DNA from: Bolinopsis microptera
Lineage: Eukaryota > Ctenophora > Tentaculata > Lobata > Bolinopsidae
Assembly (NCBI RefSeq): GCF_026151205.1
Contig: NC_087084.1
Span: forward strand, 10,257,453-10,321,452
Direction: 5' to 3'
DNA length: 64,000 nt
In this document: positions 1 through 64,000 of the stretch, piece by piece
Layout of the letters: each line of letters starts with the position of its first letter
Position numbering within the stretch: position 1 is the first letter of the stretch
Translations under genes and position numbers: made by a program
The notes under the pieces: model-generated
What the model was told of the DNA's origin: nothing
Seen by the model: the letters and a program-made list of their open reading frames with translations, nothing else
The model's database searches: none

Positions 1-168
1 AGTAACCTCCAAGTAACCTCCAAGTAACCTCCAAGTAACCTCTCAGTAACCTCGTATTAACCTCGTAGTAACCTCCAAGTAACCTCTTAGTAACCTCTTA
101 GTAACCTCTTAGTAACCTCTTAGCAACCTCTTAGTAACCTCTTAGCAACCTCTTAGTAACCTCTAAGT
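1..168. repeat. minisatellite of agtaacctc-type units
   Basis: Short 9-11 bp units (agtaacctcca, then agtaacctctt) repeat from the first base to about 168 with small substitutions. The array is cut by the window edge. Related gtaacc arrays recur at 5386-5655, 6893-6933 and 16573-16640. Confidence 0.9.
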
Positions 169-1318
169 AAGCTACCACAGTGCCTCCATAAAGTTCAACA
201 ATAGTCAGGCAACTATAACGCATCCTCTCAGTGTAGACGATATACAAGTCATGGGCTTCATTTGACTGTGTGTGACAACGCCTGTTACGTTATCTATTCA
301 TTTATATCCTCTGTGTATAATCTGTATCCGACACGTGCTGAGCATGTACTGAGCCATGTGTGTTATCAGACTCAGGACCTATTGGTGCATTAAATAACAG
401 ATTAAATCTATAAGATAACTATAAACGAGAGCATTTACAAGCAGTAACAAGCAGTAACTAGCAGAATTTATGGAGTCCGGTGTCTTTTTTATGTCTGACT
501 CAAAGCTGAACACTTAGCACTGGTCCTTACGATAAGTTTTGCTAAATCTGTTCACTAAAGTTTTATGTTTCATATAGTATCATGGCGACTACAAAACAAT
601 ACAGATATATGTATTATATTATGTAATATGTATAACCTTCTCCCCACTAATAGTCGATACTATACGTTTACGTAATGAGCAACTATCATCTAAATGGAAA
701 TTCAGACTTTGAAGTTATACACATTCGAGAATGTATTTCTATGCAGCGATTCACAGTAAGGAGTCTATTACGTAATCACTTTTTGGCCAATTTGTAACCC
801 CCCCTCCCCCTCCGTAATTAGTTTTACACATAGCTATTGTGTTAAAATTACACTAGCGTAATCATTTATAAACCCCTCTCTTCCCCTCATAGTACCTTAG
901 TTCCCAAAAATGTTCGTGCCAAAACTTTGGGCTCAATAAATTTGAAACAACAAATTTGGGCAGGAAATTCGGACTTGTTGGGTTACGAAAAATTTGGACA
1001 ATTTTGCTCTCTAATCAATGATATTTCATCAGTCTTAGATTATCAAAATAGACAATATATTAGCTTATTTTATTTAAATATAGTGTCGAAGGCAGTCAAG
1101 CAACTGAAATTGAAGGCAGTGGATGACAAACTTGATAATTTTAAAACGACTCAAATGCAATACAAACACATTCAAAACAAGTTACTTTTTATTCGACAAA
1201 AAAATTAATGGCACATAAATTTATGTCCCAGATTTTTAGGAACTAATGTATGTGATTCACATAGTTCCCAAAAATTTTTGAAGTGTGAACAAACTCAATA
1301 AAATATGCAACAGCTTAC
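169..1318. other. no gene supported; AT-rich intergenic DNA
   Basis: Only short open frames are present. The 93-codon plus-strand frame at 927-1208 lies between two direct copies of agttcccaaaaat (about 900 and 1260) and matches nothing recognisable. An inverted pair, aggaacta/tagttcc, near 1237-1270 could be a small hairpin or a MITE end. Confidence 0.4.
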
Positions 1319-1480
1319 CTTGGGTTGTTCGAACACGTCAACATCTATTTTCTCTGAGGACTTATCAGCATCACTAAGTTTACTAGAGGAGGGATAAGCT
1401 TTGTTGCTCTTGTTGGACGCCATTTCGTTCCTTTCTCTAACATTATCCTCGCTCTCAGCACCAGACACTATCAATAGGTG
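1319..1480 (-). CDS. possible exon: TRPC C-terminal tail or first exon of a separate gene
   Basis: On the minus strand the sequence runs from a ttttag acceptor to a donor (AAG, then gtaagc). It stays open for 54 codons in the phase left by the TRPC exon ending at 1695. The encoded peptide is polar and Lys/Ser-rich and contains an internal Met in the context gaaATGGCG. It could therefore be a C-terminal extension of the channel, or the start of another minus-strand gene continuing to the left. A competing, shorter end for the channel is a 9-codon exon at 1579-1605 that finishes with TGA. I cannot choose between them from sequence alone. Confidence 0.35.
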
Positions 1481-1694
1481 CTAAAATTACAGTTTCTCGT
1501 TAGACTTATGTGTAGATTTGAAAGTTTCTCTACTCGGGTAAGTACTGCTAAGATTGGTACTGCTAGAGTAAATACTTCTCATTTTTCTTCAGGAATAACG
1601 CCTCCCTGTTCTATTTCTCAGAATAATTCTCTTCTCAATTTTACTCTCCCAATAATCCTCTTTTCCTTACAATTTATCTCCAGATTATTCTTAC

Positions 1695-4600
1695 CTCGAT
1701 AGCTCTTTTAGCTCGTTCACTTCCACAGGTAAGAATTAAAAACTTTGCTATGCTCGTGCAAAAGACTGTCACAAGGTTAAAAGGAGGGATTATAGGATGG
1801 GCCTCTTTAAACTCCTGAACCAACGAGGCTCGAGCAAACTTCCACTCAACATCCGAGTTATCCTGAGGTGTTGGGTTATCAAGGAAATTGTCAACGAATT
1901 AGTGGAATATGTTGAAATGGCGCAGGTAAATAATGGCTTGGAAGTATATAATATATACATTGAAAGCTGTTTTATTAAAATCAAAAGTATATAAGGAAAT
2001 GTTGAGGATATTGGTAAATATTAGTAACCCTATTAAAAGGCACGGTGTTGTTAACTTTGTCACAACAAATTATATGTGACATCCAAATTATATGTGACAT
2101 GCTCTAGGCAAACTTTGTAACAACGATATCTTAATCAGGTGAAAAGATATAACTTAAATACGGCCGGCACAGAAATGTTAGCATCGTCACACTAAAAACA
2201 TGCGCCGGAATAAATATGGACCCCTAGCTGCCGTGATTCACCAAAAATGTGACATCTTAAACATTATAATGCCTGGTCACGTGACTAATGCTCAGAACTT
2301 CTGAACATGCTAGGTTAATAATGATAGATACATAATAATAACTGCCAAAAGGTAAAATTATGCCACTAATGTCGAAACCCCAATTTTTTGTGTCTACCAA
2401 TATCCTCAACTTCAAATGAACATATCCATAAAGCTTTTACTCACAATGACTTTCTTGTATGTGTTGTTGATCATCGCAATCAGAATATTGATAAGCAGAA
2501 TAGCTGCGATTATCATATAAGCCCCGAAGTATATTTTACCAAGGTATTCGCTCGTGCTATCAGGCGATTCAATATTTTCCGGTACAATTAGTCCGAATAA
2601 TGACCAAAACATCGTTACAAACGTCATCGAGAAACTGAGGAGAGAAAACTGATATACTGCAGAATTTGACTATATTAGAACATTTTAGTGAAGATGAATT
2701 TGAAATTTTATTGGTAAGTAAATTGTGGCCTACAAGAAAAGTAAAATAACAATTAAAGATTTATCTTACTCTCGAAATAATATAGGCTGGATATGATTCG
2801 TCTGGAAATTACAAGGTGGAATATCCACACTATACGTCTCATAGTAAAGACAGTTCATGCTGCGAAGCTTATGCTGAGTGTCATTTTGAATTTCGTTTAA
2901 TTGAGCTTTGTCATTATCAAGCAAATCAGCGTTGCCGTTCACATAAAGATAGAAATATCGACTGTTGTACAGTTTGGCTATGCCGAGGGAAAAGGCTAAA
3001 ATAACAGTGAAAAGCAAGCAGATTATCTTGGAGAGATCCGCCAACATGCCTCCCATAGTCAGTTGAAGTGGCCCCAACGAATAACTCGCCTCGAACAGAG
3101 GCAGCAGTCTTGTACACGCTATTATTGAGTTTATCGAGTATATGATATTTATTACAGCTAACAGATCGTTCTCAGTGTAAGCGCCTATCTTAGGCACTGT
3201 CACTTGAATCAGTAATTCTTCAGCTACTGTAGTATTAACGCTCTTGATATCCGTATGATAAGAGTACACAGAAATACCGTTCGTTATCCCCGATAAAATA
3301 AGAGTCTCATAAAAATAATGGAACGCGAAATAAAAAGAGATCCTCATGATAATGATGGCGACAAAGAGAATAAGACTGATAATATCCACGATATTCCACA
3401 TTGAACTGAGGTACTCCGTCATACGAGTCCGCTGAATCTGTTGGGTCTCTACCAACACCCTCCCTAAAACGAAGGTCCAAAGGATGTACTCCTGAACGGT
3501 GATGTAAGGTTTGGTAGTGGTGTTGCAGAGCCAGAGGATGACAACGAGGAAGAGACAGGATGAGGTGGCATGGACCATGAAACAGTAGACGGGAACGTTT
3601 ATAACTTCTATCATCCTCGTTACATTCGCCTGGGTGCAAAAAGTTTTAGTTTTGTTAACTCTCGTTGAAAATAGATTTGGTTTATGTCATAACTCACAGT
3701 TTTCTTTTCTGATTTCCTAGTGCTACATCTTATCTTACCCAATCTACTTTTTACCTTTTTGATGCTCTCATTCGACACGAGAAATTGCAGAAACGAAAAC
3801 GGGACTAAAAGTGGTAAAACAAGGACTCTGAGAAAGGCGTAGAACCATCCGTTGAAGTTAGCGGTGCTCAAATAAGAGGCGTCACCCTTCTGCCACTCCA
3901 TCTTCAGGAGCTGCTGACTTAGCGGATGTGCTACAAACTGGAAATTTCGATGAGATTCAAATTATTATTAATGATAAATCTTATTATTAACAATAATTCA
4001 GTTATAGATCAGTGCTCTAACAATTAGTAAAAAAATAAAATAGAATTAAACTTGGTTTTACCTCTTTTTTATTGGCGTCCATAGCCTCATCAAGGAATCC
4101 AGCTCTACCAAGTAGATCCCTAGCTTCATTGGGAGTCTGACACTGACTCAAGAAGTCGTAGGCAAACTTGTCACATTGAGCAGCTAATGCAGCAAAGTCT
4201 TTTCTGTATTCTTCCTTGATTCCTTTTAGAAATTCAAACGCTTTGCTCACCTGAACATTGCACTATTCAGGTTCAATGAGATTAATACCTTAATTAATAC
4301 AGCGTATGATTTGCTAATGAAGTTTATTCTTAAGGTTTTTTAAGTACTTTTCTGTTATATCTACCTTGAAGGCTATATCGATAGGTGAGGGCCAAGCGCA
4401 GAGGATATCTGGATGTATAAGCTCCTTCAACCCATCCAAATCTGGTGGTTTGGATCTGCTTAAACTGCTGGAGGGCGACAAGCTTTCAATATTGCTCGCC
4501 TCAAATATCTTGAAAAGGAATGGGTCGAAAACGTTGGATAGGAGAATGAATGTTATCCTGATATCTGCTCCCTTTTCCACCAAAAACTCTGCTATTTTCC

Positions 4601-7600
4601 TGGGGATATCATTTTAATGCACGGTTTCTTAATTCTGACGTGATCGTTCTTAATTTTGTTCTTAATTAATACTAATCAGTAGTCAGTTGTTCAATACCTA
4701 CCCAGTAATAATATACTAATTTAGACATGGAAATAAGCTCTGGAACTTCGAACGTCTTCTCTAGAGTAGAGGTCCGATTATATGTATTATACATGAGTTC
4801 AAAGTGAGTTCGGCATCGGTTTAAAGTTTAAACCCATTTGAAGCTAAATTGGTTATGCAGAATTGCGGCTGCTGCATACGAGAACCTGCTAAATGAAATC
4901 AAAAAATTCATGATTACCATCATTCAGAATGGCTACATGAATATAAAATTTCCATAATTCATGAATTTACCTGTGCTTGAGCTTAACAGAGGCGGCCAGC
5001 GGCGACAAGGACAAAGCATGGTCCGGATCATACAGTATTTCCTTGTGGTTAGTGGTCACCTTGGCTCCGTCTTTTATCAGGAGTTCTACACAAGGTAAGG
5101 ACTGGCTCCTCACAGCGCAGGTTAACGGGGTTTTAGCATCTGAAAGAGCGGATATCAGCACGTGTTTATACCAAGTACTATACAATTACATACCAAGTAA
5201 CATCACTTAAACCTTCAGAACTAAAAAACATCATATCATAATTGATTCAGTACTTCAGTAGATGCATCAATCATCAGTTTTATGATTGCAGATTTGACAG
5301 ATTAGTTTTGACAAAAAAAAGATGTATAAAAGCTAACCAGGAATAAGAGGGTAGTAAGCGTGGTATTTATAAGTTTAAACAACTGTTACCTGGTAACCTG
5401 GTAACCTGGTAACCTGGTAACCTGGTAACCTGGTAACCTGGTAACCTGGTAACCTGGTAACCTAGTAACCTAGTAACCTAGTAACCTAGTAACCTAGTAA
5501 CCTAGTAATCTAGTAACCCAGTAACCTAGTAACCTAGTAACCTAGTAACCTAGTAACCTAGTAACCTAGTAACCCAGTAACCTAGTAACCTAGTAACCTA
5601 GTAACCTAGTAACCTAGTAACCTAGTAACCTAGTAACCTAGTAACCTAGTAGCCTAGAAAATAAAAGCTAACCAGGAATAAGAATATCAGGGTAGTAGGC
5701 GTGGTATTTATACAACTGTTTATAATTCACGTCAACAATCCCTGCTTGTGCCTTTAGGAACTCTTCCAATCGTACATGGTCCCCTAAAAAGTAAATCTTT
5801 TACATCATCTCTCAAAAATATATATCCATTCAGTACTGCTTACAATATTTTGAAATTATGTATTCTCAATGTCGCTACATAAACATTGTATATAACATTA
5901 ATTTTATGGTTATTGAAAGTGAAGCGGTTCTAGAATGGCATTCTTTTCATCTAGAAAGCTTAACAAACTTACCTGACTCGGCGATTTCTAGAAGCTCCTT
6001 GTTAACATCAAAGTCTCGTTCAAGTTTACTCTGGTACATGCCGATTCCAGCTCTTGGGATTTCCACAAAATCATCATCACCACCACCGCCTCCACCACCT
6101 CCACCACCGCCTCCACCACCACCTCCTCCACCTCCACCGCCACCACCGCCACCACCTCCACTACCACTACCACCACCTCCCCCTCCGCCACCACCTCCAC
6201 CGCCACCACCACCGCCTCCGCCACCATCGTAAATGCTACCTGTTGAAGTTGATCTTGAAACAATAATCGACACATCTGTTGACATAAACCATTAGGTTAC
6301 GAATACGACCCTCAAATTGCATATAATTAGAAAAAGCAAAAATCCGTCAGGTTAAAAGAAAAGAAAGATAAAGCTTACCTCCTCCTCCCTTACCCCCAGC
6401 TCCTCCTCCATTCCCTCCACTACCAGTATCTCCATTCTCGTACATGAGACCGGGAAGGTTGAACGCTCCTAGACTTTTCTGATGCTCGCGAGGTGACCTG
6501 ATGTTGTCGACTGCGTGAGGAAACACGTTTCTTATTGTCTCCGCTTTCCGTACCATGTTGGGCCGTTGGACTTGGTACTGGGTTATCTGTGGGGAAAGTA
6601 TTGTCAGCTTATGAGCTTACTAAATACTGTTAGGGAAGTTTTAGCACCTAGGAGTTCTAGGGTCCTAAAATCCTCTGGCTTTACCCCCAGACCCCTGAGT
6701 TCGTCGAAAGGAGACGCTACGGCCACACTTTACCCACGAGCCACCTCTGGAGTTTGGTTGGTCTGGGGTAAGTCTGCAACCTCTGCAGTAAGTTAGCGTT
6801 TAAATATGCATTACAAAGAAATCGAAATTTCTCTATTGTATTCAGCAGGACGTCCCATAATTTATCAATTATCAAATCTTCAGTGATCTGTCTACCTGGT
6901 AACCTGGTAACCTGGTAACCTGGTAACCTGGTAATTATAAAATCTTCAGTGATCTGTCTACCTACTCATTAGTTTGGAGCCCAGCTAATTAAGTTAATTA
7001 ATCAGTTAAACGGTACGTGTTAAACTAACATCATGAGGAGACATGCTACGAGAACGAGGAGGAAGATGAGGTTGCGGAGGTTCAATCTCCCGGCTAGTAA
7101 CCAGGTCAAGTGTCGGGGTCCTTAGTAGTCTTTCTAGTCTCCTCCGAGGCGACTCATCCTGGGAGAAATCCTAAAATAAACGGCCCAGTTTGTAAGGATT
7201 ATAGTGATTACTTATGGTTATTTTGGAGTTAAGTTGGATAAGGATACGCGGAGAGTAATGTTGGGGAGTCTGTGTTGTTGTTAACTTTGAGATCGACTAA
7301 TTCCAATTTATACTGGACTGGTAGTACTAAGCTATATTTCGCTTCAGGATGGGTGATTACCAGCGAATAACCAGTTCCTGATTACTGTAGCTCTGGCAAC
7401 TAAATGGAAGGTAGATCACTTGTCCGGAAAAGTTACACTGCAAAGTTTAAAAATCTAGGACTGAAGATTAAAGAAGTTAAAGAAAATCAATGGTATTTGT
7501 CTTTCAATTTGAGTACAAATTTCTTGCAATCAAGAGAATAAAATAATGTTGCTTTCTAGGCTAGGCTTTTATTTGTAAAATAGGAATATATCAATATAAT

Positions 7601-8580
7601 ATGTCCGTCGGCATTCCATGAATATTTTAACTAACCTGCTAGCCTGTACTTTTTTAAATGAACTTAAACGAAACAGAAATTACCTCCAAAAGATAATGAT
7701 TAGTGGCCATTGTAAAGAAAATTATGTCTAGCAAGGAGGTATTATTATAGCCAGATAAGTCTACAATCTTACATGAAAAATCTAAGAGATTTCCTGGTAA
7801 AGACACGGGATTTAACTTAGAGCTAGACATTATAATAATAATTTCCTGCAGTAATGATTACACTGCAAGTACTAGGTTTTATTATTGTTAATCGAGGTGT
7901 CATCATTGTAACCTACCCACTGTTATTCGATCTAGACTGGACTTACAATGTTTCCATTGGGGACGTGGAGGGAGGTTTCAGTAACGTTCACCGGAGATAA
8001 ACGGTTCTCTCTGTCAGTGTGGCCGTTGTTGTAGGATGCTGGGTAAAGTTTAAAATAATACCAACATTTTCTAGATAATCGTTAAAATTAAAATTATTTG
8101 AAAAAGTGCTTGTAACCAAACACTTACGCTCCGCCGCACACTTTCAGCCCTATACACTACCCCCTGGCGCCAACACAAATATCTGGAAATACCCAACTTA
8201 CCACCTCGCTGCACCTTTGCGCGGATCGCCCCTGCTGCGCTCACTTCCTCCTCACTAGCAGGATAAAGTTTCTGTTCCGTGTTGTTCTCATATCTAGCTT
8301 CCTTGTTCGCTACGATTATACCGCCTGATGGGAAGAGGGTTTCTGTTACCTTCTAATACTAGCAGACTCCATTGAAAGGAACATGGTTATTGGAGTTATG
8401 TCAGCGCAAGAACTTCATCAATTAATATTTAACATCACGATGCGAGACTCACAGCCCCCCCCCCCCCCTGGCCCCCTCACTGGTCCCTCTAATCTTACCT
8501 TTGTCATGCTGGTATTCCACCACAATGTCCTCCATGTTGAAGGGACCGTCATAATGTTTCGACTTTAAGAGAGCTTCCAT
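1695..8580 (-). CDS. TRPC-like (canonical transient receptor potential) cation channel, at least 14 exons
   Basis: Predicted non-selective cation channel of the plasma membrane. Minus-strand exons: 8580-8499 (ATG at 8580), 8324-8202, 8038-7947, 7170-7030, 6586-6379, 6275-5973, 5783-5673, 5139-4971, 4599-4365, 4250-4062, 3937-3698, 3629-2770, 2634-2445 and 1862-1695. Every junction has GT-AG ends and compatible phase, giving about 1,037 codons before an unresolved last exon. In order: a disordered N-terminus of about 300 residues with a long Gly run; ankyrin repeats (LLEIAESGDHVRLEEFL, DAKTPLTCAV, KIAEFLVEKGADI); the TRPC-typical HPLSQQLLKMEWQKG; six membrane segments with pore-region FWSLFGL and S6 LLINILIAMINNTYKK; then the TRP-box stretch DVEWKFARASL. 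The Gly-rich N-terminal extension is longer than in usual TRPCs. A minisatellite lies in the intron between exons 7 and 8. Exon 6 may instead start at 6239. The family call is very secure; the N-terminal exons and 3' end are less so. Confidence 0.9.
5332..5722. repeat. intronic gtaacc(t)ag/gg minisatellite between two copies of an exon edge
   Basis: A 7-8 bp unit (gtaacctg, then gtaaccta) is repeated from about 5386 to 5655 inside a TRPC intron. On both sides lies a roughly 55-bp near-identical segment that starts agctaaccaggaataaga and ends atacaactgtt (about 5332-5386 and 5667-5722). The right copy contains the splice donor used by exon 5783-5673. The left copy is a decoy donor. Confidence 0.85.
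6064..6233 (-). repeat. trinucleotide-like run coding polyglycine within TRPC exon 6
   Basis: Imperfect ccaccn repeats on the plus strand read as an almost uninterrupted Gly stretch of about 50 residues in the minus-strand exon, with two Ser interruptions. It lies just before the acidic DDDFVEIP segment and the ankyrin repeats. The plus-strand polyproline and His-rich frames here are shadows. Confidence 0.8.
6893..6933. repeat. short gtaacctg tandem repeat in a TRPC intron
   Basis: About five copies of the 8-bp unit cctggtaa. This is the same unit as the larger array at 5386, in another intron of the same gene. Confidence 0.8.
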
Positions 8581-10406
8581 ATCGGGATATTATCATGAGT
8601 CTTCTCAAGCGACTGTGTGTCACTTGCTCTGGTCATGTCATAGCTGTAAGAGTGTGGACTGTAAGTGTCAGATTAGAACGCAGATAGGGGGGACGGTTAT
8701 ACTTATACCGTATCTTTAGTAGGTATGGAACAGTGAGGGCCTTCTCCAAAACCACTCTTTACTATAAGAGTCTAGGGTAAATTATAAGCTATTTATAGTT
8801 AAAAACTGAGCTGAGATGTGATGAGGGTTGAGAAGAAGATAGGAATCATGGAAAAGAGTCAACACTGTGTAAGTTGAGCATGTTGAATATGAAGGAAATA
8901 TCCGGAAAGAGCTTTTTTTAAAACGTTCCAACTCTTTTTAGCTTTATACAACGATCGTTTAATTCGGTACGTGTCTTTTGAGATTTGTTACTTGGACCAT
9001 ACAGTCACGTACGCTTAAACAATAAACAGCTATTACGAAACAGTAACCAAAGCAACATAAATGTAGTACTTGGCCGGAGCTTGTAGAACTCCCCGTCGTG
9101 AGTATTGATCAAAGCTTACAGAGTCCCCCGACGGCGGGAGATTTAGCTTTACGGAGAGCTACTACCATAGAGAAACCATTCTCATTACACACAAAATGTC
9201 TATAGCAATGTCGAAACTATACCGCACATACCACAGAACCGTCCTGGGAAGGATTTGATGCGGCTAAAGTCAAAGTAGGGAACTTAAGGAGAACGAAGTA
9301 AAGGGATTTAAGGATACTCTGAAGTCTGAAGGAAACAGCATTATCTTGTCATATCTTAAATTTCTGTGAAGAATTTTTATAATACCCCATATTTTCCATA
9401 TAAATAATAAATTATAACGATGGGTTTTGAATGTGTCCAAAATGTGTTTAGAATGCCTTTTTCGGTGTAACTGTATCATCATAAAATCGGCTATAGGACC
9501 ATAAACCCTCCATGGGGCAGTGTTTTACGCCACCACCAATGATTCTACAGACATGTTTCCATTGGCGTGATTTGGCGTAAAGCAAAAAACACAATTTCAG
9601 TTAAAGTTTCTAACATTCAGAATTGTCTATATCACGACCAGCACCAGATAGTACGCTGCAAATCATCTCAGTCACCGGCCTGTAACCATCCGTTTTAATA
9701 GTGACCCACACCGTTTACGCTACCATCACTAACTAGCCAAGTACACTGCAAATTGCTTAAAAAACAAGGGCTTGCAACACTACCCTGGGTCAATAAAGCT
9801 ACTAAGTTATGAAGGACAAATATGTAAATTTGTCTGACTCGTACGGGTCGTCATTATAACCAAAAAACAAGCTTGTATTGGATCATATCCAGAGCCCATT
9901 TAGGGTCGATTAGGAAACAATTTGGCAAAACAGTCTCTCCCAATTGGAGCTTTAAAAAGTGATACTATTACCAATACCAAGATACAAATACGACATAAAC
10001 TATCATATCTGCACCAATAACATACACAAATACAACATAATATGCCAACAATCACTGACTACTACATAAATCACTGATAACGAAGAACGCAAATACAACA
10101 TTAATACCATGTTTAATTTACTGAGTTGCCTACAACCAAGCTACTCGTAATATACCGTGTGTATAACCGCTCTAGCCAATGACAAGGCTCCCCTGAAAAC
10201 ATCCTCCAATGAGGACGCTCTCTGAGAGTAGGAATGATCTAAAGTTCTAATACAGTGCGTGTAGAGAGAGGAGTCAGATAAGTGGTCCGGATAAGTGGTT
10301 AATATTTCCTGGTGTGTCACAAGCAACTCCAGCTAGCTGTATATATAGCCTCCTCTACATTCAGAAGAGAGGAGATATTGTGTGGCAGGACGACATATTG
10401 CGGTTC
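8581..10406. other. upstream of the TRPC gene; no gene seen
   Basis: This stretch holds no open frame above 70 codons and no family match. It should contain the TRPC promoter, because the first exon starts at 8580 on the minus strand. No TATA box or other element could be assigned with confidence. Confidence 0.4.
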
Positions 10407-11478
10407 AGAGGAGGAGAGGAGGAGAGGAGGAGAGGAGGAGAGGAGGAGAGGAGGAGAGGAGGAGAGGAGAGAGGAGGAGAGGAGGAGAGGAGGAGAGGAG
10501 GAGAGGAGGAGAGGAGGAGAGGAGGAGAGGAGGAGAGGAGGAGAGGAGGAGAGGAGGAGAGGAGGAGAGGAGGAGAGGAGGAGAGGAGGAGAGGAGGAGA
10601 GGAGGAGAGGAGGAGAGGAGGAGAGGAGGAGAGGAGGAGAGGAGGAGAGGAGGAGAGGAGGAGAGGAGGAGAGGAGGAGAGGAGGAGAGGAGGAGAGGAG
10701 GAGAGGAGGAGAGGAGGAGAGGAGGAGAGGAGGAGAGGAGGAGAGGAGGAGAGGAGGAGAGGAGGAGAGGAGGAGAGGAGGAGAGGAGGAGAGGAGGAGA
10801 GGAGGAGAGGAGGAGAGGAGGAGAGGAGGAGAGGAGGAGAGGAGGAGAGGAGGAGAGGAGGAGAGGAGGAGAGGAGGAGAGGAGGAGAGGAGGAGAGGAG
10901 GAGAGGAGGAGAGGAGGAGAGGAGGAGAGGAGGAGAGGAGGAGAGGAGGAGAGGAGGAGAGGAGGAGAGGAGGAGAGGAGGAGAGGAGGAGAGGAGGAGA
11001 GGAGGAGAGGAGGAGAGGAGGAGAGGAGGAGAGGAGGAGAGGAGGAGAGGAGGAGAGGAGGAGAGGAGGAGAGGAGGAGAGGAGGAGAGGAGGAGAGGAG
11101 GAGAGGAGGAGAGGAGGAGAGGAGGAGAGGAGGAGAGGAGGAGAGGAGGAGAGGAGGAGAGGAGGAGAGGAGGAGAGGAGGAGAGGAGGAGAGGAGGAGA
11201 GGAGGAGAGGAGGAGAGGAGGAGAGGAGGAGAGGAGGAGAGGAGGAGAGGAGGAGAGGAGGAGAGGAGGAGAGGAGGAGAGGAGGAGAGGAGGAGAGGAG
11301 GAGAGGAGGAGAGGAGGAGAGGAGGAGAGGAGGAGAGGAGGAGAGGAGGAGAGGAGGAGAGGAGGAGAGGAGGAGAGGAGGAGAGGAGGAGAGGAGGAGG
11401 AGGAGAGGAGGAGAGGAGGAGAGGAGGAGAGGAGGAGAGGAGGAGAGGAGGAGAGGAGGAGAGGAGGAGAGGAGGAGA
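10407..11478. repeat. 1.07-kb pure polypurine minisatellite (gaggagagg)n
   Basis: A 9-bp unit, gaggagagg, is repeated about 118 times. There are only two phase slips, near 10467 (extra gaga) and 11396 (extra gag). Every plus-strand base from 10407 to 11478 is A or G. Long open frames run through it on both strands (about 390-410 codons each) because a 9-bp unit without stops stays open; they encode only Arg/Gly/Glu or Ser/Pro/Leu repeats and are not genes. Confidence 0.97.
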
Positions 11479-14040
11479 TTATTTACTTGACCGGTCACTT
11501 TTTTATTTTTTACAACCTGATGCCCAAAATATCAAATGAATCCACGTTTTAAGGGGGCATACACCAAAACTGTCCAAAACTGCCAACCCAAATGACCTCA
11601 TAGGAAGTTCAGTAACCATCTAGCGCACCCTTTCCATACCTTACAAATTTTGTTTGAGGATTTCCATTTTTGTAATCGAGCATTTCCTGGTCAAAGTGCA
11701 TTTTTCGGAAAAGCACAATTTGTTTTGTTGAGAGGCTATAAGTCAATCATTTCTTGTGATATCGAGCAACCATCTTGGTAAAGCATATTACTAACTTTAC
11801 TTCTAGCTCTTCAACAGTTAGTATTAAGTGTATTTATATAATATTAAGTGAAATCATCAAAAGTCCTGCTACAAACCTGACATTAATAAAGGCCAAATAT
11901 CAACGTCCACATAAGTAACAGTGATACGGAACCAAAGTGAAATTGTAAGCAAACATAGTTCTCCGTTTATTATATGGTAAAGAAAAGAACCGGAGATGAA
12001 GTTATGAAGTAGCTATCAAAAAGATAATTGCAAAATGCAGCCGCAATTCTTGTACTTTGAGTATTAACGACAGCAACAAAAACCGTTTTCAAATTCTACA
12101 AACAAGAAGTTGTGGGAAATTAAATGTTGTAAACTGGAACGACCAGAATAGAACAACTTTGTTCGCTCCTAAGATGTTAAAATATGAGCAATCTTCTCGG
12201 CGAATGGCTCTCTTCAGAATACCGATTGAGTACACGAATAAATTATGTAGGCTACTGCATACAGCCCTATTTTAGGTAATCCTTAGTAATTCTTGCAGAC
12301 ATAGTAAACTTGGCGAACTTAATTAGTACAGATGTCTAGCCTTAACAACCGAACGTAGTCTAGTTACGAATAGATCAAATATATAATTAAATAGTGAGAA
12401 GGAAACAACTTGTATGTGATACTACAAATGGGACTGATTCTACTGACACATCTTTTACCATCAAAGACGAGTTTCTTATCAATATTCATTACACTGACTA
12501 CAGCGTAGTTATTGACTAGTCTTGGGCCAAAGCTATGTATTCTAATTTTACTGAACCAGTTAAGCCGTTATATCAGAGGAAAGAAATTTTACCATTGTTA
12601 ATACCATTTATTTGAAGATTTGGGATTTGGACATTCATTGAACGTGAAATACAAACTAGGGAAAACTATTTTCAGGCGAAAGAGCCGGGCAAAGAAAAAC
12701 TTTCTGACCAAGTTATAATTAGCACAACTGAATTGTGAGGAGCTTTAATTGAATGCGCAAAACCTCCAGCTTATCTAGAATGAAGGGATGAGGGAGGAGA
12801 GGTGGGGTTGATCACTGAAGCCCGTCTATCTATCTATCTTCTAGCCCCGAGTTCAGTAAACAAACTATACAAGACAAGCTGCTAATGCTCTGCTAATCCA
12901 CAGTGGCCCACTCACCTACAATCCGCGGGGGTCCCGTCAATCCAGCAATTAGCCCTGATAAACTACAGGCTTTGTTTCGTCACTAGGAGCTTAACGGTGT
13001 GCGTGTGCGTGTGTGTGTACGTGTGTGTACGGCGTTAAGAGCAGTTTCTGCTCTTCTGCAAACTTATAGCTGAGAGTTAGGAACAGTTTCTGCTCTTCTG
13101 CAAAGTTATAACCGAGAGTTAGGCTCTTCTGTACGATTATTTAATTTCTACTGCAAAGTTAATATAACTTAGAGTTAGAAGCGCATATTTAAAACGTTGA
13201 CGTAGTACAGTATATGTTTAAAGAATACACACAGCAGGGTTATTTAATTGCTCTGAGGTAATCTGGCTGGATCAGACTAAAGGAGACCAAATTATACAAC
13301 TTAATAATTTAATACCCTGACAACATGGATAATAAGGAATGCAGATTGTCGAGTACAACTTTAGTTATAACTTTATAAGAAAGCTAACAGGTTTAATAAA
13401 GATTATGTAAAAGTTGGAGGGTAACTAAAACTAACGGCTCGCTAAACTAATGCCGCAGCTAGTCTGCTCTCAATCTCAAGACTAGCAGCTAGTCTGCTCT
13501 TAATCTCAAGACTACCAGGCTTTCCTCTAGTGGTCCGGTCCACGCTCACTCGGACTGGTGTCTTTACCCAGCGATTACTGCCTCCCATATAATGACCAAT
13601 TAGCAAATTAGAGGGAGAGATCATAAAACCCGAACATCCGCGTAATCTCCCGCCGAGCAGAGGAGAGGAGGAGGGAGATGTATGCGCTCCTTCGAGCTTA
13701 ATTCTTTGTAAAGCAGCAGTGGGCGAGCTGAAGGAGTAGGGAGTAGTAGGGAGGAGCTGAAGGAGTAGGGAGGAGCTGAAGGAGGAGCTGAAGGAGTAGG
13801 GAGGAGCTGGAGTAGTACCAGTTACCGAGTGTGGGTTCAAGGAGGAGGCTAGTCGTGGGGTTAGCTTTGTTGTAACATGCAGTTACACAGCATTACACAG
13901 CATTACACAGCATTACACAGGATAAATAGTGGATTATTTGGGGATATGAGTGTCACACGAGGAGTACCCAAATAAATGCAGTAAAATATCTAACCTTTAT
14001 TAGATAAGAGCATATTTAATGTCTTAAGGCTAAGGAGAAA
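11479..14040. other. no gene supported
   Basis: AT-rich DNA with minor tandem repeats: cattacacag units at 13876-13920, gggaggagctgaagga units at 13725-13815, and a (gt)n patch near 13000. The 132-codon minus-strand frame at 13442-13840 is a by-product of the ggagctgaagga repeat. The 72-codon frame at 12057-12275 matches nothing known to me. Confidence 0.5.
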
Positions 14041-14067
14041 GAGGTAAATCGTATGGATGCAAGGTAG

Positions 14068-14783
14068 TCGGGAGTCAGTAGAGGAGGTAGTCAGGAGTCA
14101 GTAGAGAGGAGGTAGTCAGGAGTCAGTAGAGAGGAGGTAGTCAGGAGTCACTAGAGAGGAGGTAGTCAGGAGTCAGTAGAGAGGATGTAGTCAGGAGTCA
14201 CTAGAGAGGAGGTAGTAGGGAGTCAGTAGAGAGGAGGTAGTCAGGAGTCAGTAGAGAGGAGGTAGTCAGGAGTCAGTAGAGAGGAGGTAGTCAGGAGTCA
14301 GTAGAGAGGAGGTAGTCAGTAGTTAGTAGAGAGGAGGTATTCAGGAGTCAGTAGAGAGGAGGTAGTCAGGAGTCAGTAGAGAGGAGGTAGTCAGGAGTCA
14401 GTAGAGAGGAGGTAGTCTGGAGTCAGTAGAGAGGAGATAGTCAGGAGTCAGTAGAGAGGAGGTAGTCAGGAGTCAGTAGAGAGGAGGTAGTCAGGAGTCA
14501 GTAGAGAGGAGGTAGTCAGGAGTCAGTAGAGGAGGTAGTCAGGAGTCAGTAGAGAGGAGGTAGTCAGGAGTCAGTAGAGAGGAGGTAGTCAGGAGTCAGT
14601 AGAGAGGAGGTAGTCAGGAGTCAGTAGAGAGGAGGTAGTCAGGAGTCAGTAGAGAGGAGGTAGTCAGGAGTCAGTAGAGAGGAGGTAGTCAGGAGTCAGT
14701 AGAGAGGAGGTAGTCAGGAGTCAGTAGAGAGGAGGTAGTCAGGAGTCAGTAGAGAGGAGGTAGTCAGGAGTCAGTAGAGCAGG
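14068..14783. repeat. 25-bp minisatellite
   Basis: About 28 copies of a 25-bp unit that can be read as gtagtcaggagt plus cagtagagaggag. A few point variants (cactagag, gtaggg, gtctgg) and two shortened units are present. The array is highly homogeneous, which suggests recent expansion. Confidence 0.95.
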
Positions 14784-15591
14784 GATAACAAATGTTGAAC
14801 AGTAGAAAGGTAGAAGTATAAGTTCCAAACTATCATTCAATCTTTCATAATTAGTTGTAGTTTCTGCCAATATCTCTTATCATAAGCTAGATTATGGATA
14901 TACCTTAAGAACGACAAATTTAGTCTACCATAAATTTAGTCAAACTTTTGACTAAAATTGTTGTAAACCAAATTTCATGAGACTACATTTTTCGGCGACT
15001 ACTTTTAAAGCAGACCAAAATTTCAGTAGAGCAAATATGACATGAATATTATTAAGCTAACATTCTTTATAATTAATGTATGACATCACCGTTCCTACTG
15101 CACAAAACCGTACCAAAGTCGTATTGCACTTAAAGCTTTAAAGGGTTAAAGCTCCTCTTGGACATTACATTTTTAATCGATCCATCCCAATGCATGCTCT
15201 GTTGAAACTGCTGAAGGATCATATCGACATAAACTACGTCGTTCCGACAAAAATGGTAAAGTCGAAAGAGGGTGAAAAAGAAACTGAACAGTGTACTGTA
15301 GAACTTAGTGATACAGAGTCACAAACTCTTGATCTGATGTTATTGCTTTATTGAAATTCCTGAGTAATGCATTGCAGCTTAATCTGAAAAGTCGAAAAAT
15401 AATAAATAAATAAAGTCTAAAATTGTTGTAGACTAAAAATTTGCGAAATTTGTGACTAGAATTATGGTAACCAAAATTATGGTAACCAAATTTATTGTGA
15501 ACCAAATTTATTGGCCCTAAGGTAGTACAGATCAAAAATATTTATATTAATAGAAAGATTTCTTTTGCAGTTTTACATAAGTCATACACAA
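14784..15591. other. no gene supported; short direct repeats
   Basis: AT-rich DNA next to the LINE relic. Direct repeats of aattatggtaaccaaa occur at 15462-15494. The 76-codon minus frame 15305-15535 contains these repeats and is not a credible gene. Confidence 0.4.
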
Positions 15592-15865
15592 TCAGTGAGA
15601 ATAAATTGCTTTGAGGTCTTCCTCTCCTCCCTGGTAAGTCAAGTGTATTGATGGCAAAAATGAGGGAGTAAAACGCTGGTCCATCAATTCAGGACGCCGT
15701 AAAACATGTCCTATCAATTTCCACCGACTACGGGCAACTTTTACTGACAATGGTTCAGAATTGCAGCGTTTATACAAGTTTTTGTTTGAGATGACTCCTG
15801 GGTACTTTATATTCAAAATAATGCGAAGACGTCTGCGCTGAACGACATTTAGTTTCCTATCTTAT
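15592..15865 (-). pseudogene. relic of a LINE reverse transcriptase C-terminus
   Basis: The minus-strand frame contains YPGVISNKNLYKR followed by SRWKLIGHVLRRPE. This matches the pattern near the C-terminus of many non-LTR retrotransposon proteins, where an 'xLRWxGHVxRxP' motif follows the reverse transcriptase. An Arg-rich stretch, VVQRRRLRIILNIKYPG, precedes it in frame. No fingers or palm motifs are found nearby, so only the 3' end of an old copy remains. Confidence 0.7.
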
Positions 15866-16200
15866 TTAATTAAGAAATAAACTAGAATAAACAAAAAATT
15901 TCAGCGTAGAAAACAAAAACAAAATAGAGATTAGAGCGTTTACCGAATTAAATGCTCCGTTACCTGAATAACAGAGAACATTATGATTGGTTAAAGGAAG
16001 TGCATTAAACAAATGTTCTGAAAGAAACAATGGAATAAAAAGGATAATTATCAATAAATAAAGCAAGAAAGAATCTGAATTAGGGGAGTATCCGGTATTT
16101 GGGAGTGGATCTAAGAAGGGTAGCTGCAACATTATCGAATACCTCTCCCTCTTGCTGGAGGCAGTACGGACCTAGAACATAGCACTGAAACGGAATTGCA
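15866..16200. other. no gene supported
   Basis: AT-rich sequence. The 88-codon minus frame is hydrophobic and Leu/Phe-rich, and looks like an accidental frame in AT-rich DNA. Confidence 0.3.
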
Positions 16201-16245
16201 GCGCCCAATTGTACCACATCGTGTCTCATTATCCTCTGAGCGGTG

Positions 16246-16392
16246 CACGTGGGCAGATGTAACCTCGTGCCGGAAACCCACCAATCAGATGAAACATAGA
16301 CGTCACGTGACTGCGCGCATGTGACAAGTGGGTCGTTGTCCTGCCAACCAGGATGTCTGGCGGCGACACGTGCATGACCGGCAGGTCACGTG
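16246..16392. promoter_or_regulatory. cluster of four CACGTG E-boxes, candidate promoter or enhancer
   Basis: CACGTG palindromes occur at 16246-16251, 16304-16309, 16367-16372 and 16387-16392. The second lies in the full palindrome GTCACGTGAC (16302-16311), which matches the CLEAR/TFEB-type consensus and overlaps a CRE-like GACGTCA. A CCAAT box (ccaatcag) is at about 16281. The local GC content is higher than in the surroundings. No adjacent gene was identified, so the target is unknown. Confidence 0.45.
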
Positions 16393-16572
16393 TTCAGAAG
16401 CTGGGGGTCGTGGTTGTACAGATCATGTGATGTAAATACCTGGGAGTTGGAGTCGTGGGAATTAGAAACATCTATTATGGTATATACAGTGATCTGGGGA
16501 TATAATAATACTCCAGCCTCTCACAACACACTACCTCATCTCTATCTTGGACCTTGGTTACTTAATAGAAAG

Positions 16573-16640
16573 TAACTGGTAACTGGTAACAACTGGTAAC
16601 AACTGGTAACAACTGGTAACAACTGGTAACAACTGGCACT
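16573..16640. repeat. aactggtaac tandem repeat
   Basis: About six copies of a 10-bp unit, aactggtaac. It shares the ggtaac core with the arrays at 5386 and 6893. Confidence 0.85.
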
Positions 16641-18282
16641 TGGAGATTAACATCATCATACCTCGAGTTATCAACATGTTACTAACATTAACGAATGATG
16701 TTTATAATCTGCTATTTAAGTATTTAGTCATTACTCATTAAGCATTTAGTCATTACTCATTGAGCATTTAGTCATTACTCATTTCCGTGCTATTTAGCTG
16801 CTCGGCAATAACCGCTATAACTCGCGTGGTATTAATAACAACATATTATATCGCAGAGTACGTGGTTAGAAAGAGTACATGTAGAAAGTATGAGATTATA
16901 AAGTAAGGTGAGATAGAGATGGCAACCTAGCACAATTAAACAATTTGTACACTTTGATTGGGAGCTGCACGTCTTCACCAAACTATAAATCTTCGTAATT
17001 TTTACGAAATGTCAGTGTAGTGTTTAGCCGTAATTCTGTTTTCAAACTTGGAGGGGGATCATAGCTGAGCAATTAGCTAATTAGGGAGGCTCCTGTTTGC
17101 CAACTGAAGCGCTGCGCGAAGCGCGACACGTATGGCAGGGGTCTACGGCACAGGGCCTTCTTTTTGTATTTTGTATTTTCTGAATATATTTTGTAATATC
17201 TGTCTCCATACCATAAATGGAAGGTTCTCAGGATGAGCCAAGTCAATCCCTTTCATTTTCAGATGAACAAAATGCGAATGAATTCATTTTTCATCAAAAT
17301 TTGGATGGGTCTAGTATACTGATTTACCAGCACTTAATCAAAGTACCAAATCAACTTTTTCAAGTTGCCACTTCAAGTTCATCTGCAGCATTTTTCTTTT
17401 GTTTAACATTTTCATCTCCTCTGGAAAGCTAACTCATGTTTACAGACTGAGAATAGTGATGTTGAGCTGCTAATACATGTATTATGGCATTTTTTATCAG
17501 TGTTGTGTCCATATTCGCTTAAAGCTTATCGCTTTTATTCGCTATCTTAATATTTAATCACGAGGACTGCAATAAGTAAAACACTTGTTATGATATAGTG
17601 ATATACTACCAAACCATTTATATAGTAAGGGTGAATGAAAATTAAGTATTCGATTACAATGTTCATAATATTTCGAGCAGTGGCGTAACTTAGGGCCCCG
17701 CAGACCCCGCTGTGCGGGGGGGGGGGGCGCCGTATAAGGGGGGGCGCAATTTTCCTGAATTGTGTATTTTCCTGTCCAATTTAGCGTTCGGTGGACGCGA
17801 AAAAAATATTTGGGGTACCCTTTTTTGCTTCAGGGGGGCGCAAAAAGCTGTAGGGGGGGCGAGAAAAAAAGTACCCGACCTTTTTTTTTAATAAACTTAA
17901 TTTCTGAAAAGTTCTAATCCCATTTCTTTAAAAAACTGTAATGCTGTTTCTAAAATACCTTAATCCTATTTCTGAAAAACTTTCATTATTGTTCGAAAAA
18001 CTGTAATCTAACTTCAGAACTATTTTTCTTACTTTAAAATCTCTAATAACGGTTTTTCCCTGATTTTTTCTTTTAATGATGTTCTCAAACTCGTTTTCTT
18101 ACTGCCATTTGTTTTTTCCTCTCTAGTCACTGGCTGAAACAGTGTTTAATTTATGACGGTGTTATTCTTTAATTCTAAACTTAGATTCCGGATTCGCGTT
18201 AGGCTTCCTTATAGAATAGATCAAGATACTGCAAAGAACTACTATGGAAATTTAAAACAGCACTACAAATCTCTCTAATTGG
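16641..18282. other. no gene supported; repeat debris
   Basis: Contains a short tandem repeat (atttagtcattactcatt, about 16718-16785) and a GC-rich element starting CAGTGGCGTAAC at 17678, followed by G-runs and ggggggcgcaa blocks to about 17870. The 71-codon frame at 17217 is not recognised. Confidence 0.4.
17678..17870 (+). mobile_element. repeat fragment beginning CAGTGGCGTAAC
   Basis: The 12-bp head CAGTGGCGTAAC (17678-17689) is shared exactly with 24266-24277 and 47603-47614. Downstream are G-rich ggggcgcaa blocks and two frayed direct copies of a ggggggcgcaaaa motif. Heads of this kind are common at the ends of DNA transposons or SINE tails. I cannot assign the superfamily. Confidence 0.45.
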
Positions 18283-18305
18283 TTAGTTTTGTCTGATGAC
18301 TAGAA

Positions 18306-18795
18306 TACAGTTCTTTGATTGGTTAGTGCACTTACTTGGACGCCCGTAGACTTTAACCTCACAGAGAGACAGAAAGTTGTCAGGTTGCTCGATTCTGATG
18401 TGTTCTGCGGTCTCTAAATTGCACTGAACTTCATACGCATCTTTAACACCAGTTAACGTTCCACACAGTTTTTTGTTCTTTTGCGTCCAGTGCAAGATCG
18501 CGATCCCGCACATGCCGCGATTTCCTTTTGTCCTGTCCAGTGATGGTGTACACCTTGGCTCCAACAATCCTCTCTTGTACATGATATATACCCGGACCCT
18601 CTACCTTCTTCCTGTTGTAGACGGCGACCTGGAACACTCTATAGTCTATAATTACCCCCCAGATCCATCTCCCACCAATTGTTCCGGGTACCTTTTGTAT
18701 GCGTGCACGCATAACCCTGACTTGGGCCGTTTTCTTCTGTGGAACCATCGATAGCAAATCTTTCCCACCAGCAGCTCTAGTGGAACTCTGGGTAG
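18306..18795 (-). pseudogene. F5/8 type C (discoidin/fucolectin-like) domain, broken by three frameshifts
   Basis: F5/8 type C domains are jelly-roll folds that bind sugars or lipids in secreted proteins. Read in pieces on the minus strand, the domain is nearly complete. ITATQSSTRAAGG lies in one frame. FAIDGSTEENG and NNWWEMDLGGNYR lie in a second. VFQVAVYNRKK and ERIVGAKVYTITG return to the first. GNRGMCGIAILHW, then LSLCEVKVYG, are in the third. The breaks are at about 18765 (net +2 or -1), about 18647 (a 7-bp tandem duplication, tatagac/tatagag) and about 18532 (an extra A in aaaa). Neighbouring genes in this assembly are intact, so true decay is more likely than sequencing error. The open frame continues upstream to about 19075 with sequence I do not recognise. 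Confidence 0.75.
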
Positions 18796-19079
18796 CTGTG
18801 ATTCTAGTTAAAGAAATGGGTATATCTGCTTTGTAAAGAGTTGTCCACCACTCAATTCTTCTATCTATAAGATAGTGTTTGAAATTTGTAAACCTTTTCC
18901 ATCTACCACCAATATTGATACCAACCTTTGCAATACGAACACCGTCCATGGAGTCTAATAAGAACCGAAATTCGAGGGGAGAATTGTTCATGACTCCGGG
19001 CTGGAAAATTGTTGTTTTGCAATCGCCAAGTTTGTCGGTTTTGATACTGTATGTTGTATTTATTTGGGGTGACACGAAT

Positions 19080-20370
19080 GCATCATTATCTGTTTGACAT
19101 TTAACGTCTCCCTGTCTGAATTCCAGTCTTAATGTCCCCCTAGTACCCGCATCTTTGTCTTCTTTGTCGTGAATTCGATATCTTCAACGGGGGCGTTTAG
19201 TACTGAAAGTGAAATGGAATCATTTTTGAGGTTAGATGTCTTAATATGGAGACATTTCACGGGGCCATTACCATACAATCGGGGATGATTAGGGGAAATT
19301 ATGATGTTATTAAGTTTAACAATATCATTGAAATCAACAGAAAGCTATCGCTGAGTTCAGCTTAATTTATAACGAAGCACTTACCACAATAAAAGTTATA
19401 CATTCTCTCATTCAGAAGAGTTCTTTTCTTTAGTAGTAGAAGGTCAGCTTGGTTAATTTCCATCTTTCTCATCTTCACGTAAGTGAAGTAAAGGGTTGAA
19501 CCCTCAAGTATCAGGCCCGTGACGAAACGATAAAGCATTTCTTTACCCACTCGTCTGCTGACGTAACATTGTTAGCCCAAAACGTCCCTAAACCTTGACA
19601 CTAGACATAAATTTGACCACTAGAGTCTAGACGCCCCAATCAATGTATGGAAAACTGCAAACATTCACATGACGATGACTCACCCTCCACTTGAGGAATT
19701 GTGCGAGAAGATGAACAAAAGCAAAGATGAGGAAATATTATAATGTGTAATGTGTTAGGCATAAGGTTAGTTACTTAGTTAGGAGTTAATTTGTTAAGTG
19801 ACATTGAATCATGAGATTTGGAACCATGAGAACATTGATCAATTGTTAAGGCACTCTATACGGACAACAGCTCATGAGGCCAGGGTAAAGGAAATATTGC
19901 TACAACCATGATAGTGATCAGGAGTGTCAGCCTTTATACTCGGACGATGAGCCCTCGGTCCCCACAAAAAAAGAATTATAGTTAAGACTAGTAGTAGTAG
20001 TACAATTTGTGTAAAGGAACTCATGGTCAGTCTATAATACACATGAAAAGCAGTGTGCTCCATACCCCTTAGTCTCTGTCTTTGTTATCAAAACACGTGA
20101 TTCGATCACGTGATGTTATCTCATAATTGTAAACAGGGTTTATTTGTTCGATTACGTGTAGTATGGTAAAGTATTAACACAATTTAACTAATGATATTAT
20201 GTATATGAGTACAGATTCGAAGTGGAACATCGAGTTCCGTTCTGGCGAGGTCTGGCGATCTGGAAGGAACTTTCGAAATCGTCTGAAAGAGCTGATCTAA
20301 AAGCAAGCTCTGCTCAGTATTTATAGCTAATCTTACTATATATAAAGCGAGACGATATATATATATATAT
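19080..20370. other. no gene supported; two short frames noted
   Basis: Short minus-strand frames exist at 19362-19550 (62 codons) and 19872-20063 (63 codons). The second contains one strongly hydrophobic segment (IVLLLLVLTIILFLW) after its second Met and could be a tiny membrane protein or chance. A (ta)n run lies at 20355-20372. CACGTG occurs twice at 20093-20112. Confidence 0.3.
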
Positions 20371-21126
20371 ATCTGTGCCATTTTACTGACACCACGGCAT
20401 CGACTTTAACGCAACTTTCTGCAAAAACCGTAAAAGATATACAACTGAAACTTTTTTGGCTGGGTCAAATGCTTTAATATCCTCCAAATCAGCATGAAAA
20501 AATAAAAAATTGGCCGAGGAATAATGATTTTAGAGCCGAAAATTTGGACCCCCAAGTGGTGTCAAAAACGCCAATTAAATAGGTAATAATTATTTCAGTA
20601 TCTTGAGTCTTGACACCGTTTAGGGCTATATTTCACGGGTTCCTGCTAGTCTAACTAAACTAACGAGCTAGTTAACGAATATATGACATCTAACTTTGCT
20701 CTGCAAATACATTATCTTTAGCCGCGATTTTCGAAATTTTTGTCGCGATTTTGCCTAGTTTGGCATGTCGCGGCGCCGCGATTTTTGGTCTAAATAATCG
20801 CAATTTTCGTTTGTCCTTGGTACCATCTTATGATGGATGGATCTGTACCATATTACTGACACCACGGCATCAACTTTAACGCGACTTCCCGCAAAAAAAG
20901 TAAAAGATATACAACTGAAACTTTTTTCACTGGTTCAAATGCTTTAATGGCCTCCAAATCAGCATGAAAAAATAAAAAATTGGCCAAGAAATAGGAGTTT
21001 TAGAGCCCAAAATTTGGATCCCCAAATGGTGTCAAAAACGCGAATTAAATAGGTAATAATTATTTTAGTCTCTTGAGTCTTGACACCATTTTAAGGTTAT
21101 ACTGGTTCCTGCTAGTTCCACTAATC
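20371..21126. repeat. two direct copies of an about 290-bp unit, 470 bp apart
   Basis: Copy 1 is about 20371-20660 and copy 2 about 20841-21126. They share tactgacaccacggcatc near the start, aaaagatatacaactgaaac in the middle, and gagtcttgacacc and cctgctagt at the end. Identity looks roughly 85 percent by eye. No coding potential is evident. Confidence 0.9.
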
Positions 21127-21380
21127 CACACACCAAACCATGCCATAATTAATATCACAATATGAATCGGGAGGGAGATATAAAGTCGAGGGTTGAAATG
21201 TCTGTAACAGACCGGAGCTGCAATAAATTTAATCATTCGTATGAGTTTTTTAACCTTATATTCACATTGTTCAACGGTTGGAAAGATCAAGACTGATGTA
21301 ACAGTGACCGCCAAGACCATGACTAGCTGTGACCACTGCGATGTTAGCTCACAAGTCATTACATTTGCAGCTAGTACCAC
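21060..21380 (-). CDS. doubtful small hydrophobic frame
   Basis: A minus-strand frame with its first ATG at about 21359 would give about 99 residues, with two hydrophobic stretches (LVMVLAVTVTSVLIF and LPIHIVILIMAWFGVWI). Its 3' third lies inside the second copy of the 290-bp repeat. No family is recognised. A terminal exon of an unseen gene or a chance frame are both possible. Confidence 0.15.
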   Translation of the reverse strand: MVLAANVMTCELTSQWSQLVMVLAVTVTSVLIFPTVEQCEYKVKKLIRMIKFIAAPVCYRHFNPRLYISLPIHIVILIMAWFGVWISGTSRNQYNLKMVSRLKRLK

Positions 21381-21773
21381 ATGTTAACCTCAATGTTACT
21401 ACTTTACTAGGCTCATTACCAGGGCTATATTGCAGTGTTAATAACATATCATATTACTGGCAACAGATGAGATCCTGATTGGACACCTGTAGTAACACGT
21501 CTCCTAGATCCGTGTTCTGTGCGATCTTGTCTTTTGTTACAGATCGTAGACTCAGTTTGTAGACTCAGTTTGTAGACTTGGTGTAGACTGTAGCTGTAGT
21601 GTTTTAAGTTTTACAACTTTATTGATCTTTCAGTTTCACTTTCAGTTGGATAATGATTGCGTTGTTTTCAATTTAATGGATCACCATGGTAACGGTACAT
21701 AGTTATATACAGATTTTGTTTAATTATTGAAAACATAATTTTTGCGAAGGACTTGGATTTATTTCAGGTTATG

Positions 21774-21925
21774 ATTTGATTGTCAACAGTACGTCTGTTA
21801 CTGGGCGGTGCCTGTCATTCCGCCGATTTGATTGTCAACAGTACGTCTGTTTATACTGGGCGGTGCCTGTTATTCCGCCGAATCTTTATTGTTTATGAAC
21901 ATTATAGCCTAGGGTCCCCAGGTAA
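21774..21925 (-). mobile_element. reverse copy of the SINE-like repeat with an internal duplication
   Basis: Read on the minus strand, it matches part of the element at 47764-48140: ataatgttcataaac, then cggcggaatgacaggc and gcccagta. On the plus strand a 53-56 bp segment (gatttgattgtcaacagtac through ctgtcattccgcc) is present twice in tandem at about 21774-21826 and 21827-21882. Confidence 0.6.
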
Positions 21926-21929
21926 CACG

Positions 21930-24806
21930 TCTGAATAACATATCGAATGTGCCCAGATGTTCCCAAAGTGTGCTTCTACAGATTAAAAGGTTTCGTTTGA
22001 TCTCACTGTGCGTCATAATTGTCACCACCAATGATCTTGCTTACTTATTTTTTGGTGAGGTGAGATCATGATGTTATAACTTAATAACTTGGAGAAGAAT
22101 GAAATAACTAATAAGTCATTTGAGTAGACTGTTGAGACTCGATAAAGTCAATTCTCATATTATCGAATCAAACATTAAAACATACTACATGCTCTTGCAC
22201 TTGGATTCGTCGTACTGCGATTTCCTATATTCTGCCAATGTTTTTCACTTTTTACAACCCATTTGAAGATTAGAGATACGTTTATATTCTAGTACTACGA
22301 ATATTGTGTGCAACTTGGCGGCTTCCACTTATCTACTACGTTGATTCTTATATCTCTCCACGATAATATTCAGAGCCAGTGCTGTAACAATGCACCGCCA
22401 CACAATTCAAAGCAGAAGTAGTGACCGCTGACGTTTTAGGTCATAACTTGACCTTGAGTACAGTTTTCACGTTTCAATCCGATCAGACGTTTGGAATTCG
22501 TTTTTGTAGTTTGTACACTCAACAATTTCACGTATTAATTTGAAAAATTAACTCTTCTAATTTATAGTACCTCTACTTCTAGCTGTGGCCAGGCCACAAT
22601 AGCCAACTTATTACTTTATTAGTTTTAATACGAACATATTTATATTATTCTCAGGTTGCATAAATTATGATATTTATGTGATGCCAACCGCGATATAGAC
22701 GTCATCACAACATATTATTCTTCATTTCCAACGTATTTCATTGTTAACGGTCCATCGCAAATGACCACGCAATCGGTCTTACTATTAGTGACCGGTGGTA
22801 TCGTGCTTTTGTTATAGTTTTAAACCAAATTAAAACTAATCACACTTCGAGAGTTAACGTTCGTAAATTTTACGCCTTCTGAATTCTGTTTTGGTTAAAT
22901 AAAGAACACCTACGAATATATTTGATTGTGTCCGTTTAAAGCGGTCAAATTCCTTAAATTCCTGTGTACGTGCAGTTCGCTCGACTCATTATAATAGAGT
23001 TTAACACAATAACACCCCATACAGACTACAGCTACAGTATATGTGCGTGGGCCCTAGCCCCTAATCTAACCCATGATGGTCTTTGTTCCCTGTTCTGATA
23101 GTTGGTCGTTGTGGGTCATTATAACGTTTGTAACTGCTATTGTAAGTAATCTGATTAACCAAACACATCTGTGAACCTGTTTGTATTGTTTACTTAACGT
23201 ATTGCTATAATAAACACACGGAACTACCGCAGAAGTCTCATTGTTGGTGTGGTACATTTGTTTGCCCTCTCATAAAGCTAGTGTTTAATTCTTTGTACAA
23301 TGTACAACGTAAACCTTTGTTAATAGTGATCCATCTTATGCTACCGGGCCTCCAATTTATTAGGCCCATGTATTAACTATTGAACAGGCCTAATCCTATA
23401 ACGGACTATTTCCCGTAGAATTGGTTTCATGTGAAATGTAAATCTTACCTCCCCCTTTGTTTGCCGGATATTTATTGCCTTCAAAGGGATCAATGCAACC
23501 CTTTGTAAATTAATCTAATAATACTTTCGTTGTTTTGCAAAAAACATTTTTTGTTACTCTTCATGCTTATAATTTGTGTTTCTCCTTTTTTCCCTATTGG
23601 TTCCTAATCCTATCAATGATGCAGAATGTCTGTTCTTTAGTTATAATATCTTATAGTTATACATTATACATTTATTACAACATTGAGTAGCTTAATGAGG
23701 TAATTTATTACACATATAACACATGATAATTATATATAGTACAAATTATAATCTTATTGTTAAAGTTAATGTGCAACTGAATGATCATGTAACATATTGA
23801 ATTTATTGAATCAGTATAATGACATATTCTTACTATCTTAAACATCTCAAATATTTAATTGAGCTATTGGCATTGCAGATTTATCTTTAATTTATTCAAC
23901 ATTGGTCAACCCCAGTTGTAGTTTCAACCTAGTGTTTTGTTTGTTGGATTTATACAGTGTGTGGTAGTCAATTTAACATCCATCGATCGAGTTTTTCTCC
24001 CTTCATTCGAACATTTTACCATATAATTTCCTAAATACTTTAATTAGTCCAGAATCCAATAGTACAAAATTGTAATTGCATGATAACTGTAGAAATAGCT
24101 GGGACGTGAAAAGTAAAGGAATGATCCGATTAATTGCAATTGGAGACGGGTCCCTCTGGTTGTAGTGACCTCATATAGTTCATGTACACATTGTGGCCTG
24201 TGGGGCTACGTTTTTGTGTAGACTTAATTGTCCGTTCCTTTTGTTTGCAGTATAGGTTTGTTACACAGTGGCGTAACGACCACCTCGCTAACCCCACTAA
24301 GCATATTAGCTTATTAGGAGGCGGCGATTTCCTGAAATTAAGTTTTTTTAAATGAAAAAAACGCCCGATTTGTCATTTGAGTATTTTTTAGTTTTCTTGA
24401 GTAAATTTACCTGGCAAAATGCACGTTTTAAAAAATATATGGTAGGTATCGATTTTTACTTCTTTTCCTGATTTTTTGTGTCCATCATTTTGGAGAAAAA
24501 TTGATGATTTACGGCTTTAGTTTAAAAGAAATATTGATGGTTTAAGTCTAATAGTAATATTATGAATGATGACTATGACAAAATAAGAACTAGCTAAACA
24601 TTTTTCAGAAAGTAACATAATATGCTTATACCATAACGATGTTAAAAGCTAGTTCATTAGTCAATCGAATAGTTTTGAATTACATTTTTCCATTTTTTTG
24701 TCCAGTCCAATACTATTCGGCGAGTTATGAACCAATTATAAACCAATTATAAACCAATTATAAGCTAATTATGTACAATCGTTAATCCTTCCAACCACCA
24801 TAGAAG
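21930..24806. other. no gene supported
   Basis: A long AT-rich stretch without a credible open frame. It includes a CAGTGGCGTAAC-headed repeat fragment at 24266 and a threefold aaccaattata repeat at 24731-24765. The single-exon gene starting at 24807 presumably has its promoter at the right end. Confidence 0.4.
24266..24345 (+). mobile_element. second fragment headed CAGTGGCGTAAC
   Basis: The exact 12-bp head at 24266-24277 is followed by divergent sequence with a ggaggcggcg block. It belongs to the same repeat group as 17678 and 47603. Confidence 0.35.
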
Positions 24807-25853
24807 ATGAAATCAATAAAGATAATCATCAACGGTTCGAACAAGTTCAAATTGAAAGTCTCCTCGAAGAAAGCTAAAGACGTTCGAATCACGTGCTCTG
24901 AGGAATTTGTAGCTGACACTATCACACTTTTCAAAGCACCAGAGAAGTTAGTGCTCACTGAACATAACGTTGGGTATCTAGCTGGAATATGTGAGACTCA
25001 CAAGCTGGTTCTGGACGTGAAACCGGTATTTTTGAAGAGGATCTCAAATTTGCAGTCTGAGATTGATAGTATTTTGCACTTTGAGAAGACGGAGAAGGAG
25101 GGGTCTAGTGTAGTGGAGGCTGGCAAAAAGTCTCCACAAGCACCGCAAGCACCACAGGCACCACAAGCACTACAAGCACTACAATCACCACAAGCACCAA
25201 CAGAAAAGGTGGCCGAGAAGAAACTGGAGAACTCTTCAAAGAATAAGACTGAAGAAAACAGCATGGAAACCCAAAATGACATAGTTTCCATCCTGGAAGA
25301 CGCAGAAAATATGGTAAATCAGGAGTTGAAGTTCTACAGTGATCAGACTTCAAACCAGGCCGTCAGTGAGAAGTGCGTGACAAATGGAGAGAGCAATAAC
25401 CGTAATGAGGCTCTGAAACTGTCATCTGATGATAACAACAAAAAATTGATCATTGTTGAAGACATGAAAATGTCCCCGATAATCTGCAGTAAAAACATTT
25501 CAACCGGTGTGCATACTTCCTCAAAAACAATTTCTCTTCGAAACCAAACCACCGCTGTTAAGGATCTTGTCACAGAAGACGGTCAAAGAAAAGTAATGGC
25601 TTTGTCAGCTACGGAAGACACCACGATATCAGTTTCAAAAGACAACAACACGACAACAATCAGAGAAACCAGACAACGGGAGGTTGCAGTGAAAACAACG
25701 AGATACGAACGAGATGCCAAGATGTTTGTGAGGATAGTGTCTCCTAAACATAGGATTATTACAAGATACCACAGCTATAGTCCGGAGGTTAACACTTCGC
25801 CTGTTTTTGAAAACTATTTCGGGGAAGCGGCAAAGAATCTGATGTCATCCTGA
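24807..25853 (+). CDS. unrecognised single-exon protein, 348 aa
   Basis: I do not recognise this family. The intact frame runs from ATG 24807 to TGA 25853. Residues 1-85 look folded (Lys-rich, alternating beta-like: IKIIINGSNKFKLKV, HKLVLDVKPVFLKRI). At about 108-130 lies a low-complexity PQAPQAPQAPQALQ run coded by a cacaagcac repeat. Residues 130-290 are polar, acidic and Ser/Thr/Asn-rich, probably disordered. The C-terminal 60 residues (EVAVKTTRYERDAKMFVRIV onward) are again well structured in composition. There is no signal peptide or membrane segment. The length, codon pattern and lack of stops make it a real gene. It faces the minus-strand gene at 26395 tail to tail across about 540 bp. 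Missing upstream exons cannot be excluded. Confidence 0.75.
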   Translation: MKSIKIIINGSNKFKLKVSSKKAKDVRITCSEEFVADTITLFKAPEKLVLTEHNVGYLAGICETHKLVLDVKPVFLKRISNLQSEIDSILHFEKTEKEGSSVVEAGKKSPQAPQAPQAPQALQALQSPQAPTEKVAEKKLENSSKNKTEENSMETQNDIVSILEDAENMVNQELKFYSDQTSNQAVSEKCVTNGESNNRNEALKLSSDDNNKKLIIVEDMKMSPIICSKNISTGVHTSSKTISLRNQTTAVKDLVTEDGQRKVMALSATEDTTISVSKDNNTTTIRETRQREVAVKTTRYERDAKMFVRIVSPKHRIITRYHSYSPEVNTSPVFENYFGEAAKNLMSS

Positions 25854-26394
25854 GAAAATTTATATTTTGAACTGTCCCATGCCAGAGGATTTTTCTAGCG
25901 CTTTTCAGATAATTGAAGTCGTCAACAGCCGGGCGGGGCGGTCAGTTTGAAACTGATTTGGTTTGCAAAGAAACAAGCTGCAAATATGAAAAAGTGGGTA
26001 AAGAGTTTGAATAAGCAAATTAATATGGTACATCTTAGAACTATTTGCTGTTAGTATAATGGATCAAGTTTTGAGAACTGAAAAACTATTTCATGACAAG
26101 AAAAATAATGATATCATTGATCATAAACCTATAAACATAACGCTCTGTTACTAATAATTAATATCCATGCCGATGTACTGCGTGCATGACTTCTATAAAT
26201 CATATAATATCGATTTACAGACTCATAAAAAAATCAGTTTAATCATTTCATCAGAATATATTTTAAAAGTTTTATGAGTAAATATCTTATTGTACAGTAG
26301 GCGACTACTTAATGTCTCAGTAATGTGAAATGGAAAATAAATTAAGAACCACTTGAAAGTTTATTCGATTCCAGTTTCTGTTCATGAACTATCT

Positions 26395-28190
26395 TCACTT
26401 TAGTCTAGTCTTAGCATCACAGTCCATTTCAAAACAACCATCCGCAGCCATTGAGTTTGTTTGTTCGAATGACTCGATGTTCAATATTGATACAGCTCCA
26501 TGATTAATTTTTATTCCACTCAAATTCTTGTCACTTTTGCTTTCATTCCCACTCGTTCCAGCCCCATCTTCCGTTTTAACGCCGACCTCCCTCTGCATGC
26601 ATGCAGCAGCTTTCCTAGATGCAGTCTTCTGCAGCATGTCTTCCAAGCTAGATAAAAAGCTTTTTCCCTTCTTCCTAATAGAACCCTGCTTGATATTAAG
26701 AGACCGACCAAGTCTCCTCGATAAACTGTCCTCTCCATTCCATGCTGAGAGGGAGATTTTCTTCTTGGAGGATGGATCACTGGAGACAGAGTTGATTCTG
26801 GTTTTGTGGGTCGCTCCGGAGTGTTCCGGTAGATCATCCCCAGTCTCAGATACAATATTAGCACAGGTTGTTTTGGTTTCTTTATTTAGACTGGTCATGG
26901 ATATACGGGTCGGGGCATTGCTGTATTCTTCAGAATCTTCTTCGAATCCCTCTTCGCTCGAGACTGAGTTTTCAGAGGAAATACTGTCTGTGTTGTGCCT
27001 GAAATTGAACACAAATTAATTTGCCAAACTCAATAGATCAAATAAGGTTACCTTACTGTAGAATTATACTTCTACTACAATGATTTATATAACACCAGAA
27101 TGTTAAGTTAAAACAATTTGGGTGAATTAAGTTCGTAGGAGACCGGGCAAGTACTGAAGCGGAGGAAAGAAAAATACAGGGAAAGTTGGATGAAAAAAGA
27201 AAGGGAAAGTTGGATAGAAAGGGAAAGAAAAAGTTGGGTAGAAAGGGAAAGGGAAAGTTGAGTAGAAAGGGAAAGTTGGTGGAAACTGGGAGAAGGGCCT
27301 GAACTTGAAGGAAGATTTAAAGGTTGTATTATGTTATATATCAATTCAGTACGTATATCTAACCTGGGTATGTTTCTTTTCACATTTTGAATAACGGAAG
27401 AGATCTCGTTGGACAGGGTACTCCACAACCGCGCCGAATTCCTTACTTTCTCTCTATTACTAGAACTACTATCTCCTGTCTTGAAGGATTTCTCAATCGA
27501 TTTCATCAGCTTTCGTTGTCTTTTCACGCTTGAAGTTGATCTTGGGTGCTCGTCCTCAGCTTCCTGAGTTTTTTATTACGGTAAATGTAAACCTCCCGGT
27601 TTGGGGATATCCACTCAGATCACCAAAAAGCCAAAAGACATAACGATAACAATCTTCGTTGCGTTTTAATCACGTAACTAATAAATAAGTTAGCAAGGCG
27701 AACTACCCGACAACATCTAACCTTATATGATTAATAATTACAATTAATAAAAATAATTATAATTAATTAGGAAATATAACCTCACCTTGAGATCATCCAC
27801 CACAATAACAGCCGATAGCGGCACCTTTTTCTCCATTCCCAGCACAGTTCTAAAATACTCCCCAGTAAGACTCCTCCTCTTGGAATAACACGGACTGTGC
27901 CCCATGGCAGAGGGGCAAGTTGTAACAGCAGAGCTGCAATGCAGCCCCGGTGTGATGCTTACACATGGGTCGTACGGGACGATGATACTGTCCTGGGAGT
28001 CGATCACACTTTCCTGGTGTGGTCTGGTCCGGTGGGGGAGGAGGAGGGTGAGGAGGAGGATAATGAGAGGGAGTGTTATTATCAGGGAGCTGAACGCGGC
28101 TACGAGGATGAGGAATATCGGTAGAGTAGGCACGCGTGTGAGAAGTAGGCACACGTATAAAATACCGAAAGAATCCATACAAATTATCAA
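26395..28190 (-). CDS. unrecognised single-pass membrane protein, three exons, about 402 aa
   Basis: Exons are 28190-27786, 27563-27364 and 26998-26395, all with GT-AG junctions. Lengths 405, 200 and 604 nt join in phase to 1,209 nt ending in TGA. ATG 28190 or 28178 could start it. Residues about 23-52 form a strong hydrophobic helix (FLILVAAFSSLIITLPLIIL, then LLTLLL), perhaps a signal anchor. After it come a polar region with Cys residues (VTTCPSAMGHSPCYSKRRSL), a basic segment (KRQRKLMKSIEKSF) and a long Ser-rich acidic tail (SSENSVSSEEGFEEDSEEY) with basic blocks such as SIRKKGKSFLSSLEDML. This suggests a membrane-tethered protein with a disordered, phosphorylatable cytoplasmic tail. No family was recognised. 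Confidence 0.75.
27165..27290. repeat. gaaagggaaagttggatagaaa tandem repeat
   Basis: Imperfect 18-24 bp units of gggaaagttggatagaaa lie in the second intron of the membrane-protein gene. The minus frame over it reads Leu/Ser repeats and is not coding. Confidence 0.8.
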
Positions 28191-28239
28191 GTGTGAAGTT
28201 TAACTTATAGCATAGAGCTAATTCAAAAGTCAAAGTTGC

Positions 28240-29443
28240 AGCATTACATTACAAATAGTACACTAGTACATTTTGTTGCATGTGTGTGAATAATTTGTTT
28301 CAGAGGAAGTTATTAGGGATTGATGGCACAAAATTTGAGGCTCAAGGACGGAATTTGTGTGAGTAGCTCTCTTATTCTTATACAACTAAATCAAGGAGTA
28401 ATTTGTTAGATAGTTGCGAGGGTATTGGGTACGGAGCCCAAAAATAAAACCAAAAGCTAAAAATGTAGCGCTGGTTAGTAGTAGTACCATGAGAGTGGTA
28501 TGGTGGTTTTTAGCTGCAGTTTTTTGTAACATTGGTCATACCTTGTGAAACGTTGATCCAATCGTGATACCACATTCGGCATTCCACAACAAACTTCGTA
28601 TCAATAAATCATAAATGCTAGGGTTCCTATTTTCGTGTTATCACTGGTATTATACTCCCGATTGTGGAACTGAGAGGAGTCGTGTTATTAAACTCTTTAT
28701 TTAGCAGTAACAACCTTTTTTTGAAATTGGGGAATTTCTTAGCAACAATTATTGACAGAAATAAAATTCAACATGTTATGAAGTGGTATTATTATATAAA
28801 TAACACTTCTAAAATTTAAATATGATCCTGATCCTGATCCTTTATATCGTCCAGAAGCAGCGACCTGGTTTCGATAGTTTCCCACTTTTTACTGAGGTGT
28901 TTTCCATTGTCCAAGGCCTCCGGTGGTATGGTAGGAGTTGACCCATCGCTTATCATCAAGGGGGAAACGTCACACGTGGCTGGTTAACGGTGTAGACATT
29001 ATGTTAACAAGATTGGATCGTACTTTGGTTGATCTTACGATCCTGTCCACTCCCTGTCTCGAATATTCCTACGAATCTTTTGCGTCGAATTCTCCGATAA
29101 CGCTAGCTCACTGAACATTAACATTGCCATCGCTTTAACTTATTATCTCTCAGACTCACAGTGAATTACTTAAGTATTAATTTAGTATATTGCCTTGACG
29201 TTCTGCAATCTCTGAGATGCCACAAGTCTATTGGACTACATAACACAACAAATTAAGGAAGCTATTTCATATTTGCGATCCACCAGATAGTGTTGAAAAA
29301 CAACGCAATCGGCAATTCTGCATCTAGGTAAACTATAGGTAAAAATATAATATTAATCATAAGCTAAAATGTACTAATCTTTGTATTCTAAATGGGGAAA
29401 AGAAGAAACATTGTCAGTCAGTCGAGAAAATTGTCAGTCAGGC
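28240..29443. other. no gene supported
   Basis: AT-rich DNA without a credible frame. It ends with two copies of aattgtcagtcag-like sequence (29409-29441) just outside the foldback transposon. Confidence 0.4.
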
Positions 29444-29447
29444 TATA
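29444..29447. other. left target-site duplication TATA of the foldback element
   Basis: TATA directly precedes the CACCCCCC terminus. The identical TATA follows the opposite terminus at 32109-32112. As the motif is simple, the true duplication may be only TA. Confidence 0.55.
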
Positions 29448-32108
29448 CACCCCCCGCGCGTGAGGGCACGTTTTTACTAGTAATTTGCGACATTACTTTA
29501 TGGATATCGAATCTCGCGACTTCAACGAAGTGCCGGGGACAAATTTTCAATAATTCATAAACTTTTCAGTTCCTATCGTTTTAAGCATCGTTAGGGCTTT
29601 CCCAGAACCTAACTCTCATCATCCTAGGATAATCATGTGTCGCACAGCACTTGTTTCAGTAGACAGTGTACTCGCCTTTACGAGAGAATGACGTGTACGT
29701 TTCCAGTTTCGGTCACCTGCGGAAAAAGGAAGTGAGATATCGAAAATCTGAGACAAACCCGATCGATAAAATCCTTTCAGGTAGGTGCTAGTCAAGATTT
29801 CATCTCTTTAGACATTAAGATGGCTTCAAACACCTCACAAAAAGTTTTCAAAAGTAAAATCTACTCGCGACTTACTAAAACCACCATAAAACGTGCCCTC
29901 ATAGATTTTTGAGGGCAAGTTTTTGAGCGCGCCGTGTGACTTTGTCTCAGCAACAGCGAGTATAGTTACAATCTCGCAACTATGAACAGACAAGGAAAAT
30001 ATTGTATTAATATCTGTCAAATGAATTTAATGTATTTTAACAACTTGTTCTAATAATGCTAATAACTAATCGATGAACCACATAAATGGTCGGCCCGGTG
30101 TGAGTGTATAGTATTGATTGTGCTCTGAAATGGGGCGCTGTTATTGGTTAATACAGCGGCCAATCAGGATCGAGCTGGTTTGTGGCTGCAGTCCAAATTT
30201 AGGATCATATCTGATTAGGTACCTAATTAGTGATTATTCACTTTAAAGTAAGATCAACTCGGTATTCACAATCCACATTAACAATTGTCTGCAACCAATC
30301 AAGGTCAAGCTGACTACTCACTACTTAACGTGAAAATTATATTATATAGTGTTTGTATCATTATAAGACGACTCATGTTTCTGACATGTCACTTGTCAGT
30401 TAAGAGGTTAAATGAGAAGACAGTTAGACTCTCATTTGATGTACACATTTTTCTGAATTGTACATGTAACAATCTTTATCAGTAATCTGTAATCAGCATA
30501 TCAATCACATACCAATTAATCAAAGTGCAAACTGAAATCTTACCTGACAACACAAATTATAATAGTACCATTTTAACTCTCATGCAAGTTTACTCTTCTA
30601 CTGCACTGGTTTTAATTGAACTTCCAAGAACTGTCCGGAAGATAAATCAGTCAAAAGCAAAGCCCCCGAATGCACTGTACACAATCTTTGTAATTACCCA
30701 ATGTATTTTATCGTGTACACTGTACAGACAGTTCCAATTAAATGCAGAAGAGTTGTTTAATGTTCCCACTTCCCGATTACAATCATGTCAAACTCGAAAT
30801 TGAGAATTGTATAAGGTACTAATTTCTGCCAAATAAGCACTATATAGACATCACAATTTTAATCAGTACACTACCCGAGTGGCGTGAAGGTTAGAGCGTT
30901 GGTGGGTCGCATGTTCGATGCCCCGTGGAGGTCGAGCTAATTTTTGCCCAGATCACTCCGAGCACAATCATTTTTCATGATAAATAGATCATAAACAAAA
31001 CTGACATGGACCTGGCTATATCTAATTTTAAAACACAACCCAGGCCAGAATTTTCTTGAATAACTGTTGAGTATCAGTAACCAGTGCAGAAAAAGAGAAG
31101 ATATTTATCTCACTCCACTCTTTCTGCTGTTCTTACTGTTCTCCACTTCTGTTTTAGTGTCATTAACCGCTGCTGGTTCTTCTATCCTGAATGCTTGTTA
31201 AACTGGGGAGCTGTATAAATATATAAGTTACAATTATTTTTTAAAGTTACAAATATCAGCTGATTTGCAACATGTAGCGATTTAATGTGGATTGTGAATA
31301 CCGAGTTAATCTTACTTTAAAGTGCATAATCACTAATTAGGTACCTAATCAGATATGATCCTAAATTTGGACTGCAGCCACAAACCAGCTCGATCCTGAT
31401 TGGCCGCTGTATTAACCAATAACAGCGCCCCATTTCAGAGCACAATCAATACTATACACTCACACCGGGCCGACCATTTATGTGGTTCATCGATTAGTTA
31501 TTAGCATTATTAGAACAAGTTGTTAAAATACATTAAATTCCTTTGACAGATATTAATACAATATTTTCCTTGTCTGTTCATAGTTGCGAGATTGTAACTA
31601 TACTCGCTGTTGCTGAGACAAAGTCACACGGCGCGCTCAAAAACTTGCCCTCAAAAATCTATGAGGGCACGTTTTATGGTGGTTTTAGTAAGTCGCGAGT
31701 AGATTTTACTTTTGAAAACTTTTTGTGAGGTGTTTGAAGCCATCTTAATGTCTAAAGAGATGAAATCTTGACTAGCACCTACCTGAAAGGATTTTATCGA
31801 TCGGGTTTGTCTCAGATTTTCGATATCTCACTTCCTTTTTCCGCAGGTGACCGAAACGTACACGTCATTCTCTCGTAAAGGCGAGTACACTGTCTACTGA
31901 AACAAGTGCTGTGCGACACATGATTATCCTAGGATGATGAGAGTTAGTTTCTGGGAAAGCCCTAACGATGCTTAAAACGAGAGGAACTGAAAAGTTTTTG
32001 AATTATTGAAAACTTGTCCCCGGCACTTCGTTGAAGTCACGAGATTCGATATCCATAAAGTAATGTCGCAAATTACTAGTAAAAACGTGCCCTCACGCGC
32101 GGGGGGTG
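29448..32108. mobile_element. 2.66-kb foldback DNA transposon with about 830-bp inverted arms
   Basis: The left arm (29448 to about 30279) and right arm (about 31276 to 32108) are near-identical inverted copies. Both outer ends are CACCCCCCGCGCGTGAGGGC read inward. The same 61-codon frame appears at 29835-30020 (minus) and 31543-31728 (plus), purely because of the inverted repeat. TATA lies immediately outside each end (29444-29447 and 32109-32112), consistent with a 2- or 4-bp target duplication. The roughly 1-kb centre has no transposase-like frame, so this is a non-autonomous element. A tRNA-like SINE head is nested in the centre near 30875. Confidence 0.9.
30875..31060 (+). mobile_element. 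tRNA-derived SINE head nested in the foldback loop
   Basis: gagtggcgtgaaggttagag (30880-30899) resembles an internal RNA polymerase III A box. gtcgcatgttcgatgccccg (30905-30925) resembles a B box (GTTCGANNCC). The spacing of about 30 bp is right for a tRNA promoter. No functional tRNA cloverleaf is complete. The 3' limit is uncertain. Confidence 0.5.
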
Positions 32109-32815
32109 TATATAAATCAAGAGGCTTGCATATAATTTGACGGATGTTACTCGTCTAAATTTCTTCGAAGTAGCGCGCGCCGCTTTCTTCTCGAAATGTT
32201 TAGTTAGCGCGCGCCGGGTCAGATCATTAACAATGGTCAAGCATATAATGAACATATAGACACGGGTGCAGAGTTGAGTCTGTACGGAACCTAGTAGTTT
32301 CAGATCCTTGTTTAACTTGCCGTACAGCAAGGTCATCCACTACTTTAGCCCGGCGATGCACATAACTCCCTCTACAACTCCATATCAAATGTTTCATATA
32401 TACTAGCCAAGTTCACAAGTTATATCCTTGTGTTTGAGAAGAGCTCGTTAGAACTGCTTCCTTTCCCTTCAGTATTATATATATATCCCACAGTCTCTCG
32501 AGTTTCGTAACTGCCAGAGAACTCTCTTAAACAATTACTAGACTCGGTGATTATAAATCAAGAGGCTTGCATATAATGAACATATTGACACGGGTGCAGA
32601 GTTGAGTCTGTACGGAACCTAGTAGTTTCAGATCCTTGTTTAACTTGCCGTACAGCAAGGTCATCCACTACTTTAGCCCGGCGAGGCACATAACTCCCTC
32701 TACAACTCCATATCAAATGTTTCATATATACTAGCCAAGTTCACAAGTTATATCCTTGTGTTTGAGAAGAGCTCGTTAGAACTGCTTCCTTTCCCTTCAG
32801 TATATGGCAGCTTTG
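32109..32815. repeat. tandem duplication of an about 250-bp segment
   Basis: The segment from tataaatcaagaggcttgca to cctttcccttcagtat occurs at about 32109-32477 and again at about 32552-32803 with almost no differences. The first copy is longer because a 104-bp MITE sits inside it. The copies differ after the shared cagtat (first: tatatatatatccc; second: atggcagctttg). Confidence 0.92.
32137..32240. mobile_element. 104-bp MITE, copy 1, with 9-bp target duplication
   Basis: The ends are TTGACGGATGTTA and, inverted, TTGACCATTGTTA (imperfect terminal inverted repeats). gcatataat flanks it on both sides (32128-32136 and 32241-32249). The paralogous segment at 32568 has a single gcatataat and no insert, so both the ends and the duplication are exact. 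A 9-bp duplication points to the Mutator/MULE or Merlin groups. Confidence 0.92.
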
Positions 32816-33309
32816 TAGATGTCGTGACAATGCTAGTCTAGTAGTGGTCCCAGGCTTGCAGCGCATGAGGCGCGCGCGCGACTGAGGGCTGAAAAAGGTG
32901 CTTTTTATATATTCAAGTCTAAGCAGCATACGCAAACCAAACTTTACGTTGAAATAAAGTGACAAGTGCAAGGATCCGGGAAGCGGTAATTCCAGTTCCA
33001 TTCTGTTTTGAAGTGGTACTTCGAGTTCTAACATAACAGTGATTTTGGTAAAACAAATCATAACGTGTGATTACCAACATTAATAAATAGTTAAAAGTAT
33101 AATTTACAATATATTTACATAACAATAACATGAGATAAATTATTTCATCTGACAGCATATTGTTATCTTATAAGTGATTGATCTGATTGTCAATTTATGA
33201 AAGTGTCAAGCTAAAAATATCTGGAAAAAATTTCAAATTATATCACGATCACCAAGATAAATTGAAGTATAATGCTAAATACTTAAATAGGATGAAAATA
33301 GCATGGTGA

Positions 33310-36300
33310 TTATTTCTTAGTAAAAACGACGGGTTTTGGCTGATTTTTATCTGTCATTGTCATTTTTTTCTCTACCATAGATTTTAAATCAGCAATTTTT
33401 TCTTTATTTTTCAACGCTCTCTCCAAATCAAGAGTCAACTGCTCTTTGTCTGCCACCAAAGATTTGTTTTCTTGGCCAAGTTTCTTAACACTAGCTGATA
33501 AGTTCAAGAGTTCCGTTTTGAATTTTGATATCTGTTGATCCCTTTTCTTGATGCTCTCCACTAAGTAGCTTGAAGGCTGGTTTGAGTGATGCAGAGCTGA
33601 TTGCAACTCCTCACAAGTTCTCAGTGTCTTTTCTAGAACACGACTTTTAGCAGCGAGACTTTCTTTCAGCAGTTCGTTGTTCTTGGATAGTTCAACCAAC
33701 TTTCTAGCAAGATGCTCTTTGTTACAAGAGATATTTTCGCTTCCCAAAACCTGAATCAGATCTTTGATACCCTCATCTCCGATTTTCAGAGTTGATAACT
33801 CATTTTGAAGTGTGCGAACTTTTAGAGTCAGTGTGTTGACTTCGTTCACATGATCACATCTGTTTGAGTTGTATTCATCCAACAAAACCTCAAGTTTCTT
33901 AGCTATCTTATCATTTTCCTTAGCGCTTCCGTTGTATTTCCCGCTCACTTCACCGTAGAGCAGATTAATTCTCTCCAGCTCAAACTCTTTTAGTTTTAAC
34001 GTGTTCTTAATCTCCGCGAGTTTGGTGTTTGTGACAGTTTGGTAAGAATGATAGCTTCCGGAGATATCCTCGTATTTGTCTTGTAGGTCGCGGTTTTTGC
34101 GGAGCGCATCGTTACGGTCACTGACTGCTGCTTCGCGACTGTCGATTAGTAATTGCTTTTCTCGTTCGTACACCTTGGAATGTATTTTGTTAATTAAAAG
34201 AGGGAATTCCAAAATGTGAGTGCTACTATGAGGAGTTATCAACAAATCAAATTATTTACACATACATAATGTGTAATATGGGACTTAATCTAATTGAATA
34301 TATATATATGCAACACCACATACTGCTCCAGAAAAAATACTAATCAGAATTCAGAGTACTGTAAAATATTCCCAGAGTAAAATATGTCTGGAGATAAACA
34401 TACCTGTTGTGCAGTGATGCGGAGATGCTCAATCTCACTTCCTGTTTTCTGTTTTAGCAGATCTATTTCTGTTTGCACTTTCTGTTCGTGTTCATGAGTC
34501 ACACTCTGTCTTACATTCACTAACTCCTCGTACACCTGGTAATTATAAATCAATTTAAAAATGTCAATTAACACTCAATTAAAAGTTAATTTTAAGTCAA
34601 TTAGCAGCGCATTTAACTGAACAACCAATTTTAAAATGTTGATAATTGTTTTGTGAGCTTAGCTATTATTTTAAGCACAAATATTTTGATAATTGTAATT
34701 AGCTGCCAAATTTGAGTATCTGTCATCTGGTAATCTGGTAATTTGTAAAAGACAACACATATAATATTATGTCGAACATTTATTGAAAAGTTCGGAGAGA
34801 TAATAATGACTAAGAAGAGTAATAAACTCTAATAAAAATAATCTAATGAAAATAATCTAATAAAAATAATCTGATAAAAATAATCTAATAAAAATAATCA
34901 ACTGAACAGTGAACAGAGTCCAGTGAATAAGCTGTACTGGACCACTTACCTTATCTCTAGCCCGCTTAGCACTGTTCAACTCCACAGTCAGATTATCAAG
35001 TTTCTCCTCAGTGCGATGTGCTCGTGAGGTTAACTCCGCGTTCTCGCGCGTCAAGTACTGTTTGTCTTGATTTAGCAGCGCTGACTCCTGGCGCAGTGCA
35101 CTGAATGTGGAGTTGTTTTTCTTCTGCTCTTCTGTCAGGGCTGCTACTTCCGCCTGTCAAGAGTTTGTTAAATGTTTCTGTGTCATTGAAGAAATAAATC
35201 GTGTGTGAAATAATATTAACATAATCTTCAGATATAGTGAGTCAATCAACGAGGGTACTAACTTTAAATTTACTAAAAAACATAAACGTTAGTGTATTTT
35301 TGTATTATCAGTAACGGTACATTGTTACTCCTACCTTCAAATAAGTGTTCCCAGTAAGCAACTGTTTGTTTACACTCTCTAACTCTATGTTCTTCGCTAG
35401 CACGTTCTTATAGTTCGCTTTGTGAGCTGAGCAAAAATTTTTGTTACATTCTTGTTACATTTTTGTTTCAGTATGTTACGAATTTAGGGATATCCAAATC
35501 GTGGTGGACCGTGGATGCAGGATATTGATCTGTTGATCATCAAATACATTAATATTATCTGAATTGCATTGAATATTTGGGTAATGACTATGGGTTGAAC
35601 AAGGTGCATGATTTAAGTATTGAATATGAAACATTATTAATTATTATACCTTGTTTAAAAAGTCTAATTATTAAATTTAAATCAAACATGCTTAGGATCA
35701 ATAGAAACACGACAAACATAATTTTACTTCTTAAGGAGTTAAAATAAAAGCAACAAGAATTAATGATTACATGGATTAAGTTGGTGAGTGAGCAAGTCAA
35801 TCTTCTGTCTGAGACTAGAGTTCTCTGTTTCCAACTCAACTTTATTCTGCTTCTCTATTGTCAAATTATTGTCCAATATCTTCACCTAGCGATAAGTAGT
35901 TTAGTGAATAATAACAAAGAAACCGAAGTCACGACATAATGTTACTTTGCTAGTATATTATTGTAATAATGAGCTAACATATTTAGCACCAAGCGCACGA
36001 GTCAACTGTAATTTATTTAAAGGAACAAACTCAGGTCACTATTTGCTACTTAGGATGTTATTGGAGAACACACTTAGTCCTAAGCTCACGAGTCAGCTAT
36101 ATTTTCGCTGAAGACGATATAATACACATTCTCTCATGATCAGTGTGTAACTGTCCATAATGTAAAAGTTGTTATCTCACTCTTGTTTACGCTAATATAA
36201 TGCATTAAATAGGGGTGCAATAACTGGGAGGGAGATAACTATTGTTATCTCCCTGGTCCATCCTTAGTCGCTGAGATGTTGCTAATTATTTTAAAAACAG

Positions 36301-39064
36301 AAAGTGGTATAACTTATGTTCTGATAAATATTTTTGCTTCAAAATTTTACAGAATGTCAATAACAAGTAGTCACCCATTTGTGGCAAGTTTTGTGTGAGT
36401 GTGAGCTTCACTGAGCTTATTTGACCAATTTAAAATAATTAGCAACATCTCAGCGACCTGTAACAATTTTAAGAGATAAGGATGTGTCCTCTAGAAAGTT
36501 TGACTCTGGAATGTTCTATGTAGTAATATTATCGGTCGTTAATTTCCGATGTAAATGCTGCATTCGCTAACATCATTTCGTAGATCATCAGAGAATGCAT
36601 TTACATCACTGCTTATAATATGATAACATGAGTTATATCCCTCGGTCAAACCTCGGGATATAACTCGTTTTATCCAACTCGTCAAACTCGTTGGATAAAA
36701 CTATTTTCACAACTCAAAGTTGTGAAAATAATGTTATCACATTATAAGCAGTGATGTAACTGCTTATTACACAATACACACATCTTTCCTATCATTTACG
36801 CTTCAAGAACCCCCTCCAGCTGGATCCAGGTCAATTTTCGTGTACTATTAAAGATCTAACCTCTTTCTTGGAGATATCATATTGTTCCTGATGAGTCTTC
36901 AGTTTACTGCTCATCTCCTCCAGTCTCTTCTGTAAAGGTAACTGGAACTCGTAGAAGGAAACTTGTATAAGTTCCTTCATTGTCAAAGTCTCCCGTTGCT
37001 TTATCGCCAGGTGTTGGTACTGAGGAGCAGATAGTTCATAGTTGTACTACAATTAATTAGTTAATTAGTTACTACATAGTTAATTAGTTACTACAATAAG
37101 GTGCACTGAAAAAAAAATAGTCATTAAAGTATGCCCTTTGAATTGGCTTATTTTAAAGTGATATTCGAGCCCCGCCCCGACCCCCTAAAGAGTAACATAC
37201 CATAGTACATACCATAGTACATATACCATAGTACATACCATAAGTATCATACTTTACATACCATAGTATCAGTAACATGTACGTTAAGTAAGGTGTTTCT
37301 AATATCAGCTGACTTGACTTGCAAAGAAGGGAGCAGTGTTTCTATCTCTGCTTGTTTTCTTCGTAACATAACAATCTGGTCACTGTTCGCTTCCTGTGTA
37401 ATAGCAACAGTGTGTTAGACTGGCATTTTGTGGTAAATATTGTGGTAAATATTGTGGCAAATGTTGTGGTAAATGTTGTGGTAAATGTTGTGGTAAATGT
37501 TGTGGTAAATGTTGTGGTAATGTGACAATGTAAAATCCGGATTGGAATATTACATATTTATCAGAATTAGAATTAGAATCAAATTTACACAGCAATATTA
37601 CAATAAAAATAGTAAATAATTTAGAGATTTATGAGTCGCATAGTTGAAATGTTTTCTTGGGTAAATTTCTATTGATCCCGTTTGATGCAAGAAGGAAAAG
37701 GTTCTTATCAGGAAAGGAATTACTCAATGAATGTGACAATGATACACTTCTGTGTAATAGTTAGGGTGTGGTCACTACAAGTAATATGTTGGTAGCTATC
37801 TCCAGGGAACAAAGAATGGAACACAGTGTATAGTAGACGGTGGAAATTCTTTACAATGGAATTACAATGGAGTCATCCGCAGACAATATGCAATTCTAAT
37901 TGGCCGCATGGAATATATGATTGAAGAACTGTCGTACATTCTAATTTCTATAGACTGTGCCACAAACTTTCTAAAACGAATCAATTCTATAGTCAAAAGA
38001 CCTGGAAGTGAGCCAACTCCCCACTTGTATCCAGTCGTTTTGTTTTGCCCCATATTATGACACAATGATAGACTAGACAGTTATATACTTTCTAGAAGCT
38101 AAGATGCTTTATGTGAATAAAGCCTACCTAATAATACCATAATATAATACCAACACTTGATTTAGCAATATAGAAACCTCAAGATACAACCAATAATAAT
38201 CAATGCGCTGATTCTGAAAGCCTGGGTTACCTTTTATACAAAAATCACCGTTATATGGTTAAACGAATCCGAAGTAAAAGGAACTGTTTCGATGCAAAAA
38301 AACATCTAGAGTCTAAACTAACCTGAGCAGTTTTGAGTTCCTTACTGTGCTGATCAAGTGCACTGTTTAATTTGAACTGCACGACTTGATGCGCATGGCG
38401 CGCAGAATGTAGCTGCTCTTCCAGCTCCTCTGCACGAGATTCGTACTGTGCTCTTGTGTCCTGGAGTGGTAGTGAGTCACAATCTTAAATATTTTAAAAC
38501 TTTTTAATTCTGAATAAATTCTAATTATTAATGTTTTTTAGCAGGTTATTTAAACTTCTCCCACAAACGACCAACTAGCCTGGCTCAACAACAACTAAAT
38601 ACCATTATCTGCTGATGTTTCTGTGCTATCTCTATCTTCATCATCTCACACTGGTGTACCAGCTGCTGCTTCTCAATGATAGTGCGCGCATGTTCCGGGT
38701 TTGACTCGTTCGCTAACGTGTTTGATAGCACACTGTGGGAAGGATACAATGTTATGGTTTAATTCTGTAGTTAGTACTAGTTACTTTACGTACTACTAGT
38801 TACTTTACATACTATCATAGCTTTATTCGTTATGTGAAGTTGCTGTAAATCTATCTACTCTATAGAGGTTAAACTTAATGGTAAATAACAGATAGTCCAA
38901 TTTAAATAATACTTTATCACAACATGATTCCAATCAGATCAACTAAAGATTCCTTATAATTGGAAACCATTCCAATATATCCAGTAAATATTAACTAAAC
39001 AATACCTAAGTGAAGTAGAGAGGTCTGTGGATGAGGCGTCAGTAGTAAAAGTAGTGCTGTTCAT
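33310..39064 (-). CDS. PIBF1: PIBF1/CEP90 (progesterone-induced blocking factor 1-like) coiled-coil protein, 10 exons, 676 aa
   Basis: In animals PIBF1/CEP90 is a centriolar-satellite and distal-appendage protein needed for ciliogenesis and spindle poles. Exons: 39064-39006 (ATG 39064), 38732-38603, 38460-38323, 37393-37283, 37046-36861, 35885-35771, 35426-35335, 35153-34950, 34535-34404 and 34173-33310. The lengths sum to 2,031 nt and all junctions are GT-AG and in phase. The whole product is heptad-rich coiled coil. Landmarks are colinear with the family: an early LVHQCEMMKIEIAQKHQQIM; VSFYEFQLPLQKRLEEMSSK; ESALLNQDKQYLTRENAEL; VYEREKQLLIDSREAAVSDR; SYLVESIKKRDQQISKFK near the end; and a C-terminal VVFTKK. 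The family is usually about 750 residues, so this is slightly short. The intron between exons 35885 and 36861 carries two large palindromes. CPT2 lies upstream on the same strand. Confidence 0.93.
36230..36253. repeat. perfect 10-bp hairpin
   Basis: gggagataac and gttatctccc are separated by tatt, inside the PIBF1 intron and next to a larger palindrome. Confidence 0.85.
36267..36457. repeat. perfect 29-bp inverted repeat with 133-bp loop
   Basis: The left arm 36267-36295 (starting gtcgctgagatgttgctaat) and right arm 36429-36457 are exact reverse complements. The loop has no obvious second set of stems. The structure could be a MITE, but I could not find convincing target duplications. Confidence 0.9.
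36601..36759. repeat. perfect cloverleaf (four-way junction) inverted repeat
   Basis: Outer stem: 36601-36629 pairs with 36731-36759 (29 bp, one mismatch that would be a wobble). Inside it, three hairpins abut without a spare base. Hairpin 1 pairs 36630-36641 (gagttatatccc) with 36655-36666. Hairpin 2 pairs 36667-36678 (gttttatccaac) with 36690-36701. Hairpin 3 pairs 36702-36714 (tattttcacaact) with 36718-36730. The loops are 13, 11 and 3 nt, and the first two share tcaaac. Allowing two mismatches, the outer stem extends to 36597-36763. It lies in a PIBF1 intron. Confidence 0.93.
37430..37520. repeat. gtggtaaatgtt tandem repeat
   Basis: About seven copies of a 12-bp unit, gtggtaaatgtt, just upstream of PIBF1 exon 37393-37283, in an intron. 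The minus frame reads repeated QHLP and is not coding. Confidence 0.85.
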
Positions 39065-40486
39065 ATTGGAGCTGTTTTACAGGGAAATGTACCTGTTATC
39101 TAAACATCGTAGCTGTGAGAGTGTGAGGTTAGCAACACGATACGAGTATCTACTGCGGAAAACTTTAAAATGGACTGCAGTTCAAAAAGTGATATTTTGC
39201 GACTACTGGTACATTTAACACTGCACCAACGATTGAATGTATAATACAGATTATGATAATTTTGTATAATCTTACAAATTACGATGACTTGTGACGTTTT
39301 CATTCAAGCGATAATTCATAATTTGAAGCACAATTTCGATTCTTAAAATAAAACCAATAACATTGTGCAAAACAGGGATACAATTCTAAAATCTAATATA
39401 CAAATCCATCAATGATATCAAATATGAGGTAAAAGGAGCACAGAAAAACCTTATTTCTGTATACAGAAGTAACTAAACTACTAATGCTACATTGTGACTC
39501 TACATGCAATGACAGCTGAAATATGTCAAATATCTATATACTTTATAAAATTAATATCTTAACCTACAGATCTGGATACAGATGGAGAGGATAACCATAT
39601 TCACGGGTCAAAAGTTTTGAAAAAAAAAATTTTCAAAATTAGATTAAAAAATCCCGTCCCCAGCCCCGGCCCCGGCATATTTTAGCCAATCCCGGCCCCG
39701 GCCTTGGCAACATTTCAAAATCCCGCTTAATCCCGGCCCCGGCTGATTCAACTTGGTCCCGGCCCCGGCCCCGGCTAAATTTCGTCCCCGGTCGATCCCT
39801 GGTCAAAACAAATATGGTTCTCCTCCCACCCCACCATTATCCACAATTATCCAGATCTATCCAATACTAAGTAATAAGTGAATAATGAAGTGAATCATCG
39901 GATCTTTAAAATTTATATAATTACAGAGCAGACCTGATGATTACATGTTTTGAAATTTATGAATTACCGAAAAACTTCATGGTATGTAAAACTGATATTT
40001 GACAGATGAAAGCTTCCTAGATTGATTGATTTATAAATTAAGGTTTGAAATGTATTTACTTATATTTAAATTGAAACAAATTATCAATGGAATATAAAGA
40101 TGACACACGGTTCTTTGTTCACAGAAAATTGCTTGTGACATGTTATTATTACATTCTGAAATGACTAAAATATTAAATTAAATTCAACAATGAACGAAAT
40201 ACCACACTATGCTTACTTCGGAAAACACAAACGAAGCTCAACCACACAAAATAGAACACCACCCAAAATGTGACGGAGAATGATAATACTTGTCAAGTTG
40301 TGACGTTTTTAATTGTCTTATAAATACAATCTCTAAAATTAAGTAGCATGATTTAATAGCAATTAAAATTCAGTAACTATAAAATCCCATTATACACACA
40401 GGCACAGCCGCAACTATAAGTCTACTTCTCTAATCTTCCTAATTTCTCTCCACTAAAGACAAACTCTAAAGTTTAGAGTCTAGAGT
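39065..40486. other. PIBF1 5' flank and CPT2 3' flank; GC-rich ccccggcc block
   Basis: No gene is seen. 39645-39800 contains many copies of cccggccccggc in otherwise AT-rich DNA, separated by short AT spacers. This resembles an eroded repeat rather than a CpG promoter. CPT2 ends at 40487. Confidence 0.5.
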
Positions 40487-42769
40487 CTAAACTTGTCTTG
40501 GCTCTTTAAAACTCTTCCCATTGAGCACTGTCTTCAAGTCCTCACAAACCCCAGTTAGTTCCTTTATAAACTCACTACCATCATTACCTGGAGGGTAGTA
40601 AGAAGCTTGAGTACCAAACCAGTCATCAAACATGGCGTAACCAATCCCGAGCCCATCAGGAACCACCGCAGCGAACCCGCCTACCTCCAGCGCGGGGGAT
40701 ACTAACGTACTGGTGGAGAGGATTATGTAGTTTAGTTTAGCGTGGTTAGGGTCCTCGAAGATGGGGAGCGGTGCACCGTTTAGTTTGTTATTTAGGAACT
40801 TCAGAGCAAAGAGATGTCTGTCGAATCCTGCGCCCATGGCAGCTTCTTTTGTAAGTTTGTTGTGTTTTTTGGAGCAAGCACTCAATAGTTCGGACATCTC
40901 ATCTAACTGTGCTGGATTTTCTTTGTCAAATGCGATGCTACAAGCTTTTGTTTCTTTGGTACAGGGTCTGATTGTTTCAGTTCTGCCATATTTGAATGCA
41001 GCAGTACTGCAGGACTCATAAGAACCCACAAACTCCCTCTTGAATCTCCAGTTTGCCATCTGGAATGAAAGCTGACATATCGAGTCTGGACTAACTTTTA
41101 ATTTTCTTAAGTCATTCTTTCCGAAGCCCTCAAACTTCATAACATCAAGCACAAAGCTATTCTTTACTTTTTCGAAATCTCCTCGAGCATTTTCTAATGC
41201 TTGAATCAGATTAGGAGACAGCTCAGGATCCAGTTTCACAGCACTTCCTCCTTCAGTGGGTCCCACATGGTGCTTTGCTATTGAATCTTTATAAATTTCG
41301 TTAAAATACCTCAATACCGACACTCCATCTCCCCAGGAATGTTCAAAGTGGATGGAACCTTTCCCATTTTTTGTCACAATCATGTTAAAACATTTGTCAA
41401 ACCACCGGTTGTAAGCTTCCCCGTGTAACCCATTTTTAATGAGAGGGATTGCATCTGCTACACTAATCTCAGTACCAGGTGCTCTTTTCGCAACATCATA
41501 CTCATCAAGACACAGCACAAACATTGAACTATCAATTTTATGAATGAGTTCAGGGTTGAGTGATTCCAACTCATCCCTGATGTCAGCCCAAGAGTCTCTA
41601 TTCATCGAAGTAAAGTAACCAATAGAGTTGAAATTAACTTCCCTTGGATCCTCTAAAATTTGAGCAAGACTTGATTTGATAACCCCACCATCAAGCATAT
41701 CCCCGTTACTATCCAGAGCATCAATACTGTAGAAGTGACCCTTGTGAATAACAACAATGTGTTTGGAGTCTGGGTACCTCCTGTTTTCATCCTTTCCTCT
41801 CTTAGGAACCCGAGTAGATTGGAACAGGTATGGGTACTGCCTCATGTCAAGAGGAAATGCTTTGGCAAGATAAGCTCCATACCAAGATAAAGATTTAGGA
41901 ACATATCTGATCAATTTCTTGAACCTGTCAGAGTCACTTTTAGCAGGATTCATATGGTAAATGTCTGGCTCAAGGAGACCAGCTCTATACGTCCTGTAAA
42001 ATCTCAAAGAAGATAAAATCAGATTTGTTGTGCGGTTGAGTTGAGTGTTTTGTGTTGGATCTGGGTCGTCCACAAATCCCAAAAAGGGGTTGTGGTTAAG
42101 AACCACAGGTCTTCTGTCCATTTGATAAACCTCAGTCCAAGGTTGGTGGATGAAAGAAGAGTTTTTGTTCTGTTTGTCTGCTGCAACCAAATGTGCTTGT
42201 AGCTCTTTGCCTTGTCCTGTGCAGTGGTTGTATAACACATATTACTGATTTTATGCAAATTGCACAAGTTAAGAATAAAAAGCGATCATGAATGTACAAA
42301 ATAACAGGGCAGTAATATTAAAATGCTTACCATTCAGAAATTCGTTGACAATCTTCTCACTGTCCTTGTATTCTGATGTAGTTAAGATTGGTTCTAAAGC
42401 TGCCAGGTAACGTGAACAGGTGTCTTCTAGTTTTGGGATTGGTAAACGAGGTAGGGACTTCTGATAATGCTGAAGAATATTGGTGAAATCTTTAGCAGTT
42501 AAGAATTGTAGCAACACAACCGAATTATTAATAATATTCTCTTTAAGGGAATTTTTGGCAAAATTCAAGATACTTTATATCAATCTCATGACTGAATTCA
42601 TTACAATATTCTACTTTAATATTACCTCAGTTGGTACGAGAGACCTGTGAATGTAACCATCATCAGTTGACAATTTCCTAGAGCAAGTAACAGCAAGCAC
42701 TTTTGAAGTTGAAGCAGCAGGTAGTTGAGCCCAGCCTCGAGCAACAGACGGAAAGGATAGTTTTAACAT
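40487..42769 (-). CDS. CPT2: carnitine O-palmitoyltransferase 2, mitochondrial, three exons, 670 aa
   Basis: CPT2 converts long-chain acylcarnitine plus CoA to acyl-CoA plus carnitine on the inner mitochondrial membrane, the last step of the carnitine shuttle. Exons are 42769-42626, 42469-42331 and 42216-40487 (144, 139 and 1,730 nt), with GT-AG and compatible phases. Residues 1-35 form a typical transit peptide (MLKLSFPSVARGWAQL, rich in Arg/Ser/Ala). YIHRSLVPTE joins HYQKSLPRLPIPKLEDT across intron 1, as in known CPT2. The catalytic His is in IHFEHSWGDGVSVLRYF at about residue 380. The later signatures YESCSTAAFKYGRTETIRP, KEAAMGAGFDRHLFAL, ILSTSTL and GYA are all present. The length is close to the usual 650-660. 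A short out-of-frame ATG run (ATGATGCTG, about 42783) lies just upstream of the start. The gene appears intact. Confidence 0.97.
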
Positions 42770-44269
42770 TGCAGCATCATGTAACCTCTTTTGGGAAAAT
42801 AAATTTAAATCCTTTGCAAAACAAAATTCTACAATTAACAGTTATATATAATACGTTTTATAATATTTGAAAATTTACCAACAATATATATTACAGATAC
42901 ACTGATACAGGTGAAAAAGTAGACCATATTTCTGACATGTGACAGTGATTAATCAATCAGCTTCCAGTGTTGACCAATTAAAACTCAGAATCACTGTCTA
43001 TATTATCGATGTATGCCTGATTTCTCAAATACAAGGCATGGTCCTTTCAAGGGAAGTTGAAAGAAAAACTGAAATTTATTTTTGCCTAATAAAAAACGTT
43101 TTGCCTTCATTTTAAAAGTCTGAATTAAATTGACAAATTTATGCAATAGCTAGCATAAAATGTTTCTGTTGAAGTCGGTAGCTTCTCCTGTTATTTGAGA
43201 AGTTTAGAGTGCTTTATCTTTCAATATGCCACACTGTAACCGAGCATTGTAGATATAAAATATTTTCACATTGACTCACAAATTAGTACTCTCAAAGGAA
43301 CAATAACAAGAAATGCGGCCGCTTTTTTTTGTGCATGGCCGCTCAATTTCCCGATCCGTGATGGCGTATTTTATCATTTTCTATACAACCTGGGGACCCC
43401 AGTTTTTACTGTTTATAAGTATGCAGATATGGCGAAGTGACAGGCCGAGCGCCACCAAGTTAATATAATTCCATATTGAATTTGAAAATCGTGTATATTT
43501 TAAAAAACCATATGCTTATTGTTTATGCAACCTGACACCCGACACGGATGTGTGCAAAATAGTATAAGTAACTCAAAATAATAATAGTATGCTATCAATT
43601 AGTGCCTAGTGGGATATGTACATGGTGAAATTAACAATGTACTTGGTCAGTTCAGCGCCGCGCGCCAACAATTAGCTAATTCGGATTATTCCGCAAAATA
43701 ACTTTGCGCAGGTAGTCACGTGGGCGATTACAGTGTGTGCAGGCAGGTACGGTCGCTCGCAGGTACGGTCGCAAAGCTACCATATACAAAAAAAAACCTC
43801 GTTCGCTAACCCTTGTCCTTGACTCTTTTGTGCCTTCGGCACTTTGAGTCATGGATCGGGAAAAAATCTGTATATTGGTGCATAATGTTTCTGTCGAAGT
43901 TTGTAGCTTTTTTCTGTTATTTGAGAAGTTTACAGTGCTTTATCTTTCAATATGCTACACTATAACCTAGAATTGTGGATACAAAACATTGTCATATTAA
44001 CTCACGAATAAGTAACATTATACTTTTAAGAACGATGAGAATCTGTATTTTTGACCGTTTCAAAGAGTTCTTTTCTTCTCTAGCTACAGCATTTTCAGTT
44101 TTTATTTTCATTAGTTACTGGATCCATCTTGTCATCTCAAAAAACAAGACCATCATTTTCTGCTCTACAAATTTACCAATTTGTTCTTTTGCTAATTAAC
44201 TTGAACACAAACAGATAAACATTAAAACTTAAATAACACATATGATATATTAGCTGGGTATTTAGGGAT
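42770..44269. other. intergenic, with a diverged direct duplication
   Basis: A segment of about 125 bp (aatgtttctgttgaag through the tcacaaattagta region) at about 43160-43290 recurs at about 43882-44012. gttatttgagaagttta and gtgctttatctttcaatatg are shared. Between them lie gatccgtgatgg/tttcccgatcc and, inverted, ggatcgggaaaa (43353 and 43854), so an insertion may have split a repeat. A SINE-like fragment (gcgaagtgacaggccgagcg) is at about 43432. Confidence 0.5.
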
Positions 44270-45235
44270 ATGGTGGCCTACAACTACTCCAACACTACCA
44301 TGTTTGAGATAAAGAATGATGCACTAAGATACACCTGGGCTGGTTGGTATATCCTTGTGATCCTTAGCTCGCTCCTTGGAGACACCACCATCCTCTACTC
44401 ATCACTAAGACACAAAGTATTTAACTTGCACATCATCATTGTGACCCTTATCCAGCAAATAGCTGTGATTGATTAAGTGCTCTGTGTCCTGTGGGTAATG
44501 CCAAATGCTGTTTCAACGATCATAGGAGGCAGAGGTTGGGACCTTGGAATGCCCTTTAGTTACATAAGAGTGTTTGTGTGCTACTACTGCTACCCAGCTG
44601 GCTCATTACTGATATGTGCCTTAACCACTACCAAGCTCTTGATGCTTATATACCCTCTTAGAGCGAGCACTTGGTCGAAGAAGCGTGCCTACAGAGTTTG
44701 TCTGGCTATTTGGCTCCTGTCTCTCTACAACCCAGTTACTTTTCTTGTCGTAGATAAGGAGGATCTGTACTATGATGCGAGGGTCTTCTCATACGACTAC
44801 GAGTTTTCCTCTGATATCTGGCATTTTCTCGCTCCAATAGGTTCTTTAATTTTTCTGCTGACACCAAATATAGTTATTGTAGTAGCAACGGTAATGCTGA
44901 TTATTAGGGTAGCTAAGGGTGCACTAGATTGCCAGAGAAGTGTACGTTGGCAAGGAATCATGATGGTTATAGTCTCTGCATCTGTGTACACTCTATCTGT
45001 CATACCCATGACGATATACTCTATTGTTGAGCCACAATTGGAAAAGGACCCAATCCAGCCTGACTTCTTTCATGCTTATTTCTACAGCATAGCATTAACA
45101 GTGGCACTCAATCTCAATCTGATGGGAAACTTTTTCGCTTACTTTACAGTGACTGGTTTCAGAGTCTTTGTCATCTCAAGCATCAGAGAATGGGCAACTT
45201 GTTTTGATCGTGTTCAAGAAGGTAATTTTAGATAA
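44270..45235 (+). pseudogene. rhodopsin-class GPCR with a single in-frame TAA in TM2
   Basis: ATG 44270 opens a receptor of about 320 codons interrupted only by TAA at 44474-44476. The frame then continues to the stop at 45233-45235. TM1 is WYILVILSSLLGDTTILY (GD where GN is usual). TM2 is TLIQQIAVID, stop, VLCVLWVMPNAV, so the stop follows the conserved TM2 Asp directly. A Cys pair for the extracellular bridge is plausible (VCYYCYPAGS). The end of TM3 has TTTKLLMLIYPL in place of DRY. TM4-TM7 follow with no other lesion, including TM7 ALNLNLMGNFFAYF. N-glycosylation sites (NYS, NTT) are at the N-terminus. No subfamily was recognised; it looks like an orphan or chemosensory-type receptor. Recent pseudogene, a segregating null allele or a base error are the options. 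Confidence 0.8.
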
Positions 45236-45832
45236 TTGATTGAGTGGGGACTGGCCCATAGTACCAGTCAATGTATACTTAAAAATATATGATTTGTTAA
45301 TTTTCATCATTAGTTAAATGGTCTTACAACTAATCATAAAAACTTAATTGAAATTATTTTGCCCCCAGACAGTGGTAATAGCACGGTCAAACTCTCAAAG
45401 TTAGAATTCGAGAACAACAAATTCCGCAATACCTTAAAGGTGAACGATATTAAATAAAACAAAAGTTGTGCTTATAATTTTATCACATTCATTCTCAATA
45501 TAGTACGTAAGTTAAAATATATTTTCCACACGGATGCTTTTAAATTTGAATATTGATTTACCATACAAATCGACATTTTTATTTACGTTTTACGTTATTA
45601 ATATTATACAGTGAAAAGGCAAAACACTGATTACATTTATACTCCTAGTAACAGTATTAAACAGGTTTGCTTTTTAGTAAATCGTTATGTTCCTAAAAAT
45701 TACTTGTCCCATGCAGGTAATATGGACAAAAGTCTGCAGAAGAATTATTTAATACTAGCTACCTTCAACATCGCATGCTGTTAAATCCAAGATGAACATT
45801 GACTCCTAGGTACGTATTAACTATTGACACAT
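45236..45832. other. no gene supported
   Basis: AT-rich 3' flank of the receptor, with aataaa near 45453. No credible coding frame. Confidence 0.4.
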
Positions 45833-45841
45833 TCATCATTA

Positions 45842-45946
45842 TTGACGGATGTTACTCGTCTAAATTTCTTCGAAGTAGCGCCCGATGGCAAGTGCTTTAG
45901 TGCTACGAAGTAGCGCGCGCCGGGCCAGATCATTAACAATGGTCAA
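45842..45946. mobile_element. 105-bp MITE, copy 2, with 9-bp target duplication
   Basis: It shares ttgacggatgttactcgtct and the tail cattaacaatggtcaa with copy 1 at 32137. The target duplication tcatcatta lies at 45833-45841 and 45947-45955. The middle third differs from copy 1, so the copies are not a recent pair. Confidence 0.92.
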
Positions 45947-46069
45947 TCATCATTAGATAAGTTGGTTTCTGGATTATTTTTACATGCGTTTCACTTAACA
46001 AAATAATTATTACGTTGATATTATAATTATGAATTAAACAGGAAAACTTGAACATCCGATAATAAACTA

Positions 46070-46978
46070 CACAGTGGGCCAGAATAGGGGGGCAAGCTAT
46101 ATTAGACATGTTAGTACCATCCAAATATGTCTGAAAGGTGTTCTGTAGACTGCTTTGACCCAAAAAAACCATCCAAACCAATTTCAAGACCCTACTATAC
46201 ACAAAAACTGAGAAAATTGGGGATTTTTGAATTATGCTCCTTGAATTTTTAGCCCCAAAATGCCCAAAAATTCAAAATTCCTTACACAAGCCACAAAATC
46301 AGTTTTGAAATGCTTTTCTTGCAGCTGAAGGCTTTCAGAACTTGTATTTAAAATTTCATCAAGATTGAACAAAAGATGGCTGAGTTATCACAAAAATATG
46401 TATGCCCATATTTGGGCATAAGCCCTAAATAACATAGTTTAAGCCAATAAATTGGTAACAAATCGGCATTTTAAAATAATGCCCAAGTTTGCCCAAGTTG
46501 ATTTTTCTTGTATATTGTAGGGAATCCTCTAAGCTTTCAGATGGTACTATGGAATATGGAGGCCTATTGCGGCCTAACAACTATTTTTGGTCTGGAAGAC
46601 CAAAAATTTGCCTAAAAATGGGACAAAAACTCAGGCTAATGTCAAAAATCAGCTAAATTAGATAGCCTATTAAGGTTTTTTTCAATAAATTAAGATCTGA
46701 GAGTTGTTTTGAGATGTAAAAGGAGTCAGCTTACTTAATTATATCATATTTGAAGAACAGGCATAAAATAACAGCAATTTTTCACTGCCAAAAAGGAACA
46801 AAACCGATTTTTGAAAAATTGCGATTTTCGAGGCAGCGTCGCGGTTGAACCGTACGGAATTATTAATTTCGGTTTTTTGCATCTTGGAGGGAAACATTTT
46901 TCCGATCAGATCATTTTAAATGCATCCTAAATCGAAATACTCAATTTTGAACCTAATATAGCATGGTGGCCCACTGTG
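46070..46978. mobile_element. 909-bp non-autonomous transposon with CACAGTGGGCC ends and 5-bp target duplication
   Basis: The ends are CACAGTGGGCC (46070-46080) and GGCCCACTGTG (46968-46978). Further in, both sides share gctatattag, so the inverted repeat is about 26-36 bp with a gap. aacta flanks both ends (46065-46069 and 46979-46983). No transposase frame is present inside. CAC-type ends plus a 5-bp duplication fit Transib/RAG-like transposons, but I cannot exclude other superfamilies. Confidence 0.75.
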
Positions 46979-46983
46979 AACTA

Positions 46984-47602
46984 ATGAAAATAAAATATGC
47001 TATGTTAACTATTGGTTTTACTATATGTTAACGGGCGATACTGATACTTGATAATATTTGTTTCAACTAAACATATAATTACCAAAAAAACATTAACGGG
47101 CTTTTCTCGGCTATACGTCACCGATTCAATGCATTATGCAATAAAGAAAGAAAAAAAGAGTAAAAATTGCTTTATTTTCTGTTTTCTTCTCCCCGGAGTA
47201 AAAGGGTAAACACTGTCACATGCCAAAAACAATATCCCTAGAAACATATAAGTAGTTTTTAAGCAACTTTTCTTTTGCACTCGATTTTTTTGAAAATTAT
47301 TTTTTACTTTTACGGCTACGTTTAATAACCAAAATTTTGTTTTAGTCATGCTTTTATAAAATATTTCAAAGATTAAACATTGAATATGTTGCTTTGCAAC
47401 CATTTTGTCAGAAGCAAGAATGCTAGTATGCGCGGCGCGGCGAAGCCCTCCAATGGTATAGATAATTTATTTGATTGCAATATTTTTATTTTAATAGCTA
47501 CGATGATATAATTGATATTAATTGACGATGTCAATTCATGGCAGCTCTTGCAAAGTCACATACAAGTCATTCAAATATGAAATAATAAATATTGATAGGC
47601 CT
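46984..47602. other. no gene supported
   Basis: AT-rich DNA. The 89-codon minus frame at 47134-47403 is Lys/Phe-rich and looks accidental. Confidence 0.35.
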
Positions 47603-47763
47603 CAGTGGCGTAACGTTGCCTGTTGGCGCCCTCCGCCGAAAATGCGCCTCCTATTGGCACCCCCTCCACTTTTGGCGCTCCTCCCTAAAATTGAACAAAT
47701 TAGGTGATTTTAGAGGATACGCCGGTAAAATCTCTATAAAAGTGTGTTTCTAGAGCAAAACGC
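47603..47763 (+). mobile_element. third fragment headed CAGTGGCGTAAC
   Basis: The exact head at 47603-47614 is followed by GC-rich ggcgcc/tggcacccc blocks, similar in character to the copy at 17678 but diverged. Confidence 0.4.
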
Positions 47764-48150
47764 GCAGTTTGCTGGGTGGCGTAGTGGTAAAATCCGGTCT
47801 GATGCAAGTCGGCCAGTCACCAAGCTGCAAATTGGTACAGCTTTAGCTGGTGACACACATTACACACCCCCTGGCTCATAGGACTAACCCCTACAACCTG
47901 TATACTAGTATAGTGCCTTCACACAGACTAGCTAAGGGTTACCTCAGGCCAGGCTATTATGTTCATAAACATAGAATAGAGATTAGGCGGAATGACAGGC
48001 TGAGCGCGGCCCAGTAAGCTTAGGGTAACTGAAAAGGTGATAGGCACCTCAGACCATCCCAACACCGGGAGAGACCTGCCCCTTTGTTGTGTGTCAGAGC
48101 GGCGAATATGTGGTGACCTTATTTAAAGGGCTTTCACAGTAACCAGTTGC
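47764..48150 (+). mobile_element. tRNA-headed SINE-like repeat
   Basis: gggtggcgtagtggtaaaat (47774-47793) matches a Pol III A box (TGGCNNAGTGG) exactly. The body includes ttatgttcataaac, ggcggaatgacaggc and gcccagtaagc, also found inverted at 21774-21925. No clear B box was found, so either it is decayed or the head is only A-box-like. Confidence 0.55.
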
Positions 48151-48199
48151 AGTGGTTTGACTAATTATGGATTGGTATGTTTAGAATGAGCAGTTCTGG

Positions 48200-48635
48200 T
48201 CTTAATCTTGTTTCAAGTAACAGATGCATGTAGGAAGAGAGTAACTAAGATTAAAAATATTAAGAAGTCATTTCTTCCGGAGTGAGCTATTCTTTACTGG
48301 AACAAACTCCCTTCTGAGATCAAGAATTCAGATAGTGTTTTGAGTTTTAGAATTAAGCTGAAGTAGTTTAAGAAAAGGTGTTTTGTTAATTCGTTAAGCA
48401 AGGATAATTCTTTCTGGGAAGTAACAGGAGAAATTATTTCTAGAATTAAAGGAAGCAATTATATTGAAAATAAAAATGATGTGGTAAAAAAGGGCTTTAT
48501 AAATCTTCATTCCACTGGGAAGTATGAATAGGTTTTATATACATTATTTTTTCAAATAGTGTAATGATATTTTGTAGAGATCTGTGATGATGTGATGTCA
48601 TAAATTTGACTTGACTTTACTTTACTTTATTTTAA
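48200..48635 (+). pseudogene. 3' end of a decayed LINE
   Basis: With one or two stops, the plus frame reads like the C-terminus of a non-LTR retrotransposon ORF2: FLPE, stop, AILYWNKLPSEIKNSDSVL and SFRIKLK. This matches the common 'R...WNxLPxxI..S....FK..L' ending. It finishes in a simple tail, acttgactttactttacttt, as LINE 3' ends often do. It abuts the next LINE. Confidence 0.55.
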
Positions 48636-48639
48636 ATTA

Positions 48640-51072
48640 AGTCTAACATTTTCCGTTTGTCCAGATAGTAGTTGGACCCATGAAAAACCCGGCTGTATTC
48701 CTTCATGCATCGATAACATCATTACCAATGATTTAGACAACATTATAACATCTGGCACATTCAAAGACAAAATCACACATCATCACCCCATATTCTTAGC
48801 ACTCAACACACACCTTGACCAGAACGATTGCAAGATTAAGTATGAACAGTTTTATGACTACTGTAACTCTAACGTAGATAAGTTCACCGACAAACTATCC
48901 AATAGTCTTGATAACACTGTAATAAATTGTTTTGATACCTTTGCTGACACATTTAACGTTGCTTTTGACGAATGTTTCAAGTTAGAAACCCCGAAATGTA
49001 CAAAACGCACTATGCAAAACAATCCATGGATTACACCAGCAATTATAACATCAATAAATCACTGTCACGAACTATACGAAAACTGGGTCAAAGCTCGTAA
49101 AGTCAAGTGCAATCTAGGAGATACTGACACAAAAGGTGGCTTCTGTCACTGCGCAGTATGTAACAAAAAGCGCAGTGAGTACTTAACTTATAAATATTAT
49201 AGAAAAGAACTCAAAGTTATACGTGAAAAGGCTCAAACTTCGTACAACATGGGTAAATTTAATGAAGTTCAAGGTGACAGTAAGAAAACATGGCAACTAA
49301 TCAATAAGATACGCGGCAAAGGGAAACGAGAAATTAAACCCCCGTTTGTTAGACTAAGTCCAATTCAATGCTTTACGGACTACTTACCAAGGCCAAATAC
49401 CTCAAGTATATTTCTCAGCGATTGTACACCAGAAGAAATAGAGAAAATCATTAGCGAACTCAAGAATGGAAAAGCTAGTGACATCCCTATTCACGTCATC
49501 AAACGAACGTCTAAGATTATAAGCCCACTCCTGTCAGTATTATTTAATGAACACATGAGAAATGGAACTTTTCCAGACCGACTGAAAATTGGTAAAATTA
49601 GCCCTATATACAAAAAATACGGTACAGAATATCTCGAAAACTATAGGCCAGTATCTACCCTAGCTGTGTTCGGAAAGTTATTTGAGAAAGTAATCTACTC
49701 CCGTTTGTACAGTTTTCTTGTGTCGCAGAACGTTTTGTTTGAGAACCAGTTTGGTTTTAGGAAGAGTCACTCAACTAACCACGCCCTTAATTACTCAGTT
49801 GACTATGTAAACTCCCATATAAAGGAAAAGCAACATGTATTAGGTATCTTTATCGACTTATCAAAGGCATTTGACACTATCAGTCACGATAAACTTCTCA
49901 TAAAACTTGACAAATATGGTATAAGAGGTAACGCAAACGAGCTTATTGGAAGTTACCTATCTAACAGACAGCAGTACGTTTCAGTTTTAGGTGAGGAATC
50001 TGATAAACTCCCTGTTATTTGTGGAGTACCACAAGGTAGTGTTTTAGGACCGCTACTGTTTATAATTTACATAAACGATATCTATAACTCATCAGACCTA
50101 GGAAAATTTATACTTTTCGCTGATGACACCAATATATTTGTAGTCGACAAATCTGTCCAGAATCTCTACCAAAAAGCTAATACTATAATGAATTCTGTTT
50201 ACAATTATATGAAATGCAATCTTCTCCACATTAACATCAAGAAATGCTGTTACATTCACTTTACACCAGGAAAGAAGGATGTAACTAGTAGTAGTAGTAA
50301 TAGTAATGATCTTATTTTAACGTTGAATAACACAGTCATTAAACGTGTTGATGAAACTAAATTCCTCGGCGTTATTATAGATAAAAACCTTAACTGGAAA
50401 CCTCATACTGCATATCTTAGTTCTAAATTAAAGTGTGAAGTCGGTAAACTCTGCCGTATGAGAAGATTTATACCTAAAGAGCTGTATAATGACCTCTACC
50501 ACACCCTCTTCGAATCTCATCTAGGATATGGGATCTCAGTGTGGGGAGGCATATCGAACAATAGGCTTGAACCAATATTTAAAATTCAAAAAAAGTGCAC
50601 TCGTATTCTATTTGGTGATCAAGAGGCATACAGTAATAAGTTCAAAACATGTGCTAGAACCCGCCCAATTGGATCCCAAAAACTTGGAGCCGACTTCTAT
50701 AAACGAGAATCAAGTAAACCCCTTCTCAGCAGAAACAAAATACTCTGCGTGCATAATTTGTATAAGTACCACTGTCTACTTGAAATGTTTAAAATAATCA
50801 AACTTCACACTCCAATACCGATGTACAATTTATTTCAAAAGTCACCCCGACGTGATAACTACTTTATTAACCCCGCTGCAACCAATTTGTTTGTATATAA
50901 AACCTCGAATATGTGGAATAAATTCCTTAAACCTTCTAGTAAGATTGACTTCTCGTCCCCAATTGCACTTGTTAAAGGTCGCATTAAAACTATGCTACTC
51001 AATGCTCAAAAAGCTGGAAACACTGATGAATGGTCAGAACTCAACTTTGATGGAAATGACATGTGCCTATAA
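48640..51072 (+). CDS. 5'-truncated CR1/jockey-type LINE with intact reverse transcriptase
   Basis: Non-LTR retrotransposon ORF2. The frame is open from about 48640, just after an in-frame TAA. It begins in the last part of the apurinic-type endonuclease (SSWTHEKPGCIPSCIDNIIT, then THHHPIF) and runs to TAA 51070-51072. ATG 49012 is the first Met but not the true start. Reverse transcriptase blocks are present in order: NYRPVSTL, QFGFRKSHSTNHAL, GIFIDLSKAFDTISH, GVPQGSVLGPLLFIIYINDI, catalytic FADDTNIF, and the FLGVIIDKNLNW thumb block. A CCHC-like Cys/His set (CHCAVCNKK) lies near residue 45. The C-terminal region has MWNKFLKP and FSSPIALVKGRIK. The intact frame suggests recent insertion. The 5' end is truncated, as expected from incomplete target-primed reverse transcription. 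The 3' limit is unclear, with a ca-rich stretch at 51108-51140. Confidence 0.92.
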   Translation, partial: SLTFSVCPDSSWTHEKPGCIPSCIDNIITNDLDNIITSGTFKDKITHHHPIFLALNTHLDQNDCKIKYEQFYDYCNSNVDKFTDKLSNSLDNTVINCFDTFADTFNVAFDECFKLETPKCTKRTMQNNPWITPAIITSINHCHELYENWVKARKVKCNLGDTDTKGGFCHCAVCNKKRSEYLTYKYYRKELKVIREKAQTSYNMGKFNEVQGDSKKTWQLINKIRGKGKREIKPPFVRLSPIQCFTDYLPRPNTSSIFLSDCTPEEIEKIISELKNGKASDIPIHVIKRTSKIISPLLSVLFNEHMRNGTFPDRLKIGKISPIYKKYGTEYLENYRPVSTLAVFGKLFEKVIYSRLYSFLVSQNVLFENQFGFRKSHSTNHALNYSVDYVNSHIKEKQHVLGIFIDLSKAFDTISHDKLLIKLDKYGIRGNANELIGSYLSNRQQYVSVLGEESDKLPVICGVPQGSVLGPLLFIIYINDIYNSSDLGKFILFADDTNIFVVDKSVQNLYQKANTIMNSVYNYMKCNLLHINIKKCCYIHFTPGKKDVTSSSSNSNDLILTLNNTVIKRVDETKFLGVIIDKNLNWKPHTAYLSSKLKCEVGKLCRMRRFIPKELYNDLYHTLFESHLGYGISVWGGISNNRLEPIFKIQKKCTRILFGDQEAYSNKFKTCARTRPIGSQKLGADFYKRESSKPLLSRNKILCVHNLYKYHCLLEMFKIIKLHTPIPMYNLFQKSPRRDNYFINPAATNLFVYKTSNMWNKFLKPSSKIDFSSPIALVKGRIKTMLLNAQKAGNTDEWSELNFDGNDMCL

Positions 51073-52692
51073 TAAGAACACACAAACTAGTCCATATAGA
51101 TTTCATACTACACACACAAAATAACACACACAATACACACCACAGTCAAACATAGAAACTATATATTCACGCATATAACACAAAACACTGATCAGCTCAA
51201 CCGCTTTACACTGGTGTCTGGACTTGTCTGGAGTGTCGTCTGGAACGTGGGACGGACTCACAAATATATTGTGTAAACGTAGCGCGCGAAACTTAAACAT
51301 TGTATAACTTTATCATTTCATTACCCAGCGTGATTTACCGCGCCAGAATAATAAAATGACGCCGCGCTATATCCGTAAACTTGCAGTCATTTTGCATTTA
51401 TATCTTATATTTTATATTTTGTATCTCTTACTACGTAACGCGAAAATAAGTTGTATCACACTCCCGGTTTTGGACCCCAATGTTAACCTTGCAGCAACTG
51501 TGTCAGCCCAATATACTCTAGAAGTATGATCACACCTATTTTAATGAACAAGAGACCCATAATTAATATAATCAGATACTCGTCAACAGCAGCAGTTTCC
51601 GTCCGTGTGATGTGTTGTCCTTCTCCTTTCTGTGTCCCCGTCGTTTTGTTTTGTGAAATGTATTGTAGTAATGTTTTAATATTTAAATCGAACGTAACTC
51701 AATAGTTAATAATAACAAACACAAATACTATTTTAAATAATTGATTAATATCGATTTATACCAACAACCAAACATTAATTATTCTTTAATAACCTTTTAT
51801 ATATGTGTTAAACGATCCATGGCATATCTAAAATTCGATAATGAACTTCATATTATTAGTGCCGCGTGCTGATAAATATTCTGGGAATCAATCCACCCAA
51901 TCGTGGCGATAACATATTTTTGTGCTTGGCCGGTTTTAGGTTTGAGTTTGTGCTCCAAAAGTGGTAAATCGGGTGCTAGTAAAGCTCTTGCAGGCAACTG
52001 GCTCCTTTTGCCAACTGCTTTTGGTTTAAGCGCTGACTCACATTTGGAACTGGCACGGGTATAATTGTAATATCCTACGAAGTCAGCATGTCATATTATT
52101 TCGCAAAACTCGTTTAAATATCTTGACAATATTTACAATTTACAATTTAAAGTTTATGGTTTTAGGTTTAGGCGCGGCGCACCGCTTATATGTTATATTT
52201 CAATCATCTTCTATTTTCAGCGCTGTGTTGCTACACGCTGTATAACATGTGGACCCAGCGCGGTGCCGCGCCTAAGCAGCAAAAGAGTTATTTATTTTAA
52301 AATTTATTTTTGTATCTAGCAAAAATGATGTATTGTTTTTAATATGACGTAGAATTAAAGCTAATTCCGTACAGCCTAAGTATGCTCGTTAGAAAAACTA
52401 TCAACAATGAACATGCTAGCTTTCTTTATTTTTGTAAGTCGCGTCGGCTGACATCTTGGGTTGTACTGGATGTAACAAGTTTATTATCGGATGTCTACTT
52501 ATATTTATTATGATATTATTATTCATTGTAATGGCAATAAAATTTAAATTTTGTTTTACTTAAATTTTGTTTTACTTAGTAATCAAAAGAGAAGGGAGTT
52601 TTCTATCACAAGGAGTTGACAGCCTTTAAATAATAAAACATATCCCTTCAGCTTAGATTATGTCATTGTCAGCAGTTCACTAGACCTATAAG
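51073..52692. other. LINE 3' region and myosin upstream region; one palindrome
   Basis: No gene is seen. An inverted pair at 52168-52185 (ttaggcgcggcgcaccgc) and 52260-52275 differs by a 2-nt indel and encloses a second weak pair (tatatgttata/tataacatgt). It could be a small MITE near the myosin promoter. Confidence 0.5.
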
Positions 52693-55600
52693 ATGGGAGT
52701 TCTGGAAGTACAGCCGGTGAGTTTTAAAAACCTTTTAAAAGGAATTACTTGTATCTTTTATACTTGTCTGCGACTTTTGTTCTAAAGCAAGTGTAATCTG
52801 TTAACCACGCTAGTTTGTCACGTAATAAGGAATTACATCTTTCCCCCTATCTCCATTGCCACATTTCTATCTAATAAAGTTAACAATTTCTCTATAAATT
52901 TATGTTAAAGATCTGAATGTCTGACGTGAGGGAGGTAATTAATTAATTCAGAAAATCTAATAGTATTAATGTTTTTTATCAGGGTGGCTGGGTGTGGGTG
53001 AAAAAGGATTGTTTCCTTCCTGCAAATGTTATTTCCTCGGCAAATGGAGTCCTGACCTTAAAGATTGATAATGATGAGGTTAGTTATTCGTTTTTATTAC
53101 ACATTCAACTTCTAAGTGCTATCGATTATAATTGTCATTAATGTCAGTTAAGATGACTTTTGGATGGAATTGAATATTCATTTACTTTTAAAAATTTGTA
53201 ATTTGCATGCTTGATCGAACATAAACAAAATTTAATCCGTAACTACTGCAGGTCGTAAAGGTGAACAGTAGTGACATGACAACAGATAAGTACAGCATAA
53301 TGCACCCATCCAGTTTAACTGGTACCCCTGACATGGCATCACTAAGTGACCTTCACGAGGGTTCATTGCTCCACAACCTTAAAGTCAGATACTTTTCCAA
53401 TGAGATTTACGTGAGTTGAAATGAGCTACTAACCTGATCAGTAATGATTTTAAATGGATCGTTGTTACAATTGTCCGAGGAATTGTTAAAATTTTCTTGT
53501 TTTATTACAATATTATCATTATTATACTCAAGTTAACAGATTTAAAATGTAAATGTTGTTTATCATTGAACATTTTTCAGACATACATCGGATCTATATT
53601 AGTTGCGGTGAACCCCTATAAGCCTATCAGTGGGCTCTACTCTAACGAGAATCTTGATAAATATAGCAAGGTATGTGCTCTTGTGAAGATGAGTCCAACC
53701 TATTCTTGAACTCTCAGCTTGATTCTCTATCAATATTTCAGACAAATAAACAGAAATAACAATCGAATTTGTGTTAAAACCGTGTTCTTACTTTTCAGTT
53801 ATTCATTGGTGAAGACAAGCCACATATCTATGCAATTGCTAACGAAGCTTTTAGAAACGTTTGGAAAACTGGAGAAAGCCAATGTGTTTTGATCAGGTTA
53901 CAAAACTATATTTCAAACTGTTATGAACTTGAGAACTGATAGCAAGGCGATGTTTATTTTGTATCTTACCTTATCTTTAGACTTAATCTTATGTTGGATG
54001 AAAAATTACAACACCTCCCCACTCCCCAGTAACCCAGTAAAATTACAAACAATTATAAACAATTAAAAACAATACATTACGTGATTGGGAATATTCATTA
54101 ACTCTGATCTTAAGTTTCGGGACTTACAGTAAGTGTCGACCAAGATAATAAAATAATATTTAAATACCAATAATTAAGATTCTGAATATTCTTAAGTACT
54201 ACAAAAATATTTTCAAGCATTTTCGAATATTTTGAATATTTTGAATGTTTTCAGCGGTGAGTCAGGAGCGGGTAAAACAGAGAGCACGAAGATGATCCTG
54301 GACTTTCTAAGTGCGATGGGAGCAAAGAACAATAACGGGGAGAAAAGTCTCGTATCTTCTCGTATCCTTAGCAGCAGGTTACATTAATTACTAATTAACT
54401 AATGCTATTTGTACAATGCTATTATGAGTTGCAGTTAGAAACTAGAGTCATACGTCTGGAATTAATAATGACTCAAACAGGTTCACATTGAAACTAGTTG
54501 AACCTGCAAAGGGCCTCTACACTCTACACTCTACATTTATAATAACGATTAATGTAACTACCAATATCAGTATACCCAGGCACACTGATGTTGCCGTATC
54601 ACATTCACAATATGTATTTATTGTCAAATCTTTTCACATTGCCAATGTCCAGTGTGTAATTGTACGCTTGATTTAATCTGATCGGCCCTCGGGCCTCAAT
54701 GCTCTTTAAAAAATATAATGTTAAAACATTGCATAGTAACTACAATATTTATAAAGAATTCATTTAAATTTTGCACACAAGTTTGTACATGACAGCTTGT
54801 AAGTTAAAATAGAACTGCTTGTACGTGTAATTTCGGTATTCGCTACAAATTAAGGTAATTATCTTCCAATTATAAACCAATTAAGGTATAATTAGTTCGT
54901 ATTAACTTGAAATACCAACACTCGCTTACACAAAATGTTCACGGTAATTGTCTCGGTATAATTGATACACGTAAGTTAGTTAGAGATGGAAATTATCTGT
55001 AAGACAAGAAGGAAATCAGTCAAGATAGCGGGGATTTGACTTTTGAGTAATAAAACTGTTGAGGTAATAATATCATTCATTATATTAAGTAGTGTAATAA
55101 AACTTCTTAAGTTGATAATATGCGGTTATTTACGTATTCAGTATTCATACTATTGATATAATACTTCAATATTATGAGAGTTCTATGTTAGTGGAAAGAA
55201 GAAACCCAATATTGTAATTACCTAGTTACCTTAGTCAAGATAAACGCAGGAAGTGAAACAATGTATGTTATGTTCATTATGTTTATCTTGACCAGAAATG
55301 ATATTGCATTATTAATATATAATATGCATTTCGAGTTATCCAAAATATGAAGTATGTTAATTGGCTAGTTCGACTAGGCACAGCTCTATTATTGGTTAGT
55401 TTAACTGAAATACAGCTCACTAATTGGTCACCAAAGTGAATTACTAAGCCGACTTCGTGAGCATATTTCCTACTGTTAATTATTCAGAGTATACAAATTA
55501 CACCACTTTATTGTGAGCAGAAATTCACCTGATTTACAGTTTACACAATGTTCAAATTTAGGATTTCAGTACTGGGATCTTAAGGTCCTTTAACTTGCCT

Positions 55601-58600
55601 TCCTATCGTCTTACATTCAAGAAAAGTCATGTACGTGCCCCATGACGAGTGGAGTAGAGGAAGGAGAAGTCAGAGAGAAATCTGGGTGAAGTGAGGTCGG
55701 GGGACGGGGTGAGAAGGGTGAGAACTGAGAAGAGTGTTCTCTGGAACACAGAACACACCCTCCCAGCTCCCTACATACACTGTACCCGTACAAACCTTGA
55801 ACACAGGTCTTATCGAACGTCTAGTACCGTGTAAAACCTGCTGTTTAGTACCCTACACTTCAATATACTTGTGCTATTCGAGCTTTTCATTTATATTTTA
55901 CCGTATATTATTCTCTGAAGTGCACTATACACACAAGGTACTATGTACATTGTACAGTGCTTCTTCATAATGTTGTCCGTGTCAGGATATAGTAATCCCC
56001 ATTATGAGGCTACTAGGCTCATTGTCGTGTCCTAATAAAGCGAGGTCACAGTACTGCACGTGTATTGTGTACCTGATATAATAGAGCCTCGCAAATAAGG
56101 AGGGGTACCTTCTTGCAAGGGCTTTAGTTTGAATAATTCAAAATCTGGGCCAAATTCTCAAGCTAGAAAAAGTTTTTCTTCTCAACGAGAAACGCGATTA
56201 ATTTAACAGTTGTTATGTCTCTAAACTGTATTGGTATTTCAAGGTGGAGAAAGTAGACTCCTTACTCCTCAGCTCCGGTCTCAATACCGGTACATTGAAA
56301 AAGTTAGATCCCAAGAACTGCAAGTTCGCTCTTACAACAAGATTTATTGCGATGAAGTAGAGGGAAGAAGGTACACACACAGTACACATACCCAGTACAT
56401 TGTTTCACAGTACACAAATGTGTTAGGGTTCTTCTTGATAAGGGGTTATTGTTATTATCTATTGTGCACATTATATTACATTATATTGGTAGGTCTTCTT
56501 CTTCCCCTATTGTGTGTACTGTGTCACATACACCCTACCCTGCTAGTAAAACTACACTACACACAAGGGTGTAGGATATTGTTAAGGGTGAACTGTATTT
56601 GTTATGTCACGTGACAGCGATTAGCCAATCAGCTTCCACTTTTGACCAATCATTCACTTACTTGCATATCTATTTGTATATTATATAATATGAATTTTAT
56701 ATGCAGTTCATGGGTAGAACAAGAGCAATTCTATGTGCAAATTCACTTTTCATCGAGATTTCTGTGAAGAAAATAATTTAAAGGATCCTATCTGCAGCAG
56801 AAAATTGTATTTTGCCTGCACATTAAAGTTTTATCACAAGAGCATATTTAATAAGGAACTCATTTGTGGTACAATACTTGTGTTGAATAACACATGTGTT
56901 TTTAAGAAGGGCCTTCTTCTCCACCTGCCCTGAGATTATTAGCATTTCAAGAGTTCTGTGTCTTCAAGCTTCGACTGCGTTTTGATATTGAAATAGCAGA
57001 GGTAGAGAGTGAGGTAGTTTATTTTGACACGTGACAGTGATATTGATATTTGATTGGTCTGCTAGCCCTCTCCCTCAATCTACCTGTGTAATATCATGCC
57101 AGTTTAAAACTGATTACATCACTAAAACTGATTACATCACTAAAACTTATTACATCACTTTAAATTAATTCAGCTATTGAAGCTATCTACTTATGTAGTC
57201 AGAACCCTAATGCTGCCTGAGACTGGCAAACCCTCAAGCAGCCTGCACTCTCGTCTTGCTGAGTTAATATCTCCATCACAGCCTGCACAGTGCCATGTTG
57301 TCCTGCTGAGTTAATATCTCCACTACAGCCTGTTGTCCTACTGAGTTAATATCTCCATCACAACCTGCACAGTGCCATGTTGTCCTGCTGAGTTAATATC
57401 TCCATCACAACCTGCACAGTGCCATGTTGTCCTGCTGAGTTAATATCTGATGTGACAGAACACTAAGTTGCCCGGTATACCGCCCTTCACAGAACACAAG
57501 TTTTATAACATGCTCAATTATGACATAATGTATCAGTGTAATGTATCAGTGTAATGTATCAGTGTTCAGATGTAAGGAATGTTCTGACATACAGCTCAAT
57601 AACCTTTGAGAGTTTGTCCTCCTATGAACTAACAGTAACCTGCATAAAGCTAGCGAGGAAATCCTACCAAAACCTCTGAAAATGGAGCATGATTAGATCA
57701 ATACATTGACTACAGCTGTACTTATACAGTACTTATAGCTTTACAACATATTATTTCTGTCACTCCAGACTTTCAGCTGTCTGAAAATCCGCCCTTGACC
57801 ACATTTTAACCCGCATTAGCATCGGCGAATCATTAAAGTTCTATACCAGTAATATACTTGACTCTGTATGTAAATAGAGCTATTATTAACTGTGGGTATT
57901 AACAATACTACACCGACATTATATTTAATTCTGTATATTAACAGTTCCCCACAGTTTGCACTGTAAAGTAGGTGTCTGGAGATATCACGTACATTACATG
58001 CCACACCTCACCTTCTAATACACACATCACGTACATCACGTACTATACGCCTAGTTGAGTGATGACACGCCCTCGTGGTGCAACATAACCCCACACTCAG
58101 CAACCCGTAGCAACCCTTAGCAACCCTACCTAGACTCTTCTAGTAATAGTACCGTGTAACAATATCTTATTTGAACGCATAATAATCCACGTGTATATGT
58201 AGCTTCATGACTACTTCACATCTTGTTTACTACAGCTTCTCCCTCTGTAGAATTATAACTTATCTAGAGGGGTGTTCTACAATACTAGAGGGGTATGATA
58301 TGTATTATATAATATACAATACTGTTCAGTGTCTCGACACTGTACCAACACATTTAGGAGAAGTGTTAGAAGAAACTAACCGCCTAGTTTTTAACTGCGT
58401 TTAACAAAACACTCATGTAATGTCAGTGTTTATAACGTAACTGTAATGTCAGTGTTTATAACGTAACGGTATTGTAATGTCAGTGTTTATAACGTAACGG
58501 TATTGTAATGTCAGTGTTTATAACGTAACTGTAATGTCAGTGTTTATAACGTAACTGTAATGTCAGTGTGATGTGTCTGTACTCAGTTCCTTCAGTCTCC

Positions 58601-61256
58601 ACAATTATAACACTCACACCTTGATTTATAATTACTAGTGAAAATGAAGTGAATATGAAGTACCAATATATATATATCCAACCCGGCTTAGTTCCAGAAT
58701 GTGATGTGAGAAAACTCGCTAATTTGAGTTCATGATATTTTGAACCAAAATATGTTCTGCGTGTATGGAGGATCTAGTGTGCAATGTGCACGAGTAAAAT
58801 CATCCCTTATTACAATCTTACATGATACGCTCCAACCCTACATGATACGAGGTGACACTATATCGGATTACTTTCACCCGTTCAAAAATCATTACATCAC
58901 AATAATACCTCACTTATAATAACCCAAATCACCGGGGATATTTGATCACCCCTCAACATGTAGTGAAGACTAGCTCACGCCTCTTAATGTTGCCCAGTCA
59001 TATAAACATTTATAAACACACTGTTTGTAAACACACTGTTTGTAAACACACTGTTTGTAAACACACTGTTTGTAAACACACTGTTTGTAAACACACTGTT
59101 TGTAAACACACTGTTTGTAAACACACTGTTTGTAAACACACTGTTTGTAAACACACTGTTTGTAAACACACTGTTTGTAAACACACTGTTTGTAAACACA
59201 CTGTTTGTAAACACACTGTTTGTAAACACACTGTTTGTAAACACACTGTTTGTAAACACACTGTTTGTAAACACACTGTTTGTAAACACGCTGTTTGTAA
59301 ACACGCTGTTTGTAAACACGCTGTTTGTAAACACACTGTTTGTAAACACGCTGTTTGTAAACACACTGTTTCTAAACACACTGTTTGTAAACACACTGTT
59401 TGTAAACACACTGTTTGTAAACACACTGTTTGTAAACACGCTGTTTGTAAACACGCTGTTTGTAAACACTCTGTTTGTAAACACGCTGTTTGTAAACACA
59501 CTGTTTGTAAACACGCTGTTTGTAAACACACTGTTTGTAAACACGCTGTTTGTAAACACACTGTTTGTAAACACACTGTTTGTAAACACACTGTTTGTAA
59601 ACACACTGTTTGTAAACACACTGTTTGTAAACACACTGTTTGTAAACACACTGTTTGTACAGGGTGAGAAGGTTTGTAGTGAACTTACTGTACAATTCAG
59701 AGGAGTTTCTTTAAATATTGAATTAAAAAATTGAATTTACTTTATTTTACAGTCCGATACTGGAAGCGTTTGGTAACGCTAAAACGGTCTACAACCACAA
59801 CTCATCTCGGTTTGGAAAGTTTATACAGCTCTTCTTTGCTGAGGATGGAAACATTGTCGGCGGCAACATCTCTCATTATCTCCTAGGTAATTATCTAATT
59901 ATATAATTATCTAATAATAAACTTGCTCTGCTCTAACATTTACAAAACACAATAAGATTAATGTAAAACGAATCCCGCTTGTTAAACCTTTAAATCGCAT
60001 AAATAACAGCAAGCTTTAATCGCTAGAATTAAGGTTGCACAGTAATAAGTTAAATAAATGTGAATTATTTAATGATCGTAATAATTTTATTATGTAGTTA
60101 TCTAGTTAACTCATTAGATAATACATAGTCTTATGGTATTCCCAATGGTATTATTTAAATATTAAAGATATTTTACTGAGATGAGGCCAGATAGAGTAGT
60201 AATTTAAACCCCGTAGCTAGCTGTTTCTAATCCTTGTAATTCAGCCTCACTTGTATCACTTCAATTCGGTTAAAGATTTGATATGACGAATAGTTAGTCT
60301 ACAACTGAGTTCTATAAGCTTAAGCAAAGCCTTGTTCTGTAACTTTGTTCCGATAACAAGATGGTTATTAATTCAGAAAAGAACAGAACAGTCGGTCAGA
60401 ACCCCAGCGAGAGGAACTATCACATATTTTATCAGGTTTGTTGACACTTTAAAATACTTTAAACCGAAATGAAGTCGAATTTCCTGGACCAAATTCAGTT
60501 TTCAGCAAGTTTTAAGTTACAAGACCAGTAGATAAACAACTTAATAAACAACAATTTAACAAAAAGAACAAACTAACAGACATTATTTCCAGTTGTTACT
60601 CGGAGTACAAGAACCGCTGAAGACTAAACTCTGTCTGGACGACCCCAAAAACTTCAGATATGTCTCTGGGAGTATTAGGGACCCTAACTGCGAGGTAGGT
60701 TCACTGAATACTGGGTTTTCATTGGTTAAAGTAGTGTCACGTGGTGCAAATACTGTCTTCTCATTGGTCGGATAATGTCACGTAGTGTATTATTATTGGT
60801 TGGTTTTGTTTCGTGTCTGTCTTTCTGACTGGTTGGTTTGTGTCACGTGGCCTGAATAAACATTAGTTATAAAACACGTTCTATTTTAATACAGCCAGTA
60901 AGGAATGAATTTTAGTCTAACAATCCCATATTTCCCACTAAATAACATGACAATGTTTAATGTTCCCCATCTCCAAGTTAATCTGCCTCTTTTTAACCCC
61001 ACAAATATGTCATGTTTTAATATGTATCTATCTCCTGTCCTCAATGTTATATATCCAGTTTCCCCGGCCCTGATGTCATGCATTACTCCTGGTCTCACCC
61101 CTGGTATCTTGTGTTACCCTAATATAACCTGGTTTGTATATAACCTGGTTTATATATAACCTGGTTTGTATATAACAGAAGAGGGGCAGCAAGAAACACA
61201 AACATGACCCGATGGTTAAAAAAGCGGGGGACTCGGGGGATATAACTCCTGAACAG
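52693..61256 (+). CDS. unconventional myosin, MYO10/MYO7-like motor, N-terminal exons (gene continues past the window)
   Basis: ATP-driven actin motor. Exons: 52693-52716 (ATG 52693), 52983-53078, 53252-53410, 53581-53670, 53799-53896, 54255-54377, 59753-59886, 60377-60435, 60593-60694, and possibly 61179-61256. All have GT-AG ends and consistent phase. After a short SH3-like start ([13 protein letters not shown]) come [20 protein letters not shown] and [20 protein letters not shown]. The P-loop is [11 protein letters not shown] and the switch I region is [16 protein letters not shown]. Then follow [20 protein letters not shown] and [18 protein letters not shown]. The order and wording are closest to class X/VII/XV myosins. 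The tail is not in the window, so the class is not fixed. The last listed exon codes a Lys-rich insert ([17 protein letters not shown]). Exons beyond 61256 could not be assigned. Confidence 0.9.
57236..57450. repeat. about 57-bp tandem repeat in the long myosin intron
   Basis: Four imperfect units contain ctgctgagttaatatctcc, cacaacctgcacagtgccat and gttgtc. One unit is internally shortened. Confidence 0.85.
58415..58572. repeat. gtaatgtcagtgtttataac tandem repeat
   Basis: Five to six units of 26-34 bp share tgtaatgtcagtgtttataa plus cgtaac, some with an extra ggtatt. They lie in the long myosin intron. Confidence 0.9.
59009..59658. repeat. 15-bp minisatellite (cacactgtttgtaaa)n
   Basis: About 43 units with rare variants (cacgctg, cactctg, one tctaaa). 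Frames through it read repeated CKHTV, TNSVF or LQTVC and are not genes. It lies about 100 bp before the myosin exon at 59753. Confidence 0.96.
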
Positions 61257-64000
61257 GTGTGAGCGTTACTTGTGGTGGTAACCATAGTAACCAACAAGAG
61301 TTACTTACAGTGGTAACCGTAGTAACCAACAAGAGTTACTGACCTGAGTACCGTGTTGTGCTGATAATAAATCATGTGATTCTCAGAGTTTTAGTGTTGT
61401 CAGGTGAAATTGTCGTCAGAGATCATGTTGAATTCTTGCTGGTTTTTAAACCAGTAAAATCTCAGACGGCAAGTTTATCCGACAACGCTGGTCCTCACTG
61501 GATTGTTACTCGTCAGGATACTTTAGGGGTCACTGTTCTTTATCATTCATTTGTGAAATCCCAAAAATGTGATGTCAAATATGACAGTGGACATTGGACC
61601 TCCTAACTACTGTATCCCTATTTATCCTGACGAGTCTCAATCCTTGTGGAGACTACAACAAGTTGTGTGTGACAACCAAATCATTGTGTATGGAGCTGAT
61701 TTTGTAACATTTGTTGTACCAGTCCAATTATTTGCTGAACTGGGGACAAATATTTAGGTGTGTCCGAAGAAAGATTAGTTTTCAGAGTTTTTGGTTAGAT
61801 TCAAGATTGCTGTGTAGCATGTAACAATTAAAAACTGATAACTCACACGGTAATAGGAAATTAACAAATGACGCACAGTACAGTTGTTTGTTAACCAATA
61901 TGTTTCAATAGAATTTTAAATCTCTAAACTAAACAATCAATCTATTAATTAATCAACAAGTTTGTTAAATTATCAATTAGTTAATTAAATAATTACCTCA
62001 CTAATATGCTGATACCAGGCGAAGGGAGCTACAACCACTATTTTCGAACACGACGTAAGAGTGAACAAATGAAATGTCATGTGTGTGTCGTGTGCCTGTA
62101 ATGGAGTGATAAGCCTGATATAAGCATTATATTTATAGCTTTATAGTAATGTAGTTGTTATCACCTTAATAACACCAGAATGTGTGTGTGTGTGTGTGTG
62201 TGTGTCTGTCTGTCTGTCTGATCGTCTGTGTGTAATTTCCGAACGGTTATACAAAAAAAACGGTAATAGTTACGGGACTGGTTTTTTCGGTATAGTGCCG
62301 ACAAAACTCTGACGAAGCCAATAAGCAAATTTTATAAAAATCGGCCGGTGGTAAGTGGTTTAATTGATGGTTTTGTACCACAAAATATGTTACATAAAAT
62401 GGCTTGAGAAGAACGGCAAGAGTTACGGGGCTAGCTCTCTCTCTCTGCATAATATTATGTAGCGTATATATTACATGGCGTATATATTACATGGTCATAT
62501 AATACTATAAACTTATTAGGGGAAGGAGTGCTCAAACGGTCTGCTTGGACTGTAGAGAGAGTTCATACTTTCATACGACAATGTAATGCATGTTCACAAA
62601 TATGATAGGCTGGTGTGGTGCATGGTGTTAAGGGTTAATTTCTATTGAATATTGATTAAGAATTACTATCTTTTAAGCATACTATTGGATACGTGAGGGC
62701 ACTCCGAATAGAATTGCTCGCCTAATCCGGGTTTTGACTCAGCGGGTAATTACTTCTACCCTTTTTAACTGCGGCAGTGAAATCCCGGCCGTAGGCCGGG
62801 TTACACTAGTCTTTTAATATTGTCAGGATATTATACTACTGAGTGGTGTCCCAGAAATATTACATAAATGTTAACATAAAATATGATATGAATACTGTTA
62901 TGAAACTATGCTCTGGCCCAATAAAGCCAGCTACTCCAACAAACATGTCACGTGATATAGGGAATGTGAGCAGCGAATGAGTGAATGTTAGACCCTGCAT
63001 GTTGTGTAAAGTACTTTATAATATACTGGGTACTAGGTGAGAACAGAAATCTATCTGGTGTTACTGAACTTTCACAAATACTTTGTATATCTGAGGATAT
63101 GGTACGTGACTTCTCACTTCCAGGAGATATGGTACGTGATTTCCAGGTGGAATTTTCTGTACTTTGTCGATTAGACCTAAATTTGTGTTAGGCATTAAAA
63201 CCAAATACACTACGGCGTGTAATGTCTGTTACATCACTAGCGTGACATAAACAGTTTAGATATGGGAAGTTGATTCTGACCCGCCCACAATGTTTGTCGC
63301 ACTAATTATAGGAATGTGAGGTATTCTTGACATAGTTTAGTTGGGGAATATTGTGTATCTACTCAGATTTATGCTAAATAATTATACATAATCGGTATAT
63401 GTCGATATTGTACGTTTAAGTAAAGACTGGCACAGTTAGGACTTGTATTAGTACAGCACACACGTTTGAAACAGGAAAGTATCAAAAGGAAATCTAAACT
63501 ATCTTGTTATCACTACGCCTACATTATTTCATAGATACTGAACTTAATCATGGTACATATTATATAACGATCTTGAATATATGCAGTAAAAAACAGAAAC
63601 AGGTAAAGAATATTGTTGATATTTTTACTTTGAAGTGCCCATTTAAAAGATGTTTCTAACTCTCTCCCCAGAACGGCGCTAATAACTCCCTTCTCTGGGT
63701 AGATGTAGGTATCTGCTGAGTTATGGCTCTTTACTGCTACATCCAGCTATATCTAGCTATATCTAACATTAGTTAGCCCTCCCGGCTATATTATATAACC
63801 TCTGCTGAGTTAACACACTAACCCTATCTAGCTATATGTTCTTTGCTACTTGTCGCTAAATAATGCAACATAATATCCAGCTATCGCTTGCTATTTTATT
63901 GTAGTGGTTACCTTTACGTCACTCGTTGATGGTGAGTCACCATCGCCTCCAAGTATTAATAAATAAATGTATTAGCTTCTCTTTCAAGCTATCGCTTCAA
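61257..64000. other. presumed myosin intron(s); exons unresolved
   Basis: Candidate short, in-phase exons occur at about 62019-62053 and 63671-63697. They are too short and match no motor motif well enough to accept. (tg)n then (tgtc)n microsatellites lie at 62180-62220, and ctctctctctctg near 62443. A perfect 7-bp hairpin, cccggcc/ggccggg, lies at 62784-62800. Confidence 0.4.

What the first reader, a model, noticed from the sequence alone, without database searches (positions are those of the whole stretch)
36601..36759. A 159-bp sequence that folds as a gapless four-way junction (cloverleaf)
Four inverted-repeat stems (29, 12, 12 and 13 bp) account for every base except three small loops. 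The three inner hairpins abut one another and the outer stem with zero junction nucleotides. The first two loops share tcaaac flanked by tcg/ctc. Chance cannot plausibly produce this. As a DNA cruciform it is a ready-made Holliday junction; as RNA (it lies in a PIBF1 intron) it is a tRNA-like fold. A likely reading is a mobile or resolvase-processed element that spreads as a hairpin, comparable in spirit to the double-hairpin elements of fungal and sponge mitochondria, but with three arms. I know of no named family with this layout.
Basis: partly seen in the sequence, partly recalled or inferred. Interest (0 to 1): 0.85.

Follow-up and report, generated by a model that had tools for sequence, protein, structure and literature searches.

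The report
Cloverleaf tail of a jumping element
The cloverleaf is the folded tail of a small repeated jumping DNA element, and beside it lies a mirror copy of the element's own two ends joined together, which may help the element close into a circle when it copies itself.

Summary
The 159-bp cloverleaf is real (stems of 29 with one mismatch, 12, 12 and 13 bp; z about -18). It is not free-standing: it is the 3' terminus of a non-coding transposon of about 639 bp (window 36128-36766) with dozens of copies, eight of them with an identical cloverleaf at different sites. The element inserts without target duplication (two tandem-repeat sites), at a shared motif TAA-N5-A^NTA, and has a 14-bp asymmetric inverted repeat whose 3' copy lies beside the hairpin. 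That is Helitron2/Helentron-like (rolling-circle) anatomy. The insertion site and spacing differ from the published descriptions, the 3' hairpin has become a four-way junction, and no RepHel partner with these ends was found.

The most interesting result: a 47-nt block (36583-36629), the 3' inverted repeat plus the 5' arm of the cloverleaf, is an inverted copy of the element's own 3'-end|5'-end junction (44 of 47 aligned letters match, one 2-nt gap). In single-stranded form it could pair with both termini and set the two cut sites side by side, like a splint. This is inferred. Copies without the block exist at eight other sites; one further such copy is a deletion in place.

The parts
36128..36766 (+). 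whole element, ATTCTCTC...CTGCTTA, 639 bp (one A at either edge cannot be assigned to element or target)
   Evidence: limits of similarity between copies; 17 of 20 first loci show this 5' end and 19 of 20 this 3' end
36120..36122 (+). TAA of the left target motif (-9 to -7)
   Evidence: T 28, A 38, A 31 of 40 independent left flanks; window letters
36128..36141 (+). 5' asymmetric inverted repeat ATTCTCTCATGATC
36583..36596 (+). 3' copy of the asymmetric inverted repeat (13 of 14 pairs), 4 nt before the cloverleaf
36583..36629 (-). inverted copy of the element's own 3'-end|5'-end junction (possible splint)
   Evidence: 44 of 47 aligned letters match, one 2-nt gap, score 77; 500 shuffles mean 16.7, maximum 33
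36601..36629 (+). outer stem, 5' arm
36630..36666 (+). arm 1
36667..36701 (+). arm 2
36702..36730 (+). arm 3
36731..36759 (+). outer stem, 3' arm
36745..36766 (+). alternative terminal hairpin TAAGCAGT-GATGTA-ACTGCTTA, exclusive with the outer stem
   Evidence: fold; 6-bp core letters intact in 46 of 54 independent 3' ends
36767..36769 (+). right flank TTA (consensus NTA)
   Evidence: +2 T 53 of 54, +3 A 40 of 54
36259..36484 (.). probable nested insert with perfect 29-bp inverted repeats (36267-36295, 36429-36457); not needed for the main claim

Best explanation
The cloverleaf is the enlarged 3'-terminal hairpin of a non-autonomous rolling-circle transposon that resembles Helitron2/Helentron (HINE) elements. 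A transposase supplied in trans, presumably an HUH-type Rep protein, would nick after TAA-N5-A at the 5' end, release the strand, cut again after CTGCTTA at the 3' end and join it at a target with the same motif (A^NTA), leaving no duplication. Shown from sequence: the boundaries, insertion without duplication at two sites, the shared junction motif, the asymmetric inverted repeat, the alternative terminal hairpin and the inverted junction copy. Inferred: that a Rep protein does it; that in the single strand the junction copy pairs with both termini and places the two cut sites side by side for circle closure (splint, about 0.35 likely), with the short terminal hairpin as the competing state. 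The three arms are most likely extra sequence in the loop of that hairpin, since they are lost and altered in copies at other sites.
For: Fixed ends and divergent flanks. Joined flanks of L008 and L029 restore the host tandem period exactly, and dropping 1-3 bases on either side lowers it. Motif counts in 40 left and 54 right independent flanks; the element's own 3' end GTAACTGCTTA fits the motif with one base more in the spacer. ATIR of 13/14 with its 3' copy next to the hairpin, as defined for Helitron2 (PMC3627910, passages). ATIR pair 7 is T-A in 26 loci and C-G at 3 sites of an older lineage. Junction copy. Plus-strand folds: ATIR mean pairing probability at least 0.55 in 12 of 13 copies with a value, of 16 given; outer stem 0.95. 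Eight identical cloverleaves at different sites. RepHel-type domains are present in the genome.
Against: No RepHel has these ends: 3' sides at nine of 41 PF14214 matches show neither end motif, and none of 41 PF14214 or 40 PIF1 matches lies within 35 kb of any of the 55 exact 3' ends. Target is not TT or TTTT^T/C. The 3' ATIR is 170 bp from the 3' end, not 20-60. Eight independent sites hold copies without the 3' ATIR. L066/L067 break ATIR pair 7 and L020 gives a pairing probability of 0.02; no shuffled control was run for those folds. In Helraiser, a Helitron1, the 3' palindrome is not needed for circles (PMC4778049, passages).
Confidence: 0.7

Rival explanations
1. A circle-integrating element of another class (tyrosine recombinase, Crypton-like, or folded single-strand recombination as in integron cassettes): a circle recombines at TAA-spacer sites, leaving a variable spacer on the left and a fixed one (CTGCTT) on the right.
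For: TAA plus a 5-6 nt spacer occurs in the left flanks and in the element's 3' end; no target duplication; folded 3' end.
Against: The spacer is always variable on the left and fixed on the right, as expected for one-strand transfer; the ATIR beside a 3' hairpin matches Helitron2. No recombinase family was searched for.
Confidence: 0.15
2. The cloverleaf and the junction copy are by-products: palindromes built up by template switching and inversion during replication of a rolling-circle element, with no function in transposition.
For: Arms are truncated or altered in many copies; eight sites lack the 3' ATIR; stem changes are few and could come from templated repair; tandem copies of the 3' end occur in L054 and L065.
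Against: The junction copy is kept in two lineages with matched change at ATIR pair 7; covariation score 0.074 against 0.038 in shuffles, 0 of 500 reaching it.
Confidence: 0.4
3. A cut-and-paste foldback element or MITE.
For: Large inverted repeat; short non-coding copies.
Against: The two ends are not inverted copies of each other at the termini; no target duplication.
Confidence: 0.04
4. A structured non-coding RNA gene or tRNA-like element that spreads as the 159 bases alone.
For: Very strong fold; many copies.
Against: Embedded in a larger unit with fixed ends; no Rfam match; copies without it exist.
Confidence: 0.03

Closest known systems
Helitron2 non-autonomous elements (PMC3627910, passages)
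   Same: Asymmetric inverted repeat starting 0-2 bp from the 5' end, its 3' copy immediately upstream of the 3' hairpin; short non-coding copies (657 and 673 bp); no target duplication in those; compensatory changes between the repeats noted there; pairing of the two repeats proposed there to set the replication endpoint.
   Different: There: 3' repeat 20-30 bp from the 3' end, a 5' hairpin, insertion between TTTT and T/C. Here: 170 bp, a four-way junction as hairpin, insertion A^NTA, and a hairpin arm that with the repeat reads as one inverted copy of the joined ends.
Helentron/HINE, including DINE-1 (PMC4067079, passages; oyster HINEs PMC7492417, passages)
   Same: subTIRs, palindrome at the 3' end, no target duplication, non-coding copies, tandem repeats inside some copies.
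   Different: There: 3' subTIR 38-60 bp and palindrome 8-35 bp from the 3' end, palindromes of 5-10 bp, TT insertion. RepHel partner not found here.
Canonical Helitron / Helraiser (PMC4778049, PMC5876387, passages)
   Same: 3' hairpin acting as terminator; plus-strand end-to-end junction circles as intermediates.
   Different: 5'-TC, CTRR-3', A^T target and no ATIR there; its palindrome is not required for circle formation.
IS200/IS605 single-strand transposons (recalled, not from a call)
   Same: Parts of terminal hairpins pair with the cleavage sites; target motif flanks the 5' end; no target duplication.
   Different: Bacterial; short guide sequences, not an inverted copy of the end junction.

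Membership tests
Helitron2/Helentron (HINE) | no target site duplication | tested here: met
   L008 and L029, host tandem period restored
Helitron2/Helentron (HINE) | asymmetric inverted repeat, 5' copy at or within a few nt of the 5' end | tested here: met
   14 nt, 13 pairs
Helitron2/Helentron (HINE) | 3' copy immediately upstream of the 3' hairpin | tested here: met
   4 nt before the outer stem
Helitron2/Helentron (HINE) | 3' copy 20-30 bp (Helitron2) or 38-60 bp (HINE) from the 3' end | tested here: not met
   170 bp in the window copy
Helitron2/Helentron (HINE) | insertion TTTT^T/C or within TT | tested here: not met
   A^NTA with TAA at -9 to -7
Helitron2/Helentron (HINE) | 5' hairpin overlapping the 5' repeat (Helitron2) | tested here: inconclusive
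   only a weak imperfect hairpin in the window copy's MFE fold
Helitron2/Helentron (HINE) | RepHel-coding partner with the same ends | tested here: inconclusive
   not found at nine of 41 matches examined, nor near any exact 3' end; the assembly has gaps and lists are lower bounds
canonical Helitron (Helitron1) | 5'-TC and CTRR-3' ends, A^T target | tested here: not met
   element ends (A)TTCTC...CTGCTTA; canonical Helitrons in the same genome show CTAG ends
MITE / cut-and-paste DNA transposon | terminal inverted repeats at both ends and a target duplication | tested here: not met

The most novel reading that the evidence does not exclude
The element carries an inverted copy of its own end-to-end junction, beside and inside its 3' hairpin, that works as an intramolecular DNA splint: it pairs with both termini of the single strand, abuts the two nick sites and promotes circle closure, with the short terminal hairpin as the alternative (stop) state. 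If general, this would explain why Helitron2/Helentron elements have an asymmetric inverted repeat placed directly beside a 3' hairpin.
Probability: 0.3. Interest if true: 0.8.

Novelty: new variant of a known kind. Interest (0 to 1): 0.55.

Why it matters
Why rolling-circle transposons of the Helitron2/Helentron group have an asymmetric inverted repeat next to a 3' hairpin has, in what I read, only a tentative explanation: pairing of the two repeats marking the endpoint (PMC3627910, passages). An element in which the repeat and the hairpin arm read as one inverted copy of the joined ends suggests a concrete, testable function (splinting the two ends) and offers natural variants with and without it. 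It also shows a terminal hairpin that can carry a four-way junction and still be spread recently: eight identical cloverleaves at different sites.

Tried and rejected
Rejected: free-standing cloverleaf element (flanks conserved beyond it); structured RNA (no Rfam match); target duplication (one search listed a 44-bp direct repeat at L008, which is a host tandem repeat); canonical Helitron; carriage by viruses (0 exact matches to the 21-nt 3' end in viral contigs). Inverted-arm isomer: I first read L068 as inverted arms (notes). One search shows the normal orientation; I had taken the wrong end, and L068 is the one +2 exception among 54. L031 does have its 3' repeat and cloverleaf in the opposite orientation.

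Partner search: 3' sides at nine RepHel places, in clusters C and D and A and B; the D end is unclear, and the 5' end of cluster C was not reached. Eight orphan 3' ends with about 5 kb: the six listed ORFs of 150 aa or more did not look like RepHel by eye, and I ran no family search on them. Longer relatives: no partner recognised by eye; these were not listed for ORFs. L083, about 3.1 kb, has no ORF of 150 aa.

Rows dropped: alignment A1 used 23 of the 30 distinct cloverleaf sequences plus L053; left out were L023, L026, L032, L037, L043, L062 and L068 (truncated, rearranged or mis-called). Its structure came from the window copy, so the percentage paired leans towards it. 'Further pair types' did not exceed shuffles (436 of 500 reached it), and 7 of 500 reached the number of pairs changed on both sides. 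One search was given 16 copies and 13 returned a value. collapses 77 and 50 ends, re-fetched and same-site copies included, to 54 and 40 by a threshold of my own. In the pattern searches the reversed controls were high with up to 3 mismatches (35 against 134; 159 against 206), so I rely on exact matches there. The output was cut, and L041-L046 were not seen in it.

Print searches for this layout. None of their listings shows a cloverleaf 3' end or an inverted end-junction copy in a Helitron. I saw listings, plus passages of PMC5148889, PMC4067079, PMC5876387, PMC7492417, PMC4778049 and PMC3627910; no whole paper and no supplements.

Full report
Observation. At 36601-36759 there are four stems with no junction nucleotides: an outer stem of 29 positions with one mismatch, arms of 12, 12 and 13 bp, loops of 13, 11 and 3 nt. 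RNA and DNA folding give z-scores of -18.1 and -19.0 with 0 of 200 shuffles as good. No Rfam family reaches its cut-off in the window.

It is repeated. A DNA search of the window's own genome (264.7 Mb, 232 contigs, unnamed) scored 40 of 59 candidates. Eight copies, the window's included, are identical over all 159 bases, and the others scored reach down to 80%; counts are lower bounds. A second search with an older-lineage copy scored 40 of 69 candidates. The 3' end GCAGTGATGTAACTGCTTA occurs exactly 55 times and the 5' end TTCTCTCATGATCAGTGTG 32 times (the reversed controls in those calls are for up to 3 mismatches and are high). Two inner patterns are cleaner: 64 places against 0 for the reversed control and 47 against 0.

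The unit is larger than the cloverleaf. Copies run from ATTCTCTC (36128) to CTGCTTA (36766) and diverge outside; 17 of the first 20 loci show the 5' end, 19 of 20 the 3' end and 16 both. Inside lies a probable nested insert (about 36259-36484) with perfect 29-bp inverted repeats. A copy of 150 bp (L034) lacks both the insert and the cloverleaf, and it sits in the same flanks as a full copy (L012), so one of the two forms arose in place, most simply by deletion.

Insertion. In L008 and L029 the host DNA is a tandem repeat (43 and 22 bp). Joining the two flanks restores the period; dropping one to three bases on either side lowers it. So there is no target duplication, apart from one A that cannot be assigned. 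Among 40 independent left flanks: A at -1 in 40, A at -8 in 38, A at -7 in 31, T at -9 in 28. Among 54 independent right flanks: T at +2 in 53, A at +3 in 40. The one +2 exception is L068, where I had taken the wrong end. The element's own 3' end, GTAACTGCTTA, fits nearly the same motif: TAA, six bases instead of five, A. Donor ends and target thus look alike, as expected when one enzyme nicks and joins single strands (inference; recalled from HUH transposons).

Ends. The first 14 nt recur inverted at 36583-36596, 4 nt before the cloverleaf (13 of 14 pairs). This is the asymmetric terminal inverted repeat of Helitron2 (PMC3627910, passages) and resembles the subTIR of Helentrons (PMC4067079, passages). 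Pair 7 is T-A in 26 loci that hold both copies (in L031 the 3' copy is inverted) and C-G at three older-lineage sites (L049+L098, L062, L083/L097), while L066/L067 do not fit. This may be a single lineage event. The last 22 nt can form a small hairpin (8 bp in the window copy); its 6-bp core letters are intact in 46 of 54 independent 3' ends. It uses the bases of the outer stem, so the two are alternatives.

The inverted junction. The 3' inverted repeat plus the 5' arm of the outer stem (36583-36629), read on the other strand, aligns with the sequence made by placing the element's 3' end directly before its 5' end: 44 of 47 aligned letters match, with one 2-nt gap at the joint; score 77 against a mean of 16.7 and a maximum of 33 in 500 shuffles. 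Most of that score is the known 29-bp stem and the 14-nt repeat; what is new is that they lie in the order and orientation of one joined pair of ends. In a DNA fold of the whole plus strand of the window copy, the 5' end pairs with the block at about 0.5-0.66 per base pair and the outer stem at 0.95. Of 16 copies given to the same calculation 13 returned a value; 12 have a mean of 0.55 or more (0.95 in the older-lineage copy) and L020 has 0.02; no shuffled control was run. In that state the two cut sites would lie next to each other across the block. I call this a splint; no experiment supports it yet. In Helraiser, a canonical Helitron, precise end-to-end joints of the plus strand and circles are real intermediates (PMC5876387, passages), but its 3' palindrome is not needed to make circles (PMC4778049, passages).

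The arms. In 24 cloverleaves (23 of 30 distinct plus L053) 94.8% of cells pair (shuffles 92.5). Eight of 66 pairs show two-sided changes (shuffles 5.2; 7 of 500 reach it), in 38 cells against 13.6; the covariation score is 0.074 against 0.038 (0 of 500); further pair types do not exceed shuffles. The changes lie in arm 1 and the inner half of the outer stem and may be few events; templated repair of palindromes could also make them. Copies with two arms (L049) or truncated arms (L027, L032, L056), and copies with other loops (L029, L044), exist. The arms look dispensable.

What moves it. The genome has 41 Helitron_like_N and 40 PIF1 matches. Around nine of these places I read the 3' sides: two clusters diverge at or within a few bases of CTAG, as canonical Helitrons do; two others diverge after other letters, one of them unclear. 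None of the nine pieces holds our end motifs. No PF14214 match lies within 312 kb, and no PIF1 match within 35 kb, of the 55 exact 3' ends. Eight orphan 3' ends have no RepHel-like ORF in the roughly 5 kb read (by eye). The partner is unknown, so the claim that a RepHel moves this element rests on anatomy.

Against. The insertion site and the distance of the 3' inverted repeat fail the published Helitron2/HINE description. Eight independent sites hold copies without the 3' inverted repeat (L029, L030, L041, L050, L052, L053, L059, L064). They may be deletions in place, as in L034, but that is not proved for these eight.

Verdict. A new variant of a known kind: a Helitron2/Helentron-like non-autonomous element whose 3' hairpin has become a four-way junction and which carries an inverted copy of its own end junction. 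It works like Helitron2; membership stays open because two defining features were tested and not met.

Noticed in passing
36259-36484; L013, L017, L020, L097: Probable nested insert with perfect 29-bp inverted repeats; part of it matches in reverse orientation in L013, L017 and L020, and a related stretch lies elsewhere in L097 (by eye).
   Followed up: partly
L065, L054: Tandem direct copies (spacing 30 bp) of the element's 3'-terminal unit: five hits in L065, the last imperfect, and two in L054.
   Followed up: no
L025, L097: A short tandem repeat made of an arm-1-like unit (TATGTAACTCGTTATATAT), suggesting the arms can grow into satellite-like arrays (by eye).
   Followed up: no
L083 (C3:11182239-11187200), L097: Longer relative of about 3.1 kb with the same 5' end type, 3' inverted repeat and 3' terminus but much other DNA between the 3' repeat and the terminus; L097 shares its left flank.
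   Followed up: partly
L078-L082: Canonical Helitrons in the same genome: copies diverge at or within a few bases of CTAG after a GC-rich hairpin; copies are about 96-99% identical near the 3' end.
   Followed up: no
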